Part shown: positions 1-64,000 of the stretch, piece after piece
How the letters are laid out: each line of letters opens with the position of its first letter
Numbering within the stretch: the stretch's first letter is position 1
Source: Chloroflexota bacterium
Lineage (GTDB): Bacteria; Chloroflexota; Anaerolineae; Anaerolineales; Villigracilaceae
DNA length: 64,000 bases
Direction: 5' to 3'
NCBI GenBank assembly: GCA_019873655.1
Contig: JAIOAU010000006.1
Span: 1-64,000, forward strand
Position numbers and translations under genes: made by a program
The notes under the pieces: model-generated
Told to the model about the DNA's origin: nothing
Database searches by the model: none
Seen by the model: only the letters and a program-made list of their open reading frames with translations

Positions 1-106
1 ATGCCAACCAAATTGCGGAATGAACTTGCCCGACCGCAAAGTTGCTTATAACTCAAGACCATGCTTGCACTCTCCCTTGATGATTTTCATCAATTATGCA
101 ACAAAT
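1..106. other. left-edge intergenic stretch
   Basis: No supported gene or hairpin is visible here. It lies downstream of arsC (minus strand), and I see no clear intrinsic terminator. Confidence 0.4.
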
Positions 107-511
107 CTAGAGACTTACCCCACGCAGCAGCGGAATGATTTCCCGCTCGATGGCGTCGCGCACCTTGCGAAAGTCGTCCATGTCATCGGTTTTGGCCGGG
201 TCGGGGAAGCCGTGATGGACGCGTTTGCCCTTGCCCAGCCAGAGCGGACATTCCTCCGCCGCCGAGTCGCAGACCGTGACCACCAGGTCGAAGTCCACGC
301 CGCGGAATTCGTCGGCCAGTTTGGAGCGGCCCTGATGATGGATGCCAATCTCCTCGAGGGCAGCCAGCGCCTTGGGGTGGACGTAGCCCGCCGGTTTGGT
401 TCCCGCCGAGACCGCCTCCCACTCGCTGCCGAGCCGCGCGTTGACGATGGCCTCGGCCATTTGCGAGCGGCACGAGTTGCCGGTGCAGAGAAAGAGAACT
501 TTGCGTTTCAT
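107..511 (-). CDS. arsC: thioredoxin-coupled arsenate reductase (low-MW phosphatase fold)
   Basis: A 134-residue protein that should reduce arsenate to arsenite in the cytosol. The N-terminal CX5R loop (C9-TGNSC-R15) is the anion-binding P-loop of the low-molecular-weight tyrosine phosphatase fold. C81 and C88 in [11 protein letters not shown] match the resolving cysteine pair of thioredoxin-dependent ArsC enzymes. Length is normal for the family. The ATG overlaps the stop of the upstream CxxC protein in an ATGA overlap, so the two are translationally coupled. It is the last gene of the arsR-arsM-permease-trx-arsC operon. A plain tyrosine phosphatase is the alternative, but the C81/C88 pair and the context favour arsenate. 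Confidence 0.93.
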
Positions 512-759
512 TCTGTCATCAGCGCCGTGGTGACCCAGGTGGTCACCTCCGCCGGGGTGGGAATGCGCCCGGAACAGACGACTTTCTCATTGATGACCAG
601 TCCCGGCGTGGACAGGATGTCGTATTTCATGATGTCGTTGTAGTCGGTCACCTTGACGATTTCGGCCTCGATGGACAGGTCGGCGACGACTTGACGAGCA
701 ATTTGCTCCACACGCTTGCAGTTGGCGCAGCCGGAGCCGAGGATTTTGATGGTAAGCAT
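508..759 (-). CDS. small thioredoxin-like CxxC redox protein
   Basis: An 83-residue protein beginning [16 protein letters not shown], with a CANC redox pair at C11/C14, of the 'redox-active disulfide protein 2' type. The ATG at 759 is chosen because a perfect AGGAGG lies 6 nt upstream; a longer in-frame start at 792 would be read through a repeat. It sits between an ArsP-like permease and ArsC. Such proteins commonly accompany these permeases, and a role as thiol donor to ArsC or the permease is inferred. Confidence 0.85.
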
Positions 760-773
760 GGGAACCTCCTTGA

Positions 774-838
774 CATTGGGTGATTGAGGCATTGGGTGAT
801 TGAGGTATTGGGTGATTAAGGCGGTTGGACATTGGTCA
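774..838. repeat. short tandem repeat in the permease-trx spacer
   Basis: Three imperfect copies of a 16-nt unit (ATTGGGTGATTGAGGC) followed by degenerate ATTGG pieces fill the spacer between the permease stop and the CxxC gene. No coding function is apparent. Confidence 0.7.
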
Positions 839-843
839 TTGGG

Positions 844-2301
844 CTAGCGGGTGGTGGTGTGGGAGCGTTGGGTGACCCGCCAGAGCATGCCGGCCAGCGC
901 AGCCAGGAAGATGGTCAGGTAGAGAATCAGCAGTCCAGGGGAGGCGCCGTCCACCCACGCGCCGTAGAGGAGACCGGCCAAGGTGCTGAAGAGCGCCACC
1001 CAGAAGACGTACACCCAGGCCTTCAGCCGCCCGATGATGGCCGCCGTGATGAGAATGCTCTGCAGGCTGAGTTCGGGGTCGGAGATGAGATAGGCCAGCA
1101 GGGGGCCGCGATGCATGCCCAGGCTTAGGAACATCTGCGCAATCGGCACCTCCACCAGCGTTGGGAAGTACATAAAGACGCCGAAGACCACGCCGACCAG
1201 GTTCGCCAGCAGGGTGTTTTCGCCAGCGATGAACTGAATCCACTCCGGCCGGATGAGCGTCCGAATCATCCCGACGGCGAAGACGCCCACGAGGAGCAGG
1301 GGGAAAATCTGCTTGACGAACTTCCACGACTCCCACAGGAAGTCGCGGGTCTCGTCCTCGGTCAGGCCGAAGCGCAGGAGCAGGCCGAGGGCGGCCAGGG
1401 CGAGGAGCACGCCGAAGAATTTGCCGGTCAGGCCGAGGGTCAGCGCGCCCGCCTGCGGGGTCACGCCGAGGGCGGCGAGGAGCAGGGTCAGCCCAACCAG
1501 CGCGGTCGAAACCCATGTCCAGGCGTTGAATCCGTCGTGAATCTTCTCGATGCCCTTCCAGGAGGTCAGGCCGATGAGGACGAGCATGACGATGAGCAGC
1601 GCGCCCTGGGCGGTGACGCCCTCCTCGCCGCGCGCCGGGTCGAACGGGACGAGGCGGTAGAGCCAGGCCTGGAAGGCGTCCACGCCGCCGAGGGGCAGGG
1701 TCACCTGGGCGTAGGTGTGCTTGAGGAAGTCCAGTTGGAAGGTGCCGGCGACGAGCAGGAAGACCAGCGCCAGGAGGAAGAGGACGGCGGCGCGGCGCAT
1801 GGACTTTTGCCCGGCAAAGAGAGCGTCGGCGGCCTGGTCGTGGGCGATGTCGGCCTTGCGGAAGAGGAGCGCCATGATGAGACCGATGCCAATGCCGAAG
1901 GCCAGCGAGAGGACGAGGCGGGCGATGGCCAGGTCAATGCCGATGACGCCGCCGGTGTAGGTCAGCGCCAGGATGTTGATGGCCGGGGCGACGAAGAGGA
2001 AGGTGATGGCCGGGCCCAAGCCCGCGCCCTTCTTGTAGATGCCGGCGAAGAGCGGGATGACCGTGCAGGAGCAGACCGCCAGCAGGAAACCGGCCGCGGC
2101 CGCCGCCGGGTACGAGATGAACTTGGGCGTGTTGCGCCCCAAAAAGCGCGTGACCGACTCTTTGGGGATGAGGGCGGTCATCGCGCCGGCGATGTAGAAG
2201 GCCGGCAGGAGGCACAACAGGACGTGCGCGGCCAGGTAGGCAGCCAGGTTGCCCAGGCCGCCGGAGAGCAGGTTGACGAGGAATTGCAGGATGGGGTTCA
2301 A
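844..2301 (-). CDS. ArsP-like permease (DUF318/UPF0718 family)
   Basis: A 485-residue polytopic membrane protein with about ten hydrophobic segments. The N-terminal half carries the family hallmark AVCSCTVIPLFAGIYKKG, including a CSC motif in a membrane segment. The family includes ArsP exporters of trivalent organoarsenicals; given the adjacent arsM, export of methylated arsenic is the likely role (inference). The start is a TTG at 2301 with GGAG about 9 nt upstream; no ATG precedes the first membrane segment. The second half repeats the membrane topology, with a long charged linker between. Confidence 0.85.
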   Translation of the reverse strand: MNPILQFLVNLLSGGLGNLAAYLAAHVLLCLLPAFYIAGAMTALIPKESVTRFLGRNTPKFISYPAAAAAGFLLAVCSCTVIPLFAGIYKKGAGLGPAITFLFVAPAINILALTYTGGVIGIDLAIARLVLSLAFGIGIGLIMALLFRKADIAHDQAADALFAGQKSMRRAAVLFLLALVFLLVAGTFQLDFLKHTYAQVTLPLGGVDAFQAWLYRLVPFDPARGEEGVTAQGALLIVMLVLIGLTSWKGIEKIHDGFNAWTWVSTALVGLTLLLAALGVTPQAGALTLGLTGKFFGVLLALAALGLLLRFGLTEDETRDFLWESWKFVKQIFPLLLVGVFAVGMIRTLIRPEWIQFIAGENTLLANLVGVVFGVFMYFPTLVEVPIAQMFLSLGMHRGPLLAYLISDPELSLQSILITAAIIGRLKAWVYVFWVALFSTLAGLLYGAWVDGASPGLLILYLTIFLAALAGMLWRVTQRSHTTTR

Positions 2302-2430
2302 GATAGGGGCTCCAGAGTGAGGGGGTTTAACACAAAGGTCACGAAGGAAACACGAAGGTCATGGAGAGCAAAATAAGGCGGGATAACGCAAAGGTTACAA
2401 AGAATGCGAAGGGGTTGACCGATTCAGGGT
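2302..2430. repeat. ACACAAAGG-type short dispersed repeat in the arsM-permease spacer
   Basis: The spacer has direct imperfect repeats of the type CACAAAGGTCACGAAGG and ACACGAAGGTCATGG followed by AACGCAAAGGTTAC. It looks like non-coding repeat filler; no terminator stands out, so arsM and the permease may be co-transcribed. Confidence 0.5.
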
Positions 2431-3186
2431 TCAGCGGGGTTTGCGCGCCGTAATGATGGCCGAGAAAATCTTTCCCTTCAGCGGGGCGGCCTTGACAAGG
2501 TCGCTGGCGTCGCCCTTCGGCTGAACCTGGACGTCGGTAAAGCCAGCATCTGCCAAACCCTTGACGTATTCGTTCACCTCCAGCGCCCCGGCCAGGCACG
2601 CGCCCCAGGCTTCCATGTCCTCCCGCACACGCTCTGGCAGCGGGCCGTCGATGACGATGTCGGAGACGGCCACGCGCCCGCCTGGCTTGAGGACGCGGAA
2701 CATCTCGCGGAAGACCTGCGATTTGTCGGGGGAAAGGTTGATGACACAATTCGAGAGGATGACATCCACGCTGGCGTCTTCGACCGGAAGGCTTTCGAGG
2801 AAGCCCTGGCGGAATTCCACGTTGCGGACCCCCAGCCTGTCCGCCGCGGCGCGGGCGCGCGCGAGCATCTCCGGCGTCATGTCCACACCGAGGACACGGC
2901 CCGTTTCCCCGACCTGCCGCGTGGCGAGGAAACAGTCCAGCCCGCCGCCAGAGCCGAGGTCCAGCACCGTTTCGCCGGGCTGAAGCGCGGCGGCGGTGAT
3001 GGGGTCGCCGCAGCCGAGGCTGAAATTTGCCACGTCGGAGGGGAGGCCGGTCAGCAGTTGGTCGGGATAGAGCAGGTTGTTTTCACTGCAACATGAACTT
3101 TCCCCGCAGCAGGAACTGCCGGCGCGGGCGTGTTCTGCATAACGTCTGCGAACGCTATCTCGAATGGAATTGGGATTTTGGTCCAT
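2431..3186 (-). CDS. arsM: arsenite S-adenosylmethionine methyltransferase
   Basis: A 251-residue class I SAM methyltransferase. The SAM site is VLDLGSGGGLDCFLA with an acidic residue after strand 2 (VLGVDMTPEML) and SNCVINLSPDK after strand 4. An early cysteine cluster (SSCCGESSCC, about residues 24-33), GCGDP and GACLAGAL supply the thiols expected for As(III) binding. It methylates arsenite to volatile or exportable species. The ATG is preceded by GAGGAAG. It directly follows arsR. The third catalytic cysteine near the C-terminus of some eukaryotic ArsM proteins is not evident, so methylation may stop early (inference). Confidence 0.92.
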   Translation of the reverse strand: MDQNPNSIRDSVRRRYAEHARAGSSCCGESSCCSENNLLYPDQLLTGLPSDVANFSLGCGDPITAAALQPGETVLDLGSGGGLDCFLATRQVGETGRVLGVDMTPEMLARARAAADRLGVRNVEFRQGFLESLPVEDASVDVILSNCVINLSPDKSQVFREMFRVLKPGGRVAVSDIVIDGPLPERVREDMEAWGACLAGALEVNEYVKGLADAGFTDVQVQPKGDASDLVKAAPLKGKIFSAIITARKPR

Positions 3187-3207
3187 GACTTCCTCGGCAA
3201 TTTTGGC

Positions 3208-3561
3208 TTACCCGCAGCAATCTGCTTTTTCCTGACAGCGCGGGCAGGGACAATTGGGGACAACCGCCGGCAGAGGTTCGCCCTTTCGCTCCGGGACGGC
3301 CTGATAGAGCGCATCCAGCACGGCGAAGATTTCCGGGCGGATGACGCGGTAGTACACGTTCCATCCCTCCCGCCGGTCGGCAACCAGGCTGGCCTCGCGC
3401 AGCGCCATCAACTGTTGCGAGAGATATGCCTGCCGCCAGCCGAAGAGCGCCTCCAGGTGGCAGACGCAGGCCTCGCCGCCGCGCAAGGCTTCCAGAATCG
3501 CCAGCCGCGCCGGGTGGGCGAGGGCTTTCAGGAGAGTGATTTCGTCACGAAATTCGTTCAT
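3208..3561 (-). CDS. arsR: ArsR/SmtB-family metalloregulator
   Basis: A 117-residue winged-helix repressor. The sensor/recognition segment reads EACVCHLEALFGWRQAYLSQQL, split here as EACVCHLE then WRQAYLSQQL, which is the classic ArsR CVC site ahead of the recognition helix. The C-terminus is cysteine-rich (CPCPRC and CC), possibly adding As(III) ligands. The ATG at 3561 (MNEFRDE) is preferred over a TTG at 3576, because the TTG lies inside the operator-like inverted repeat. It heads the ars operon and should repress it until arsenite binds. Confidence 0.93.
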   Translation of the reverse strand: MNEFRDEITLLKALAHPARLAILEALRGGEACVCHLEALFGWRQAYLSQQLMALREASLVADRREGWNVYYRVIRPEIFAVLDALYQAVPERKGEPLPAVVPNCPCPRCQEKADCCG

Positions 3562-3570
3562 GGCTTTTAT

Positions 3571-3586
3571 ATTCAAGGTTTTGAAT
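3571..3586. promoter_or_regulatory. ArsR-like operator, proximal copy
   Basis: A perfect 6-4-6 inverted repeat ATTCAA-GGTT-TTGAAT ends 10 nt upstream of the arsR ATG. A TACAAT -10-like box lies just upstream (3590-3595, minus strand). Imperfect AT-rich dyads of this kind are typical ArsR binding sites; binding is inferred. Confidence 0.65.
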
Positions 3587-3645
3587 GTTATTGTATCCTG
3601 AAATTGCGCCCAGGGAAGGGCAGGATGTCATGAAGAAAGCATGAT

Positions 3646-3661
3646 ATTCATCTTTTTGAAT
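3646..3661. promoter_or_regulatory. ArsR-like operator, distal copy
   Basis: A second 16-nt dyad, ATTCAT-CTTT-TTGAAT, with one mismatch and the same 6-4-6 layout, lies 75 bp upstream of the proximal copy. Two sites at this distance would allow repression from a second promoter or cooperative binding (inference). Confidence 0.5.
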
Positions 3662-3719
3662 GTGATTGCCGCAACAAAATTCTGATGTAATTCAGGCTTG
3701 GATGACCAACCTGCTGCTT

Positions 3720-4157
3720 TTATTCCAGATTTTCCAAGTCGGCCAAATCCTGGTGACGTCCGGAAGCGCGCTTGTTCTGTTTGAGATGTTCCAGGCTGAT
3801 GAAAGGGACAGTAACCCCCTCGATTTCCACCTCCACGCGCCCCAGATAACATTCTTGAAACTCCACCCCTGGCAGCGAAGTCAGCAGGTCAATGCGGCGC
3901 GGCGGATAGCCCAGTTGGATAATCTGGTCTGGCTCGAGAAAATCGCTCTCTCGCAAGCCGAGCGACGCAAAGCCGAATTGTTCGAGCGCCTTGAGCAATC
4001 GGGCGGCGTTTTCGGGAGTGCGTTCTATCCAAATGTCCATGTCTTTGGTATAGCGCGGGTAACCATGCAACGCCACCGCGTAGCCGCCCACCACCAGATA
4101 ACGCACCCTATTGGCGTTTAGTGACTCGACAAACTCTTTGAAATCCGGATTCAGCAT
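3720..4157 (-). CDS. nucleotidyltransferase-fold protein (AbiEii/DUF6036-like)
   Basis: A 145-residue protein with the minimal nucleotidyltransferase signature: VVGGYAVALHGYPRYTKDMDIW (GG...G...T.D.D), here at about residues 22-43, written in parts GGYAVALHG and TKDMDIW. A later RIDLLT gives the third acidic residue. ATG at 4157 is preceded by GGAGG. It overlaps the upstream 66-residue gene by 50 nt. Small two-gene units of this kind are often annotated as toxin-antitoxin or as accessory NTases; which partner is toxic cannot be told from sequence. Confidence 0.78.
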   Translation of the reverse strand: MLNPDFKEFVESLNANRVRYLVVGGYAVALHGYPRYTKDMDIWIERTPENAARLLKALEQFGFASLGLRESDFLEPDQIIQLGYPPRRIDLLTSLPGVEFQECYLGRVEVEIEGVTVPFISLEHLKQNKRASGRHQDLADLENLE

Positions 4158-4308
4158 CTTGCCTCCAGCGGTGGTACTCGCGCCGAATCTCTTCCAAGGC
4201 CGCCAAACGCTCCGCATACGGACGCGAGCGCCAGTAGGCGGCATCGTTCTGCTTTGCGCCCAGGCGAATTTTTCGAACGACTTTTTGGATTGAGGTTGGG
4301 TTTTGCAT
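4108..4308 (-). CDS. small partner protein of the nucleotidyltransferase
   Basis: A 66-residue basic protein, MQNPTSIQKVVRKIRLG followed by AYWRSRPYAERLAALEEIRR. The YW-S-P-ER--ALE-IRR pattern is what I know from the small genes that precede DUF6036-type nucleotidyltransferases. The ATG is 7 nt downstream of a TATACT box (4316-4321), suggesting a leaderless transcript. It overlaps the NTase start by 50 nt. It could be an antitoxin or a chaperone-like partner; not determined. Confidence 0.65.
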   Translation of the reverse strand: MQNPTSIQKVVRKIRLGAKQNDAAYWRSRPYAERLAALEEIRREYHRWRQDAESGFQRVCRVTKRQ

Positions 4309-4339
4309 TACTCAAAGTATACCCCAGGTAACAAGCGGC

Positions 4340-4372
4340 AGAGACCAGGTTGCTCAAAGAAACTTGGTCTCT
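4340..4372 (-). terminator. hairpin ending the ABC ATPase transcript
   Basis: A 12-bp stem (AGAGACCAGGTT with AACTTGGTCTCT, one G-U pair) lies just after the stop of the ABC ATPase gene. The U-tract is weak, so termination strength is uncertain. Confidence 0.5.
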
Positions 4373-4379
4373 TGCTCTC

Positions 4380-5690
4380 CTAGGCGGCCGCCTTCTCCGG
4401 CGCGCTCTCCAGATAAATCTCCTCGCTGCCGTCGTCGTAGGCGAAGATCTCAGCGTAGCGGCCCCAGTTGATGAGCGTATCGAGTTGTTTCTCGGCCTCT
4501 TCGGGCGGGAACTCCAGTTGCAGCGCCATCTTGACCACTTCGTCCTTGAGAGCGTGCTTTTCGGCGCGTTGCAACATGCCGGTCAGCCAGCGCACCAGCG
4601 GCAGGCGGCGGATGCGGGTGGCGAAGATTTCCTTGCGCGCCAGGATGCTTGCTTCGGCGAAGGTCTCGCCGAGCGGGGTCAGTTGAATATCGCCTTTGGC
4701 AATGGTGACGAAGCCCAGCAGTTCGGCGGCCTCGCTCAGGCGCAGGACGTGGTCGGAGTCGAGGGTCAGTTCCTCGGTCAGGCGGTAGATATCTGCCTGG
4801 TCGCCGGGTTTCTCGGCCAGGTGTTCGAGCAGACCGGTCAGGTCGCCGATGTGGACGTCCGGCAGGGAGCGGACGCGCCCGGCCTCGCCCGGGGCGGCGC
4901 CCAATTCCTCGCTCTCGGACTGCGTCTGCCCGGCCAGGAGGGCATAGACCTCGTCAATCAGGGCGCGGAACTCGTCCGATTGGCGCTGACGAGGATGCGG
5001 CAGCGGCACTTTCATCTCGGCGATGATGCGCCCCGGCTCCTTGTCCATGACCACGATGCGGTCGGCCATGAAGACGGCCTCCTCGATGTTGTGGCTGACC
5101 ATGAGAATCGCCCTGGTCGGGATGCTGCCGCTCGTCCACAGTTCCAGCAGTTCGCCGCGCAGGGATTCGGCGGAAAGCACGTCCAGCGCCGAGAAGGGTT
5201 CGTCCAGGCACAAGAGTTCCGGCTCGACGGCCATGGCGCGGGCGAAGCCGACCTTCTGGCGCATGCCGCCCGAAAGTTCGCGCGGGTAGGCGTTCTCAAA
5301 CCCGTCCAGGCCGACGCGGTCAATCAGGTCGAGGGCGCGCGGGGTGCGCACGCCGGCCGGGAGGCCGCGCGCCTTGAGCGCCAGTTCGACGTTTTCCAGC
5401 ACGGTCAGCCAGGGAAAGAGGGCGAAGGTCTGAAAGACGATGGTGGCGTGCGGGTTGACGCCCTGCAATACCTCGCCGCGGTAGAGCACCTGTCCCTCGG
5501 AGGGTTTCTGCAGACCGGTCAGGATGCGCAGCAGGGTGCTCTTGCCGCAGCCCGAAGGTCCCAGCAGGGCGACGTATTCGCCCTCGCTGACGGTCAGGTT
5601 GACATCTTCCACCGCGGTGAACTTGCGCGCGCCGCTGGTGTAGATTTGATGAATGTGCTTGAGTTCGAGAAGAGGCGTTCCGTTGGGCAT
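4380..5690 (-). CDS. ABC transporter ATPase, NitT/TauT type with C-terminal AAA-associated domain
   Basis: A 436-residue ATPase. Walker A is GPSGCGKS at residues 44-51, the signature LSGGMRQK at about 139-146, and Walker B LLCLDEP with E164. Residues about 285-436 form the extra winged-helix-like 'AAA-associated' domain found on nitrate/sulfonate/taurine-type ATPases. It follows the double permease gene after a 160-bp spacer of hairpins. No periplasmic solute-binding protein gene is adjacent. The substrate is probably an anion or small organic compound but is unknown. Confidence 0.88.
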   Translation of the reverse strand: MPNGTPLLELKHIHQIYTSGARKFTAVEDVNLTVSEGEYVALLGPSGCGKSTLLRILTGLQKPSEGQVLYRGEVLQGVNPHATIVFQTFALFPWLTVLENVELALKARGLPAGVRTPRALDLIDRVGLDGFENAYPRELSGGMRQKVGFARAMAVEPELLCLDEPFSALDVLSAESLRGELLELWTSGSIPTRAILMVSHNIEEAVFMADRIVVMDKEPGRIIAEMKVPLPHPRQRQSDEFRALIDEVYALLAGQTQSESEELGAAPGEAGRVRSLPDVHIGDLTGLLEHLAEKPGDQADIYRLTEELTLDSDHVLRLSEAAELLGFVTIAKGDIQLTPLGETFAEASILARKEIFATRIRRLPLVRWLTGMLQRAEKHALKDEVVKMALQLEFPPEEAEKQLDTLINWGRYAEIFAYDDGSEEIYLESAPEKAAA

Positions 5691-5705
5691 AAGACACTCC
5701 TGGTC

Positions 5706-5850
5706 GCCGTGGATTTAAATCCACGGCTCAGTTCGTGGAAGTCCGCTCAAAGCGGACTGTGATAGCGGTAGGGCGAGTCGGCTTCCAGCCGACTTTCAAG
5801 CATTGAGCAGGGGCTTTAGCCCCGTTCTTTCGACAGGCTGAAAGCCTGTC
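5706..5850. repeat. array of five short perfect hairpins inside the ABC operon
   Basis: The spacer is made of five perfect inverted repeats: 5706-5727 (palindrome GCCGTGGATTT/AAATCCACGGC), 5740-5758 (AGTCCGCT-CAA-AGCGGACT), 5776-5794 (AGTCGGCT-TCC-AGCCGACT), 5810-5823 (GGGGCT-TT-AGCCCC) and 5832-5850 (GACAGGCT-GAA-AGCCTGTC). The last touches the permease stop codon. The three 8-bp stems with 3-nt loops share an NNNGGCT/AGCCNNN plan. Confidence 0.85.
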
Positions 5851-7569
5851 CTACTCCATGCGGTATTTTTCCTCGGCCAGGCGATAGAGCGGCCGCCAGA
5901 AGAGACGGTTGACCAGCACCACGGTCAGCACCATGCTGAGCGTGGAGGCCAGCAGGAGCGGATAATCTCCGGCTCCGGTTGCCTGAGAGATGAGCGCGCC
6001 GATGCCGGTCGTGGTCAATGTCTGACCGCCGAATTGCTCGTATTCGGCCACCACGCTGGCGTTCCAGGCCCCGCCGCTGGCGGTGATGGTGCCGGTGATG
6101 ATGTAAGGGAAGAGAGCAGGCAGAATCAACGTCCGCCAGCGCGCCCAGCCTTTCAGCCCCATCAGCGCCGAGGTGTATTTCAAGTCCTGCGGGATGGCGC
6201 TCGCCCCGGCGATGACGTTGAACAGGAGATACCACTGCGTGCCCATCAGCATCAGGATGATGGCGGCCACGTCCAGACCGCCGGCCAGGTTGACGACCAG
6301 CAGGAGGAAGACCGGGAAAATGGCCGTGGCCGGCACCGAGGCGGTCACCTGGACGATGGGCTGGAGCACCGCGGCGACGCGCCGATTCGTCCCGATGGCG
6401 ACCCCGACCGGAATCGTCCAGGCCAGGGCGATGAGCAGGGAGACGGCCACCCGCAGCAGGGTGGCCAGCACGCCGACCAGAATCCGGCCCCATTGGGGGG
6501 CGGGCAGCGAGGCGAGCATGTGCGCGGCGCGCAGACCGCCGTAGAGCAGCAGCGCCGCCAGCGCCAGAGCGAGCAGGATATTCAGCCAGTTGCGCTTTTG
6601 CCCCGTCTCCTCCGTGTCGCGCATCGGGGAACGGCGCACCAGCCACAGGTCGAGACGCTCGGTTAGCGGGGCGAAGAGATGGCTGAGAAAGTGCGCCAGG
6701 GCCGAGTTGTGAATCAGGTCGTAGAACCAGGAGGTCGGCGGCTGGTCGCTTTCCACCATCTCCAGTTTGAAGCGGTCGGACCAGGCCAGGAGCGGCCGCC
6801 AGACAAACTGGTCGAGGGCGATGATGGTCAGGATGAGCGCCGCTAGCCCCCACAGGATGGCATTTAAGTTGCCTTGATTGGCGGCTTCGTGCAGGTACGC
6901 GCCCAGGCCGGGCAGACGGAAGTCGCGCGCCCCGACGGTGAAGATTTCTGCGGCCATCAAGAAGAACCAGCCGCCCGCCCAGGACATCATGCTGTTCCAG
7001 ATGAAACTGATGGCGCCGTAGGGAAATTCCAGCCGTTTGAAGCGCAGCCAGGTGTTGAGACGAAAGATGCTGCTGGCCTCGCGCAGTTCGACCGGGATGG
7101 TGGTGAGGGATTGATACCAGCCGAAGGTCATGTTCCAGGCCTGGCTGGTGAAGATGAGGACGATGGAGGCCAGTTCGGCGGCGACGGCCTGCGGCAGGAG
7201 GGCGCTCAGACTGAGCAGGACGACCGGCAGGAAGGAGAGAATCGGCACGCTCTGAAGAACGTCGAGCAGAGGCATCAGGACGCGCTCGGCGCGGCGGTTG
7301 TAGGCCGCGGCGCGCCCGTAGAAGATGGTGAACAGCACGGAGAGAAAGTAGGCAGACGCCATACGTCCCACCGAGAGCAGGGTGTACCAGGGCAGGGCTC
7401 CCGGCTCCAGGCGGATGTCCGGTCCCTGAATCTCGGCCGGAGCGTTGAACGCCAGACGCACGCCTCCGTAGAGCAGGACGGCGATGAGCAGCAGGACAAC
7501 CGCATCGCCCCAGGTGAAGAGGCGTTGCATCCGTTCTTTTGGCGGGAGGAGATTTTCGAGGAGTCCCAT
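5851..7569 (-). CDS. ABC transporter, fused double permease (COG4986-like)
   Basis: A 572-residue membrane protein with two binding-protein-dependent permease domains in one chain (about residues 20-265 and 330-565), each with five to six membrane segments. The EAA-like cytoplasmic loops read ELREASSIFRLNTWLRFKRL and, in the second half, DLKYTSALMGLKGWARWR. Duplicated permeases of this class pair with NitT-type ATPases, as here. Start ATG at 7569 has AGGAGA upstream. A dispersed repeat and a promoter/terminator leader precede the gene. Confidence 0.87.
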   Translation of the reverse strand: MGLLENLLPPKERMQRLFTWGDAVVLLLIAVLLYGGVRLAFNAPAEIQGPDIRLEPGALPWYTLLSVGRMASAYFLSVLFTIFYGRAAAYNRRAERVLMPLLDVLQSVPILSFLPVVLLSLSALLPQAVAAELASIVLIFTSQAWNMTFGWYQSLTTIPVELREASSIFRLNTWLRFKRLEFPYGAISFIWNSMMSWAGGWFFLMAAEIFTVGARDFRLPGLGAYLHEAANQGNLNAILWGLAALILTIIALDQFVWRPLLAWSDRFKLEMVESDQPPTSWFYDLIHNSALAHFLSHLFAPLTERLDLWLVRRSPMRDTEETGQKRNWLNILLALALAALLLYGGLRAAHMLASLPAPQWGRILVGVLATLLRVAVSLLIALAWTIPVGVAIGTNRRVAAVLQPIVQVTASVPATAIFPVFLLLVVNLAGGLDVAAIILMLMGTQWYLLFNVIAGASAIPQDLKYTSALMGLKGWARWRTLILPALFPYIITGTITASGGAWNASVVAEYEQFGGQTLTTTGIGALISQATGAGDYPLLLASTLSMVLTVVLVNRLFWRPLYRLAEEKYRME

Positions 7570-7583
7570 GCTGTCTCCTGGTT

Positions 7584-7702
7584 ATGTCACTGCGAGGCGG
7601 CGGTTTTCCGCCGAAGCCCTGGCCTGATGCCAAAACAGGCGGAAGATGCTTCGCCGCCCTTCGACTTCGCTTTGCTCCGCTCAGGACGGCTCGCAATGAC
7701 AT
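7584..7702. repeat. GTCATTGCGAG-type palindromic element (about 119 bp)
   Basis: Outer ends are inverted: ATGTCACTGCGAG at 7584 and CTCGCAATGACAT ending at 7702, with inner inverted segments rich in GGCGGAA/CCGCC and GAAG. This is the widespread bacterial interspersed element family with GTCATTGCGAG ends. It sits in the 5' leader of the double permease gene. Confidence 0.75.
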
Positions 7703-7717
7703 CCTACATTACAGAAT

Positions 7718-7750
7718 GCACAAAAACCCCGCGCCGGTTCGAGCGCGGGG
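7718..7750 (-). terminator. strong intrinsic terminator upstream of the ABC operon
   Basis: On the minus strand an 8-bp stem CCCCGCGC/GCGCGGGG is followed directly by TTTTTGT. It lies 150 nt past the MutS-like operon and 150 nt before the permease ATG, so it either ends the MutS-like operon or attenuates the ABC operon. Confidence 0.85.
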
Positions 7751-7871
7751 CCGAAGACAGCCTTCTGGCAGGCAGGGTCAAACCCCCGCCGGGGCGCGTC
7801 AAACCGGGATGGGTGTCAGAGTACGAAGAGGGTCGGTCGAACTGTGCGAGTCCATGATGACGAACGGGGCG

Positions 7872-7901
7872 AATATACTCCCGTCAGCGGGGAGGTGTCA
7901 A
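7872..7901 (-). promoter_or_regulatory. sigma-A promoter ahead of the ABC transporter leader
   Basis: A minus-strand TTGACA (7896-7901) and TATATT (7872-7877) are separated by 18 nt. The -35 box contains the stop codon of the MutS-like gene. Transcription would start near 7865 and meet the terminator at 7750-7718 before reaching the permease. Confidence 0.6.
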
Positions 7902-9388
7902 GGGGCGGACTCTTCCCCAAATACCTTCCGATACACATCCTCGCCGTGACTGGTGGGGAGAGGGTCGCCGGGGCGGAGTTTGAAATCGCGCTTGCGGTCG
8001 GCGCGCAAGAAGAGGGCGTTCGGCAGGGCGCGGGCGTGATACGTGCGCGCCAGTTCGTACTGGTGGGTGACGAAGAAGACTTTGACGCGCCGCTCGAGGA
8101 GCGCGTCCACTACCTGGCGGGCAATCTCGGCGCCTTCGCGCTCGTTGGTGGCGGCGAAGGACTCGTTGAACAGCATCAGCGCATGGGGGCGCAGATGGTC
8201 CACGAGGGCGCTCATGCGCTTCAATTCCTCGTCGAATTTGCCGCTCTTCATCGAGGCGTCCTCTTTGCGCCGGTAGTGAGTGAAGACGCCGCTGACCAGG
8301 TTGGCCGCAAACGCCTCGGCCGGGACGAAGAGGCCGCACTGCATCATCATCTGCGCCAGGCCGACGCTGCGCAGAAAAGTGGACTTGCCGCCCTGGTTGG
8401 CGCCGGTGATGATCACCAGGTCTTTGCCGTCGGCCTCGCCGTCGTTGCCGACCAGGCGCTTCTTCATCGTCAGCGCCAGGCAGACGTCGTACAGGCCGCG
8501 GAAGGCGTGCCGCCGCGTCTCGGCCGGCTGGGGGTCGGGGAAGGCGACCGGTTCGCCCAGGGCGGTTAGTTGTTCGTAGAGGTTCAGCGCGCCGAGGTAG
8601 AAGGCCAGTTCGCGCCGCAGGGCGTTCAGGAAACCGTCAATGTGGTCGGCGGACTGGGCGGCGGCGTTGGCGACCAGGTTGAGGCCGCGGTCGCGCAGTT
8701 CGCCCAGCGCCCGCGCCCCGTGGTCGTCGCGCGGGTGGAGGGTGTAGGAATAGACCGGCGATTTCCGCGAGAGGACGCGCTTCACCCACATCTGGTGCGA
8801 ACGCGGCTTGCGGAGGACGTAGTTCGTCCCCTCGTTGCCGCGCCCCAGTTCGGCGCTGACCAGCACGCCCTCGCGGAAGCGCAGTTGCCGCAGATGGGCC
8901 TCCACCTCGGCGAAGTAGGCTTCGTCCAGTTCCGCCTGAATCATGGCGAAGAAACGCCGGAAGCCTTCGGACTCGAAGCGAGCAGCGTGCTCATCGGCGA
9001 TTTGCCGCAGTTTGCGCAGCAGACCGACGAACATTTCCAACATTTCGACGGCGCTGCTCAGGATGCCTGCCGGGTGGCGCGAAAAGATCCCCAGCCAGCG
9101 GCGCTGTTTGTTCTGAATCGACTCGATCGGAATCTGGTAAAGGGCGCGCACTACCTCGGGGTTCTTCAGACAGTCTTGCAGGATGGCCTGCCGGTAGCGG
9201 ATGACGGCGGGATCGTCCAGGCTGCAGAGGACGGTCTGGCGCGCCGTCTCGAACAGGAACTTGTCGCCCTGCGCCATGGCCTCAAAGAGGGTGTTCAGTT
9301 CCAGGTCCTGAACGAGGTCGGCCTCGTGGGGCGGGAGCGGCGCCTGGGGGTCGAAATCGCGGTCGGGATGCATCAGGAAGACGTTCAT
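7898..9388 (-). CDS. MutS-like ATPase B (domain III/V only)
   Basis: A 496-residue protein with a helical lever/core region (about residues 20-310) and a C-terminal MutS-type ABC ATPase domain. Walker A is GANQGGKST (about 329-337). The Walker B segment reads ALMLFNESFAATN: the Asp before the catalytic Glu is Asn. A FFVTHQYEL H-loop follows. The N-terminal mismatch-binding and connector domains of true MutS are missing, and no Smr domain is present, so it is neither MutS1 nor MutS2. It overlaps the upstream MutS-like A gene by an ATGA and shares its fluoride riboswitch. The cellular role is unknown. Confidence 0.85.
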   Translation of the reverse strand: MNVFLMHPDRDFDPQAPLPPHEADLVQDLELNTLFEAMAQGDKFLFETARQTVLCSLDDPAVIRYRQAILQDCLKNPEVVRALYQIPIESIQNKQRRWLGIFSRHPAGILSSAVEMLEMFVGLLRKLRQIADEHAARFESEGFRRFFAMIQAELDEAYFAEVEAHLRQLRFREGVLVSAELGRGNEGTNYVLRKPRSHQMWVKRVLSRKSPVYSYTLHPRDDHGARALGELRDRGLNLVANAAAQSADHIDGFLNALRRELAFYLGALNLYEQLTALGEPVAFPDPQPAETRRHAFRGLYDVCLALTMKKRLVGNDGEADGKDLVIITGANQGGKSTFLRSVGLAQMMMQCGLFVPAEAFAANLVSGVFTHYRRKEDASMKSGKFDEELKRMSALVDHLRPHALMLFNESFAATNEREGAEIARQVVDALLERRVKVFFVTHQYELARTYHARALPNALFLRADRKRDFKLRPGDPLPTSHGEDVYRKVFGEESAP

Positions 9389-10911
9389 GGGCGGATGCGC
9401 TCCAGAATGTGGCGGTGGGTCAGGCGGTGTTTTTCGGCCAGCGAGAGGGCGTAGGCCAGCCCGTCGGCCGGACGGCGGACGATCTTGAAGGTGCGCTCGG
9501 CCGGGTTCTCGGGCGAGACGGTGCTGACCATGCTGACGGTCTTCTCGCTGAAGGAGGCCAGTTCGTCGAGGAAGGTCACCCAGACGCCCATGGCGTCCAG
9601 GTCCAGCAGGCGGGTCATGATCTCGCGGCTGAGGAACAGGGCGTCTTTGAGGGTGGTGGAGGAGAAAATCTCGTTCAGGATGACGATGCTGCGCGGCGTG
9701 GCCTGAGCCAGCAGGTCGCGGATGCGCACCAGGTCGTCCTGCAACTTGCCGCGCAGACTGCGGATGGTCTCCTCGCGCTCGAAGAGGGTGAAAATCCGGT
9801 CGAAGAGCGCCAGCCGCGCCTGACGCCCCGGCACGGGCAGACCGAGCGCGGCCAGGTAGTGCAACTGGGCGAACATCCGGGCGAAGGTGGTCTTGCCGCC
9901 CTGATTCGGGCCGGTGACCACGATGACGCGCTCCGCCCCGCGCAACTCGAAGTCGTTGAGGACGACCGGCGCTTCGCTCAAAGCCAGGCTGCCGGCCAGC
10001 GCCAGGTCGAAGACCTCGCGCCCGAAGATTTCACGGCTCTCGGTCACTTCCGGGAAGCAAAACGGCAGGTTCTTGTGGCTCAGGCTGGCCAGATGGTCGA
10101 GGTAGGCCACATAGAATTGCACCTCGCGGTCGAAGGCGCAGAGGGTCTCGTCCAGGAACGCCGGGTGGCGCTCGCAGAAGTTATCGAGGGCGGCGAACGG
10201 TTCGGGATACAGGCGGGCGACGAATTCCAGGATTTTCGCCTCGATGTGGTTCATGCCGGTTGCCGTGTAGAAGTCCACGCGGTAATCCTTGGCCGCTCCC
10301 TGCTTGAATTTGGCAAACGTCTTCTCGACCTCGAGGCTGTAATCCGTCTCGTCTTCGTATTTCTGGACACTGAAGCGCCCGATCTGGATGCGGATGCTGT
10401 AGCGGACGCCGGCCAGCCCGTCCTTGACCTGGCGCGCCTCGGCGGCAAGGGCCTCGAAGGCCGGGGAGCGGACGTAGTCCTGGAGGTAAGCGCGCAGGCT
10501 GCGGAAGCCGCGCGAGCGCAGGTCCGCCGTCTGGGCGGCCTCGGCCAGGCCGCGGACGGCTTCGCAGTAGGTCAGGGCGGCTTCGAGGAACCAGCCTTTG
10601 TAGTGGTACTCGAAGTCCAGTTTTTCGGAGAGCGCCAGATAGCGGCGCGTCGTCGCCATGCGCTCGGCGAAGGCTTTGACCTGCGCCAGCCAGGCCTCGT
10701 CCTGTAGATCGCGCCCGACTTCCTGGCGGTAGCGGATGGTCTCGGCGTCGGCCAGCGGCGTGTAGAAGAACGGCTTCAGGTTGTATTCTTCCTTTTTAGC
10801 CGTGACGGCGTCGATGACCTGATCGAGGTTCAGGTCGGTCAGGCAGGCGGGCGGTTCGGCCGTCTCTGGGGGGAGGATTTCTTTCTCGAATAAAATGCTG
10901 CGGAAGGTCAT
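9385..10911 (-). CDS. MutS-like ATPase A (domain III/V only)
   Basis: A 508-residue paralogue of the next gene. Walker A reads TGPNQGGKTTFARM, Walker B SIVILNEIFSSTT with Asn in place of Asp, and a TFLDEL segment follows. The N-terminal half is helical, as in MutS lever domains, and lacks the mismatch-recognition domain. The two genes probably form a heterodimer, as MutS-family ATPases act as dimers (inference). Its start lies 3 nt from the stop of the zinc-ribbon/HEAT gene. The whole unit is downstream of a fluoride riboswitch. Confidence 0.85.
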   Translation of the reverse strand: MTFRSILFEKEILPPETAEPPACLTDLNLDQVIDAVTAKKEEYNLKPFFYTPLADAETIRYRQEVGRDLQDEAWLAQVKAFAERMATTRRYLALSEKLDFEYHYKGWFLEAALTYCEAVRGLAEAAQTADLRSRGFRSLRAYLQDYVRSPAFEALAAEARQVKDGLAGVRYSIRIQIGRFSVQKYEDETDYSLEVEKTFAKFKQGAAKDYRVDFYTATGMNHIEAKILEFVARLYPEPFAALDNFCERHPAFLDETLCAFDREVQFYVAYLDHLASLSHKNLPFCFPEVTESREIFGREVFDLALAGSLALSEAPVVLNDFELRGAERVIVVTGPNQGGKTTFARMFAQLHYLAALGLPVPGRQARLALFDRIFTLFEREETIRSLRGKLQDDLVRIRDLLAQATPRSIVILNEIFSSTTLKDALFLSREIMTRLLDLDAMGVWVTFLDELASFSEKTVSMVSTVSPENPAERTFKIVRRPADGLAYALSLAEKHRLTHRHILERIRP

Positions 10912-10914
10912 CGG

Positions 10915-11418
10915 TCACCTGGTCTCTTGAATGGCTTGCAGCGCTCGGGCGGCGGCCCCGGCCACGCTGCCGAGCGGATCGCGGCTGGCCCGCGTCAGGG
11001 CGGGGACGACGGCCTCGCCGCCGATCCGTCCGAGCGCCTCGGCGGCGGCGACGCGAGCGACGAAGGGCTTGCGGTCGTCCTCCAGCAGCCGGGTCAGGGC
11101 CGGGATGGCCCGCGGGTCGCGCAGCCAGCCGAGGCCGCGCGCTCCCAGCACGAGCGGATAGGGGTCGCGGTCGCTTTCGATGAGCAGGATGAGCGGGACG
11201 ACGGCGCGCGGCTCGCGTAGCCACTTCGTCAGCACGTCCACGGCCATGCCGGCGCGGCTGGTCTCGGTGGAGAGGACGGTTTGCAGCAGCCGCTCGACGT
11301 AATCCCGCGGCGAATCGTCGCAGGGCGCGCCGCAGACCGGGCAGGGCGTCCCGGCCGGGGCGGGGGCGCGGCAGGAGGGGCAAAAGCCCAGCGCAGGGGT
11401 CGAAGAAGAGAACATCAT
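10915..11418 (-). CDS. zinc-ribbon and HEAT-repeat protein
   Basis: A 167-residue protein. C13/C16 and C26/C29 form a zinc ribbon at the N-terminus. Residues 70-167 hold about three HEAT/PBS-lyase-type helical repeats, such as DPRAIPALTRLLED and AAEALGRIGGEAVVPAL. This is a scaffold-type fold without an enzyme signature. It is the first gene behind the fluoride riboswitch; the ATG at 11418 follows the terminator's U-run by a few nucleotides, and a second ATG follows immediately. An adaptor for the two MutS-like ATPases is a reasonable guess. Confidence 0.8.
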   Translation of the reverse strand: MMFSSSTPALGFCPSCRAPAPAGTPCPVCGAPCDDSPRDYVERLLQTVLSTETSRAGMAVDVLTKWLREPRAVVPLILLIESDRDPYPLVLGARGLGWLRDPRAIPALTRLLEDDRKPFVARVAAAEALGRIGGEAVVPALTRASRDPLGSVAGAAARALQAIQETR

Positions 11419-11428
11419 CGAAACGAAA

Positions 11429-11459
11429 AGCCTCTACTGAAGCAGATTCAGTAGAGGCT
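11429..11459 (-). terminator. riboswitch expression-platform terminator
   Basis: A perfect 13-bp stem (AGCCTCTACTGAA with TTCAGTAGAGGCT, 5-nt loop) is followed on the minus strand by TTTTCGTTT, directly before the ATG of the zinc-ribbon/HEAT gene. Its 5' arm is the 3' strand of the fluoride aptamer, so folding of aptamer and terminator are mutually exclusive. Confidence 0.88.
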
Positions 11460-11505
11460 ATCAGTCTTGCAGACGGTTGCGGCGAGCCTCATCGCCGGTG
11501 CACGA
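11447..11505 (-). promoter_or_regulatory. fluoride riboswitch aptamer (crcB motif)
   Basis: The minus strand reads GGCGATGAGGCTCGCC, GCAACC, the small hairpin GTCTGCAAGAC, then TGATAGCCTCTACTG. These are the conserved blocks of the fluoride riboswitch in order (GGCGAUG-GG-, the AACC joint, a variable hairpin, CUGAU-GCCUCUAC) and they closely match, from memory, the crystallised Thermotoga petrophila aptamer. Fluoride binding would sequester GCCTCTAC and prevent the terminator at 11429-11459. An extended -10 (TGGTACAAT, box at 11511-11516) lies upstream. Confidence 0.92.
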
Positions 11506-11571
11506 GTCAGATTGTACCACAGAGAATATTGAGATGGAGCATCGAGGGCCGGGTTTCTAATATTGCTCTTA

Positions 11572-11600
11572 TTGACGCGCTTGCGGGGGAATGGTATGAT
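11572..11600 (+). promoter_or_regulatory. sigma-A promoter of the hrcA-dnaK operon
   Basis: TTGACG (11572-11577) and TATGAT (11595-11600) are separated by 17 nt. The CIRCE operator begins 14 nt after the -10 box, as is normal for HrcA-controlled promoters. Confidence 0.9.
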
Positions 11601-11613
11601 TATTCTTGCGATT

Positions 11614-11640
11614 TTAGCACTCTCGGTTCGAGAGTGCTAA
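11614..11640. promoter_or_regulatory. CIRCE operator
   Basis: A perfect TTAGCACTC-N9-GAGTGCTAA inverted repeat, the binding site of HrcA, lies between the promoter and the first gene of the operon. Confidence 0.97.
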
Positions 11641-11661
11641 AATGGAAGCAAGTAAGGTAAA

Positions 11662-11750
11662 GCATCGAATTTCGCGACCTTTTTCGTAAAACTCGTGTCA
11701 TTCGATGCGGAAAAGCAGCAACGCGCCAGCCGCGGCGAAAGTTGGAATCA
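11662..11750 (+). repeat. GCATCGAAT palindromic repeat, copy A
   Basis: Core 11662-11708 has ends GCATCGAAT and ATTCGATGC with inner TTCGCGA and TTTTCGTAAAACTCG. A 40-nt tail (AAAAGCAGC-ACGCGCCAGCC) continues into the 5' end of the hrcA reading frame. It closely matches copy B at 59946-60042 and, for the core, copy C at 37307-37362 on the other strand. Confidence 0.85.
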
Positions 11751-11758
11751 CTTCGATG

Positions 11759-12805
11759 CCTGAACTGACCGAACGCCAGCGTCTGATTCTTGCCCTGATC
11801 GTGCGGGACTATACCGAGACGGCCCAGCCGGTCGGTTCGGCGCGCCTGGCCGAACGCTATCGCTTGGATTTCTCGCCGGCCACCATCCGCAACGAGATGG
11901 CCGCCCTGACCGAGATGGGCTACCTGCGCCAGCCGCACACCTCGGCCGGACGCGTCCCGACCGAGGAGGGCTACCGTTATTTCGTCACCCACGTGGTGTA
12001 TCACGCCGACCTGCCCGATTCGGCCCGGCATACCATCTCGCACCAGTTCTACCAGGCGCGTCAGGACGTGGAACAGTGGATGCCGCTGGCGGCTTCCATC
12101 CTGGCCCGCCAGTCGCGCGCCGCTTCGCTGGTCACCGCTCCGCATGCCGAGCGCGCCCGCTACAAGCATCTCGAACTCATCTCCACGCAGGGGCGTCAGG
12201 TGCTGATGGTCCTCGTCCTGGTAGGAGGCGAGGTCAGCCAGCAGATTTTGACCCTGGCCGAGCCGGTCTCGCAGGAACGGTTGAGCGCCGTCGCCCTGCG
12301 CCTCAATCAACTGTGCGTCTCCAAAACGACCGAGGAGATTGCCGCCCTGCCGACGCGCAGCGACGCCCTCGAGAAGGACATCCTGACCCTCGTCCTGCAA
12401 GACATGAGCCGCGGTGAACAGCGCGTCTCCGGCGAGATTTACCTGGACGGGCTGACCAACGTCCTCTCCGAGCCGGAGTTCCTCGAGTCCGACGAGGCCC
12501 GCCGGGCGGTGCGCCTGTTCGAGGAGCGTTCGCTCCTGCAGGACTTGCTGGCGCGCACGATGAGCAACGCCGACGTGGGCGGCGTGCAAGTCCTGATCGG
12601 CGGCGAGGGCAAGTGGGAAGAACTGAAACAGTGTTCGGTCGTCCTGGCGCGCTACGGCATCCCCGGCCATGCCACCGGCATGCTGGGCGTCTTTGGGCCG
12701 ATGCGCATGTCCTACACCCGCACCATTCCGACCGTCCGCTTCATGGCCGACTTGTTGAGCGGATTGGTATCCGAAATTATCGAGGGAGAAGAAAATGAGC
12801 AGTAA
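11759..12805 (+). CDS. hrcA: heat-inducible transcription repressor HrcA
   Basis: A 348-residue repressor of the heat-shock operon that binds the CIRCE upstream of itself. The N-terminal winged helix reads LTERQRLILALIVRDY and RLDFSPATIRNEMAALTEMG; the GAF-like dimerisation core follows, ending with VIGGEG and GMLGVFGPMRMSYTRTIP, which are strongly conserved in HrcA. An in-frame ATG at 11705 lies inside a dispersed repeat, so I take 11759 (MPELTERQ), where homology begins. The stop overlaps grpE by 11 nt. It requires GroEL for activity in studied species. Confidence 0.95.
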   Translation, partial: PELTERQRLILALIVRDYTETAQPVGSARLAERYRLDFSPATIRNEMAALTEMGYLRQPHTSAGRVPTEEGYRYFVTHVVYHADLPDSARHTISHQFYQARQDVEQWMPLAASILARQSRAASLVTAPHAERARYKHLELISTQGRQVLMVLVLVGGEVSQQILTLAEPVSQERLSAVALRLNQLCVSKTTEEIAALPTRSDALEKDILTLVLQDMSRGEQRVSGEIYLDGLTNVLSEPEFLESDEARRAVRLFEERSLLQDLLARTMSNADVGGVQVLIGGEGKWEELKQCSVVLARYGIPGHATGMLGVFGPMRMSYTRTIPTVRFMADLLSGLVSEIIEGEENEQ

Positions 12806-13379
12806 AAAGACCCGTCGCATGGAAGACGGCGCCGAGCAAGCGGCAGAAGCGGCCTCTTCGTCCGAGGCCGTTTCTCTGCCCGGCGCCGAAGAATTGCAAA
12901 AGCAAGTGGAAGAACTCCAGGCCCGCCTGGCCGATTTGGAGAAGCAACTGGCCGAGGCGCAGACCCAGGCCGCCGAGTACAAAGACGGCTGGCAGCGCGC
13001 CCTGGCCGATTTCCAGAACTACAAGCGCCGCGTCGACGCCGAAAAGGGCGAAGCCTATCGCATCGCCGTCGGCGACATCGTCAAGCGTTACCTGCCCATC
13101 CTGGACGACCTGGAACGCGCCCTGGCGACCCGTCCCGCCGACCTGGCCTGGGCCGAGGGCATCGAGTTGATTCACCGCAAGTGGCAGACCTTGCTGGAAG
13201 GCGAGGGCGTGACCCGCATTCCCGCCGAAGGCCAGCCCTTCGACCCCAACATCCACGAAGCGGTCGGACAGGAGGCGGTCGAGGGCGTCGCCAGCGGCAC
13301 GGTCATCGAGGTCGTCCGGCAGGGCTATCTGCTCGGCGAGCGCGTCCTGCGCCCGGCGATGGTCAGAGTATCCCAGTGA
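12795..13379 (+). CDS. grpE: nucleotide exchange factor GrpE
   Basis: A 194-residue DnaK co-chaperone. Residues about 30-75 form the long coiled coil (LQKQVEELQARLADLEKQLA), followed by the core FQNYKRRVDAEK and the C-terminal beta domain with GQPFDPNIHEAVG and GYLLGERVLRPAMVRVS. The ATG has GGGAGAAG upstream and overlaps the end of hrcA, implying coupled translation. Length is normal. Confidence 0.97.
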   Translation: MSSKKTRRMEDGAEQAAEAASSSEAVSLPGAEELQKQVEELQARLADLEKQLAEAQTQAAEYKDGWQRALADFQNYKRRVDAEKGEAYRIAVGDIVKRYLPILDDLERALATRPADLAWAEGIELIHRKWQTLLEGEGVTRIPAEGQPFDPNIHEAVGQEAVEGVASGTVIEVVRQGYLLGERVLRPAMVRVSQ

Positions 13380-13420
13380 TCCCGTGTCACGTGCTTCTGT
13401 CTTAGGCGCCACCCTGCAAC

Positions 13421-13451
13421 GTGACACCGGAACACTTGACACCGAAACACT
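13421..13451. repeat. GACACCGAAACACT short tandem repeat, copy 1
   Basis: Two near-identical 15-nt units (GTGACACCGGAACAC and TTGACACCGAAACAC) fill the grpE-dnaK spacer. The same unit occurs at 26251-26281 before recR. Confidence 0.7.
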
Positions 13452-13466
13452 GATTCAGGAGAGAAC

Positions 13467-15356
13467 ATGGCAAAAATCATCGGCATCGATCTCGGCACCA
13501 CCAACTCGGTCTGCGCGGTCATGATCGGCAACGAACCGGTCGTCATCCCATCGGCGGAGGGGGAGCGGCTGGTGCCCTCGGTGGTCGCCGTCAACAAGAA
13601 CCAGGAACGGCTGGTCGGGCGCGTCGCCCGCAACCAGGCGATCGTCAATTCGCAGAACACGATTTTCTCGATCAAGCGCTTCATGGGGCGCAAGTACGAG
13701 GACCCCGAAGTCCAGCGCACCTTGCCGCGCATTCCCTACACCGTCCTGCCGGCCGAGAACGGCGACGTGCGCGTCCGCATGGGCGACAAGGAATACTCCC
13801 CGCCGGAAATCTCGGCCATGATTCTGGCCAAGATCAAGCGCGACGCCGAGGCCTACCTAGGCGAGCCGGTCACCCAGGCGGTTATCACTGTCCCGGCCTA
13901 TTTCAACGACGCCCAGCGCAACGCCACCAAGGACGCCGGCAAGATCGCCGGCCTGGAGGTGCTGCGCATCATCAACGAGCCGACCGCCTCCTCCCTGGCC
14001 TACGGCCTGGACAAGAAGACCAACGAAATCATTGCCGTCTACGACCTGGGCGGCGGCACGTTCGATATTTCCATCCTTGACGTCGGCGAGGGCGTCTTCC
14101 AGGTGCGCGCCACCAGCGGCGACACCTTCCTGGGCGGCGACGACTTCGACCTGCGCATCATGGACTACCTCATCCAGGAGTTCCAGAAGGAGACCGGCAT
14201 CGACCTGCGGGCCGATAAGCCGGCCTTGCAGCGCCTGCGCGAGGCCGCCGAAAAGGCCAAGATCGAACTCTCCAGCATGCTGCAGACCGAGGTCAACCTG
14301 CCCTACCTGACCGCCGACGCCTCCGGCCCCAAGCACCTCGTCACCACCCTGACGCGCGCCAAACTCGAGGCGCTGACCGCCGACCTGGTCGAGCGCACCA
14401 TCGCGCCCGTCCGCCAGGCCCTGGCCGACGCCGGCCTGAAACCCTCGGACGTGAACGAGGTGGTGCTGGTCGGCGGCATGACCCGCATGCCCGCCGTCCA
14501 GGAGGCCGTCCGGCGTTTCTTCGGCAAGGAGCCGCACAAGGGCGTCAACCCCGACGAGGTGGTCGCCGTGGGAGCGGCCATCCAGGCGGGTGTGCTGGGC
14601 GGCGAGGTCAAAGACATCCTCCTGCTCGACGTCACGCCCCTCACCCTTTCGGTCGAGACCCTGGGCGGGGTGGCCACGCCGCTCATCGAGCGCAACACGA
14701 CCATCCCTACCCGCCGCAGTCAAATCTTCTCGACCGCCTCCGACAACCAGACCCAGGTGGAGATTCACGTCCTGCAGGGCGAGCGTCCGCTGGCGGTGGA
14801 CAACAAATCGCTCGGCAAGTTCATCCTGGACGGCATTCCGCCGGCCCCGCGCGGCATCCCGCAGATCGAGGTCACCTTCGACATCGACGCCAACGGCATC
14901 CTCAAAGTGACCGCTCAGGACAAGGCCACCGGCCGCAGCCAGCACATCACCATCACGGCTTCCTCCGGCCTCTCGAAAGAGGAGGTCGAGCGCATGCGCC
15001 AGGAGGCCGAGGCGCATGCCGCCGAAGACCGGCGGCGGCGCGATTTGATTGACGCCCGCAACAACGCCGATAGCGCCGTCTATGCCGCCGAGAAGGCGCT
15101 GGCCGAGTTCGGCGGCCAGATTCCCGAGGCGGTGCGCGCCGCCGTGCAGACGGCGATCGAGGAGGTCCGTAAGGCGCGCGACGGCGAGGACGCGGCCGCC
15201 ATCCGGCAGGCGGTCGAGGGCCTCAGCCGCGCCGTCCAGCAGATCGGGGCGGCGGTCTATCAGCAGGAGCAGGCGCGGGAGGGGCAAGCCGCGCCGGGGT
15301 CCGATTCGCCGGGCGAGGCCGATTCCTCTGCGGGCGAGGAGGCGGGCGGACAATGA
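13467..15356 (+). CDS. dnaK: Hsp70 chaperone DnaK (heat-shock operon copy)
   Basis: A 629-residue Hsp70. The N-terminal ATPase begins [13 protein letters not shown], with [14 protein letters not shown] as phosphate 2 motif and [14 protein letters not shown] as the adenosine motif; the substrate-binding domain starts about residue 380 with [14 protein letters not shown]. The C-terminal tail is Glu/Gly-rich and lacks the EEVD of eukaryotic forms, as expected. RBS AGGAGA precedes the ATG. It overlaps the next membrane protein gene by ATGA. A second dnaK occurs at 57.8 kb. Confidence 0.98.
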
Positions 15357-15841
15357 GAATCGAATATCACGGCAAGATTACGGTCGCCGACGTGCGCCGC
15401 GCCATCTTTCTGAATTACGCCCCGGTTATGCTCTGGTTGAACGGATTCCTGCTGGCGGGGTTCGTCCTGGCGGTCGTTTATTTTACCTTCACCGGCCGGA
15501 TGCCGCCTTCTTATCTGCCCCTCCTGTTGCTCGTGTTGATCGTCCTGGCCGCGCCCTACTATCAGCCGTTCCTGAGCGCCCGCTCGGCCGAGAAGCCGGG
15601 CAGCCTCTACCGTCATCCCATCCGCGGCGTCATTGATGAAAACGGCATCACCACCGACAACGGCGAGACGCACATCGAAACGCCCTGGGATTCGTACACC
15701 CATTATAAACAGGCCAAAGAGATGCTCATGCTGTACAAGGGCAGGTACTGCGTCAACATCTTTACGCCGTCGCTGTTCGCCGACCGCCAGACCTGGGAGA
15801 GTTTCCTGGCGGCGGTGCGCGAGCGCCTGCCCGCCGGCTGA
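15353..15841 (+). CDS. YcxB-like two-TM membrane protein
   Basis: A 162-residue protein with two membrane helices (about residues 28-50 and 57-75) and a C-terminal soluble domain ([18 protein letters not shown]...[19 protein letters not shown]), the YcxB-like architecture. It is embedded between dnaK and dnaJ with a 4-nt ATGA overlap, so it is co-expressed with the chaperones. Function unknown; a membrane stress link is only suggested by position. Confidence 0.7.
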
Positions 15842-15862
15842 GACCAGCCGCAGAGATAGCCT

Positions 15863-16984
15863 ATGCCGACCTCTCGCGATTACTACGACATCCTGGGCGT
15901 GCCGCGCAACGCCTCGACGGAAGACATCAAGTCGGCCTTCCGTAAATTGGCGCGCCAGTATCATCCCGACGTCAGCAAGGAGCCCGACGCCGAGGAGAAA
16001 TTCAAAGAGATCAACGAGGCCTACGGCGTCCTCTCGGACCCCGAAAAGCGCCGCCGTTACGACCAGTTCGGCCGCGCCGGCCTGGGCGACATGAACGGCA
16101 TGCCCGATTACGCCACCATGGATTTCAGCGACATTTTCGAGGAAATCCTGGGCGGCTTCGGCTTCGATTTTGGTACATCGCGGGCGCGCCGTCCCCGCCG
16201 CGGGCGCGACTTGCAAATGCAGGTCGTCCTGACCTTTGAAGAGGCCGTCTTCGGCGTCGAGAAGACGGTCGAGGTGACCCGCAACGAGGTCTGCAGCGCC
16301 TGCCGCGGCTCGGGGGCCGAACCCGGCACCAGCCCGCAGCGCTGCTCCACTTGCGGCGGGCGCGGCGAGGTACGTCAGGTGCGCCAGACCATCTTCGGTT
16401 CGATGATGCAGTCGGGTCCCTGCCCGACTTGCGGCGGACGCGGCGAAGTCATCCCGACCCCCTGCCGCACCTGCCGCGGCTCTGGCCTGGAGCGCAAGAC
16501 GGTGCGCAAGACGGTCGCCATCCCTGCCGGCGTGGATACCGGCACCCAGATTCGCCTGCCGGGCGAGGGCGAGCCGGGGACGCTGGGCGGCCCGCAGGGC
16601 AACCTCTATCTGGTCATCAGCGTTCAGCCTCATCCGTTCTTCAAGCGCCGCGACAACGATATCATTCTGAACCTGGACATCAACGTGGCCCAGGCGGCCC
16701 TGGGCGCCGAAATCGAAGTCCCCACCGTGGACGGCAAAGAGACGCTCAAGATTCCCCCCGGCACCCAACCGGGCAAGGTCTTCATCCTCAAAGGGCGCGG
16801 CGTGCCGTACCTGCGTCGCAGCGGGCGCGGCGACCAGTTGGTGATCATCAACGTCGAGATTCCCACCCGCCTGACCAAGGAACAGCGCGAGTTGTTCCAG
16901 AAACTGGCGGCCACCCTCGGCGACACGCCCAAACCCAAGGAGAAGGGTTTCCTGGACTGGCTGAATGAGATGTTGAACCAGTGA
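15863..16984 (+). CDS. dnaJ: Hsp40 co-chaperone DnaJ
   Basis: A 373-residue type I DnaJ. The J domain begins [16 protein letters not shown] and carries HPD in [11 protein letters not shown] short Gly/Phe stretch (about residues 80-110) follows. Four zinc-finger repeats are visible: [24 protein letters not shown] and CRTCRGSG. The C-terminal substrate-binding domains end with FLDWLNEML. It stimulates the ATPase of DnaK encoded in the same operon. Confidence 0.98.
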
Positions 16985-16996
16985 GCGGGAGCGGGG

Positions 16997-17470
16997 ATGA
17001 AGAGATTCATGCTTGGACTCTGGCGTCTGATGCCGGGCTGGATGCAGCGGCTGGCCTCCTGGTTCGTCCGCCCGCATTACGAGGTCTCGGTGGGGGCGCT
17101 GATCTTGAACGAGCGCAATCGGTTGTTGCTCTGTCACCACACCTATCGGCGCGAGTACCCGTGGGGCATGCCCGGCGGCGACATCCATCCGGGCGAGGAC
17201 CCGGCCGAGGCCGTCCGCCGCGAGTTGTGGGAAGAGACCGGCTTGCAGGCCGACCAAGTGGACTTGCTGCTGATCGAAAATTCGCCGCACTATCGTCATC
17301 TATCGTTGACCTATCTGTGTCAGGGGGTGCGCGGCGAGTTCGTCCCCAACGAAGAGGTTTCGCGGATCGCATACTTCGACCTGACGGCGCTGCCGCCCTT
17401 CCTGCCGGCCCAGCGTCAGACCATCGAGCGCGCCCTGGCGCGGCTCGGATTGTCTCCCGCCTATGAGTGA
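16997..17470 (+). CDS. NUDIX hydrolase with hydrophobic N-terminal segment
   Basis: A 157-residue NUDIX enzyme. The box GDIHPGE-x7-RELWEETGL fits GX5EX7REUXEEXGU exactly, so Mg-dependent pyrophosphohydrolase activity is expected; the substrate is unknown. Residues 1-27 are amphipathic and Trp/Met/Leu-rich (MLGLWRLMPGWMQRLASWF), hinting at membrane association. It follows dnaJ by 12 nt and overlaps prmA by 8 nt. Confidence 0.9.
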   Translation: MKRFMLGLWRLMPGWMQRLASWFVRPHYEVSVGALILNERNRLLLCHHTYRREYPWGMPGGDIHPGEDPAEAVRRELWEETGLQADQVDLLLIENSPHYRHLSLTYLCQGVRGEFVPNEEVSRIAYFDLTALPPFLPAQRQTIERALARLGLSPAYE

Positions 17471-18398
17471 ATCCGCCTGGCTCGAAGTTTCTCTGACGGT
17501 GGACGGCGAACTGGCCGAGGCGGTCGCCGACGTGCTGGCGCGTTTCGCCCCCAACGGGGTGGTGACCGAGCAGGGGGTGCGTTTCGTCAACGAGGAAGAC
17601 GAAGGCACGCCGGTCGGCGACGTGACGGTGCGCGCCTATCTGCCGGCCGATGAACGCCTGGACGAGACCCGCCGCCGGCTGGAAGAGGCTCTCTACTACC
17701 TGGGCCGCATCCGCCCCCTGCCCGCCCCGACCTTCCACCTGATCGCCGACCAGAACTGGATGGAAGCCTGGAAGGCGCGTTACCAGCCGATTCCGATCGG
17801 CGAGCGCCTGATCATCGTCCCCGCCTGGCTCGATTCGCCGGACGCCGCCCGCATCGCGATCAAAATAGACCCCGGCATGGCCTTTGGCACGGGGACGCAT
17901 CCCACCACCCAGTTGTGTCTGGAATTCATCGAGGAATTCCTGAGCCCTCAATCGTCAATCCAAAATCGAAAATCGGCAATTGATGTTGGCTGCGGCTCCG
18001 GCATCCTCTCGATCGCCGCCCTGAAACTCGGAGCAGAGATCGCGCTCGGCGTGGACATCGACCCGGTCTCCATCCAGGCGGCGCGCGAAAACGCCCGCGC
18101 CAACGGCATCCCCGACGAGCAGTTGTTGCTGGGGCTGGGTTCGGTGGATGAGATTCTTGCCGGCGCTTTTGCTTTCCGCGCCGCGCCGCTGGTGCTGGCG
18201 AACATCCTTGCCCCGGTCATTCTGCGGCTCTTCGAGGCCGGTTTGGCGAAACTGGTCGAAGCGGGGGGGATGCTCGTCCTTTCGGGAATCCTGCAAGAAC
18301 AGGGCGAGCAGGTGCTTGCCGCCGCCAGGGCGCAGGGGTTGTCGTTTGTGGGGGAGCGGCGTCAGGGGGATTGGCTGGCGCTGGCGTTCACCGCCTAG
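17463..18398 (+). CDS. prmA: ribosomal protein L11 methyltransferase
   Basis: A 311-residue enzyme that trimethylates ribosomal protein L11. The N-terminal recognition domain is followed by the PrmA-specific GMAFGTGTHPTTQLCLEF and the SAM loop DVGCGSGILSIAALKLG; the catalytic-site ANILAPVI completes the match. The interdomain linker just before the SAM loop is encoded by AT-rich minirepeat-like DNA (17951-17980) unlike the rest of the gene. Last gene of the heat-shock operon; its 3' end overlaps the convergent FHA gene by 4 nt. Confidence 0.94.
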   Translation: MSESAWLEVSLTVDGELAEAVADVLARFAPNGVVTEQGVRFVNEEDEGTPVGDVTVRAYLPADERLDETRRRLEEALYYLGRIRPLPAPTFHLIADQNWMEAWKARYQPIPIGERLIIVPAWLDSPDAARIAIKIDPGMAFGTGTHPTTQLCLEFIEEFLSPQSSIQNRKSAIDVGCGSGILSIAALKLGAEIALGVDIDPVSIQAARENARANGIPDEQLLLGLGSVDEILAGAFAFRAAPLVLANILAPVILRLFEAGLAKLVEAGGMLVLSGILQEQGEQVLAAARAQGLSFVGERRQGDWLALAFTA

Positions 18399-18934
18399 CC
18401 TTTTTTGCTGAAGCGGAAGGTCAGGAACAGGCGCAGATTGCCCAGCCGCAGAAAGACGCCGTGATGAAGGGGGTAAGGCTGATGCGGCGTCATGCGTTCT
18501 TCGTAGAGGTAGGTACCGTTGGCGCTGCCCAGGTCAATGGCTTCATAGCCTCCTTCCGAGCGCCGAATCAGCAAGTGCTGGCGCGAGACGCCCAGTTCGC
18601 GAGCGCCGTAGGGGGCCAGGTCAATGAGGACTTTGTCGGCGGGCGGTTTCTGTTTTGTGTCCAGGCGGCCCAGGATGAATTCATCTTCGTAAACGATGGT
18701 CATCGGCTGAGAGGACTCGTTCAGGTAGAGCGCCACGCCGCGCGCCGGCGGAGGCAGATCGAGCGGTTCTGGCGGCGCGGCGGGCGTCGTCCGCCCTTCG
18801 ACGTTGACCGTGCTGCTCTCCGACGAGGCGACGACCGCCTCCAGCGGCGTCCCGCAGAACAGGCAGGTGTCGGCCTCGGGACGGTTGAGGTGGCCGCAGG
18901 CCGGGCAGGGTTTTCCGGGGCTTTGGGCGGTCAT
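18395..18934 (-). CDS. zinc-ribbon plus FHA-domain protein (1)
   Basis: A 179-residue protein. Residues about 7-33 form a zinc ribbon (CPACGHLNRPEADTCLFCG). The C-terminal half is an FHA domain with GRLD, GVSRQHLLIRR and DLGSANGTYL, the phosphothreonine-binding loops. Start ATG at 18934 is preferred over an upstream in-frame codon because the zinc ribbon begins shortly after it. It probably reads the phosphorylation state set by the neighbouring kinase. A second, similar protein lies at 23.1 kb. Confidence 0.88.
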   Translation of the reverse strand: MTAQSPGKPCPACGHLNRPEADTCLFCGTPLEAVVASSESSTVNVEGRTTPAAPPEPLDLPPPARGVALYLNESSQPMTIVYEDEFILGRLDTKQKPPADKVLIDLAPYGARELGVSRQHLLIRRSEGGYEAIDLGSANGTYLYEERMTPHQPYPLHHGVFLRLGNLRLFLTFRFSKKG

Positions 18935-18973
18935 TGTTTTCACCAATCTTCCGAACAAAAGAGTACATCATAC

Positions 18974-19003
18974 ATAATACAACTTTTTTGGTGTTTTTTG
19001 CAA
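18974..19003 (-). promoter_or_regulatory. promoter of the first FHA gene
   Basis: On the minus strand TTGCAA (18998-19003) and TATTAT (18974-18979) are 18 nt apart in an AT-rich island with an overlapping TATGAT. Confidence 0.6.
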
Positions 19004-19057
19004 TCATTCTGGGGAGTGGTTTCGTTTTTCGGGCTGCTGTCAGTCGTCGGAAACGAT

Positions 19058-19090
19058 TCGGTTCCGAAGTCTGGAGACTTCGGACTCCGG
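19058..19090. repeat. CCGAAGTCTGGAGACTTCGG palindrome
   Basis: A perfect 8-bp stem CCGAAGTC/GACTTCGG with a 4-nt loop, flanked by further CCGGA pieces, lies 20-50 nt past the kinase stop. It could serve as terminator for the kinase but lacks a U-run. Confidence 0.6.
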
Positions 19091-19108
19091 ATACAGGGCA
19101 TTTGTTCG

Positions 19109-21301
19109 TCACTCTTCGGGGAGGGCCAGGGAGATGAGGTGACCCAAGACGGCGATCGGCAGACTGACCAGCAGCATGACGCCCAGGACGGAGGTCGCAG
19201 GCCAGGCGTAATCATAGAAAAGGAGGGGCGAGGCCTGGCCCAGGCGCAGGTGCGCCCACCAGGAGCCGGACAACGCCAGAAAGAAGGCGAATCCAGAGAG
19301 CAAGATGCGCCCCAGGCGCGCCCGGAACAGGGCGGCAGCCGAAAAGCCCAGCGCCGTCAGCAGGCAGGCGGCCGGGACGAGAAAACCCGCCGGCGCAGCG
19401 TTCAGGACGAGAACGTCGTAGATGAAGACGGCAAAGTACAAGAACAGGCCGCCGAACAGCGTCGCCAATCCCAGCCGCGTCGGGCGGGGCAGGCGCGGAA
19501 AGCGCTCCATGAGCAGGCGCGCCGCCAGAATCCCGACCCCAAACGGCGCGCCAAAGATGGCGCCCCTTTCCAGCGAGAGGATGATGTGACGCGCCTCCCA
19601 GAAATCGGGGACGCGGGCGGTCAGGTAGGCTTGCAGGCCAAAGCCGAGCAGGCCGCCGAGGACGATGGAAGCGTAGGCGGCGAGCAGAGCCAGCGGGCGG
19701 GCGAACAGACGGTCGATCATCCAGGCGAGGAGGGCGCGGCGCCGAAGGGCGGCCGGAGTCCAGCGCGGCAGGCCGCCGGCGACGGCATAGATCAGTTGCA
19801 GGGCGTCGTCGCGCCGTTCCTCGTCTTGCGATTCGAGCAGCAGGCGCAGGGCGGTTTCGGAACGCAGGCGGCCGATTAAGCGGGCGGCCTGGTCGCCGGT
19901 CTCCGAGTCCTCCAGCGCCAGTTGCGTCAGCCGCGCCTCCTCGGTTTCGCCGAAGGCCCGCTGTCTCCAGGCGGGCGGCGCGGCGGTCAGCCGGTCGAGC
20001 AGACTCAACGCCTCCTGCCGGCGGGCGGCGTCCTCGGCCTCGCCCGCCAGGTTGAGCAGGGCGTCCACCAGCACGGGCGGGAGCGATTCGGAGGGCAGGT
20101 TCAGCCCTTGTTCGCCCTGGAGGCGCGCCAGAGTCAGGGCGACGCTGCGCGCGCTGCCACGGTTGAGGATTTCGCCGGCGATGGTCAACCTTCCGGCGGG
20201 CGAGGCGAGGCGATTCCACCAGAATTGGTCGTCGAAGCCGAAGATGAGGGCGTGATAGAGCAGGAAAGCCGTGATGGATTCGGGGACGGCCTGCATGGGC
20301 CGGTGGTATTCGCTGACGAGAGCGAATTTGGTCAGGCTGAGGCTGGCGCGGGTGTCAGATTGCCAGCGCGTCAGGCTGTGGCGGAGGAGTTCCTGCACGT
20401 CTTGTTGGAGGATGACGCTCTCCTGGCGCGGGGAAACGGTCGCTTCGGCGGGCGGCAGGCCGAAGGCTTGATAAACCAGCCGGATGGCCTCCTCGGCCGA
20501 GGCGGGCCGGTCGGCGGCTTCGGCGGCGGTCAGGCGGCGCAGGACGGGGGTGAGAGCGGGGGGGAGAGCCGGGTTGAGGTCGCGCGGGTCGGGCAGTTCC
20601 TCGGCGGAATACAGTTGGCGGATTCCGAGGGCGCTTTCGCCGTCCCAGGGCAGATGCCCGGTAAAGAGTTCGTAGAGCAGGATGCCGAAACTGTAGAGGT
20701 CGGACTGCGGCGAAATGGCGGCCATGCGGTGCTGTTCGGGCGGAGCATAAATGGGGGTGCCGCGGCCGGTGTGCAAGGCCTGGGTGCTGGTCGAGAGGAA
20801 GCGGGCGATGCCAAAATCGCTCAGGTAGGCGTTGCGGCTCAAATCGATGAGCACGTTGGAGGACTTCAGGTCGCGGTGGATGATGCCCTGCTGATGGAGG
20901 TAGGTCAAGGCGGCGGCGATTTCCGAGGCGTAGCGCAGGGCTTCGTCCACGTCCAGCGGCCGGGAAGCGATTTTCTGGAGCAGGGTTCCCCCGGCTGCAT
21001 AGCGCGAAACGAAGTAACGTATCTTGCCTGTCCAGCCGATTTCATAGAGTGGAAGGATGTAGGGATGGCGCAATCGGGTGAGACGCTCGGTCTGCTGGGC
21101 GAGCATCTCGTTGTAGGCCCGCTCCTGGTCGCTGTCGCCGACCTCGCTGAATTTGATGGCGACGATGCGCCCCTGCTGCGGGTCGCGCGCCGACCAGACG
21201 ACTCCCTGCCCGCCGACGCCGATTTGTTCCAGCAACTGGTAGCGCTGGAACAGACCGCCGGGACGGAAATCGGGGGAAGCGGAGAAAGCGGTCTCTGTCA
21301 T
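19109..21301 (-). CDS. transmembrane serine/threonine protein kinase
   Basis: A 730-residue Hanks-type kinase. The catalytic domain (about residues 20-285) has the glycine loop IGVGGQGVVW, catalytic Lys in VAIKFSE, HRDLKSSNVL and DFGIARF. A helical middle region of about 250 residues follows, then a C-terminal membrane domain with roughly six to seven hydrophobic segments, an unusual layout because most bacterial kinases have one TM. The ATG at 21301 (MTETAFSA) is chosen because the ORF upstream is repetitive and non-homologous. Likely partners are the adjacent FHA proteins. Confidence 0.9.
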   Translation of the reverse strand: MTETAFSASPDFRPGGLFQRYQLLEQIGVGGQGVVWSARDPQQGRIVAIKFSEVGDSDQERAYNEMLAQQTERLTRLRHPYILPLYEIGWTGKIRYFVSRYAAGGTLLQKIASRPLDVDEALRYASEIAAALTYLHQQGIIHRDLKSSNVLIDLSRNAYLSDFGIARFLSTSTQALHTGRGTPIYAPPEQHRMAAISPQSDLYSFGILLYELFTGHLPWDGESALGIRQLYSAEELPDPRDLNPALPPALTPVLRRLTAAEAADRPASAEEAIRLVYQAFGLPPAEATVSPRQESVILQQDVQELLRHSLTRWQSDTRASLSLTKFALVSEYHRPMQAVPESITAFLLYHALIFGFDDQFWWNRLASPAGRLTIAGEILNRGSARSVALTLARLQGEQGLNLPSESLPPVLVDALLNLAGEAEDAARRQEALSLLDRLTAAPPAWRQRAFGETEEARLTQLALEDSETGDQAARLIGRLRSETALRLLLESQDEERRDDALQLIYAVAGGLPRWTPAALRRRALLAWMIDRLFARPLALLAAYASIVLGGLLGFGLQAYLTARVPDFWEARHIILSLERGAIFGAPFGVGILAARLLMERFPRLPRPTRLGLATLFGGLFLYFAVFIYDVLVLNAAPAGFLVPAACLLTALGFSAAALFRARLGRILLSGFAFFLALSGSWWAHLRLGQASPLLFYDYAWPATSVLGVMLLVSLPIAVLGHLISLALPEE

Positions 21302-21333
21302 GGGCCTCGGCGAAGATGGAGGCTGGACTCGGA

Positions 21334-23052
21334 TTACGGCGGGCAGCCCTCGGGCGGGGCAGGGATAATGTCGTTGGGGTGATTGGCGTGGCCGCCGATG
21401 TTGCCGTCGGCAAAGTAGAGAGTCTGGCATTTGCTGTGATAGTCCACGCAGTGGCAAATGGTAATGCCCTGCGAGGTGCTGGTCGGCGGCGGCGAGGTGT
21501 TGGTTGGCGGCAGCGGGGTGTTGGTTGGCGGCAGCGGAGTGTTGGTCGGCGGCGGAGTATTGGTTGGCGGCGGGGTGGGCGATGGGACCGTCGGGGTTCT
21601 GGTGGCAGTCGAAGAGGACGGCGTGCGCGTCGGTGGGGCGCTGGTGGCGGTGGAAACGCCGCCGGATCGGGTGGGGGAAGGAGTCGGAGAGATCGTCGGG
21701 GAGACGGCTGGCGTCGCCGTGCGGCTGGGGGTGAGGGTCGCGGTAGAAGCGGCGGTTGCGGTCCCGGCCGTCTGGGTGGAGGTCGGGCCGAAACCGGTCG
21801 CCAGGGCGGCCTGAGCAGTCGCCTCGTTGACAGGCTGGAGGTCCGCCTCGGCGCAGTACTGGCCGCTGAGTGCGCAGGCGACTGCCAGGTCTGCTTCGGA
21901 GAGCGGAATCGGGTCGGAGGGCGGCCCGACCGCCTCCATGCCGTTTGCTCCGCCGAGGGGAACGCTCACCGATTGGCCGGCGCCGAAGAAGACGAGGTGA
22001 CCGTCGGCGAGGAGGCTGGCCGAGCCTTCATAGACGGAGACGACCATCTCGCCGCCCGCCTCGGCGCGCAGGCTGGCGTTGCCCATCAAGGTCAGTTCGG
22101 CCCCGTTGACGGTAAAGCGGATGCCCGCCCCAGCCGGCATGGTGATCAAGATGCCGTCGAAAGGCACCTGTTCGCAGACCACCTGGCCCAGTTCGCTGGA
22201 GAAATAGAAGGATTGCAGACTTTGGGTGGGGTTATCGAGGGTGGTGTTGCCGAAGACGATCAGGGTGACGTTTTCCCCGGGCAGGGAACGCGGCAAATTG
22301 GCCATGACGCGGAAGATGGCGATGCCCCATTCCTGTTGGGCAAGGTTGAGCGGGGAAGCCGAAAGGCGCAGCAGGTCTTGCACCTGGATGACGTCGCCGC
22401 GCTGCGAGAAGGAGAGACTCGCTCCGGGGGCCAGGTCGGCCTCGACGGTGTTGTTGCCATAACAGACCTGGTTGAGGCCGATGCGTTCGCACAATTCGGC
22501 CGAGGCCTGCATGGCCTGTTCGATCAGGCGCTGGCAGTCGGCCGCGGCGGTGGCGGTCAATGGGCCGCTCTCGCCGCCCGGAAAGGCGCCGGCGTTGTAC
22601 AGGGCGGTGAGTCCCACCAGGGCGCAGGAGAGGAGGAAGAAGAAGGCGACCAGACCGGCGAGCGGCTCGCGGCGTCTCTTCTTGCGTCGGGAGGCGGGAG
22701 GTTTGGGGGGAGGGGGGACTTTCGCGGCGGCGGTTGGGACGGGCGGCAAAGGCGGATCGGAAACTCCCCCACGATCGGGCTGGGCAGGCTGGGACGGCGG
22801 CGGAGGGCGCAGCAGGTTCAGGCGTCGACGCGCTTCGGCGTGATCGGGCTGGAGATGCAGAATGCGCTCCAGGCAGTCGATTTCCTCCTGGGGCGTGTAA
22901 CAGACCTGGGAGAGGTATTCCCAGGCGCGGATGTTTTGGTTGTCTTGCAGCAGGATTTGACGAATGATCTGGCGCGCCTGCGCTTTCTGGTTGTTTTCAA
23001 TCAGACGGGCGGCTTGTTGTAACAGTTCGTTCAGCGAAGGACGTTCGTTCAT
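21334..23052 (-). CDS. TPR, TM and FecR-like protein with Thr/Pro-rich tail
   Basis: A 572-residue protein. Residues 1-80 look like TPR helices (ARQIIRQILLQDNQNIRAW). A proline-rich linker and a basic patch (SRRKKRRRE) precede one TM segment (about 155-180). The outside part contains a FecR-like beta domain (GAGIRFTVNGAELTLMGNAS, VYEGSASLLADGHLVFFGAG) and ends in a long Thr/Pro/Ser-rich tail with PPTNTP repeats. The ATG at 23052 is used; a GTG at 23076 overlapping the previous stop is possible. It lies in one operon with an FHA protein and a kinase, suggesting an envelope signalling assembly. Confidence 0.8.
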   Translation of the reverse strand: MNERPSLNELLQQAARLIENNQKAQARQIIRQILLQDNQNIRAWEYLSQVCYTPQEEIDCLERILHLQPDHAEARRRLNLLRPPPPSQPAQPDRGGVSDPPLPPVPTAAAKVPPPPKPPASRRKKRRREPLAGLVAFFFLLSCALVGLTALYNAGAFPGGESGPLTATAAADCQRLIEQAMQASAELCERIGLNQVCYGNNTVEADLAPGASLSFSQRGDVIQVQDLLRLSASPLNLAQQEWGIAIFRVMANLPRSLPGENVTLIVFGNTTLDNPTQSLQSFYFSSELGQVVCEQVPFDGILITMPAGAGIRFTVNGAELTLMGNASLRAEAGGEMVVSVYEGSASLLADGHLVFFGAGQSVSVPLGGANGMEAVGPPSDPIPLSEADLAVACALSGQYCAEADLQPVNEATAQAALATGFGPTSTQTAGTATAASTATLTPSRTATPAVSPTISPTPSPTRSGGVSTATSAPPTRTPSSSTATRTPTVPSPTPPPTNTPPPTNTPLPPTNTPLPPTNTSPPPTSTSQGITICHCVDYHSKCQTLYFADGNIGGHANHPNDIIPAPPEGCPP

Positions 23053-23075
23053 TCGTCTGGGAAGGACATGAACCA

Positions 23076-23627
23076 CTAGGGGCGCGGATCTTCCCGGAAG
23101 GTAATGAAGATGCGCATCTTTCCCATGCGGATGAGATCGCCGTGCGAGAGGGGGTAGGGCTGGTTGGGCACCATGCGCTTGTCGAGCAGGTAACTGCCGT
23201 TGGTGCTGCCCAGGTCCATGACCTCGTACCCCTCGCCGGCGCGGCGGATGAGCAGATGCCGGCGCGAGACGCCTTTTTCCAGAGCGCCGTAGGGCCGCAA
23301 GTCGACGATGGGTTCTGCGCTGGGAGATTCTTCCTGGCTGTCGCTGACGCGGCCGATGATGAATTCGTCATCGTACATGATGGCGATGGGTTTGATGTCG
23401 CCTGCCAGGTAGATGGCTACCCCTCGAATGGGCGGCGGCACCCGGCTCAGTTCGACAATCCCCTCTTCGGCCGTCGGCAGGCCTCTCTCTGCCCCCAAAT
23501 TGACCGTGCTGGTGTCGCTTTGCTTGTCAGCCTTTTCCAACGGCGTCCCGCAGATGAGGCAGAATTCGGCTTCTGGGCGGTTTTTATGGCCGCAGGCAGG
23601 ACAAAGTTTTTCGGGCAAAGCGTTCAT
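23076..23627 (-). CDS. zinc-ribbon plus FHA-domain protein (2)
   Basis: A 183-residue protein with the same plan as the gene at 18.4 kb: an N-terminal zinc ribbon (CPACGHKNRPEAEFCLICG) and a C-terminal FHA domain (GRVS, GVSRRHLLIRR, DLGSTNGSYL). The two are obvious paralogues. It is the promoter-proximal gene of the unit with the TPR/FecR protein, whose start overlaps its stop. A role in phosphothreonine recognition is inferred from the FHA loops. Confidence 0.9.
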   Translation of the reverse strand: MNALPEKLCPACGHKNRPEAEFCLICGTPLEKADKQSDTSTVNLGAERGLPTAEEGIVELSRVPPPIRGVAIYLAGDIKPIAIMYDDEFIIGRVSDSQEESPSAEPIVDLRPYGALEKGVSRRHLLIRRAGEGYEVMDLGSTNGSYLLDKRMVPNQPYPLSHGDLIRMGKMRIFITFREDPRP

Positions 23628-23699
23628 TGTTTTTCTCCGGCGGCGTCGCTGGCCGCTGCAGGGAACGGAAAGTCCAACTAGATTGGGGTTTATTAGTTA

Positions 23700-23728
23700 A
23701 TCATACAACGGATTCTCTTGCAGTGCAA
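23700..23728 (-). promoter_or_regulatory. promoter of the FHA-FecR-kinase unit
   Basis: On the minus strand TTGCAC (23723-23728) and TATGAT (23700-23705) are separated by 17 nt, about 70 nt upstream of the FHA gene start. Confidence 0.65.
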
Positions 23729-23821
23729 TCCGCCCTAAAGTCCTCGCCCCGTGGCTTCCACCAGGCGGACCGGCGGAAATCCCTGGAGCAATCCTGGATT
23801 TTTGTGCTATCATACAAGCGT

Positions 23822-24301
23822 ATGGACCGGCGGCGATTGGTTCCGTATTTGCTCCTGAATGTGCTGGTATCTGCCCTTGTGACGGGCGGCATCCTTTACT
23901 TTTACGACCGCGCCTACCGCGCCGACTGCGGAGGGGCGCCGATCATTCCTACGCTGCCCCTGCCGGCCAACGCCACGCCGCTTGCCGACCAGGTGCATGT
24001 GGATATCGTCAGCATCATCGGCGCCGGTTCGCCCGTCAGCGAGATCGTGGTCATTCAGAACACCGGCCCGGAGGCTGTCGTCCTCACCGGCTGGCGGCTG
24101 CAAGACAGTCATGGGGCCGTCTATCTCTTCCCCCAGTTGACCCTCCACCCCGGCGCCTCGGTGCAGGTCCATACGGCCAGCGGCGTGGATACCGCCATCG
24201 ACTTGTACTGGGGCGGCAGCACGTCCATCTGGCAGGCAGGCGAAATCGCCTCGCTCTACGATTCTCAGGGTATACTTCGGGCGCTCTATCGCGTCCCTTG
24301 A
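23822..24301 (+). CDS. membrane-anchored lamin-tail-domain protein
   Basis: A 159-residue protein with an N-terminal TM anchor (LVPYLLLNVLVSALVTGGIL) and an extracytoplasmic lamin-tail (LTD) fold: VSEIVVIQNTGPEAVVLTGW, LQDSHGAVYLFP and LTLHPGASVQVHTASG are typical. ATG at 23822 is chosen because the anchor begins directly after it. LTD domains in bacteria often occur in cell-surface or envelope proteins. It lies 30 nt upstream of dnaX and may be co-transcribed, without an obvious functional link. Confidence 0.8.
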   Translation: MDRRRLVPYLLLNVLVSALVTGGILYFYDRAYRADCGGAPIIPTLPLPANATPLADQVHVDIVSIIGAGSPVSEIVVIQNTGPEAVVLTGWRLQDSHGAVYLFPQLTLHPGASVQVHTASGVDTAIDLYWGGSTSIWQAGEIASLYDSQGILRALYRVP

Positions 24302-24331
24302 AATGGATTTTCTCCGAGAAATCAGAAGCCC

Positions 24332-25858
24332 ATGTCTCAAGCCCTCTACCGTAAGTGGCGTCCCCAAACCTGGGAAGAAGTGGTCGGACAACCTCACATC
24401 GTCCAGACCCTGCGCAACGCTGTAGCCAGCGGGCGCGTGGTTCACGCCTACCTGTTTGCCGGGCCGCGCGGCACCGGCAAGACCACCGCCGCCCGTCTGC
24501 TGGCCAAAGCCGTCAACTGTCTCGACCCCGACCCGGCCAGCCGTCCCTGCAACCGATGCGAACACTGCCGCGCCGTCAACGAGGGCCGTTTCCTCGACCT
24601 GATCGAGATCGACGCCGCCTCCCAGACCGGCGTGGACGATGTGCGCGACCTGCGCGACAAAATCAACTTCGCGCCCAACCAGGGCAAATACAAAGTCTAC
24701 ATTATCGATGAAGTCCACATGTTCTCCAACAGCGCCTTCAACGCCTTGTTGAAGACGCTCGAAGAGCCGCCGCCGCACGCCATCTTCGTCCTGGCGACCA
24801 CCGAGATTCACAAGATTCCCCCCACCGTTCTCTCGCGCTGTCAGCGCCACGAATTCCGCCGCCTGCCGCTGGAAGCCATCGTCGCCCAATTGGAGCGCAT
24901 CGCCGCCAGCGAGAACATCCCGGCCGACCCCGACGCCCTGACCCTGATCGCCCGCCAGGCCTCCGGCGGCCTGCGGGACGCCATCTCTCTGCTCGATCAA
25001 CTGGCCTCGACCGGGGGCGCGGTTGACCTGGCGCTCGTCCAGGCCGTGCTGGGCACGGCCGCCAGCCAGACCGTCCTGGACCTGATCGACGCCATCCTCG
25101 ACCGGAATCCGGCGGCCGGCATGGACGCCCTGCACGCCGCCCTCGACGCCGGGGCCGACGCCCGTCTGCTGGCCCGCCAGGTCGTGGAGTACCTGCGCGC
25201 CCTGTTGCTGCTCCAGATGAACAACGCCGCCCGCCTCGACCTGCCCGCCGAGACCCGCCCGCAGGCCGAACGCCACGCCGCCGGCTTTTCGACCGAGCAG
25301 GTTCTGCGCATGATCAAGACCTTCAACGCTGCGGCCGCTGAACCGCGCGGCAATTGGCAGCCGGCGCTGCCGCTCGAACTGGCCCTCGCCGAGGCTTTCG
25401 AGGAGCGCCCCCCCGCCGACCTGCCGCCGAAGAAAACGCCGGCGGCCCGTCCGGCGGGCGAACCGCAACCGGCGCGGCCGGCCGCCCCGGTCGCCGCGGC
25501 CCCGCCGCCCGAAAACGCCGACCTGGCCAAGGTGGCCCAGGCCTGGAAACAAATCCGGGCGGTCGTCAAACCGCAAAGCCCCTCTCTCGAAGGCTTGCTT
25601 AATTCCTGCACCTTATTGGAAATCAAGGACGGGACGCTCGTGCTGGGGTTTTCCAGCGAGGTCTTGCGTTCGAAGGCTGACAAGCCCGAACAATTAGAAC
25701 TGACCCAGCGGGCGATTGCTTCCGTGACCGGGCTGACGCTTTCCGTCCGCTGCGTGGTCTCGAACGTCCGTCAGCCCCGGCGCGGCGAAGTGCGGGCCGA
25801 TGGCATGGTCGCGGCGGCGCTGAAGGCCGGCGGCGAGGTGGTCGACATTCAGGAATGA
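24332..25858 (+). CDS. dnaX: DNA polymerase III subunit gamma/tau
   Basis: A 508-residue clamp-loader ATPase. It begins QALYRKWRPQTWEEVVGQ, has Walker A GPRGTGKTT, a four-cysteine zinc module (CLDPDPASRPCNRCEHC), the DEVHMFS Walker B and the SRC sensor 1 (TVLSRCQRHEF). Domain III ends near residue 350; an Ala/Pro-rich linker and a tau-like C-terminal domain follow. The product loads the beta clamp encoded at 43.2 kb. A frameshift site for a separate gamma form is not obvious. Confidence 0.96.
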   Translation: MSQALYRKWRPQTWEEVVGQPHIVQTLRNAVASGRVVHAYLFAGPRGTGKTTAARLLAKAVNCLDPDPASRPCNRCEHCRAVNEGRFLDLIEIDAASQTGVDDVRDLRDKINFAPNQGKYKVYIIDEVHMFSNSAFNALLKTLEEPPPHAIFVLATTEIHKIPPTVLSRCQRHEFRRLPLEAIVAQLERIAASENIPADPDALTLIARQASGGLRDAISLLDQLASTGGAVDLALVQAVLGTAASQTVLDLIDAILDRNPAAGMDALHAALDAGADARLLARQVVEYLRALLLLQMNNAARLDLPAETRPQAERHAAGFSTEQVLRMIKTFNAAAAEPRGNWQPALPLELALAEAFEERPPADLPPKKTPAARPAGEPQPARPAAPVAAAPPPENADLAKVAQAWKQIRAVVKPQSPSLEGLLNSCTLLEIKDGTLVLGFSSEVLRSKADKPEQLELTQRAIASVTGLTLSVRCVVSNVRQPRRGEVRADGMVAAALKAGGEVVDIQE

Positions 25859-25899
25859 TTCCGTCTGGCAGAGGTCTGCCAGAGAAATGAGGAGCGAAC

Positions 25900-26226
25900 A
25901 TGGCAAAAGGATTCAATCGTCCGGCAGGCGGAGGAGGCGGGGGGATGTTGCAGCAACTCCAGCGCCTGCAGCAGCAAATGCTCGAGGCCCAGGAGCGGCT
26001 GGCGCAGGAAACCGTCACCGCGACGGCCGGCGGCGGGGCTGTGACCGTGACGATGACCGGCGACCAGAAGTGTCAGTCGGTCGTCATCGACCCGGCCGTC
26101 TTGCAGGACGCCGACGCCGAAATGCTGCAGGACCTGGTGCTGACGGCCGTCAATCTGGCGCTGGAGAAATCCCGCGAACTCCAGCAGCAGGTCATGGGTC
26201 CGCTGGCGGGCGGGCTTCCGTTCTAG
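25900..26226 (+). CDS. YbaB/EbfC family nucleoid-associated protein
   Basis: A 108-residue DNA-binding protein. The long N-terminal helix (GMLQQLQRLQQQMLEAQERL) and the beta core ETVTATAGGGAVTVTMTGDQ are family-defining. It sits between dnaX and recR, the classical dnaX-ybaB-recR arrangement. The N-terminus is longer and Gly-rich (PAGGGGGG). RBS GAGGAGCG precedes the ATG. Confidence 0.93.
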   Translation: MAKGFNRPAGGGGGGMLQQLQRLQQQMLEAQERLAQETVTATAGGGAVTVTMTGDQKCQSVVIDPAVLQDADAEMLQDLVLTAVNLALEKSRELQQQVMGPLAGGLPF

Positions 26227-26250
26227 CGTCGCGTTCTTCCGCGCTGCGGA

Positions 26251-26281
26251 CTTGACACCGAAACACCTGACACAGGAACAC
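26251..26281. repeat. GACACCGAAACACT short tandem repeat, copy 2
   Basis: CTTGACACCGAAACAC and CTGACACAGGAACAC units lie between ybaB and recR, the same unit as at 13421-13451. Confidence 0.65.
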
Positions 26282-26283
26282 CC

Positions 26284-26886
26284 ATGCTGCCCGACCCTCT
26301 CCAGAATCTGATCTTCGCCCTCGAGCGCTTGCCCGGCATTGGCCCCAAGACTGCTTCCCGGCTGGCCTTTTATCTTCTGCGGGCGCCGGATGAATTGGTG
26401 AATTCCCTGGCCGAGGCGCTTGCCGGCCTCAAGGCCCAAATCGTCTTTTGCGAGGAGTGTTTCAATATTACGGCGGCTGGTCGTCGGCGTTGTGAGATTT
26501 GCGACGATCCGCGGCGCGATGCGTCGCTGTTGTGCGTGGTCGAGGAGCCGCTCGATGTGCTGGCGCTGGAGCGCGTGGGGGCGTTTCAAGGCAAATATCA
26601 TGTTTTGCACGGTCTGCTCTCGCCGATCGAGGGCATTGGGCCAGACGACCTCAAGATTGCGCCTCTGTTGGATCGGGTGGCGGCCGGGGGGGTGCGCGAG
26701 GTGATTCTGGCGACCAATCCCAGCATGGAGGGAGACGCAACGGCCCTGTATTTGCAGAAACAATTGCAACCCCTGGGTGTGCAGGTGACGCGGCTGGCGC
26801 GCGGCCTGCCGGTGGGCGGTGATCTGGAATATGCGGATCAAAATACCTTGCTGCGCGCCTTGACCGGTCGTCAAGAAATGCGTTGA
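26284..26886 (+). CDS. recR: recombination mediator RecR
   Basis: A 200-residue protein. A helix-hairpin-helix (LPGIGPKTASRLAFYLL), a C4 zinc finger (CEECFNITAAGRRRCEIC), a Toprim domain (LLCVVEEPLDVLALE, EVILATNPSMEGDATALYL) and the C-terminal LARGLPVGGDLEYAD are all present, as in RecFOR-pathway RecR. Length is normal. It ends 25 nt before the rRNA promoter. Confidence 0.97.
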   Translation: MLPDPLQNLIFALERLPGIGPKTASRLAFYLLRAPDELVNSLAEALAGLKAQIVFCEECFNITAAGRRRCEICDDPRRDASLLCVVEEPLDVLALERVGAFQGKYHVLHGLLSPIEGIGPDDLKIAPLLDRVAAGGVREVILATNPSMEGDATALYLQKQLQPLGVQVTRLARGLPVGGDLEYADQNTLLRALTGRQEMR

Positions 26887-26910
26887 AGACCTTAAAATTT
26901 CGAAAAGTAC

Positions 26911-26938
26911 TTGACAAGCGAAACTGGATGCGTATAAT
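26911..26938 (+). promoter_or_regulatory. rRNA promoter P1
   Basis: TTGACA (26911-26916) and TATAAT (26933-26938), both consensus, are separated by 16 nt, about 280 nt upstream of the 16S gene. Confidence 0.85.
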
Positions 26939-27049
26939 AAGAAAGCACATTTACCCCGTTCAGATCTCGTCTTCCAAGACAGATCGTTGACAATCGAGAG
27001 AGACGTCTCACGTCAGAGACCCAAGACGGTACGTTTTGCAGTCTGACGA

Positions 27050-27075
27050 GCCGATGTTGAAGGATGAACATCGGC
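27050..27075 (+). other. leader hairpin between the rRNA promoters
   Basis: A 9-bp stem GCCGATGTT/AACATCGGC with an 8-nt loop is followed by GCTTTCGTCTC. It may be a terminator-like or antitermination element of the P1 transcript. Confidence 0.5.
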
Positions 27076-27094
27076 GCTTTCGTCTCTCTGACCC

Positions 27095-27123
27095 TTGACA
27101 GAAGGGACGGTCGCGGGTAGAAT
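27095..27123 (+). promoter_or_regulatory. rRNA promoter P2
   Basis: TTGACA (27095-27100) and TAGAAT (27118-27123) are separated by 17 nt. Confidence 0.75.
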
Positions 27124-27151
27124 TCCGCCCGCTTTGTCCACAGGACCTTAA

Positions 27152-27172
27152 CAACTGAAGAGTGATAGGAAG
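27152..27172 (+). other. 16S precursor processing stem, 5' arm
   Basis: These 21 nt are complementary, with one mismatch, to 28824-28844 beyond the 16S 3' end, forming the RNase III type stem that loops out the 16S precursor. Confidence 0.85.
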
Positions 27173-27221
27173 TCAAGCCTAGTCGTTCTTTTCCGTAACT
27201 GACACTCGCAAGAGTGATTTT

Positions 27222-28731
<1,510 letters not shown>

Positions 28732-28862
28732 TAGAGTCATGAGCCACGGTCCAGCCGCAAGGCAGACCGGCGCTCGACGACAAATCTCTCGTTCACGGTG
28801 GGCGAGAGTCGACGAAGGCGGCGCTTCCTATCACTCCTCAGTTGCTGAGGCCTGTGCCTGGC

Positions 28863-28936
28863 GGGCCTGTAGCTCAGTTGGTTAGAGCACAGTCCTGATA
28901 AGACTGGGGTCACTGGTTCGAATCCAGTCAGGCCCA
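28863..28936 (+). tRNA. tRNA-Ile (GAT)
   Basis: A cloverleaf with acceptor GGGCCTG/CAGGCCC, D-loop AGCTCAGTTGGTTAGAGC, anticodon loop CCTGATAAG and T-arm GGTTCGAATCC. The standard 16S-23S spacer isoleucine tRNA; CC of the 3' end is encoded. Confidence 0.97.
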
Positions 28937-28957
28937 CCTGATGTTCAGGCAGTGCTC

Positions 28958-29029
28958 GGGGATGTAGCTCAGCGGGAGAGCAGCGCCTTTGCAAGGCGAA
29001 GGCCACGGGTTCGAATCCCGTCATCTCCA
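28958..29029 (+). tRNA. tRNA-Ala (TGC)
   Basis: Acceptor GGGGATG/CATCTCC, D-arm GCTCAGCGGGAGAGC, anticodon loop CTTTGCAAG and T-arm GGGTTCGAATCCC. The second spacer tRNA of the rRNA operon. Confidence 0.97.
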
Positions 29030-29297
29030 CTGGGCTGCTCGGCAAGGAGGCCGAAAAGTTTGAAATTGATGATGGTTCTGAAGGGTTAGCAGAAAGGCTC
29101 GAATCGCAGGGTATAGACCGCCCGGCGATGAGCCGGGCTGCTTTGTCGAAAAACGCAGTTGACGGGCGACCGATGCCCTTGACGGAAGTGAAGAGCATCG
29201 TTCGCCGGCCAACACCGAAAGAAGCGGTGCAAACGGCGAGCCTGAACCTTGACAACCGAATAGCGACTGATAAATTGTAAGGTGATCTTTTTGTAAG
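29030..29297 (+). other. tRNA-Ala to 23S spacer
   Basis: No gene is seen. A GCCCGGC-GATGA-GCCGGGC hairpin (about 29120-29140) is present, and CCGAATAGCGACTG near 29262 is complementary to sequence past the 23S 3' end, extending the processing stem. Confidence 0.6.
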
Positions 29298-29326
29298 CCG
29301 AAAAGTATCAATTTCTCCGCATCACG
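29298..29326 (+). other. 23S precursor processing stem, 5' arm
   Basis: CCGAAAAGTATCAA and TTCTCCGCATCACG pair with CGTGGTGCGGAGAA and TTGATACTTTTCGG at 32927-32955, flanking the 23S gene. Confidence 0.85.
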
Positions 29327-29807
29327 TGGAGAGGCTACTAAGGGCTTACGGTGGATGCCTTGGCGCCAAATGCCGATGAAGGACGTGGGACACTGCGATA
29401 AGCCTCGGGAAGCTGTGAACGAGCGTTGATCCGGGGATGTCCGAATGGGGAAACCCGCCAGAGCGAACCTCTGGCATCCTCTGGCTGAACCCATAGGCCA
29501 GAGGAGGGGAACCGCGGGAACTGAAACATCTAAGTACCGCGAGGAAAAGAGATCATTCCCCTAGTAGTGGCGAGCGAACGGGGAACAGCCCAAACCGTCC
29601 GTGCTTGCACGGGCGGGGTTGTAGGGTCCAGCATATGGAAGTTACCAATCAGTTGGTTAGCAGAAAGGTGTGGGAAAGCCTACCAAAGAGGGTGATAGTC
29701 CCGTATGCGAAAATCAACTGACTTCCGCTGGATACCTGAGTACTGCCGGGCACGCTAATCCGGCAGGAATCTGGGGAGTCCACTCTCCAAGGCTAAATAC
29801 ATTTGGC

Positions 29808-29847
<40 letters not shown>

Positions 29848-30453
29848 TCCCCCTGTTAGGGGAGTGAAATAGAACCTGAAACCGTGAGCCTACAAGCAGT
29901 CGGAGGGCTAATGGCGTGTCGGTGCGCCGGGGAAACCCGGCTGCGCGGCGCTAGGCCTGACGGCGTGCCTCTTGGAGAATGAGCCTGCGAGTTAATCTCA
30001 GCGGCGAGGTTAAGGGAGTGACACCCGTAGCCGTAGCGAAAGCGAGTCTGAATAGGGCGTATAGTCGTTGGGATTAGACCCGAAACCGGGTGAGCTACCC
30101 ATGGCCAGGGTGAAGCGAGTCTAACCGCTCGTGGAGGCCCGAACCTACTAACGTTGCAAAGTTAGGGGATGAGCTGTGGGTAGAGGTGATATGCCAACCG
30201 AACTCGGAGATAGCTGGTTCTCCTCGAAATAGCTTTAGGGCTAGCGTCATGCGTTTAGTATCGGAGGTAAAGCACTGGATGAGCTAGGGGGCTTACCGCT
30301 TACCGAACTCAACCAAACTCTGAATGCCGATACTCCACAGCATGGCAGTCGGACTCCGGGAGATGAGTTTCGGGGTCGAGAGGGAAACAGCCCAGATCAT
30401 CGGCTAAGGTCCTCAAGTCTACGCTAAGTGGGAAACGAGGTGAGGTTACTGGA

Positions 30454-30515
<62 letters not shown>

Positions 30516-31275
30516 TAGTGACCTTGCGCGGAAAACTTAACGGGGCTAAGCGTAGCACCGAAGCCATGGGTCTTGCCGCAAGGCAGGGCAGTAGAGGAGC
30601 GTTCCGCCGACGGGGAAGGTCGACCGTGAGGACGGCTGGAGTTGGCGGAAGTGAGAATGCAGGCATGAGTAGCGTACAAACACGTGAGAACCGTGTTCGC
30701 CGTAAATCTAAGGTTTCCGACGCCAGGTCATTCCGCGTCGGGTTAGTCGGGGCCTTAGCCGAGGCCGAAAGGCGTAGGTGATGGACATCCGGTCAACATT
30801 CCGGAACCATTTGGAAGGAGCGATGGGGGGACGCAACGAGGTAGGCCAGCCAGCGATTGGTCGTGCTGGTGCGATCCGTCTAGGCGTTGAGGCCGGTAGG
30901 AAAATCCGCCGGCCGAGCCGAGGCGAGAGCGCGCCCCCGAGGCATAAGTGGTTGAGCCTTGTTGCCGAGAAAAGCCCCTAAGCGTTGAATTCCAAATGCC
31001 CGTACCGCAATCCGACACTGGTAGATGGGTAGAGTATACCAAGGCGAACGGGAGAACCCTCGTTAAGGAACTAGGCAATTTGACCCCGTAACTTCGGGAG
31101 AAGGGGTGCCTCCTGGCGTGTATGCGCCGGGGGGTCGCAGAGAAATGGTTCTAGTGACTGGTTAACAAAACCACAGGTCTCTGCTAAGCCGTAAGGCGAT
31201 GTATAGGGGCTGACGCGTGCCCAGTGCCGGAAGGTTAAGGGGAGAGGTTAGTCCCGCCTAGCGGGACGAAGCTTT

Positions 31276-31324
<49 letters not shown>

Positions 31325-31960
31325 TCATTCGCGAGCCTTAGTAAAATCGAACTATATGCGGGAAACTCCTCACACAGCCAGACGGTACTCGCCGTGACCT
31401 TCACGGCAGTCAAAATCCGCTGGACATGGGGACAATCCGCAGGGAAGGCTTCTATGGATATCCCAGAAGAAGAACCCTCAGAGACTTCACGTTCGATCTC
31501 GTCGAAGACCAGACTGGAAGCCCAATGGGTCGTAGGGTTCGTAGATGGAGAAGGATGTTTCTATGTGGGCATCAATGCCCAGCCAGAGATGAAGACCGGC
31601 TATCAGGTTTTGCCAGAATTTACGATCGTTCAACATGAACGCGATGTGCAACTCCTGTATGCTCTCAAGACTTTCTTTGGCTGCGGCGTGGTGCGCCGCA
31701 ATCACGCTGACCGCATGGCGTACCGGGTGCGCAGCGTGGAACATCTCCGAGAACGCATCATTCCGTTCTTCGAGAAGCATCCTTTGAAATCCAAAAAACG
31801 CCTGGATTTCTTGAAATTCAGGAAAATCCTGCTCCTGATGGAGCGCAACGAACACTTGACCCCGGATGGCATCGAGAAAATCCGCGCCATCGCTTCCCAG
31901 ATGAATACAGGACGAGAAAGATAAAGTCCGGCTCCCCTGGAAACAGGGCGAGGCAAACCG
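31325..31960 (+). mobile_element. group I intron at 23S position 1931 (E. coli numbering)
   Basis: A 636-nt insertion. The 5' exon ends CTAAGGT and the intron carries GCCTTAG (31335-31341), which pairs with it as P1 including the required U-G wobble at the splice site. The intron ends in G (31960) before AGCGAAATTCC. The core elements are TATATGCGGGAAACTCC (P/Q), CACAGCCAGACGG (R) and AGATAAAGTCC (S). A LAGLIDADG gene is inserted between R and S. The insertion point is, from memory, the same as that of Thermotoga L1931 introns. Confidence 0.93.
31454..31924 (+). CDS. LAGLIDADG homing endonuclease of the 23S intron
   Basis: A 156-residue protein with one LAGLIDADG motif, VVGFVDGEGCFYV (about residues 29-41), so it probably acts as a homodimer. 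TIVQHERDVQLLYALKTFFG and RVRSVEHLRERIIPFFEKHP are typical of the family. It would cut intronless 23S genes at the insertion site and spread the intron. The ATG at 31454 follows AGGGAAGG; a GTG at 31394 is in frame but lies in the ribozyme core. Its stop TAA is embedded in the S element of the intron. The reading frame is intact, so the element may be active. Confidence 0.92.
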   Translation: MDIPEEEPSETSRSISSKTRLEAQWVVGFVDGEGCFYVGINAQPEMKTGYQVLPEFTIVQHERDVQLLYALKTFFGCGVVRRNHADRMAYRVRSVEHLRERIIPFFEKHPLKSKKRLDFLKFRKILLLMERNEHLTPDGIEKIRAIASQMNTGRER

Positions 31961-31999
<39 letters not shown>

Positions 32000-32069
32000 C
32001 CGCGTAACAACTAGAACAGTGTCTCAACGAGGGACCCGGTGAAATTGAAATGGCAGTGAAGATGCTGCC

Positions 32070-32109
<40 letters not shown>

Positions 32110-32256
32110 CAACTTGGCATTGCGTTTGGGTGTGATTTGTGTAGGATAGGTGGGAGGCTATGAAGCTGGGGCGCCAGCCTCGGTGGAGCCGCCGTTGAAA
32201 TACCACCCTGATTACACTTAGACCCTAACCCCGCGCCGTGATCCGGGCGGGGGACC

Positions 32257-32312
<56 letters not shown>

Positions 32313-32454
32313 CCAAAGGTTCCCTCAGGGTGAATGGAAACCACCCATAGAGTGTAAAGGCATAAGGGAGCTTGACTGCAAGACCAACGCGTCGAGCAGA
32401 GTCGAAAGACGGGCTTAGTGATCCCACGGATCTGTGTGGAAGGGCCGTGGCTAC

Positions 32455-32485
<31 letters not shown>

Positions 32486-32521
32486 GGTGAAGTCCAAGAG
32501 TTCACATCGACGACTTCGCTC

Positions 32522-32556
<35 letters not shown>

Positions 32557-32562
32557 TGGACA

Positions 32563-32596
<34 letters not shown>

Positions 32597-32597
32597 C

Positions 32598-32663
<66 letters not shown>

Positions 32664-32711
32664 TTTGAAGGGAGCTGCTCCTAGTACGAGAGGACCGGAG
32701 TGGACAGACCT

Positions 32712-32752
<41 letters not shown>

Positions 32753-32926
32753 TACGTCTGGCAGAGATAACCGCTGAAAGCATCTAAGTGGGAAACTCGC
32801 CCTAAGATGAGATCCCTGTATCCTACATGGAGTAAGACCGCAGGTAGACCACCTGCTTGATAGGCGGCAGGTGTAAGCGCAGTAATGCGTTTAGCCAAGC
32901 CGTACTAATGGTCGAGGGCTGATCTG

Positions 32927-32955
32927 CGTGGTGCGGAGAACTTGATACTTTTCGG
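32927..32955 (+). other. 23S precursor processing stem, 3' arm
   Basis: Complement of 29298-29326, with one unpaired base on each side. Confidence 0.85.
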
Positions 32956-32995
32956 ATCGGTCAGTCGTTATTCGGCAACGCTTCGTGAATAAGTC

Positions 32996-33114
32996 TCTTG
33001 GTGATTGGAGCGACGAGGGTACACCCGGTCCCATCTCGAACCCGGAAGTTAAGCTCGTCAGCGCCGATGGTACTTGGCGGGCGACCGCCTGGGAGAGTAG
33101 GTCATTGCCAAGAG
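32996..33114 (+). rRNA. rrf: 5S ribosomal RNA
   Basis: The 5S blocks GGTACACCCGGTCCCATC, CGAACCCGGAAGTTAAGC and GCCGATGGTACTT are present, with complementary ends CTTGGTGA and TTGCCAAG. Exact ends are estimated. Confidence 0.95.
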
Positions 33115-33129
33115 ACTTTTTCTTTTTAA
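33104..33129 (+). terminator. end of the rRNA operon
   Basis: CCAAGAGACTT pairs with AAGTCTCTTGG upstream of the 5S gene, and is followed by TTTCTTTTTAAAC. Confidence 0.6.
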
Positions 33130-33306
33130 ACTTAAACGGCCGCCTCCGAAGAAGGCCATGGTCGTCTTCTCGCCTGTCTTTCAGGAAAAGTAGAGAGGGG
33201 GGAGAAAAGGGGGATGTCTGGGCAGTACAATTCTGTGATACAAACGAGTGGGGGAATCTCACCGCTTTCCTGACGTGAACATCGCGGCTTATTTTTGGAG
33301 GGGAGC

Positions 33307-35862
33307 ATGAAGAAGTCAAAGTGTTTGTTGTGGGGGAGGTGGGTTGTTTTGTTGTTCCTGTTGCTCGTCTCGTGCAATCGTCCAGCCGCATCGACGGAAA
33401 GCGGTTCTCCAACGGGCGGAGGGGCGGCGGCAGGCAGCGGGGTCAGCGAAGATGTCACGGTCGTCACTCCCGCCGCGCCGACCAACACCGATGGGGCGGA
33501 GACGATCCTGATCCCCGGAGCCAGGTTCTGGATGGGCAGCGACTCGGCCGATGCCCAGGCGGATGCGGACGAGTTCCCCCGCCACCAGGTCGCCTTGAGC
33601 GGCTTCTACATTTACACCCATGAGGTCACCAACGAAATGTATGCCCGTTGTGTGACCGCCGGGGCATGCCTGCCGATCCAAGTCCTCGAAAGCGGCCCGA
33701 CGGCTCGTTACGATGATCCGGCCTACGCGGATCACCCGGTCGTCGGCGTGGACTGGTTCATGGCGCGCGACTACTGCGCCTGGGCGGGCGGACGCCTGCC
33801 GACCGAGGCGGAGTGGGAACTGGCGGCGCGCGGGACCGAGAGCCTGCGCTATCCTTGGGGGAGCGACGATCCCGCCTGCGACCGAGTCAACATGCTCGGC
33901 TGCCGCGCCCCGGCCGACACCGTTTCGGTCGGCTCGTACGCCTTGGGCAACAGCCCCTACGGCGTCTGGGATATGGCTGGCAATGTCTGGGAGTGGGTCA
34001 ACGACTGGTACGATCCAGACTATTACGCTCTCTCGCCGGCCAGTAATCCCATGGGGCCTTACATGCCGGAAGATTTGAACGTCCCTCTGAAGGCCGTGCG
34101 CGGCGGCGGCCTGTACTCGGAACCGATCCAATTGCGAACGGCGGCCCGGGCAAGCGCCAATCCGCACCGGGCCTATGACGATGTCGGCTTCCGCTGCGTG
34201 GCGTCGAACGAAGCCCTGCCCGAAATGTATACGCCGACGGAATACCACGAGAGAGTCCCCTCCGATTCGCGGGACGGCGGCTGGCGCTTGGATGAACCCG
34301 ACGGCAGCCCGTGGACCCGATTCGGCCCGGTATCGGTCTCCTGCCCCGATGACGCGGGGATCATCCGTCTCTTTGTCGGGGCGGACAGTTCGGAAGGGAT
34401 GAGCGCAGGCGTGGTCGAGGTCAACGGCGTTCCTTTCCGTTGTTCCTATGATGCTGGCCTGCGCGGCTTCCGTTGTGAAGGCCCGGTCCCGCCCGATTAT
34501 GATCGATTGACTTTCTATGAGATCATGCTCTATACGGCGCCTGGCAGCACCTTTGGGGTTGCGGTCTTGCCGGTGCCGCGTGACTGCCCGACCGGCAGCT
34601 TCCCGCCTTCGGCTTTTGTGTCCGTTTCCTGTCCGGGCGCTGACGGCCTGGTGTCGGCGACCTTGAGATTCGTGCCACCAATTGTCTGGGACACAACGCA
34701 GTACCTGGAGGGAATGTCTTATGTGGACATGGCCTGCACAATGACCGCCCCGGACTCGCTGCAGTGCACCCTGCCGCCGCGCGCGCCTGGAGAGACGTAC
34801 ACATTCCAGTTGCACGGTTTCGGCGCAGATGGCGCGGAATATTACTACTGGACCATCGGTGGTGTTCCTGTGGATTGCCCGCTCAGGAACAGGGAGAGGA
34901 GAGTAGGCGCAGGCTGCGGGGAGACGAGCCCGGTGGTCGAGGTCATGTATACGCCCTCCAGCGACCACCTGTCCAGCGTTTCGCTGGCGGGCGCGTCCTT
35001 GCCTTGCATTGGCATGGCGCCGGGCGTCCAGATTTGCGGGCCGCTGACCGGAGCGGCGGGCTCGATCGTCACGGTCACCACCTGCTTCGAAGGGGAGTCC
35101 TGCATCGATTGGCCGCTGACCGTCCCGACCTGCCCGGGCGCGCCTCGGCTGCGATATATCCTCGAAACGGTTTGTTATCCGCCTGGAGGGGATCAGTCGG
35201 CCAGTCTGCACTATTGGCCGTTCGACCAGCCGCTCGTCTCGGCGACCTGTGCTGGTATGCCTATGACTTGCGAGAACTGGAGCGGCGGATGGTATATGTG
35301 CATGGGCGTGGTCGGTTCGCCTCCGAGCGTCATGACATTCGAAGCCACACTGGCAGATGGCACGGTAATCAACGATGCCTTGACTTCCATCGATTGTAGC
35401 GTCGGACGGCCGTCCGAGGGAACGACCGGATGGCGGGTCGCGTCCGTTGGCTGTCACGATGAGAGCAGAATCTACGTCATCATCGACACCGGGTATGAGT
35501 GGCTGACTCCAACAGCGAGTTTCACCTACTCGGCGACGGATGGCGAGAGGAGTTACTCGTGCAGCGTCCACCCGACCATCCCTGGCCGGTTGTATTGTGT
35601 TGGGAATCGGCCCTCTGCGCCTGGTCCTCTGAATGTCACCATTCAACAGACCGGCGCGGCGAGTCCTACTTCGGCCTCCTACGCCGATTGGCCTACCTGG
35701 GTGGCCACCTATATTCCTTCCTGCGGCACAGAGCCGCCGCCCGAACCGGAGATTCCGCCTCCGCCGGTGGATCCGTGCGCCGGGTATGATCACTTGGCCT
35801 GCGATTTGAATAAGGCGACCTGTACCTGGGATAATGCCCTGAATCGGTGTGTATCCCGTTAG
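33307..35862 (+). CDS. secreted lipoprotein with formylglycine-enzyme (SUMF1) domain and Cys-rich repeats
   Basis: An 851-residue lipoprotein. The signal peptide ends in a lipobox (LLLVSC, Cys about 24). Residues about 65-310 form an FGE-sulfatase domain: IPGARFWMGSDSADAQ, EVTNEMYARCV, GGRLPTEAEWELAARG, NVWEWVNDWYD and VRGGGL. C-terminal of it are about five to six Ig-like units, each with VSCP- or CPG-type cysteines and short beta strands, ending in a Pro-rich and a short Cys-rich tail. The ATG at 33307 has GGAGGGGAG upstream. A binding role is likelier than Cys-to-formylglycine conversion, since the copper-site cysteines of true FGE are not evident. Confidence 0.85.
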   Translation: MKKSKCLLWGRWVVLLFLLLVSCNRPAASTESGSPTGGGAAAGSGVSEDVTVVTPAAPTNTDGAETILIPGARFWMGSDSADAQADADEFPRHQVALSGFYIYTHEVTNEMYARCVTAGACLPIQVLESGPTARYDDPAYADHPVVGVDWFMARDYCAWAGGRLPTEAEWELAARGTESLRYPWGSDDPACDRVNMLGCRAPADTVSVGSYALGNSPYGVWDMAGNVWEWVNDWYDPDYYALSPASNPMGPYMPEDLNVPLKAVRGGGLYSEPIQLRTAARASANPHRAYDDVGFRCVASNEALPEMYTPTEYHERVPSDSRDGGWRLDEPDGSPWTRFGPVSVSCPDDAGIIRLFVGADSSEGMSAGVVEVNGVPFRCSYDAGLRGFRCEGPVPPDYDRLTFYEIMLYTAPGSTFGVAVLPVPRDCPTGSFPPSAFVSVSCPGADGLVSATLRFVPPIVWDTTQYLEGMSYVDMACTMTAPDSLQCTLPPRAPGETYTFQLHGFGADGAEYYYWTIGGVPVDCPLRNRERRVGAGCGETSPVVEVMYTPSSDHLSSVSLAGASLPCIGMAPGVQICGPLTGAAGSIVTVTTCFEGESCIDWPLTVPTCPGAPRLRYILETVCYPPGGDQSASLHYWPFDQPLVSATCAGMPMTCENWSGGWYMCMGVVGSPPSVMTFEATLADGTVINDALTSIDCSVGRPSEGTTGWRVASVGCHDESRIYVIIDTGYEWLTPTASFTYSATDGERSYSCSVHPTIPGRLYCVGNRPSAPGPLNVTIQQTGAASPTSASYADWPTWVATYIPSCGTEPPPEPEIPPPPVDPCAGYDHLACDLNKATCTWDNALNRCVSR

Positions 35863-35896
35863 CGGCTGACCCGGGTTGTCGCTCTCTCTTTTCGAA

Positions 35897-36098
35897 GGGG
35901 CTGTCCCAGAAATGAGACAGCCCTACTTTTTGGACAGTCCCTTGCTTCTTTTCTTGTTTCTTCGGGGGCTTAGCCCCCGAAGAAACGGGTTGAGCAGATT
36001 GCCCCTCCCCCCGACTGCGCTGGACAAAATCAAAGAGCCTCGATTCAGGCTTTTGGCCCCTCGCAAAATAGTATCCTGCTCTACTTTTTGGACAGCCC
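35897..36098 (-). mobile_element. MITE-like element GGGGCTGTC, copy 1
   Basis: Ends GGGGCTGTC and GACAGCCC are inverted. Internal parts include the hairpin TTTCTTCGGGGGC-TTA-GCCCCCGAAGAAA and ATCAAAGAGCC...GGCTTTTGGCCCC. Its reverse complement aligns along its length with copy 3 (51324-51588). It contains no ORF and fills the 320-bp gap between two genes. Confidence 0.8.
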
Positions 36099-36181
36099 TT
36101 CGTTTTTCTTTCACGAGTCTGGAGTTGACCTGAAGCGTATTTTGCTGGAATTCGTCTCTGCTCTCGTGACCGCTCGCTCTT

Positions 36182-36811
36182 TTAGGTCATCCACAACCCG
36201 CCGCTGGCTTCCATCCAATCGGCGATTTTCTCCACTGCGCCGGGGATGTCGTTGTCGGAGATGTCCAGGTCGAGGCGCGGCAGGAGCGATTCGCCCGCCA
36301 GCCGCCGCATCAGTTCCTGCTCGCGGACGAAGCGCGTCAGGTCGTCGTACTGGTCGGGTTTGCCGGAGACTTTCAGCCGCTCCTGGCGCGCCGCGGCGAA
36401 GGACTCCGGCGTCCGGTGCAGGAAGACGAGGCGGAAGTTGAGCGGCAGGAGACGCTCCTCCAGCCAGCGGAAGTCGTAGTCCTTGCCATAGGTCTGCAAC
36501 TGGTAGGCGCGCGTCGAGATGTGGAAGCGATCCACAATCCAGGAGTAATAGCGCTGGAGTTCGAACAGCCGCGCCCACGTCGCGTAGGTCTCCATCGCCA
36601 GGGCTTCCTCCTGCGGCTCGAAGTTGATCAGTCCGCGGCCCCAGGGGAAGTTGGTGAAGGCGCACCACTCGGCCGAGATGAGCGGCGAGTGATAGCGGTA
36701 CTTGCGCGGCCCGACGAGGCGCGGGTGCTCGTTGAGGGCAAACGCGATCTCGGTCTTGAACGTCAGGCGGGTGCCTTCGAGGATGATTTTGGGGGTCAGT
36801 TTGTGTCCCAT
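36182..36811 (-). CDS. P-loop nucleoside/thymidylate-kinase-like protein with altered Walker A
   Basis: A 209-residue protein of nucleoside-kinase size and order. The putative P-loop is IILEGTRLTFKTE: it keeps G1 and K-T but has Phe where the second Gly of GxxxxGK[ST] is expected. IVDRFHISTRAYQ resembles the DR[YFH] motif, and RQERLK resembles the LID arginines. The ATG at 36811 (MGHKLTPK) is preferred to a TTG at 36829. The gene is divergent from the 119-residue protein. Kinase activity is uncertain because of the Gly-to-Phe change; the conserved framework argues against a decayed gene. Confidence 0.65.
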   Translation of the reverse strand: MGHKLTPKIILEGTRLTFKTEIAFALNEHPRLVGPRKYRYHSPLISAEWCAFTNFPWGRGLINFEPQEEALAMETYATWARLFELQRYYSWIVDRFHISTRAYQLQTYGKDYDFRWLEERLLPLNFRLVFLHRTPESFAAARQERLKVSGKPDQYDDLTRFVREQELMRRLAGESLLPRLDLDISDNDIPGAVEKIADWMEASGGLWMT

Positions 36812-36887
36812 CGCAAAGCCTGTTTTCAAAATTATAAACTCAGCCGCCCAACTTTATGGTATGATTTTGCCACCTATAGGTAACCTT

Positions 36888-37247
36888 ATGGACGACAAGA
36901 TCACAATTATCGAAGGTCCTCCTCCCGTTTTCGAACCCGTGCAGGACGGCTGGGCCATTGGCCTGAGCGAGGGGCCGCGCCTGCCTCTCACCGTCCTGAC
37001 CCGTCTGCGCACCTTCAACGGCCCGGCGCTGGTCGAACGCTGCTACCGGCGCTGGAAATCCAAAGAACCCATCTGGCTCCATTACCGCAATGACTTGGGG
37101 CTGGAAGAACAAGCGCCCATCCTGGCGGCCCGCTCGGTCGAGACCTCCGAGGGGCAGGTGCTGCTCTTGTGGCTGGGGCTGGACCCGCAGGGGGTCGAAA
37201 TCGAATTCGACGCCGGCGAGGAAGATGAGTCCGGCCAGGAAGATTGA
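36888..37247 (+). CDS. conserved hypothetical protein, 119 residues
   Basis: A small acidic protein, MDDKITIIEGPPPVFEPVQDG to EDESGQED, shown here only by its ends. No membrane segment or signal is visible; the core DGWAIGLSEGPRLPLTVLTR and LLLWLGLDPQGVEIEFD is compact. I do not recognise the family beyond a feeling that it recurs in Chloroflexota. It has its own terminator and stands alone between the kinase-like gene and gatB. Confidence 0.75.
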   Translation: MDDKITIIEGPPPVFEPVQDGWAIGLSEGPRLPLTVLTRLRTFNGPALVERCYRRWKSKEPIWLHYRNDLGLEEQAPILAARSVETSEGQVLLLWLGLDPQGVEIEFDAGEEDESGQED

Positions 37248-37254
37248 AACGCCA

Positions 37255-37284
37255 GCGTGCGAAAGCCCATTCGCACGCTTTTTT
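37255..37284 (+). terminator. terminator of the 119-residue gene
   Basis: Stem GCGTGCGAA/TTCGCACGC, a 6-nt loop and a TTTTTT tail. Confidence 0.92.
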
Positions 37285-37306
37285 GATTGCAGGGTTTCGG
37301 TTTTTT

Positions 37307-37362
37307 GCATCGAATGACGCGAATTTTACGAAAAGATGGGTGTTCTTCGTGAAATTCGATGC
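37307..37362 (-). repeat. GCATCGAAT palindromic repeat, copy C
   Basis: Ends GCATCGAAT and ATTCGATGC with inner AATTTTACGAAAAG; its reverse complement matches the core of copy B nearly base for base (TTTTCGTAAAATTCG shared). The tail seen in copies A and B is absent. It lies between the terminator and gatB. Confidence 0.85.
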
Positions 37363-37397
37363 AATCCTCGGCGCGCTTTTGCGTGATGGGTGAGAAG

Positions 37398-38843
37398 ATG
37401 TCCTACGAAGCCGTCATCGGCCTCGAAATCCACGCCGAACTGGCGACGCGCTCGAAAATGTTCTGCGCCTGCCCGGTCGTCGACCCGCAGGAGGCCGCGC
37501 CGAACACGGCCGTCTGCCCGGTCTGCGCCGGCATGCCGGGGACGCTGCCGGTCGTCAACGCCGCGGCCGTCGAGTATGGCGTGCGCGTCGCCCTGGCGCT
37601 GGGTTGCGAGGTCAACCCGCGCAGTCTCTTCGCCCGCAAGAATTATTTTTACCCCGACTTGCCCAAGGGCTACCAGATTTCGCAATATGAGCAGCCGCTG
37701 GCCCGCAACGGACGCCTGGTCATTCACACCGCGGCGGGGGAGAAGACCATCCGCATCCGCCGCGTCCACCTCGAAGAGGATACCGGCAAGTTGACCCACC
37801 TCGGCCCGGACCGCAGCCTGGTGGACCTCAACCGGGCCGGCGTGCCGCTGCTCGAAATCGTCACCGAACCCGATTTCCGCGCCGCCGAGGAGGTGCGCCT
37901 CTACGCCCAGGCGCTGCGCGCCATCCTGCGCTACCTGGGCGTCAACTCAGGCGATTTGCAAAAAGGCGCCCTGCGCATCGAGCCGAACATCTCACTGCGG
38001 CCGATGGGCAGCCAGACCTTCGGGACGAAGGTCGAAATCAAGAACCTGAACTCCTTCCGCGCCCTGGAGCGGGCGGTCGCCTACGAAATCGAGCGCCAGG
38101 CCCAACGGCTCGAGGCCGGCGAAGCCGTCCAGCAGGTGACGATGGGCTGGGACGAGGACCGCCAGGTCACCGTCCTGCAGCGGGTCAAGGAGGGCGAGGA
38201 CGATTACCGCTACTTCCCCGAACCGGACCTGCCGCCGCTTGTCCTCGAAGCGGCCTGGATCGAAGGCCTGCGCGCCAGCCTGCCCGAACTGCCCGAAGGG
38301 CGGGCGCGGCGCTTCGTCGAGCAATACGGGCTGACGGCGTACACGGCCGGCGTGCTGGTCGAGGAAAAAGCCGTGGCCGATTACTTCGAAGAGGCGGCCT
38401 GTCACCTGTCCGCTTCGGTCGCGCCGCGGGCGCTCGCCAACTGGATCAGCGTCGATCTGTTCGGGCTGATGAATCAGGCCGGGGTGAGCGCCGAACAGAT
38501 CCCCGTCCCGGCCGCCGAACTGGCCGAATTGGTGAGTCTGGTCGAGGCGGGCCGAATCAACCCCGGCAGCGGGCGCGAGGTCCTCGCCGAGATGTTCCGG
38601 AACGGACGCGGCGCGGCGGAAATCGTCCGTCAGCGCGGCCTGGAGCAAGTCTCGGACGCCGATTTCATCGCCCGCCTGGTGAGCGAGACCCTGGCCGAGC
38701 ATCCGGCCGAGGCAGCCAGTTTCCGCGCCGGCAAGGTCACGGTGCTGAACTGGCTCTTCGGGCAGGTGATGCGCAAGTCGCAGGGGCGCGCCAATCCGCA
38801 GATCGTGCGGCAGGAATTGGAAAAGCAACTGGGCAACCAGTGA
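37398..38843 (+). CDS. gatB: Asp-tRNA(Asn)/Glu-tRNA(Gln) amidotransferase subunit B
   Basis: A 481-residue subunit that phosphorylates and amidates mischarged tRNA. It begins YEAVIGLEIHAEL, has the zinc/Mg cradle (MFCACPVVDP, NTAVCPVCAGMPGTLPVVN), PKGYQISQYEQPL, HLEEDTGKLTH and DLNRAGVPLLEIVTEPD, and ends with a GatB/YqeY tail domain (NPQIVRQELEKQL). The ATG at 37398 is used because the family N-terminus starts there. gatA and gatC are not adjacent. Confidence 0.96.
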   Translation: MSYEAVIGLEIHAELATRSKMFCACPVVDPQEAAPNTAVCPVCAGMPGTLPVVNAAAVEYGVRVALALGCEVNPRSLFARKNYFYPDLPKGYQISQYEQPLARNGRLVIHTAAGEKTIRIRRVHLEEDTGKLTHLGPDRSLVDLNRAGVPLLEIVTEPDFRAAEEVRLYAQALRAILRYLGVNSGDLQKGALRIEPNISLRPMGSQTFGTKVEIKNLNSFRALERAVAYEIERQAQRLEAGEAVQQVTMGWDEDRQVTVLQRVKEGEDDYRYFPEPDLPPLVLEAAWIEGLRASLPELPEGRARRFVEQYGLTAYTAGVLVEEKAVADYFEEAACHLSASVAPRALANWISVDLFGLMNQAGVSAEQIPVPAAELAELVSLVEAGRINPGSGREVLAEMFRNGRGAAEIVRQRGLEQVSDADFIARLVSETLAEHPAEAASFRAGKVTVLNWLFGQVMRKSQGRANPQIVRQELEKQLGNQ

Positions 38844-38888
38844 TAAAAATCACGAGGGATATCACCAGCGGGTGTGGATTTTGTCACA

Positions 38889-38917
38889 TTGACATAACAG
38901 CGCGAATCATGTACTTT
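38889..38917 (+). promoter_or_regulatory. promoter of gdhA
   Basis: TTGACA (38889-38894) and TACTTT (38912-38917) are separated by 17 nt, about 135 nt before the ATG. Confidence 0.75.
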
Positions 38918-38985
38918 TAAGGGGCAAAACGAATTCGGAGTGGAAATTTTTATGCTTGCCCTGAAAGACATAGCAGCGGTTTGAC

Positions 38986-39015
38986 GCGGGCCTCCCGTCC
39001 GGGGTGCCCGCTTAT
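38986..39015 (+). promoter_or_regulatory. leader hairpin before gdhA
   Basis: GCGGGC-CT-CCCG-TC-CGGG-GT-GCCCGC forms a strong stem-loop in the gdhA leader, followed by TTATGTTTTCC. It looks like a weak terminator or stabilising 5' structure. No known riboswitch motif is seen. Confidence 0.5.
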
Positions 39016-39056
39016 GTTTTCCCCGAAATTCGAACTTCTAATTCAGGAGAGAAAAA

Positions 39057-40343
39057 ATGGCTGAAAAATTCAATGAATTCGAAATGGCGCAGAAGCAGTT
39101 CGACCACGTGGCCAAACTGCTCAACCTCGACCCGCAAATTGCCGAGGTGCTGCGCTGGCCGATGCGCGAGTATCACTTCCGCATTCCCGTCCGCATGGAC
39201 GACGGCTCGATCCGCGTCTTCGAGGGCTTCCGCGTGCAGCACAACGATGCCCGCGGCCCGAACAAGGGCGGCATCCGCTTCCATCCGGCCGAGACCTTCG
39301 ACATGGTGCGCGCCCTGGCTACCTGGATGACCTGGAAGTGCGCCGTGGCCGACATCCCCCTGGGCGGCGGCAAGGGCGGCGTGGTCGTTGACCCGGCTAC
39401 GCTCTCGACCGGCGAGAAGGAACGCCTGTGCCGCGGCTGGGTGCAGGCGATGTGGAAGAACATCGGCCCGCGCATGGACGTGCCTGCTCCCGATGTCGGC
39501 ACCACGCCCCAGATGATGGGCTGGATGATGGACGAATACTCGAAACTGGTCGGCCAGTACACGCCCGGCGTGTTCACAGGCAAGCCGGTCGGCGGCGGCG
39601 GTTCGCTCGGCCGCACCGAGGCGACGGGCTTCGGCGTCATCTACACCGTGCGCGAGGCGATGAAGTACCTCGGCCTGGATCCGAAGAAATGCGTCGCTGC
39701 CATGCAGGGCTTCGGCAACGTGACCCAGTACGCCGCCATCGGCTTCGTCGAGATGCTGGGCGGCACGGTGGCCTGCGTCTCTTGCTGGGATCGCAACGAC
39801 AAGTGCGCTTACACCTATAGCAAAGAGGGCGGCGTGGATCCGCGCTTCCTGATGAGCATCACCGACCAGTACGGCACGATCGACAAGAAGGCCGCCGAAC
39901 AGGCCGGCTACAAGGTCGAGGACGGCGACGCCTGGATTACGAAGGAAGCCGACGTGCTCATGCCCGGCGCTCTCTCCGGCACGGTCAACGCCGAGACGGT
40001 CAAGAAGATGTCCAAGCGCGTCAAGATCGTTGCCGAGGGCGCCAACGGCCCCTGCACGCCCGAAGCCGACGAATACTTCAAGGCCCACAACATCTTCGAC
40101 ATCCCCGACTTCCTGTGCAACGCCGGCGGCGTGACCTGCTCCTACTTCGAACAGGTCCAGAACGACATGAACTACTACTGGTCGAAGGAAGAGGTGCTGG
40201 AGAAACTGGACGCTAAGATGACGGCCGCCTTCCAGGCCGTGCTCGAAATGAGCCTGAAGGAAAAGGCCTACATGCGCGATGCGGCCTACATGGTCGCCAT
40301 CGACCGCGTCGTCAAGGCCATGCAGATGCGCGGCTGGGTGTAA
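39057..40343 (+). CDS. gdhA: glutamate dehydrogenase (NAD(P)-dependent)
   Basis: A 428-residue hexameric-type enzyme interconverting glutamate and 2-oxoglutarate plus ammonia. The N-terminal catalytic domain has GGIRFHPAETFDMVRAL and CAVADIPLGGGKGG with the active-site Lys; VPAPDVGTTPQMMGWMMDEY and TGKPVGGGGSLGRTEATG complete the fingerprint, and AAMQGFGNVTQYAA is the nucleotide site. RBS AGGAGAG is 7 nt from the ATG. Its own promoter and terminator make it monocistronic. Confidence 0.97.
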   Translation: MAEKFNEFEMAQKQFDHVAKLLNLDPQIAEVLRWPMREYHFRIPVRMDDGSIRVFEGFRVQHNDARGPNKGGIRFHPAETFDMVRALATWMTWKCAVADIPLGGGKGGVVVDPATLSTGEKERLCRGWVQAMWKNIGPRMDVPAPDVGTTPQMMGWMMDEYSKLVGQYTPGVFTGKPVGGGGSLGRTEATGFGVIYTVREAMKYLGLDPKKCVAAMQGFGNVTQYAAIGFVEMLGGTVACVSCWDRNDKCAYTYSKEGGVDPRFLMSITDQYGTIDKKAAEQAGYKVEDGDAWITKEADVLMPGALSGTVNAETVKKMSKRVKIVAEGANGPCTPEADEYFKAHNIFDIPDFLCNAGGVTCSYFEQVQNDMNYYWSKEEVLEKLDAKMTAAFQAVLEMSLKEKAYMRDAAYMVAIDRVVKAMQMRGWV

Positions 40344-40368
40344 AGAGTCTCGTCCTTCCGAGAACGAA

Positions 40369-40429
40369 AAGCGCGGCGCGCTCCCGTCCCAAGCGAAACC
40401 AGGGATCGAGCGCGTCGCGCTTGCTTTTT
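40369..40429 (+). terminator. gdhA terminator
   Basis: A 15-bp stem with one mismatch (AAGCGCG-CGCGCTC with GAGCGCG-CGCGCTT), a 24-nt loop and a GCTTTTTG tail. Confidence 0.9.
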
Positions 40430-40457
40430 GTATGGAAAGACTATACAATGAGGCGGC

Positions 40458-40697
40458 ATGAGCGCTGATCTTCTTCTGGGATTGCTGGTCGTTTTTCTTG
40501 CCGTCATGTATCTGATGGCGATATCTTATCTGCGCCGCCGATCGTTGACGCCGCGCCAGTTCCTCCTCTGGGGGCTGCTGGCCTTGATCCTGCCGGCGCT
40601 CGGGCCTTTTTTGGTGATCGCTCTCCGTCCGGGAGCGCCGCGCCGGAAAGCGATCGGGTCAAAATCTCGGTGGGAGAAACATCATGAAACAGGATAA
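40458..40697 (+). CDS. small two-TM membrane protein (PLDc_N-like)
   Basis: A 79-residue protein with two hydrophobic segments (about 4-25 and 36-57, the second LLWGLLALILPALGPFLVIA) and a basic C-terminus. The G-P-spaced second helix is reminiscent of the phospholipase D N-terminal-like small membrane family. Function unknown. Its stop overlaps the next gene by 14 nt. Confidence 0.7.
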   Translation: MSADLLLGLLVVFLAVMYLMAISYLRRRSLTPRQFLLWGLLALILPALGPFLVIALRPGAPRRKAIGSKSRWEKHHETG

Positions 40698-41142
40698 ATT
40701 CTTGCTGGGCATCCTCATCTTTATTGGTCTGCTGGTAGTGCTTTCCCTGGCCCTCTTCTTCACCCGCGACCGCCCTCAGCCTGTGGCAGACGATACGCCA
40801 GAGGGGGTGGTCTACAACTATCTGCTGGCTCTCCAAGAGAAGGATTACGAACGCGCCTACGCCTATCTGGCCGATGAGCCGGGGAAACCCTCGCGGGGGG
40901 CTTTCGAGCAGTATTATCGTTACAATGTGGATTTCTCCCTGCTGGCCGTCGAGGTGGGGGCAGGACGCATTCTTGGGGAAAGCGCCGAAGTCGAGGTCGT
41001 CATCACGCGTCTCTCTTCCGACCCCTTCGGGAGATCATGGGAGGAGAACGGGATCGCGTTCCTGACGCGGCAGGACGGGGCCTGGAAGATTCGAGGCCTG
41101 CCCTGGCAGTTCTGGCAGTGGGATTGGTACCAGGAACCCTGA
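40684..41142 (+). CDS. membrane-anchored NTF2-like protein
   Basis: A 152-residue protein with one N-terminal TM (FLLGILIFIGLLVVLSLALF) and an extracytoplasmic domain starting DTPEGVVYNYLLALQEKDYERAYAY, here cut as DTPEGVVYNYLL and ALQEKDYERAYAYL, typical of DUF4878/NTF2-like folds, ending GAWKIRGLPWQF. Function unknown. It is coupled to the flanking membrane protein genes. Confidence 0.75.
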   Translation: MKQDKFLLGILIFIGLLVVLSLALFFTRDRPQPVADDTPEGVVYNYLLALQEKDYERAYAYLADEPGKPSRGAFEQYYRYNVDFSLLAVEVGAGRILGESAEVEVVITRLSSDPFGRSWEENGIAFLTRQDGAWKIRGLPWQFWQWDWYQEP

Positions 41143-41151
41143 GGAGGCGCT

Positions 41152-43086
41152 ATGCGCGCGGTCAAGCGGATTTATGTCTATGCTATCAGCCTCATCAGCC
41201 TGGAGGTGGTGCTGTGGGGCATGATTGGCCTGATGCGCTCGATGTTCTCTCACCATGCGCTGAGCGGCAACGTCAGCCTTCTTGCGGCGGCGCTCTCGCT
41301 GATTCTGGTCGGCGTGCCGGTTTTCCTCGTCCACTGGCTGTGGGCGCAGCGCGATGCTGCCCGCGAGATAGACGAACGCGCCTCGGCGGTGCGGGCGCTC
41401 TTCCTGTACGGCGCTTTGCTGGGGACGCTGATTCCGGCGGCCCAGAACCTGGCGGCGATCATCAACCGCCTGTTGATGCCGGCCTTCCACGCCCCGCTCT
41501 ATCGCGCCGTCTTGGGCGGCGGGCAAAGCCTGAGCGACAATCTGATTGCCCTGTTCATCAACCTGCTGGTCGCCGCCTATCTCCTCTTCGTCTTGCGCGC
41601 CGACTGGAAAATCGTCACGCCCCCCGACGCCTTCCGCCTGGTGCGGCGCGTCTATCGCTACCTGTGGGTCTTCTACGGCCTGGGCGTGCTGGTCGTCGGC
41701 GTCCAGCAACTGCTTCGCTTCGTCATCGAGTGGGCGGGCAAGGCGGCCGCGCCGACGACGCTCGTCATGCTCGATTTGCGCGTCCTGGCGGCCAACGGTC
41801 TGGCGCTCGCCCTGGTCGGCGCGCCGATTTGGGCCGCCGCCTGGCTGACGGTGCAGCGCTCGCTGAGCGAGACGGAGGAACGCGCCTCCCTGCTGCGCCT
41901 GGGCGTCCTCTACTTCCTGTCGCTGGCGGGCGTGACGACCGTCCTCTCGGCGGGCGGGATCGTCGTCCGCCTCTTGGCGCGCCTCCTGCTCGGAGAGCAG
42001 ATCGGCCTCGGCGCGGCGTTGAGTGAACTCAGCGCGCCCCTCTCCATCGGCCTTCCCATCGGCGGCGTGTGGGCCTATTACGGCCATTGGCTGAGCCGAA
42101 CGATGAAAGAAGTCCCCGACGCCCCGCGCCGGGCCGGCATGCGGCGGCTGTATTTCTACATTCTCTCGGCGGTTGGATTGACCGCCACGTTCATCGGCCT
42201 GAACATGCTGCTCGACTTTTCGCTCGATGCGCCCAGGCACTCGCTCATGTGGTGGCACAGTCTGCGCCTGCAACTGGCGACCGCCCTGGCCATCCTGGCC
42301 GCCGGGCTTCCGCTCTGGCTGTCCGCCTGGCTGCCGATGCAGGCCGAGGCGCTCGCTCCAGGCGAAACCGGCGACCACGCCCGCCGCTCGTTGACCCGCA
42401 GAATTTACCTCTATCTAGCGCTCTTCGTCAGCGTGATCGGCATGATGACCTCGGCGGGCGTCTTGATCTTTGTCCTGCTTCAGATTCTGCTCGGCAGCCC
42501 GCCGGATGACTTGTTGATCGCGGTGGACAGCCTGCGGACTCTCTTCTGGTTCGTCCTGCTGGGCGTTTACCATATCACCGTCCTGCGCGCCGACGGCCGC
42601 CGGGCTGCCAGCGCCCTGGCCGAAAAGCACGCCGCCTTCCCGGTTCTGGTCTTCGATCCCAGCGACGGAGCCTTCGCGGCGGCCGTCCAGGCGGCGATTC
42701 GCAAAGCCGCCCCCGGCCTCCCCGTCGCCGTCCAGGCGGCGGACCAGCCCGTCCCGCCGCAGACGTCGGCTCGGGCGGTCATCCTGCCTGGCGACCTGAC
42801 GCTGCTGCCTCCGCCGGCGCTGCGTTCCTGGCTCGAAACCTACACCGGCAGCCGCATCGTCGTCCCGCGCCCGGCGCCCGGCTGGGTCTGGGCTGGCGGA
42901 TTCAGAGAAAACGCGGCCCTGGCGCAGGCGGCGCAGGCCGTGCGTCAACTGGCCGAGGGTCAGGATGTGCGCCTAGCGGCGGGCAACCCGGCGGCGATGG
43001 TGGTGGTGTACATCCTGGCGGGCTTTGGCGCCCTGCCGATTCTGGGATTTCTGATTTCGCTCGCCCTCTCATTTGTCGTCCGCTGA
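41152..43086 (+). CDS. multi-TM protein with repeated DUF5671-like domains
   Basis: A 644-residue membrane protein with about fifteen hydrophobic segments built from repeated units starting R-R-[IL]Y-Y: AVKRIYVYAISLISLEVVLW (residue 3), LVRRVYRYLWVFYGLGVLVV, GMRRLYFYILSAVGLTATFI and LTRRIYLYLALFVSVIGMMT. Each repeat has a WLPMQ- or HWLWAQRD-type loop. The last 130 residues are soluble with a final TM. Function unknown; RBS GAGGAGG precedes the ATG. Confidence 0.8.
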   Translation: MRAVKRIYVYAISLISLEVVLWGMIGLMRSMFSHHALSGNVSLLAAALSLILVGVPVFLVHWLWAQRDAAREIDERASAVRALFLYGALLGTLIPAAQNLAAIINRLLMPAFHAPLYRAVLGGGQSLSDNLIALFINLLVAAYLLFVLRADWKIVTPPDAFRLVRRVYRYLWVFYGLGVLVVGVQQLLRFVIEWAGKAAAPTTLVMLDLRVLAANGLALALVGAPIWAAAWLTVQRSLSETEERASLLRLGVLYFLSLAGVTTVLSAGGIVVRLLARLLLGEQIGLGAALSELSAPLSIGLPIGGVWAYYGHWLSRTMKEVPDAPRRAGMRRLYFYILSAVGLTATFIGLNMLLDFSLDAPRHSLMWWHSLRLQLATALAILAAGLPLWLSAWLPMQAEALAPGETGDHARRSLTRRIYLYLALFVSVIGMMTSAGVLIFVLLQILLGSPPDDLLIAVDSLRTLFWFVLLGVYHITVLRADGRRAASALAEKHAAFPVLVFDPSDGAFAAAVQAAIRKAAPGLPVAVQAADQPVPPQTSARAVILPGDLTLLPPPALRSWLETYTGSRIVVPRPAPGWVWAGGFRENAALAQAAQAVRQLAEGQDVRLAAGNPAAMVVVYILAGFGALPILGFLISLALSFVVR

Positions 43087-43092
43087 GCCACT

Positions 43093-43120
43093 TTTCACTT
43101 TACCGGTCTCAGGATATACT
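43093..43120 (+). promoter_or_regulatory. probable promoter of dnaN
   Basis: TTTCAC (43093-43098) and TATACT (43115-43120) are separated by 16 nt, 57 nt before the ATG. The -35 is weak. Confidence 0.45.
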
Positions 43121-43176
43121 TATCTATATTCACTTGTGGCTGAATCCACCCACCCCCCATCACGAGGACAGAGACG

Positions 43177-44307
43177 ATGAAAGTCACCGTACTGCAAGAG
43201 AATCTGGCTCATGGGCTGAGCATCGTATCGCGGGCCGTCTCGCCGCGCAGCACCTTGCCGGTGCTGGGCAACGTCTTGATCGCCACCGACGAAGGCCGCC
43301 TGCGGCTCTCGGCCACCAACCTCGAACTGGGCATCACCTGTTGGATTGGAGCCAAAATCGAGGAAGAAGGCTCGACCACCGTCCCAGCCCGTACCTTCGC
43401 GGACCTGGTCAGCACGCTGCCGGCCGAACCGGTCAACCTGAGCCTGAACCCCGCCACCCAGACCCTCAACGTCCGCTGCGGCACGTCCAACACGGACATC
43501 AAGTGCATCGACGCCCAGGAATTCCCGCCCCTGCCCGTCCCCGACCTGGAGGGGGCCGTCCACATCAACGTGGCCGACTTCAAAGAGATGATTCAGCAGG
43601 TCGTCTTTGCCGCCTCGGTGGATGAGGCCCGGCCGGTGCTGATGGGCGTCCTGATGACCATCGAGGGCGACACGCTGACGATGGCCGCTGCCGACGGTTT
43701 CCGCCTCTCGGTGCGCAAGGGGACGCTCTCGCAGCCGGCCGCCCAGCCGGTCAGCGCCATCATCCCGGCCCGCGCCCTGAGCGAACTGGCGCGCGTCGCC
43801 GCCGACGGCGGCGAGAGCATCGCCATGATTCTGCCCAAGGGCCGCGGCCAGGTCGTCTTCCGCATGAAGGACGTCGAGGTGGTCTCGCAGTTGATCGACG
43901 GCACCTTCCCCGACTATCAGCAGATCATCCCGCGCTCCTACAAGTCCCGCACCATCCTTTCGACCCCGGCCCTGCTCAAGGCCTGCAAACAAGCCGAAAT
44001 CTTCGCCCGCGAAGGCTCCAACGTCGCCCGCCTGAACATCAAATCCGCCGGCGACCTGGAACCCGGTTCGGTCGAGATTTCTGCCCAGTCGGAGGAGACC
44101 GGCTCGAACGAGACCATCGTCGCGGCGACGATCGAGGGCGTCGGCCTGCTGATCGCCTTCAACGTGCGCTACCTGCGCGAGGTCCTGGAGGTCATCAAGA
44201 CCCCCAACGTGGCCCTCGAGACGACCGCCCCGAACGCTCCCGGCGTCATCCGCCCGGTCGGCGACGACAATTTCCTGCACGTCATCATGCCGATGCATTT
44301 GGGGTGA
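43177..44307 (+). CDS. dnaN: DNA polymerase III beta sliding clamp
   Basis: A 376-residue clamp. It begins MKVTVLQENLAHGLSIVSRAV and has the family's PVLGNVLI, LTMAAADGFRLSVRKG and IDGTFPDYQQIIPRSYKS, ending VRPVGDDNFLHVIMPMHL-like (IRPVGDDNFLHVIMPMHL). Three clamp domains of about 125 residues are evident. It tethers polymerase III to DNA. It has a terminator directly downstream, and dnaA/recF are not adjacent. Confidence 0.97.
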   Translation: MKVTVLQENLAHGLSIVSRAVSPRSTLPVLGNVLIATDEGRLRLSATNLELGITCWIGAKIEEEGSTTVPARTFADLVSTLPAEPVNLSLNPATQTLNVRCGTSNTDIKCIDAQEFPPLPVPDLEGAVHINVADFKEMIQQVVFAASVDEARPVLMGVLMTIEGDTLTMAAADGFRLSVRKGTLSQPAAQPVSAIIPARALSELARVAADGGESIAMILPKGRGQVVFRMKDVEVVSQLIDGTFPDYQQIIPRSYKSRTILSTPALLKACKQAEIFAREGSNVARLNIKSAGDLEPGSVEISAQSEETGSNETIVAATIEGVGLLIAFNVRYLREVLEVIKTPNVALETTAPNAPGVIRPVGDDNFLHVIMPMHLG

Positions 44308-44349
44308 ATCAGTCATCAGTCATTGGTCGTCCGTCTTCAGTCGATGGAT

Positions 44350-44379
44350 GCGCCCGCGCTCCCCGCCGGGCGCTTTTCT
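44350..44379 (+). terminator. dnaN terminator
   Basis: Stem GCGCCC/GGGCGC around a C-rich loop, with a TTTTCT tail. Confidence 0.7.
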
Positions 44380-44437
44380 GTTATACTGAATATGCGCCTT
44401 ACCGTTCACTATTCACTCCTCACTATTTACTTCCTCT

Positions 44438-46750
44438 ATGACCCTCCCCGTCTCCTCCGACCGCGTCTTGCAGATTTATCTGACCATCCGCCAGTATCCC
44501 ATCCTGCGCGATCGCATCCGGGCGCGCATGCGCCGCGAACTCTTCGAACGCGGCATCATCACGCCGGAGGCCTTCGAGGCCGACGTGCGCGAAAAGGCCA
44601 TTCAGTCGCAGAAGCGCGAGGGACTGCATGATCCCTTCGCTGAGGAACCCTACGACGTCTGGGAAAAACGCCTGCACCGCGTCCGCGACGCCCTGACCGA
44701 TTTCTACTTCGCCTACAACCTCCTGCAGGAGGATTTCGAGCGCATCATCAAAGAAATCCTCAACGAACGCGGCGAAACCCCTGACCTGATCACCTTCAAC
44801 CCCGAACTGGCCCCGCAGGACATGCTCTTCGAGCAGGCCGAGAGCATCGAACGCATGCCGGCCTCCAAACGCCGCAAGTACGAGGCCCGTTTGCAGGAAA
44901 TCAAAGTTGTCCTGATTCGCACGATGATCAGCGACCAACTGGCTTACGTCAACATCGCCCGCAAGTGGTTCACCGTCGAAGACCTGCGCCAGATTTACAG
45001 CCGCAAAATCGGCTACGGCAAGATCGGCGGCAAGTCGGCCGGGATGATGCTGGCCTACCGCATCCTGCGCGAGGCCGCCCCGCCCGAGGTCCGCGCCGCC
45101 CTGCGCATTCCCGAATCCTACTTCCTGGCCTCCGACTTGTTCTACACCTTCATGTCGGCCAATGGGCTGATGCATTGGTCGGACCAAAAATACAAGACCG
45201 AAAAGGAGATGCGCAGCGAGTATCCCAACATCGTGCGCGACTTCGTGCGCGGCAAATTCCCCGGCGACATCCTCGACCGCCTGCGCGAAATCCTGGCCGA
45301 GGCCGGCAAGCGCCCGCTCATCGTCCGTTCTTCCAGTCTATTGGAGGACAATTACGGCACTTCCTTTGCCGGCAAGTACGATTCCTACTTCTGCCCGAAC
45401 CAGGGGACGCCCGAAGAAAACCTGGCCGCCCTGACCGAGGCCATCGCCCGCGTCTACGCCTCCTGCCTCAACCCCAACGCCCTGCTCTATCGTCATCACA
45501 AGGGCCTGGTGGACTACGATGAGCGCATCGCCGTCCTGTTGCAATGCGTGGAGGGCGAGACGTTCGGCCGCTATTTCCTGCCCCAGGTGTCGGGCGTGGC
45601 CTTCAGCCGCAACCTCTACCGCTGGTCGCCGCAGATTCGCAAAGAGGACGGCTTCGCCCGCCTGGTCTGGGGCCTGGGGACGCGCGCCGTGGACACGGTC
45701 GGCGACGACTATCCCCGCCTGGTGGCGCTCAGCCATCCGCTGCTCCACCCGGCCGATTCGGCCAAGGCCATCCGCCGTCATTCCCAGCAAAAGGTGGATG
45801 TCCTCGACCTGGCCGACAACAAATTCAAAACGCTGCCGGTCGGCGAAGTGCTCGACAAAACGTACCCGGCGCTGCGTTATCTGGCGCAGGTGGACGAAGG
45901 CGGCTACCTGGCCTCCTTGCGCACCAACCTGGTGGACATGAACCGCCTGGTCATCACCTTCGATGACTTGCTGCGCCGCACCTCGTTCGCCGAGATTCTG
46001 CGCACCATGTTGAAAACCCTCGAATTCCATTTCAACACGCCGGTGGACACCGAATTCACTGCCGAGATTCTCGACCCGCATGCCCTGCGCCCGAGCGTGC
46101 AGATCACCCTCTTGCAGTGCCGTCCCCAAAGTCACCTGGACGAAAAGGATCAGATTGCCCTGCCGTCCCACATCCCGACCGCCGACATCATCTTTGCCAC
46201 TCAATACATGGTGCCGCGCGGCAAAGTGGAGGGAATCGCCTATGTCCTGTTCGTGCCGCCGGAGGGATACTTCGGCCTGCAATCCGCCGCCGAGCGCGCC
46301 AAACTCGAACGCGCCATCGGCGCGCTCAACGCCGCCCTGAAGGACGAATGCTTCATTTGCGTCGGCCCCGGCCGCTGGGGCACCTCCACCCCCGACCTGG
46401 GCGTCCATATCGCCTACGGCGACATCTACCACACCCGCGCCCTGGTCGAGTTGACCGGCGAGGGCGTCGGCCCGGCCCTCGAACCGTCCTTCGGCACGCA
46501 CTTTTTCCAGGACCTGATGGAAGCCCACATCTACCCCCTGGCCATTACCCTCGGCGAAAACGGCTCGGTCTTCAACCGCAAATTCTTCTACGAGACCCCC
46601 AACCGGCTGACCGATTTTCTGCCCCCCGACGCCTGCCTCGAAAAGTGCTTGCGCCTGATTCGGGTGGACGATTTCCGCCCGAATCACCGCCTGACCCTGA
46701 TCATGGACGACGAACGGAACAAGGCCGTCGCCTTCCTGACCCCCGCCTGA
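44438..46750 (+). CDS. PEP synthase/pyruvate phosphate dikinase N-domain-like protein
   Basis: A 770-residue protein. Residues about 190-540 hold a PPDK_N (ATP-grasp) domain: GGKSAGMMLAYRIL, LIVRSSSLLEDNYGTSFAGK and the substrate-loop VSGVAFSRNLYRWSP; VTLLQCRPQ-like ITLLQCRPQS closes it. The swivelling phosphohistidine and PEP-binding domains of a full PPDK are missing. The N-terminal 190 and C-terminal 200 residues are specific to this family. ATG at 44438 follows an AT-rich repeat (TCACTATTCACTCCTCACTA). The phosphoryl acceptor is unknown. Confidence 0.75.
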   Translation: MTLPVSSDRVLQIYLTIRQYPILRDRIRARMRRELFERGIITPEAFEADVREKAIQSQKREGLHDPFAEEPYDVWEKRLHRVRDALTDFYFAYNLLQEDFERIIKEILNERGETPDLITFNPELAPQDMLFEQAESIERMPASKRRKYEARLQEIKVVLIRTMISDQLAYVNIARKWFTVEDLRQIYSRKIGYGKIGGKSAGMMLAYRILREAAPPEVRAALRIPESYFLASDLFYTFMSANGLMHWSDQKYKTEKEMRSEYPNIVRDFVRGKFPGDILDRLREILAEAGKRPLIVRSSSLLEDNYGTSFAGKYDSYFCPNQGTPEENLAALTEAIARVYASCLNPNALLYRHHKGLVDYDERIAVLLQCVEGETFGRYFLPQVSGVAFSRNLYRWSPQIRKEDGFARLVWGLGTRAVDTVGDDYPRLVALSHPLLHPADSAKAIRRHSQQKVDVLDLADNKFKTLPVGEVLDKTYPALRYLAQVDEGGYLASLRTNLVDMNRLVITFDDLLRRTSFAEILRTMLKTLEFHFNTPVDTEFTAEILDPHALRPSVQITLLQCRPQSHLDEKDQIALPSHIPTADIIFATQYMVPRGKVEGIAYVLFVPPEGYFGLQSAAERAKLERAIGALNAALKDECFICVGPGRWGTSTPDLGVHIAYGDIYHTRALVELTGEGVGPALEPSFGTHFFQDLMEAHIYPLAITLGENGSVFNRKFFYETPNRLTDFLPPDACLEKCLRLIRVDDFRPNHRLTLIMDDERNKAVAFLTPA

Positions 46751-46757
46751 GCCCCGC

Positions 46758-48008
46758 TCACGGCGAGGCGGGCGGCAGCGCGACCTTGAAACAAGCCCCC
46801 TTGCCCAGCCCTTCGCTTTCCGCCCAGATGTGCCCCCCATGGGCCGCGACGATGCCCTGGGCAATCGTCAGCCCGATTCCCAGCCCGCCGTGACGGCGGG
46901 TCATGTGCGCCTCGACCTGGTAGAACTCCTGGAAGATTTTGCGCAATTCGGAGGGGGCGATGCCTACTCCTTCATCTTTAACCCAGGCCAGCACTTGACC
47001 GTCCTCCAGCCGCGCTCCGACCGAGATGTTCCCATCGGCCGGCGAAAAGCGGACGGCGTTGTTCAGCAGGTTGACGAAGACCAGATTGAGTTTTTCGGGG
47101 TCGGCCTCCACCTGCAAGGGTTCGGCCGGCAGGTCGAGGACGATGTGCTGACTTTTGGCGTCTGCCAGCGAGCGAATCTCGTTGCAGGCGGCCTGCAAGA
47201 CCATCTGGATCGGGATGGTCAGGCGGTGCAGGACCATCTCGCGCGCCCGCAGCATGTTCAGGTTGGTCATCGCGTCGACCAGCGTGCGCATTTGCATGGC
47301 GGCGTTGAGCACGTGGCGGGCGTGTTCGGAAAGTTCCCCCGGCGATTCCTCCTGCAAGAAAGTCGCATAGCCGATGATGATTCCCAGCGGCGTGCGCAAC
47401 TCGTGGGAAGCCAGCGCCAGGAAATTGGTCTTCAACTGGTCGGCGGCCTGAATCTCCTCGTAGGCCTGGCGCAACTCATGCACCAGGCGGGCGTTTTCGA
47501 TGGCGACGGCGGCCTGCGAGGCGATGATGCTCAGCAAATCCACATCCGCCTCGTCGAACTCGCCTCGCCGCTTGTTGATGGCCTCCAGCACGCCGGTCAG
47601 GCGGTCCTTGATGCGCATCGGCACGCCAATCAGCGAGTGGACGTTGACGCCTACGTGACGGGCTACCATCGGAAAGTGGCGCGGGTCGTTTTGCACATCG
47701 TTGAGGATCAACGGCCGGTTCTCGCGGAAGATTTTCCCCGCCACGCTTCCCTCCAGCGGCACCGGAATCTCCGACAGTTTGCGCGGATCCGAGCCGGTCG
47801 CCGCCGAGAAGACCAGCCGCCCTTGAATCTCGTCATAGAGCAGAATCGAGACCGATTCGCAGTCGAGCAGTTCGGCTGCCGTCCCGATGATGAATTGCAG
47901 CAATTCCTGTTCGTCCAGCGTGGAGTTCAGCGTCACGCTGATCTCGATCAGGCGCGCCAGTTGTTCGGCTGCCTGGCGCAGGGAATTCTCGGATGCAGGA
48001 GTCTCCAT
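46758..48008 (-). CDS. GAF-domain sensor histidine kinase
   Basis: A 416-residue soluble kinase. A GAF domain occupies about residues 20-170 (ESVSILLYDEIQGRLVFSA to SQAAVAIENARL). The H-box is ASHELRTPLGIIIGYATFL, the N-box NLLNNAVRFSP, and the G boxes WVKDEGVGI and GGLGIGLTIAQGIVAAHGG. There is no TM segment or adjacent response regulator, so it is an orphan. Its 3' end abuts that of the convergent PPDK-like gene. Confidence 0.93.
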   Translation of the reverse strand: METPASENSLRQAAEQLARLIEISVTLNSTLDEQELLQFIIGTAAELLDCESVSILLYDEIQGRLVFSAATGSDPRKLSEIPVPLEGSVAGKIFRENRPLILNDVQNDPRHFPMVARHVGVNVHSLIGVPMRIKDRLTGVLEAINKRRGEFDEADVDLLSIIASQAAVAIENARLVHELRQAYEEIQAADQLKTNFLALASHELRTPLGIIIGYATFLQEESPGELSEHARHVLNAAMQMRTLVDAMTNLNMLRAREMVLHRLTIPIQMVLQAACNEIRSLADAKSQHIVLDLPAEPLQVEADPEKLNLVFVNLLNNAVRFSPADGNISVGARLEDGQVLAWVKDEGVGIAPSELRKIFQEFYQVEAHMTRRHGGLGIGLTIAQGIVAAHGGHIWAESEGLGKGACFKVALPPASP

Positions 48009-48113
48009 GCTTATAGTGTAGCCTGAAACAGAAGCGGAAGCAAGCGGATTTCAGCCTCCTGCCCGTTTTCGCCAGGCCAAACCGTTGGGTCGTCAGGATA
48101 TTGATTCAGGAGT

Positions 48114-48244
48114 TGTTTCTTCGGGGGCTTAGCCCCCGAAGAAACATTAACTCAGCCTCCGAAGGAACGAGCGTTGGACTTCGTCCCCGAAGGAGCAAGG
48201 GGTTGTCCAAAAAGTAGGGCTGCCCCATCTTTTGGGACAGCCCC
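48114..48244 (+). mobile_element. MITE-like element GGGGCTGTC, copy 2 (short)
   Basis: It begins at the TTTCTTCGGGGGC-TTA-GCCCCCGAAGAAAC hairpin and runs through GTTGGACTTCGTCCCCGAAG to GGGACAGCCCC, matching the right part of copy 3. The left third is missing. It lies between the histidine kinase start and the acetyltransferase stop. Confidence 0.75.
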
Positions 48245-48246
48245 TC

Positions 48247-49395
48247 TCACCGACCTGGCGGATCGGGGACGATTTCTTTTTCGTAGAACCGGTAGCGCTT
48301 GTAGATTTTCGCCCCCATGCGCAGAGCCAGCGGACGCGTGTCGGGGTTGTTTTCCCCCGTCAGGGACAGGTCGGCCCAGCGATAGCCTTTCGCCGCCGCC
48401 CGCACGGCCATTTCGGCGAACAGCAGCACGCCGACCCCTGTGTCCCAGTATTCGGGCAGGACGATCACGCTTTTGATGGCGAGGCTCTGCGGCCGATGCC
48501 TGGCATAGCGCAAGGCGCGCAGGTAGTCCCAGGGATAGCGCAGACCGTTGAGGTGAATCAAGACCTCGTTCAGGTTGGGGACGGCTGGGAACCAGCCGGC
48601 GGGCCGCCCGTCCACTTCGGCGAACAGGACCAGGTCCGGGTCGACCACGTCCAGCATCGGCAGGACCATCGCTTCGATGTCGGCGCGCGTGTAGGGGGTG
48701 AAGTCGGGGAAGTGGGCCAGGCCGCGGTTCTGCAATTCGAGGATGCGCTCGATTTCGCCGTCGCGGTCGGACAGGTTCGCGCCGCGGACGCGCAGGTTGG
48801 GCTTGCGGCGGCGAATCTGCTCGGCCAGGCGCAGCAGACGGCGGACGGGAGGCTGCTCGAGGTCGATTTCGATAGCGTAAGCCAGGCCGTCGTCGCCGCA
48901 CTTGCGGAAGCCGTAGCGTTCGAAGAAGGCCGGATAGTAGGGCGGGTTGTGGCCGCAATAGACCGCCGCCGGGCGGTCGCGGCCTTCGATCAGCACCCCG
49001 CGCCCGTCCTCGCGGTCGAGGTTGTAGGTGCCGACCAGCCGCCGCAAGCCGCGGGCGCGCCCCCAGGCCTCGGCCTGGGCGAAGAGCGCCTCGGCCACGG
49101 CGTAGTCCTCCACGCATTCGAAGAAGCCAATCTGGCATTCACCGAAGCCGCGGCTGCGGGTGGCGGAGAGATCCTCGCCGCAGGAGATCGTCCCGGCCGG
49201 GCGGCCGTCCTTCCAGGCCAGGAACAGGTCGGCCTGGCCGTGGACGAAGAATTTTCCCCGCCGGGGGTCGATCATCTTCCGGCGTTCCGGCAAGAGCGGC
49301 GGGACCCAGAGCGGGTCGCCCTGGTAGATTTTCCAGGGGAAGGTCAGGAAGAGGGACTTTTCACGGGCGGTGCGGACGGGGCGGACGGCGATCAT
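48247..49395 (-). CDS. N-acetyltransferase-like protein (GNAT fold)
   Basis: A 382-residue protein. It begins with KSLFLTFPWKIYQGDPLWVP and LFLAWKDGRPAGTISC, a form I know from GNAT-like proteins of about 380 residues. The second half has AEVDGRPAGWFPAVPNLNEV, IKSVIVLPEYWDTGVGVLLF and GYRWADLSLTGENNPDTR, typical of a second acetyl-CoA-binding fold. The substrate is unknown. The gene follows the CitE-like gene on the same strand, 67 nt away. Confidence 0.7.
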   Translation of the reverse strand: MIAVRPVRTAREKSLFLTFPWKIYQGDPLWVPPLLPERRKMIDPRRGKFFVHGQADLFLAWKDGRPAGTISCGEDLSATRSRGFGECQIGFFECVEDYAVAEALFAQAEAWGRARGLRRLVGTYNLDREDGRGVLIEGRDRPAAVYCGHNPPYYPAFFERYGFRKCGDDGLAYAIEIDLEQPPVRRLLRLAEQIRRRKPNLRVRGANLSDRDGEIERILELQNRGLAHFPDFTPYTRADIEAMVLPMLDVVDPDLVLFAEVDGRPAGWFPAVPNLNEVLIHLNGLRYPWDYLRALRYARHRPQSLAIKSVIVLPEYWDTGVGVLLFAEMAVRAAAKGYRWADLSLTGENNPDTRPLALRMGAKIYKRYRFYEKEIVPDPPGR

Positions 49396-49462
49396 GGGGC
49401 TTTAGAGAATTCCTTTGCGGCGTCGAATGGGGCGAAGAGGCTGCTGCTTTTTCGGGCAGATT

Positions 49463-50332
49463 TCATAGTTTTCCTGCCGCGCGCGCCCGTTCCAGGACGC
49501 CCTGGGCGGCGCGGACGAGCGGCAGGTCGATCATCTCGCCGTCCAGGGCAAAGGCGCCGCGGCCATCCTTTTGATGGGCCTCGAAGGCCTCTACCAGCCG
49601 CTGCGCCCGCGCAATCGCCTCGTCGCTGGGGGTGAAGGCCTCCTGCACCGGCCCGACCTGCGCCGGGTGGATGGTCTGTTTGCCGGTGTAGCCCAGTTGC
49701 GCCCCGAACTCGGCCTCGCGGCGGACGCGCGCCAGGTCGCGGAAGTCGGTCGTGACCATGTCGATGGCCTGCAGGCCGAAGGCCTTGGCGTGGGTGACGA
49801 CCGCCGAGCGGGCGTAGAACAGTTCCCAAGCGTCGGGCGTGCGCGTCGCCCCGATGCTGACGGCGAAGTCCTCGCCGCCGAAGATGAGGGCGTCCAGGCG
49901 CGGGTGGGCGGCGATTTCCTTCAGGTTCAGGATGCCGCGCGCCGTCTCCACGTCCACGATGATGCGGATCGAATTGACCGGCCAGCCGTTGGCCAGTTCG
50001 GCGGCTTCGATCCGCTCGGCGGCCCACTGAATCTGCTCGGCCGATTCGATCTTGGGGATGACGATTCCATCCGGGCGGAAGGGCAGGACGGCGGCCAGGT
50101 CGTCGGCCTCCAGCCCCGAGCCGACGCGGTTGATGCGGGCCAGTTTTTCGGCGCGGCCGAAATCCAGTTCGCGCAGCGCGGCGGCGATGCTAGCGCGCGC
50201 CTCGGCCTTGCGGTTCTGCGCCACGCCGTCTTCCATGTCCATGCAGATGCAGTCGACGCCAATCGAGATGGCTTTTTCGATTTTGTGCCGGTCGTCGCCG
50301 GGCATGTAGAGCAGGGCTCGTCGGGCGTGCAT
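49463..50332 (-). CDS. HpcH/HpaI-CitE family CoA ester lyase
   Basis: A 289-residue TIM-barrel enzyme. It has RRALLYMPGDDRHKIEKA, CICMDMEDGVAQNRKAEAR (metal and substrate loop), the RINRVGSG strand, DGIVIPKIESAEQI with metal-binding Glu, DVETARGILNLKEIA and IFGGEDFAVSIGA, ending GYTGKQTIHPAQVGPV. It cleaves or condenses beta-hydroxyacyl-CoA thioesters such as malyl- or citramalyl-CoA; which one cannot be told. It is divergent from the SGNH-like gene. Confidence 0.9.
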   Translation of the reverse strand: MHARRALLYMPGDDRHKIEKAISIGVDCICMDMEDGVAQNRKAEARASIAAALRELDFGRAEKLARINRVGSGLEADDLAAVLPFRPDGIVIPKIESAEQIQWAAERIEAAELANGWPVNSIRIIVDVETARGILNLKEIAAHPRLDALIFGGEDFAVSIGATRTPDAWELFYARSAVVTHAKAFGLQAIDMVTTDFRDLARVRREAEFGAQLGYTGKQTIHPAQVGPVQEAFTPSDEAIARAQRLVEAFEAHQKDGRGAFALDGEMIDLPLVRAAQGVLERARAAGKL

Positions 50333-50371
50333 AAAGATTCCTCCGTTTGAACGGCCCCATTATAATTTGAG

Positions 50372-51304
50372 ATGATGCGCGGCCGTTATCTTTTTCTGGC
50401 CTTTTTGCTGATTCTGCCGGCTTGCGCGCCGTACCTGCCCGACCTGCCGACGGCCACGCCGCGCCCGCCGACCGCCGCGCCGCCAACCGCCTCCCCCACC
50501 CCTCTCCGCCCGACCCTGACGGCCAGCCCCACGCTCCCGCCGCTGACGCCCTCGCCCACGCCTCTGCCGCTTCATCTCGGCCTGGACCCGGCCGACTGGA
50601 AATCCTGGCCGGTGCTGCCCATCGTCCCCGAGCGCGCCCGCCAGATCTATCTGCAAGGCCAGGCGCTCGGCAACGACCCGCATGCCTTCTCGGTCTTCGG
50701 CGATTGCCAGTCAGAGCCGGAGCAGTTCTGGGGTCCGTATGATTCCGACCCGGCGGCGCGGGCGGCCCTGCCGCCCGATTTGCAGGAGACCGCCGCCTGG
50801 TTCGCCGGTTCGTTCAGCCGCCGCAGTCCCACCGTGCGCGGCGGGACGACCGCCGGCGCTCTGCTGTGGACGGAATGGCATGAGGGCATGTACGGCTGCT
50901 CGTTCAGCGAGACGCCGGTGGATTGTGAACTGCGCCTTCACCGTCCCTCTTTCGTTTTCATTCATGTGGGGACGCACTGGGAAGCGCGCAACATCAACTA
51001 CCTGCGCGAAATCATCGAGCAGTTGATGGACGCCGGCGTCGTCCCCATCCTGGTCACCAAGGCCGATAACCGCGAGCAGGATGAGCGCGTCAACGAGGAC
51101 TACGCCGCCCTGGCGGTCGAGTACGATCTTCCCTTGTGGAACTTCTGGGCGGCGGTGCAGGACTTGCCCGGGCGCGGCGTCTATACCCGCCGCGATCGCC
51201 CCCTGCAAGGCGACATTTACCTGACCCCCGAGGCGCAGGAAGTCCACCGTCTGACCGGCCTGCAGGCGCTGGACCGGGTCTGGCGGGCGGCGACGGGGCG
51301 TTGA
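50372..51304 (+). CDS. lipoprotein with SGNH-hydrolase-like domain
   Basis: A 310-residue lipoprotein. The lipobox is LLILPAC (Cys about 17). A Thr/Pro-rich linker (about 20-68) follows. The globular domain has FGDCQS in place of the GDS block I, a HEGMYGCSFSET segment, FIHVGTHWEARN for block III and DIYLTPEAQEVH with the Asp-x-x-His-like pair. The nucleophile position reads GDCQS, so whether it is active is unclear. The ATG pair at 50372/50375 gives an ambiguity of one residue. Confidence 0.72.
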   Translation: MMRGRYLFLAFLLILPACAPYLPDLPTATPRPPTAAPPTASPTPLRPTLTASPTLPPLTPSPTPLPLHLGLDPADWKSWPVLPIVPERARQIYLQGQALGNDPHAFSVFGDCQSEPEQFWGPYDSDPAARAALPPDLQETAAWFAGSFSRRSPTVRGGTTAGALLWTEWHEGMYGCSFSETPVDCELRLHRPSFVFIHVGTHWEARNINYLREIIEQLMDAGVVPILVTKADNREQDERVNEDYAALAVEYDLPLWNFWAAVQDLPGRGVYTRRDRPLQGDIYLTPEAQEVHRLTGLQALDRVWRAATGR

Positions 51305-51323
51305 ACGGGCTTCCGAAGGACGA

Positions 51324-51588
51324 GGGGCTGTCAAAAAAATACAGCAGGATACTCTCCCGCCCAGGGGCCAAAAGCCTGAGTCGGGGCTCTCTGATTTTGT
51401 CCAGCGCGTTCGGGGGGCAGCAACCCGTTTCTTCGGGGGCTTAGGGGGGCCAGCAACCTGTTTTTTCGGGGGCTTAGCCCCCGAAGAAACAACTCAGCCT
51501 CCGAGGGAACGAGTGTTGGACTTCGTCCCCGAAGAAGCAAGGGGCTGTCCAAAAAGCAGGGGGCTGTCTCATCTTTTGGGACAGCCCC
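51324..51588 (+). mobile_element. MITE-like element GGGGCTGTC, copy 3 (complete)
   Basis: 265 bp with inverted ends GGGGCTGTC and GGGACAGCCCC. It contains the block GGGGCCAAAAGCCTGA...TCTCTGATTTTGTCC, a partial duplication of the TTTCTTCGGGGGCTTAG hairpin arm, and the whole right part shared with copy 2. It carries no ORF. It follows the SGNH-like gene by 20 nt. Confidence 0.82.
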
Positions 51589-51608
51589 TCAGCCTACTCA
51601 CTCAAGAA

Positions 51609-51851
51609 TCAGCCAATTTCAGGAGGATGGTCCTTGTCGTAAACCAGCACCTGGATATCGAGGCCATCGTTGTTGAGGTAATCCAGCACCGGCTGGAAGG
51701 TGGCTTGCCGGATGGGCTGGACTTCGGCCGCGCTGACGAAGACGCTGATGCGGGCCTCTTCTTCGGACATTTTGACGACTTTGATTTCAGCCGCCTGGCT
51801 GACGGCGGCGATTCTGGCTTTCAGGTCGTTGATGGCATCGTCGAGCGACAT
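51609..51851 (-). CDS. small conserved hypothetical protein (80 residues)
   Basis: MSLDDAINDLKARIAAVSQA then AEIKVVKMSEEEARISVFVS and a C-terminal beta segment LDIQVLVYDKDHPP. ATG at 51851 has GGGAGG upstream; a longer ORF start at 51878 would overlap mutS2's end region. The alpha-then-beta layout is compact and its position after mutS2 (43 nt) suggests co-transcription. I do not recognise a function. Confidence 0.75.
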   Translation of the reverse strand: MSLDDAINDLKARIAAVSQAAEIKVVKMSEEEARISVFVSAAEVQPIRQATFQPVLDYLNNDGLDIQVLVYDKDHPPEIG

Positions 51852-51893
51852 GCGGCGACCTCCCAGGGAGTTTTCCAAAATATACCAGAAAAA

Positions 51894-54320
51894 TCAGGCC
51901 GAGGCAATCTTTACGACGGTCACTCCCGCGCCGCCTTCTTTTTCTCCGCCCTCCTCGAACGAGTGGACGTGGGGGTGATTGCGCAGGGCTTCGCGGATGA
52001 CTTGCCGCAATTTGCCGGTTCCCTTGCCGTGGATGATGCGCACGAAGGGCATGCCGGCCAGGAAGGCGCGGTCGAGGTAGTCGTCGAGGCGGTCGAGGGC
52101 CTCGTCGGCGGTCTGGCCGCGCAGGTCGAGTTCCAGGCCGGGCGAGGCGGGGAGGGAGAGACGGCGGCCGGTCGCGGGCGGCGGAGTCTCGGTCTCGGTG
52201 GAGGGCGCGGCGGCGGATTCCGCTTCCTCTTTTCTCTTCAACTCCTCCCGGCGGACGCGCAGTCGGAGCGCGCCGGCCTGGACTTCGGCCTGCTCCTCGT
52301 CGAGGGCCAGAATCACGCCCTCGACGCCGAGGTGACGCAGGAGAACCCGGTCGCCCGCGGCGAGCGGCCGCTGGCCGGAGGGGGGACGTCCTTCGTCGGC
52401 GGCCTTTCTCCGTCTGACCGGCCTCTCGATTTTCTCTTGCAGTTCTTCCGCCTGCTCCTCCACGGCTTTGACCGCTTCGAGCGGCTGGCGGGCTTTCTTG
52501 AGTTCCTGTTTGAGGGTCTCGATCTGCGCCTTGAGGACTTCGAGTTCGAGCAGGCCTTCGGCGCGGGCCTTTTCGAGTTCGGCCTGGCGCTCGGCCTCGA
52601 TCTGCTCCAGGCGGGCGGCCAGTTCGCGCTCCAGGCGGCGGGCCTCGGCGCGGGCTTTTTCGGCCTTCTCGCGCTCGCGGAAGGCCAGTTTGCGCTGGCG
52701 GTGAATGTCGGCCAGGAGTTTGTCGGCGCGCAGTTCGGCGGGGTCGATTTCGGCGCGGGCGGCCTCGATGACCGCCTGCGGCAGTCCCAGCCGGGCCGCG
52801 ATGGCCAGGGCGTTGGAGCGGCCGGGCAGGCCGAGGGTCAGTTTGTAGGTCGGGCGCAGGGTTTGCAAGTCGAATTCGAGCGAGGCGTTGACAACGCCCG
52901 GTGTAGTGTGGGCAAACGTCTTCAGTTCCGGGTAGTGGGTGGCGACGAAGGTGGTCGCCCGCCGCTCGAGCAGTTCCTTCAAGATGGCGCGCGCCAGCGC
53001 CGAACCTTCGGCCGGGTCGGTGCCGGCGCCGAGTTCGTCCAGAATGACCAGCGAGCGCCAGTCGGCTTTCTTCAAGATGGCGACGATGTTGCGCATGTGG
53101 CCGGAGAAAGTCGAGAGCGATTGTTCGATGGATTGTTCGTCGCCGATGTCGGCGAAGATGGCCTGGAAGCAGGCCAGGGCCGAGCCGGATTGGGCCGGGA
53201 TGTGCAGTCCGGTCTGGGCCATCGCCGCCAGCAGGCCGACCGTCTTGAGGGTGACCGTCTTGCCGCCGGTGTTGGGGCCGGTGAGGACGACCGCCAGCGT
53301 CCCTTCGGGCGGGTCGATGTTGATGGGGACGACCGTGGCCGGGTCGAGCAGCGGGTGGCGGGCGTTCAAAAGGCGAATGGACGATTGACGGACGATTGAC
53401 GATTTCCCATCGTCCGCGCTCCGTCGTTTGCCATCCATTTTCAGCAGAATCGGCTCGCAGCCGCGCACGGCTTCGGCGTATTTGGCCTTGGCGAAGGCCA
53501 GGTCGAGTTCGGCCAGGGCGGCGATGCCGGGGAGAATCAGCCCGGCCAGCGCGCCGACCTGGGCCGAGAGGGCGGTCAGGACGCGGCGGATTTCGTCCCG
53601 CTCGGCGATTTGGGCTTCGCGGTAGGCGTTGTTGAGTTCGACGACCGCCAGCGGTTCGATGAAGAGGGTCGCGCCGGTGGAGGATTGGTCGTGGACGATG
53701 GCCTTGACCTGCCCCTTGAATTCGGCCCGCAGCGGGATGACGTAGCGGCCGTCGCGCTGGGTGATGACGGCGTCTTGCAGTTTGGAAGCGGTCTCGGCGT
53801 CGGTCAGGTAGCGCTGCAGGCGGCTCATCAGCCGGTCGTGGGCGATGCGCACCTGACGGCGCAGGTCGGCCAGGACGGGCGAGGCGCTGTCGAGCACCTC
53901 GCCGTTCTCGGCGATGCAGCGGCCGATGGCCTCGACCAGTTCGGGGGCGGCGGGCAGGCGCAGGGCGATCTCGGCCAGATGAGGGTAGTCGTCGGCGTGT
54001 TTTTCGAGGGTGCGGCGCAGCCGTCCGCAGGCGATGAGGGTGGACTGGATGTCGAGCAGTTCCTGCGGTTCGAGGACGCCGCCGCGGGCGGCCAGGTCGA
54101 CCTGCTCGCGGATGTCGTGCGCGCCGCCGATGGTCAGGTCGGTCAGGGAGAGCAGTTTGCGGGCCTCGGTCGTCTCGGCCAGGCGGCCGACGGCTTCTTC
54201 GTAGTCGGCGGTCGGCTGGAGGGCGAGGGCCAGTTCGGCGGAGGCGGAAAAGTCGCAGAATTCGGCCAGACGGGCCAAAATTTTGGGGAATTCGAGGACG
54301 GCGAGGGTTTTGGAATCCAT
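51894..54320 (-). CDS. mutS2: MutS2 endonuclease/ATPase
   Basis: An 808-residue MutS2. Helical lever (about 1-300), Walker A GPNTGGKTVTLKTVGL, Walker B VILDELGAGTDPAEGSAL, the H-loop ATHYPELKTFAH, a KOW-like SAADRVLLRHLG-type segment (AAGDRVLLRHLGVEG) and a C-terminal Smr domain LDLRGQTADEAL with HGKGTGKLR. MutS2 suppresses recombination and, in other species, rescues collided ribosomes. Between lever and ATPase lies a short in-frame stretch KMDGKRRSADDGKSSIVRQS encoded by minirepeat-like DNA (53380-53440). Confidence 0.95.
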   Translation of the reverse strand: MDSKTLAVLEFPKILARLAEFCDFSASAELALALQPTADYEEAVGRLAETTEARKLLSLTDLTIGGAHDIREQVDLAARGGVLEPQELLDIQSTLIACGRLRRTLEKHADDYPHLAEIALRLPAAPELVEAIGRCIAENGEVLDSASPVLADLRRQVRIAHDRLMSRLQRYLTDAETASKLQDAVITQRDGRYVIPLRAEFKGQVKAIVHDQSSTGATLFIEPLAVVELNNAYREAQIAERDEIRRVLTALSAQVGALAGLILPGIAALAELDLAFAKAKYAEAVRGCEPILLKMDGKRRSADDGKSSIVRQSSIRLLNARHPLLDPATVVPINIDPPEGTLAVVLTGPNTGGKTVTLKTVGLLAAMAQTGLHIPAQSGSALACFQAIFADIGDEQSIEQSLSTFSGHMRNIVAILKKADWRSLVILDELGAGTDPAEGSALARAILKELLERRATTFVATHYPELKTFAHTTPGVVNASLEFDLQTLRPTYKLTLGLPGRSNALAIAARLGLPQAVIEAARAEIDPAELRADKLLADIHRQRKLAFREREKAEKARAEARRLERELAARLEQIEAERQAELEKARAEGLLELEVLKAQIETLKQELKKARQPLEAVKAVEEQAEELQEKIERPVRRRKAADEGRPPSGQRPLAAGDRVLLRHLGVEGVILALDEEQAEVQAGALRLRVRREELKRKEEAESAAAPSTETETPPPATGRRLSLPASPGLELDLRGQTADEALDRLDDYLDRAFLAGMPFVRIIHGKGTGKLRQVIREALRNHPHVHSFEEGGEKEGGAGVTVVKIASA

Positions 54321-54344
54321 GGAGGAGATCGAGGGGAGCGCCGC

Positions 54345-55079
54345 TCAGTCGCGCCTGGGCCGCCACAGAGACAGGCCGCCCTGTTCGCGCCAGTAGTCGC
54401 GCAGGACCTGGTCGAGGCTGGCCTCGACTTTGAGGAGCGAGTCGATTTGCGAGGCGTAGGCGGCGGCGGCTTCCTGCCAGGCGCGCAGGTCGGCTTCCGA
54501 GAGGGGGAAGCCTTCGCGTTCCAGGCCGGCGCTGGCGGCGGGCAGGGACTCCGGGTAGTTGACCAGGTAGGGGATGTCGGCGTAGTAGCGGAGGGGGCGG
54601 CCGAGGCGTTCGATGGCCGTCCGCGCCAGGACGTGATCCACGTGGCCGCCGAGTGCCAGCGGGCAGACCAGGATGTCCTCGGCGAGCAGTTCGGAGTCGA
54701 GGGCGGCGGCCATGACGGCGGGCAGGTCGGCGTCCAGAGGATGGGGCGGGACGAAGACGCTCTGCGGGTAGAGCGGCTCGCCATCGGGGGCGCGGCGGTA
54801 GATGCAGTCGAGGAAGTCGAAGTGGACGACTTCGACGCCGAGGCGGGCGGCGGCGGCCAGGTCTTCTTCTTTTCGCAGGGCGACCGTCTGCGGGCCGTCG
54901 CCGGTGCCCCACAGGGCGTGGATTTGACGGGCGAAGTCGGAGAGCGAACCGGCGGGCGGCGCGCCGCCGAAGAGGGTCCAGATTTCGACGGTCAGCCCCT
55001 GCCGGGCCTGGGCGTGAATCAGGCCGCCGCAGGAGAGGACGGCGTCGTCGAAGTGGGGCGAGAGGTAAATCCAGCGCAT
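54345..55079 (-). CDS. PIG-L family N-acetylglucosaminyl deacetylase-like protein
   Basis: A 244-residue zinc hydrolase. The defining motif SPHFDDAVLSCGG is at the N-terminus (HxDD zinc site; usually PHPDD) and the partner GGHVDHVLARTAI with the HxxH pair is mid-protein. It probably removes an N-acetyl group from a glycan or small glycoconjugate. The ATG at 55079 (MRWIYLSPHF) is preferred to 55088. A 9-bp tandem repeat lies immediately upstream. Confidence 0.88.
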   Translation of the reverse strand: MRWIYLSPHFDDAVLSCGGLIHAQARQGLTVEIWTLFGGAPPAGSLSDFARQIHALWGTGDGPQTVALRKEEDLAAAARLGVEVVHFDFLDCIYRRAPDGEPLYPQSVFVPPHPLDADLPAVMAAALDSELLAEDILVCPLALGGHVDHVLARTAIERLGRPLRYYADIPYLVNYPESLPAASAGLEREGFPLSEADLRAWQEAAAAYASQIDSLLKVEASLDQVLRDYWREQGGLSLWRPRRD

Positions 55080-55084
55080 TTTAG

Positions 55085-55139
55085 CCACAGATTACACAGA
55101 TTACACAGATTACACAGATTACACAGATTTCACGGATTT
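55085..55139. repeat. 9-bp tandem repeat (CACAGATTA)n
   Basis: About five to six copies of CACAGATTA, the last degenerate (CACAGATTT, CACGGATTT), lie just upstream of the PIG-L gene. A microsatellite-type element; copy number is likely variable. Confidence 0.85.
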
Positions 55140-55206
55140 TGAATTTTGTCCATCGAGTGCTCTCGAATTGTCCGGTATAACTTCGAGACAGAGGATGTCG
55201 GTTGCG

Positions 55207-56439
55207 CTATTCCACATCGGTTTCGTCGCCGGCGACGATTTCGGCCGCCAGGCGGTTGAGGGCTTCGATTTCGGCGGGGTCGGTCTTGCTGGCGCGCCAG
55301 TATTGGTCGAGCAGGTCGAGCGGGCTGAGGCTGCCGACCGTCTGGTCGGCGGGCAGGCGGATGCGGGCCTCGACCTGGGGACGCTTGATGAGGTGGAATT
55401 CGAAGGCCTGCGCGGCGCAGGCCCGCAGGGCGGCCTCGTCGATCAGGGCCTCCCAGGGGCGCGGGTACTCGACCGTGAGACGGACGATCGCGCCCTGGAG
55501 GTCGGCCGGGGGCGGCAGGGCGGCCTGGAGGGCGGCGGCGACGCCTTCGGCGGAGGTCAGCACCACCCGCCGATCAATGAACGGGCGGACGCCGTCCAGT
55601 TTGCGCCAGTGGACCTGGGCGCGGCCCTTTTCGACCTCGGCGAGGACGAAGAATTTGTCGTCGCCGGCCTCGCCGAAGTCCACCCGTTCGATCGAGCCGG
55701 GGTAGATGACCGGCGGGTGGGCGTCTTCGTTCAGGTTCTGGGCTTTGTGGATGTGGCCGAGGGCGACGTAATCGAGGCGCGGGTCTTTGACCAGCGAGCC
55801 GGGCAGGACCAGGTCAGCGCCGAGCATGACGGTCCGTTCGGCGCCGTAGCGCGCGCCCTCGACCGAGGCGTGGGCGGTCAGGATGACAGGCAGGGCGGGG
55901 TCGGCGCGGTCGAGCCATTCGGCGACCAGTTGGGTCAGGCGCTGTTCGATCGCCTCGAAGGCGCGGGCGGGGTCTGCGTTGTCCAGGCCGAGGGCGGCCA
56001 GCAGCCCGGAGCGCGAGACCCAGGGCAGGGCGATGACCTGGAGGGGCAGTCCGAGGTCGTCGGCGGTCAGGAAGGCCGGTTTGGCGAGGACGGTCACGAA
56101 CGGGATTTCGAGGGTCTCGAATTCCTGGACGGCGTGGGCGCGGCCGAGGGCGGGGGAGAGGTCGTGGTTGCCGATCAGCAGGAGGGTGCGGATGCCGGCC
56201 CGCGACAGGCGCATGATGCGCCGGCCCCATTCGCGCTGGAAGGTGGGGGCCGGCTGGCGGTCTTTGTAGGCGTCGCCGGCGAAGAGGACCAGGTCCACTT
56301 TTTCGGCGATGGCCGTCTCGACGATGACGTCCAGCGATTTGAGGAAGTCGAGGACGCGCAGCGGCAGGCCGCTGGCGGGGTCGTGGCGGCCGTAGTTGGC
56401 CATGTCAATGTGGGCGTCGGCAAAATGCAGGATTTTCAT
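55207..56439 (-). CDS. SbcD-like DNA repair metallophosphoesterase
   Basis: A 410-residue calcineurin-like phosphoesterase. Metal motifs are FADAHID (residues 6-12), FAGDAYKD, IGNHDLS, LTAHAS and LGHIHKAQ. The order and length fit the SbcD/Mre11 nuclease subunit. No SbcC-type ATPase gene follows; the gene is followed within 120 nt by the PIG-L gene. It probably processes DNA ends with a partner encoded elsewhere. Confidence 0.85.
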   Translation of the reverse strand: MKILHFADAHIDMANYGRHDPASGLPLRVLDFLKSLDVIVETAIAEKVDLVLFAGDAYKDRQPAPTFQREWGRRIMRLSRAGIRTLLLIGNHDLSPALGRAHAVQEFETLEIPFVTVLAKPAFLTADDLGLPLQVIALPWVSRSGLLAALGLDNADPARAFEAIEQRLTQLVAEWLDRADPALPVILTAHASVEGARYGAERTVMLGADLVLPGSLVKDPRLDYVALGHIHKAQNLNEDAHPPVIYPGSIERVDFGEAGDDKFFVLAEVEKGRAQVHWRKLDGVRPFIDRRVVLTSAEGVAAALQAALPPPADLQGAIVRLTVEYPRPWEALIDEAALRACAAQAFEFHLIKRPQVEARIRLPADQTVGSLSPLDLLDQYWRASKTDPAEIEALNRLAAEIVAGDETDVE

Positions 56440-56457
56440 CGGGCCTCCGCAGGCGCG

Positions 56458-57783
56458 TCAGGGCGAGATGCCCCATTCTTGCAGTTTGGCCCAGCCGGGG
56501 GCAAAGTTGGGGTTGTAGTAAACGGTCTGGCGCATGTCGTTGTAGGCGGAGACGTAGTCGCCGAGGGCGTATTCGGCCATGGCCCGCCAGTAGAGGCTTT
56601 CTTCGAGGGTGGGGCCAAAGCGCGAACTGGCCAGGGTGATGTTGGCCAGGTTGATGACGTCCTGGTAGCGGCCAGTGTAGTAGTAGGCGAAGTAGGGGCC
56701 GGTCTGGTACCAGAGCATGCGATAGGGGCGCTGGGTGTTTTCGGCGCCCAGGTTGGCGTAGAGTTGGAAGGCGTAGTCGTAGGCGCTGGCGGCGTCGGCG
56801 TACTGGTAGAGCTGGACGTTGGCGGTGCCGACGTTGAACCAGGCGAAGTATAGGTCCCAGGGGTCGGTCAGGGATTGGGTGTCGGCGCGGGCCACCTCGA
56901 GCGAATGCTGGTTGGCCCAGACCGGGTCGCCCCAGTTGCCGAGCAGGGTGTAGATTTCTGCCTCGCGTTCGGGCGGATAGACGATGTAGAAGAGGAAGTT
57001 GAAGGCCCGCCATTCGGCCTCGAACTCCTCGTAGGCCACCAGGTGGTTGGGGCCGTAGTGGTAGGTGTCCTGGACGAGGAAGGTGCCGTCGGCGTCGTCG
57101 TAGCCGGTGACGAACTGGTAATGCCCCATCCAGGAGAACGTTCCGCTGGAGTCGGTGTCGAAGTGGCCTTTTTCGACGACCACCGGATAGCCGGCGGCGA
57201 GGAAACGCCGCAGGAGGTCGATGTTGCCGCCGTAGCGCCAGAGGGCGCGGAACTCGGTCTGTTCGTTGACGAAGTTGACCAGTTCATAGGGCATGACGTT
57301 CACGTCGGTGCGGCCGCGTTCGATGAAGTCCACGCTGGGGTCGTTGCGGCCGGGTTTGACGGCCGCGGCCACGTCGTCGCGCGTGCCGTTCCAGCCCCAG
57401 AATTTGAGCGCCATGGTCAGGTTGGCCGGGCCGCAGTAGTTCCAGCGGTTGGCCTGATCCACATAGACCACGCCGGAGAGGCGGACGTAGAGCGGCAGGG
57501 GCGTGGGGGTGAGGGTCGGCGTGGCAAGTTCGGGCGGCAGGGACGCGGCGGTCGGCGTGGGCGTGCTGTTCGGCGCGGTGGGGGTGGCCAGCAAATCCAG
57601 TTGCGCTTGCTGGGTGGGGACGAAAACCACTTCAGCGGGCGGATTGAAGAAGAAACGTACATCCACCCAGAATTCGCTCAATTTGCGTTGAACCGGCGGC
57701 AGGAGGGACAGGCCAAGAATCACGGCGATGCCTGCCAGGAGGAGCGCCAGAGTCTTAGCTTGGAAGGGGGGTCTTGTGCGCAT
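56458..57783 (-). CDS. secreted C39-like cysteine peptidase with TPR tail
   Basis: A 441-residue protein. N-terminal TM anchor (LALLLAGIAVILGLSLLP), a Thr/Pro-rich linker, then a Peptidase_C39_2-like domain: NYCGPANLTMALKFWGW with catalytic Cys, MGHYQFVTGYDD with His and VQDTYHYG with Asp. The C-terminal 150 residues form TPR-like helices ending YNPNFAPGWAKLQEWG. It could process or bind peptides outside the membrane. A TTATAAT precedes the ATG by about 10 nt, so a leaderless mRNA is possible. Confidence 0.83.
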   Translation of the reverse strand: MRTRPPFQAKTLALLLAGIAVILGLSLLPPVQRKLSEFWVDVRFFFNPPAEVVFVPTQQAQLDLLATPTAPNSTPTPTAASLPPELATPTLTPTPLPLYVRLSGVVYVDQANRWNYCGPANLTMALKFWGWNGTRDDVAAAVKPGRNDPSVDFIERGRTDVNVMPYELVNFVNEQTEFRALWRYGGNIDLLRRFLAAGYPVVVEKGHFDTDSSGTFSWMGHYQFVTGYDDADGTFLVQDTYHYGPNHLVAYEEFEAEWRAFNFLFYIVYPPEREAEIYTLLGNWGDPVWANQHSLEVARADTQSLTDPWDLYFAWFNVGTANVQLYQYADAASAYDYAFQLYANLGAENTQRPYRMLWYQTGPYFAYYYTGRYQDVINLANITLASSRFGPTLEESLYWRAMAEYALGDYVSAYNDMRQTVYYNPNFAPGWAKLQEWGISP

Positions 57784-57798
57784 GGGGGGGATTATAAC

Positions 57799-57826
57799 AA
57801 AAAAGGGCGCAGCGTCGCTGCGCCCT
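57799..57826 (-). terminator. terminator of the second dnaK
   Basis: On the minus strand AGGGCGCAG/CTGCGCCCT stem with a short loop, then TTTTTTG. Confidence 0.92.
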
Positions 57827-57842
57827 GGGGTGGATGGAGAGA

Positions 57843-59732
57843 TTACGCTTCGCGGACTTCGCCGTCGATGACATCGCCGTCGGAAGGAGGCGGGGTCTGC
57901 GGGCCGGAGCCGCCGGGCTGGGCCTGGCTTTGCGAATACAACTGCTGGCTGAGGGCGTAGAACATGTTCTGCAGTTCTTCGCTGGTCTTCTTGATGCTGT
58001 TCAAATCGTCGCCCTGGATGACCTGCTTGAGGTCGTTGATCTTGGCTTCGATGCGGCCGCGCTCGTCGGCGGAGACCTTGTCGCCCAGTTCGCGCAGGGC
58101 TTTTTCGGTCTGGTAGATGAGGTTGTCGGCGTTGTTGCGGGCGTCGATCAGTTCGCGACGCCGGCGGTCTTCGGCCTCGTACTTCTTGGCTTCCTCGATC
58201 TTGCGGGCGATGTCTTCCTTCGAGAGGTTGGTCGAGGCGGTGACGGTGACCTTCTGCTCGCGGCCGGTGGCTTTGTCGCGGGCGGTGACGTTGAGGATGC
58301 CGTTGGCGTCGATATCGAAGGTGACTTCGATTTGCGGGATGCCGCGCGGGGCCGGCGGGATGCCGTCCAGGCGGAAGCGGCCCAGGCTCATGTTGTCGGC
58401 CGCCAGCGGACGCTCGCCTTGCAGGATGTGGATGTCCACGGCGGTCTGGTTGTCGGCGGCGGTGGAGTAGACCTCGGTCTTGCGCACCGGGATGGTGGTG
58501 TTGCGCGGAATCATGGTGGTCATGACGCCGCCCAGGGTCTCGACGCCCAGCGAGAGCGGGGTGACGTCGAGCAGGAGGATGTCCTTGACCTCGCCGCCCA
58601 GGACGCCGGCCTGGATGGCCGCGCCGATGGCGACGACCTCATCGGGGTTGACGCCTTTGTTCGGCTCTTTGCCGCCGGTCAGTTGGCGCACCAGTTCCTG
58701 GACCATCGGCATGCGGGTCGAACCGCCGACCAGCACCACCTCGTCCAGGTCGCTGGCCTTCAGGTTGGCGTCCTTGAGGGCCGCCTCGAAGGGGCCGCGG
58801 CAGCGGTTGAGCAGGTCTTCGGTCATCTGTTCGAACTTGGCGCGGGTCAGTTTGAGCACCAGGTGCTTGGGGCCGTTGGCGTCGGCGGTGATGTAGGGCA
58901 GGTTGATTTCGGTCTCGGTCATGGTGGACAGTTCGACCTTGGCCTTTTCGGCCGCTTCGCGCAGACGCTGCAGGGCCTGGCGGTCCTGGCGCAGATCGAT
59001 GCCTTCCTGTTTCTTGAACTCGTCGGCTGCCCAGTTGACGATGCGCTGATCCCAGTCATCGCCGCCCAGGTGGGTGTCGCCGTTGGTGGCTTTGACCTCG
59101 ATGACGCCCTCGCCGACCTCCAGGATGGAGACGTCGAAGGTCCCGCCGCCCAGGTCGAAGACCAGGATGGTCTCGTTCTTTTTCTTGTCCAGGCCATAGG
59201 CCAGGGCCGAGGCGGTCGGCTCGTTGATGATGCGCAGGACTTCCAGACCGGCGATCTTACCGGCGTCCTTGGTGGCCTGGCGCTGGCTGTCGTTGAAGTA
59301 GGCCGGGACGGTGATGACGGCTTGGGTGACGGGCTGGCCGAGGTAGGCTTCGGCGTCGGCCTTGAGTTTGGCCAGCACCATGGCGGAGATTTCTTGCGGG
59401 GTGTATTCGCGGTTGGTGACCGGAATCTTGACCCGCGCTTCTCCCTGCGGTCCTTCGATGACCTGGTAGGGGACCATCTTGCGCTCGGTTTCGACCTCGC
59501 TGTAGCGGCGGCCCATGAAGCGCTTGATGGAGTAGATGGTGTTTTCAGAGTTGATGACGGCCTGACGTTTGGCGGTCTGGCCGACCAGCCGCTCGCCGTT
59601 CTTGTTGAAGGCGACCACCGAAGGGCACAAACGTCCGCCCTCGGCGGTGGGGATGACGGTCGGCTGGCCGCCTTCCATCACGGCCACCACGCTGTTGGTG
59701 GTTCCCAAATCGATGCCGATGACTTTTCCCAT
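57843..59732 (-). CDS. dnaK: Hsp70 chaperone DnaK (second copy)
   Basis: A 629-residue Hsp70, paralogue of the gene at 13.5 kb, with [45 protein letters not shown] and a Gly/Pro-rich tail ([17 protein letters not shown]). It stands alone with its own terminator, without grpE or dnaJ. No CIRCE is present in the 250 bp upstream, so it is probably constitutive or controlled differently. GGAGCGAC lies before the ATG. Confidence 0.97.
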
Positions 59733-59945
59733 AATGTCGCTCCTGTAGTGAGAGTGATGGCGCGCCGAATGGCGCTGAATGAGTTCAGACGGTCATAGCA
59801 TACCCGATGGATGCAAGAAAAACGTTAACGCTGTGTAGAAATATTGTTGACTCGAGCCAAATCGAGCGTCTCAGACACTTTGGGTGTTTGTTCATAAAGA
59901 ACCGATTCCAACCTTTTTGCTGCAAAGATTGTCTGGAAGGTAAAA
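59733..59945. other. dnaK2 upstream region
   Basis: No gene is supported. The dnaK2 promoter is expected here on the minus strand, but I could not fix a -35/-10 pair; TATGCT/TATGAC near 59790-59800 is the best -10 candidate. CTCGAGCCAAATCGAG near 59855 is a short inverted repeat. Confidence 0.4.
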
Positions 59946-60042
59946 GCATCGAATTTCGCGAATTCTCCAAATCCTTTTCGTAAAATTCGTGTCATTCGAT
60001 GCTGAAAAGCAGCGACGCGCCAGCCGCAGCAAAAGTTTGAAT
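59946..60042 (+). repeat. GCATCGAAT palindromic repeat, copy B
   Basis: Core 59946-60002 with ends GCATCGAAT and ATTCGATGC, inner TTTTCGTAAAATTCG, then a 40-nt tail AAAAGCAGCGACGCGCCAGCC shared with copy A at hrcA. It lies between dnaK2 and tmRNA. Confidence 0.85.
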
Positions 60043-60050
60043 TACCCCAA

Positions 60051-60083
60051 AGAAAAGACCGCGCTTTTTGCAAGCCCGGTCTT
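60051..60083 (-). terminator. tmRNA terminator
   Basis: On the minus strand AAGACCG/CGGTCTT stem followed by TTCTTT, directly after the tmRNA 3' end. Confidence 0.85.
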
Positions 60084-60086
60084 CAG

Positions 60087-60482
60087 TGGAGATGGCGGGA
60101 ATCGAACCCGCGTCCGAAAGACTCGACCCTCGGAAATCTACGAGCGTAGCCGGTTGAATTTGCTCACCGCAGGCCTTTCAGCCGGCAAAAATGACCTGCG
60201 GTCAGCCGCTTGGACCCGAAAGCCCTCTTTCGCACAGGTAGCGGCGTCGTGTGCGGCACTCCACCTTTGTGACGCCCGATCCCTTCACCGGGTGGAGCAC
60301 GGGAGGGGTGGACGCGGCCTCACTTCATGGAGACCGGCCGTTCTGCGCTCGCTTATGCAGCGAGGGGCAGCGCGGCGTAGGAAGTGCGGTTGGCACTTGA
60401 TGGTTTGCGCTGGTTTAACGAGTTCGGCGCCTCTCGGCTCGCATTCCGGGATCAGCCTCTTCCGTCGAGACCTGTCATCCCC
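60087..60482 (-). ncRNA. ssrA: transfer-messenger RNA (tmRNA)
   Basis: A 396-nt RNA with tRNA-like ends GGGGATGAC and CATCTCCA, T-arm GGGTTCGATTCCC, and the G-U containing acceptor. The tag reading frame (60394 to 60353) encodes ANRTSYAALPLAA, then stop. It rescues stalled ribosomes; the tag ends in LAA as expected for ClpXP-type recognition. The rest folds into pseudoknot segments. Confidence 0.96.
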
Positions 60483-60491
60483 GGTGAGAGA

Positions 60492-60521
60492 ATTATAGCA
60501 GATTTCTGTACAACCTGTCAC
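60492..60521 (-). promoter_or_regulatory. tmRNA promoter
   Basis: GTGACA (60516-60521) and consensus TATAAT (60492-60497) are separated by 18 nt, placing the start at or near the tmRNA 5' end. Confidence 0.8.
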
Positions 60522-60542
60522 GGTTTTGGCGCTGCTCTGAAT

Positions 60543-60660
60543 AAAAAAACCTGCGGGATTGAGGGGGAATCCCGCAGGGAAGGGTGGATCACAAGGGGGG
60601 TGATGAAAGGCCGCTGCGATGGAGCCGTGAGGAGGGCGGTCGTTCGATGTGTGAACCAAT
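60543..60660 (-). ncRNA. candidate small RNA with C-rich loops
   Basis: A complete transcription unit without an ORF. The promoter is TTGCCT (60688-60693)-17-TAAAAT (60665-60670). The transcript would carry CGCCCTCC, a hairpin ATCAC-CCCCCTT-GTGAT (60588-60604) and a terminator with a perfect 11-bp stem CCTGCGGGATT/AATCCCGCAGG (60550-60578) whose loop on the minus strand is CCCCCTC, then seven U. C-rich unpaired loops facing Shine-Dalgarno sequences are a feature of several bacterial regulatory RNAs. Confidence 0.6.
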
Positions 60661-60693
60661 TCACATTTTACTGACGGTTTTTCGAAAAGGCAA
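60651..60693 (-). promoter_or_regulatory. promoter and dyad of the candidate small RNA
   Basis: The -35/-10 pair described for the RNA, with a perfect dyad GTGAA-CCAA-TTCAC (60651-60664) directly downstream of the -10, spanning the expected start site. It could be an operator or a 5' hairpin. Confidence 0.55.
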
Positions 60694-60810
60694 GGATTTC
60701 GAGTTTACAGAATTATTAGCCGTTCGATTCGGCCAGTCGTTTGCATCGAATGTCTCGACTTGAACGAAGGTCGGGGGCAATTCGGCCTGGAGCGGATGAA
60801 CCCCTGGGAG

Positions 60811-60850
60811 GAAGAGGCCTGCTCTCTTCGAGAGAACAGGCCTCTTCGTT
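60811..60850 (+). terminator. long hairpin downstream of the I42 gene
   Basis: AAGAGGCCTG...CAGGCCTCTT with a TTCG-capped inner stem, followed on the plus strand by CGTTTTCC. It lies just past the minus-strand I42 gene and may act as its terminator although the U-run is on the other strand. Confidence 0.6.
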
Positions 60851-60870
60851 TTCCTCTCTGGAAAGGATTC

Positions 60871-61266
60871 TCACCGCACGGTGACCGTCACCTGGAAGGT
60901 GTCGAGCGGTTCGACGTCTGTCTCCCAGGGACGGTGATAGACCAGGACCAGGGTGGTCGCGCCGGGCTGGGCGGCGCGGAAGACCAGGCGCAGGGTCCCG
61001 CCCGAACCGACCAGGTTGGGGTTGTCGCTGGTGAAGGTCGGATCGCCGAGGGGTTCCAGGACGGGGGCCGCGCCTTCCCGGACCTCCCAGGTGTAGCCGG
61101 TGGAGGGGTTGGCCGGCAGGGTGATGACCAGCCGCTGCCCGACCGTCAGTTCGACCGTCCGCCCGCTGGCGGCGGAATCGAGCGAGATCGCCCGTCGGCC
61201 GCATCCGGCCGTGAACAGGAGAGCCAGGCCGAGAAGAATCGCTGCGGTTTTCGATTTGACAGACAT
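60871..61266 (-). CDS. I42 (chagasin-like) protease inhibitor lipoprotein
   Basis: A 131-residue protein with a lipobox LLFTAGC (Cys about 22). The I42 domain has LVITLPANPSTGYTWEV, where NPSTGY is the conserved protease-binding loop, and a GGTLRLVFRAAQPG and YHRPWE loop. Such inhibitors block papain-type cysteine peptidases; the C39-like peptidase at 57 kb is one candidate target. RBS GAGGAGG precedes the ATG. Confidence 0.9.
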   Translation of the reverse strand: MSVKSKTAAILLGLALLFTAGCGRRAISLDSAASGRTVELTVGQRLVITLPANPSTGYTWEVREGAAPVLEPLGDPTFTSDNPNLVGSGGTLRLVFRAAQPGATTLVLVYHRPWETDVEPLDTFQVTVTVR

Positions 61267-61328
61267 GGTGTCCTCCTCATGAGATAAAGTTTCCCCTCAG
61301 ACGGAGGGAGAGGGGCAAAGGTTCCCGT

Positions 61329-62954
61329 TCAGCGGCTGATGTCTTCGACGTAGTCGATGGCTCCCCGGCAGACGGGCGTCAGGTGAGAGGAGAGATGCGC
61401 CCAGTCGAGGGGTTCGCCGAGGCTTTCGGTGCTCTGGATGGCCAGGATGAGGCAGCCGGGGCCGGCGTTGTAGTTGACCAGGGTGAAACGCCAGAGGTCC
61501 TCGTAACTGGCGACGCGGCCGGGCGGCTGGCGGTAGGTGTTGTAGATGATCATGCCGGTCTGTTCGCAGTTGGCCAGGAGGGTCTCGGCGAAGATGGGGA
61601 CGCTGAAATCGGCCTGTTGGAGGTCGAGGCGGAGAGGACAATCGGGGCAGAAGGCATCCACGCTCTGGACGAGGGCGCCGCGCAGCATTTCTTGTTGTTC
61701 TTCTTTCAGTTGAGCGTAACCTCTGGCGCAGGCGTCCCGGTCGAGGACGAGGGGACAGAATTGTTCGTAGAAGGAGGGATTCCACAGGAGGGTGGTGTCG
61801 GCGCCGTTCTCGGTCATCTGTCCCAGGCCGACCTCGGGTCCGGCGGTGTAGATGCCGGGCCAGAACTGGCTCTCGCGGCTGAAGAGATTTTTGAGCAACT
61901 GGGCCGGGACGCCAGTGTCGAGGGCCACTTCAAAGATGATGGCGTCGAAACGGTTCTGCCAGGCGGTGACCGCCGGCCGGGCCTGGCGCAGGCCGCACTG
62001 ACTGAGTTGCCCGTTGGGCAGGAAGCCGCCGTCGGGGCACTGACTGACGTCGGCGACGCCCTGGAGGATCAGGTTGGAGGCCAGGTATTCGTAGGGGATG
62101 TCGGAGGCCAGTTCGGCGGGGGAGGCGGGGGTGGTCAGCCAGGGCGGGGGACCGCCGACGGGCGGGAAGGCCTCCCAGGTCTGGGCGCAGCCGGCGGCAG
62201 GCGCGCCGCGCCATTGACTGCTGAGCACGTCCACGTACCAGCCGGGCTGGCCGGTCTCCGGTTCGGCGTCGGCCACCCGCAGGAGGGCCTCGAAGACGGG
62301 GCTGCTGTCGCCGTAACTCGAATAGGCCCAGAATTCGAGGCGGATGCCTTCGGGCGGGGTGGGAAGGAGTTCGATGTAGCAGCGCGGTTCGCAGACGAAC
62401 GGTTCGCCGTCGAGGACGCCCTCCAGGCGGGTGATGGTCTCATTGGGGAGCGGCTCTTCGCCGGTCAGGACCAGCAGGGCGTCGGGGTCGCACAGGTGCG
62501 TCCCCGGCAGGCTGGTGCAGCCCTCCAGCGTGACCCAGACGACCGGCGGCGGCAGGCTGACGGCGACCTCGCGCTGGGCGGGGCCGGATTCCCAGAAGAG
62601 CAGATAATAACCGCTGCACAGCGAGGGGTCGTCGCTTTCGGCGTATTCGCACGGCCGGGTGGCGGCCCATTTTTGATAGAGGTCTGCCCCGCAGGCGTAG
62701 TAGATTTCGCCGGGGCGGGGCAGTCCTTCGTGATCCACGTAAATCTGGCAGACGACGGCGTTGTCCAGGAAGCGCACCAGCCACCACTCGTAGGCGGTGT
62801 AGTTGACAGTGATGGCGGCGGCCCGGTCGGGGCCGGGAGGCGTCTCTTCCTGGGCGTGGACGGGGCGCGCCGCGGCCCCTGGCAGTTGCGCCAGGAGCAG
62901 GGCGGTCAAGAGGACGGCAGCGGCGCGGGCGGCAAGCGGGAGAGGGCGGGTCAT
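61329..62954 (-). CDS. secreted protein with lytic-transglycosylase-like domain
   Basis: A 541-residue secreted protein. The signal peptide spans residues 1-32 (AAAVLLTALLLAQLPGAAAR). The N-terminal 280 residues are Cys-rich and Ig-like. The C-terminal part has LLKNLFSRESQFWPGIYTAG and EVGLGQMTENGAD, a Glu and GLGQ arrangement like Slt/GEWL lysozyme-type folds, then VNYNAGPGCLILAI (usual YNAGPG motif). It probably cleaves peptidoglycan or a similar polymer. The ATG at 62954 is taken because the signal peptide starts there. Confidence 0.82.
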   Translation of the reverse strand: MTRPLPLAARAAAVLLTALLLAQLPGAAARPVHAQEETPPGPDRAAAITVNYTAYEWWLVRFLDNAVVCQIYVDHEGLPRPGEIYYACGADLYQKWAATRPCEYAESDDPSLCSGYYLLFWESGPAQREVAVSLPPPVVWVTLEGCTSLPGTHLCDPDALLVLTGEEPLPNETITRLEGVLDGEPFVCEPRCYIELLPTPPEGIRLEFWAYSSYGDSSPVFEALLRVADAEPETGQPGWYVDVLSSQWRGAPAAGCAQTWEAFPPVGGPPPWLTTPASPAELASDIPYEYLASNLILQGVADVSQCPDGGFLPNGQLSQCGLRQARPAVTAWQNRFDAIIFEVALDTGVPAQLLKNLFSRESQFWPGIYTAGPEVGLGQMTENGADTTLLWNPSFYEQFCPLVLDRDACARGYAQLKEEQQEMLRGALVQSVDAFCPDCPLRLDLQQADFSVPIFAETLLANCEQTGMIIYNTYRQPPGRVASYEDLWRFTLVNYNAGPGCLILAIQSTESLGEPLDWAHLSSHLTPVCRGAIDYVEDISR

Positions 62955-62964
62955 TCCCTTAAAC

Positions 62965-62996
62965 CTGGAGTCCGCTATGATTATAGCGGACTCCAG
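62965..62996 (-). terminator. 14-bp hairpin between ccmD and the transglycosylase gene
   Basis: A perfect stem CTGGAGTCCGCTAT/ATAGCGGACTCCAG with a GATT loop. On the minus strand only GTTT follows, so termination is uncertain. It contains TATAAT on the minus strand. Confidence 0.6.
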
Positions 62997-63010
62997 CAGG
63001 TTTTTCGCGT

Positions 63011-63160
63011 TTACTTTGATTGCAGTTTTTCCAGCGTTTCCAGATCGCGTTTTAGATTCCGCCAGCGGATAAGCAGGCTGGCGATGTAAAGCCCCAGGAT
63101 GAAGAAGGCGACGGCGTAACCGGCGGTCAGGTATGTTATGGAAGTTTCGTAAGGTATCAT
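63011..63160 (-). CDS. ccmD: CcmD-like small heme-export subunit
   Basis: A 49-residue protein MIPYETSITYLTAGYAVAFF then ILGLYIASLLIRWRNLKR and DLETLEKLQSK. One TM helix followed by a basic stretch and a coiled end is the usual CcmD layout. It lies 12 nt after ccmC and, by analogy, helps release heme-CcmE from the CcmABC complex. Confidence 0.8.
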   Translation of the reverse strand: MIPYETSITYLTAGYAVAFFILGLYIASLLIRWRNLKRDLETLEKLQSK

Positions 63161-63172
63161 CTCGGACCTCGT

Positions 63173-63871
63173 TCATTCGACGGCTTGTAATTTGCGCTGT
63201 TCGACGATTTCGGCCAGGCGTCCCAGGCGGATGCGATGCCAGAGCAGGGTGATGAAAATGACCGAGAAGGCGCCTAGGGCGAAGAACATGGTGTGGAGCA
63301 TGGCCGGGGACATGGCAAAGCCGCCCTGCGCCTGGGCGCTGGCCGTGCCGATGATGGCGGGGTGGATGGTCTGCCAGAGGCGGATGGAGAGGAAGGTGAC
63401 CGGGACGCTGAGTCCGCCGATGAGGGTGTAAACAGCCCCGAAGCGGGCGCGTCGCTCGGGGTCTTCGATGCCCTGGCGCAGGAGGAGGTAGGCCAGGTAG
63501 ATCATCTCGAGGATGGCGGCGGTGGTCAGGCGGGCGTCCCAGGTCCACCAGGTTCCCCAGGAGGGCTTGGCCCAGATCGAGCCGGTGACGATGGCCACCA
63601 GGAAGAAGACCAGGCTGATTTCGACGGCGGCCACTTCAACGATGTCCCACTTCAAATTTTTTGTGATCAGGAACGCGATTCCCGCCGCGGCGGCGGCGAG
63701 GAATCCGAGCATACCCACCCAGGCGGTGGAGATGTGGATGTAGAAGACTTTTTGGACGTAATTCATCGTCGCTTCCAGCGGCGCGTAGAAGAAGATGACG
63801 GCCAGCGCCGCCAGAAAGAGGAGGGTCGAGAGAGCCGTCAAAAGGGAAAGCAGTTTGGGTCGAGGTTCCAT
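63173..63871 (-). CDS. ccmC: heme exporter protein CcmC
   Basis: A 232-residue membrane protein with six hydrophobic segments. The tryptophan-rich heme-handling motif reads GSIWAKPSWGTWWTWDARL, and conserved His residues occur in FYIHISTAWVG and HPAIIG. CcmC loads heme onto CcmE in cytochrome c maturation system I. Order on the minus strand is ccmB, ccmC, ccmD. Confidence 0.95.
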   Translation of the reverse strand: MEPRPKLLSLLTALSTLLFLAALAVIFFYAPLEATMNYVQKVFYIHISTAWVGMLGFLAAAAAGIAFLITKNLKWDIVEVAAVEISLVFFLVAIVTGSIWAKPSWGTWWTWDARLTTAAILEMIYLAYLLLRQGIEDPERRARFGAVYTLIGGLSVPVTFLSIRLWQTIHPAIIGTASAQAQGGFAMSPAMLHTMFFALGAFSVIFITLLWHRIRLGRLAEIVEQRKLQAVE

Positions 63872-63907
63872 GCGCGTCCTTTCTCGCGGGAAGAATTGGA
63901 GAGGCTT

Positions 63908-64000
63908 CTATTCTTCGACAATGGCGTCGAAGAGCATGTAAGCCACAGCCAGGAAAATGGCATCGTAGCCAATCAGCAAGTTCAGCCAGGGGCGGATTTG
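63908..64000 (-). CDS. ccmB: CcmB, C-terminal end (cut by the window)
   Basis: The last 30 residues, PWLNLLIGYDAIFLAVAYML then FDAIVEE and a stop. The final TM and acidic tail match the end of heme exporter CcmB (from memory), and its place upstream of ccmC supports this. The start is beyond the window. Confidence 0.85.
   Translation of the reverse strand, partial: QIRPWLNLLIGYDAIFLAVAYMLFDAIVEE

Follow-up and report, generated by a model that had tools for sequence, protein, structure and literature searches.

Riboswitches of the fluoride class raise expression of their genes when fluoride is bound, and accounts of fluoride resistance have so far centred on export, pH balance, and the over-production of sensitive enzymes. 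According to Weinberg et al. (2010; PMC2864571), the crcB motifs that define these switches also precede genes "involved in DNA repair (mutS)". Since mutS genes behind crcB motifs were thus reported in 2010, the association is not new, and an earlier note on the DNA treated here, which brought up such a link, is right on this point. A 2020 review brings in DNA-repair proteins only where the early prediction is recounted, term searches of a 2024 review turned up neither mismatch nor DNA repair, and searches of the open literature, which omits most subscription papers, gave no paper on "fluoride riboswitch" together with mutS or MutS-like. What, then, are the MutS-like proteins that lie behind fluoride riboswitches?

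The window, that is, the whole stretch of 64,000 nucleotides from a Chloroflexota bacterium that was analysed, carries one such arrangement on its reverse strand, where all the features described below for the leader and the operon are located. The aptamer proper (11445-11505) matches the full Rfam covariance model RF01734 (positions 1-64) and scores 41.9 bits where the gathering score is 34 (E = 3.3e-8), which bears out the claim of a fluoride riboswitch in the earlier note; the three crcB aptamer blocks quoted there are all present in the sequence. The range given there for the riboswitch, 11429-11516, encloses the aptamer and, in addition, a TACAAT -10-like box and a terminator. The aptamer hairpin, GGCG-AUGAGGCU-CGCC (11481-11496), keeps 98.1% of its pairs in 26 sequences, and its loop holds the 5′ arm of a pseudoknot, GAGGC (11486-11490, 99.2% of pairs kept), whose 3′ arm is GCCUC (11454-11458). 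When 26 aptamers from Chloroflexota are compared, standard pairs fill 98.7% of the cells of the two helices and the loop pseudoknot, this pairing falls to about 50% if partner columns are shifted by one, and compensatory double changes occupy 40 cells as against 12.4 in shuffles. Both sides change in three of the five pseudoknot pairs among these aptamers, with 99.2% of cells paired. Within the fluoride riboswitch class the switch is unexceptional, and that fluoride should be its ligand follows from this established class.

How can such an aptamer control the genes behind it? An intrinsic terminator (11429-11459), whose 13-bp stem closes a 5-nt loop and is followed by a T-rich tail, stops 10 nt short of the ATG at 11418. 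It is the overlapping terminator that had been proposed before the first ATG, and its stem contains the 3′ arm of the pseudoknot; the fold of the leader is better than those of 200 out of 200 shuffles (z = -3.1). Since GCCUC is part of both the pseudoknot and the 5′ arm of the terminator, the two structures are mutually exclusive, and this arrangement would make a fluoride ON switch. As long as the pseudoknot is unstable, GCCUC (11458-11454) would pair downstream and the terminator would form; if the aptamer holds GCCUC against GAGGC of the loop, the terminator would not form and transcription would read through into the operon. At 11511-11516 lies a TACAAT box resembling a -10 element, with TG one base upstream (TGGTACAAT, an extended -10 form), as read from the consensus only. 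The box is absent from the output of a sigma-70 scan, which requires a -35 match. RNA started from this box would begin near the 5′ end of the aptamer.

The operon consists of three genes, and its content agrees with what had been noticed at first, namely a zinc-ribbon/HEAT gene and two MutS-like ATPases. The first gene (10915-11418) encodes a protein of 167 aa with HEAT repeats (Pfam HEAT_2, 1.9e-19), a CPSC...CPVC motif and a weak DZR zinc-ribbon match, and no paralogue of it was found in the genome. The other two, which are named MutA and MutB here, encode ATPase subunits of 508 aa (9385-10911; Pfam MutS_V, 9.5e-18) and 496 aa (7898-9388; MutS_V, 9.9e-22), and the start of MutB overlaps the stop of MutA by 4 nt. 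ABC-transporter genes begin 329 nt beyond the operon, after a promoter-like site (11 of 12) at 7901-7872, and are therefore taken as a separate unit. On the other side, between the riboswitch operon and divergent hrcA-grpE-dnaK-dnaJ-like genes, there is a CIRCE-type inverted repeat, TTAGCACTC-N9-GAGTGCTAA (11614-11640 of the window), which is ordinary heat-shock control. Elsewhere in the window, a group I intron is present in the 23S rRNA gene (31292-31950; RF00028, 61.6 bits).

Neither a CrcB/Fluc gene nor a ClC gene was found in the operon, as stated before, and the same holds for the whole genome, which is 99.8% complete. The genome has four MutS_V genes, that is, the MutA/MutB pair and two full-length relatives, which are taken as canonical MutS (contig C13) and MutS2 (52749-53291 in the window). 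Nothing convincing as a riboswitch was found at either of these two loci; the model gives 11.6 bits (E = 0.03) at MutS2. A second riboswitch-like site of this genome (L007, 6447-6517; C22:22446-22516 in the genome's own coordinates) lies before an MFS transporter gene and scores 26.9 bits by Rfam, which is below the cut-off.

Is the arrangement peculiar to this bacterium? A survey of the genes downstream of crcB matches in Chloroflexota had been suggested. RF01734 matches occur in 128 of 400 Chloroflexota genomes, and MutA and MutB lie shortly downstream in eight extracted riboswitch regions (L009, L010, L013, L014, L016, L024, L025 and L029), with one other gene in between in L013 and L014. 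L009 and L010, which are relatives, share the order riboswitch-MutA-MutB-CrcB-like gene, and the CrcB of L009 is confirmed by Pfam. MutA is found in 43 of the 400 genomes; a riboswitch match is present in 34 of these 43 and in 94 of the 357 others (Fisher p = 2e-11, kinship ignored). Two further regions have a single hybrid gene behind the fluoride riboswitch instead of the pair (L015, 6229-7752; L039, 6288-8030), in which the N-terminal half of MutA is joined to the ATPase half of MutB with different break points. To judge from their make-up, these genes would fit MutB as the carrier of the more active ATPase, while in another reading they may be assembly artefacts. Relatives of the zinc-ribbon/HEAT gene and DUF6062-type genes are also seen in fluoride-riboswitch operons without MutA or MutB (L017, L018, L056, L072, L081 and others).

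In a wider scan, of 84,980 species genomes, at least 583 relatives of MutA were obtained, and the loci of the best 80 were studied. According to record titles, these 80 come from Chloroflexi, Desulfobacterales, Spirochaetes, Firmicutes, Acidobacteria, Actinomycetota, Bacteroidetes, Alphaproteobacteria and others, although some labels may be wrong because most of the records are metagenome bins. MutB is the next gene after MutA in 79 of these best 80 loci, and the remaining one, L160, is cut by a contig end. By a covariance model built here, 56 of the 78 evaluable loci have a same-strand riboswitch no more than 700 nt upstream of MutA, as against 3.7 expected from random spread. None was found within this distance in the other 22, 11 of which have a riboswitch elsewhere in the examined stretch and 11 nowhere in it. 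Independently of this model, 73 of 79 MutA genomes have an RF01734 match of Rfam with E of 0.001 or less, 66 of them above the cut-off; one of the genomes holds two of the loci. One locus, L093, repeats the order riboswitch-zinc ribbon/HEAT-MutA-MutB with a terminator-like stretch of its own. As a separate observation, the Acidobacteriaceae bacterium TAA 166 (G472, locus L161) has 20 fluoride-riboswitch matches, most of which are gathered within a single 130-kb part of contig C1 and make up a large fluoride island. Single in-frame stops were noticed in MutA of L110, L126 and L162; recoding was rejected there, and sequencing error or decay is likelier, because the stops are at three unrelated positions and of two codon types.

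The neighbours of the pair at the 80 loci include CrcB (12 loci), Na+/H+ antiporters and DUF6062 (9 each), zinc-ribbon/HEAT proteins and formate-hydrogenlyase-type subunits (8 each), and UspA (7). MFS transporter genes recur at 18 loci, and they could include an unrecognised transporter for the fluoride response. An unexplained role of the two ATPases in fluoride stress, as the earlier note had supposed, is made more probable by the conservation of riboswitch, MutA and MutB across phyla next to CrcB, Na+/H+ antiporter and formate-hydrogenlyase-type genes. It might be imagined that the pair is a stand-in for a missing exporter. This idea was ruled out: among 40 MutA genomes, 22 have CrcB and 18 lack it, so that the pair neither needs nor replaces the CrcB exporter. 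It is very improbable that the riboswitch of the present genome, though real, is decayed or borrowed and that the MutS-like genes are passengers without a role in fluoride stress, since, whatever the lack of CrcB here and the same-genus relative L008 with a riboswitch before a CrcB-cluster gene and no MutA may suggest, aptamer and terminator are intact and the pair recurs behind riboswitches across phyla.

What kind of proteins are MutA and MutB? In a tree of the ATPase region, they form a joint group (support 100/99) to which neither MutS1 and MutS2 nor two KamC-like proteins belong, and the MutA clade has support of 98/98; the branching order outside the joint group is unsure because long branches were flagged. 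MutS_V is the sole MutS domain found by Pfam in either protein, with neither MutS_I, MutS_II nor Smr. Their scores are also far below the cut-offs of NCBIfam: 71 and 73 bits against 641.7 for the mutS1 equivalog, 58 and 71 bits against 400 for MutS2, and for KamC (NF052383) 80.8 bits in MutB and 48.7 in MutA against 300. In the Walker B motif, Asn-Glu replaces Asp-Glu invariantly in both subunits (45 and 46 sequences). At the switch His, MutA has invariant Thr-Phe for Thr-His while MutB keeps the His, and the position of Ser668-Thr of MutS is Gly-Lys in both subunits with few exceptions. Asp693, His728 and Ser668 are among the residues that MutS needs for signalling between its DNA and ATP sites (reviewed in PMC3848065). 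Predicted models of MutA and MutB (mean pLDDT 83-85) align over their whole length with structures of MutS and MutS2, where the placement of domains is approximate because the Foldseek rmsd is large (9-20 A). A beta hairpin between long helices in these models (residues 171-184 of MutA and 175-193 of MutB) is read as a clamp. The clamp segment of MutB is basic, with a mean net charge of +5.2 in 45 sequences, and is the lowest-confidence part of the MutB model; that of MutA is nearly neutral. As a defined, probably non-repair MutS lineage, the pair appears undescribed in the open literature searched, outside which most subscription papers lie.

From these observations, the best explanation, to which we give a probability of roughly 0.82, is that the operon would be induced by fluoride under a transcriptional ON riboswitch and that MutA and MutB are a MutS-like lineage of their own, tied to fluoride riboswitches and predicted to act as a heterodimer for fluoride tolerance. 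Within this explanation, it is highly probable that the predicted heterodimer serves fluoride tolerance and not mismatch repair. The probability covers the whole explanation except one further idea, which is unlikely as it stands and concerns how the pair may work: it may be a clamp ATPase that embraces nucleic acids and has a Mg2+ site retuned by the Walker-B Asp to Asn change of both subunits. Such a site would let it go on switching where an ordinary ATPase of the MutS type would be trapped by Mg-fluoride species. This idea is weak and is based on one substitution. It is somewhat more doubtful still that MutA/MutB is a previously uncharacterised MutS-type heterodimer made to work under Mg-fluoride poisoning and thus a further arm of fluoride resistance. 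If this were true, such an arm would add to export, to proton/ion balance and to the over-production of sensitive enzymes, and in the present genome without Fluc and ClC genes it would be a main part of the fluoride response.

Alternatively, MutA/MutB may be a remodeller of proteins or ribosomes and may release metalloenzymes trapped by fluoride, or machines that have stalled, in a role like that of KamC or of MutS2 on collided ribosomes, with its DNA-clamp-like shape being incidental. We regard this as a serious possibility, though not a likely one. It would fit the length of the two proteins and their missing mismatch domain, the fold matches include structures of MutS2, one of them on a collided disome, and Mg-phosphate enzymes such as enolase are known targets of fluoride (PMC11139923), but the neighbourhoods of the 80 loci share no constant target gene, and the Smr domain of MutS2 is missing from MutA and MutB. 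KamC is the top-scoring NCBIfam model for MutB, though far under its cut-off; the KamC profile, however, gives MutS2 and MutS1 about 165-250 bits and MutB about 65-90, so that there is no special kinship between KamC and MutB, and this kinship was rejected. In addition, KamC-like proteins keep the Walker-B Asp.

It is improbable that the pair carries out DNA mismatch repair and owes its induction to DNA damage under fluoride stress, a reading implied by the 2010 annotation "DNA repair (mutS)". Such a DNA-damaging stress was proposed in that paper (PMC2864571), and the MutS_V ATPase domain and the clamp-like region, basic in MutB, are retained; against this, MutS_I and MutS_II were not found, key switch residues are replaced in both subunits, and canonical MutS and MutS2 are encoded elsewhere in the genome with no convincing riboswitch at either. 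"MutS" annotations in fluoride operons should be taken with caution as to a mismatch-repair reading. To return to the preferred reading of a fluoride-tolerance heterodimer, a conserved ATPase pair tied to a fluoride switch suggests a mechanism further to those described so far, and its position behind fluoride switches in many phyla is a sign that fluoride resistance has an arm not yet characterised.

How, finally, does the locus compare with known systems? The crcB-mutS arrangement of Weinberg et al. (2010; PMC2864571) has the same riboswitch class, the same logic of an overlapping terminator and a downstream gene annotated as MutS; its main text devotes one phrase to it and says nothing of a gene pair, of an absent mismatch domain, of altered ATPase residues or of a zinc-ribbon/HEAT gene, and its mutS genes may belong to the present family. 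KamC, the reactivase ATPase of lysine 5,6-aminomutase, is likewise a MutS_V protein of about 500 aa, but it differs in the score of MutB (80.8 bits against 300), in a profile nearer to MutS2, and in the Walker-B Asp of its relatives. MutS2 resembles the pair in the missing mismatch domain and a similar core length, whereas MutA and MutB have no Smr domain and form a separate clade. With MutS1, they share ATPase domain V, the long-helix lever, the clamp-like region and fold matches over the whole query; they differ from it in that mismatch and connector domains were not detected, the Walker-B Asp is Asn, the Ser668 position is Gly and, in MutA only, His728 is Phe. Clamp heterodimers of the Msh4/Msh5 type, which are meiotic proteins of eukaryotes, are built from two non-identical MutS-like subunits without mismatch recognition, a general feature in which MutA and MutB resemble them.
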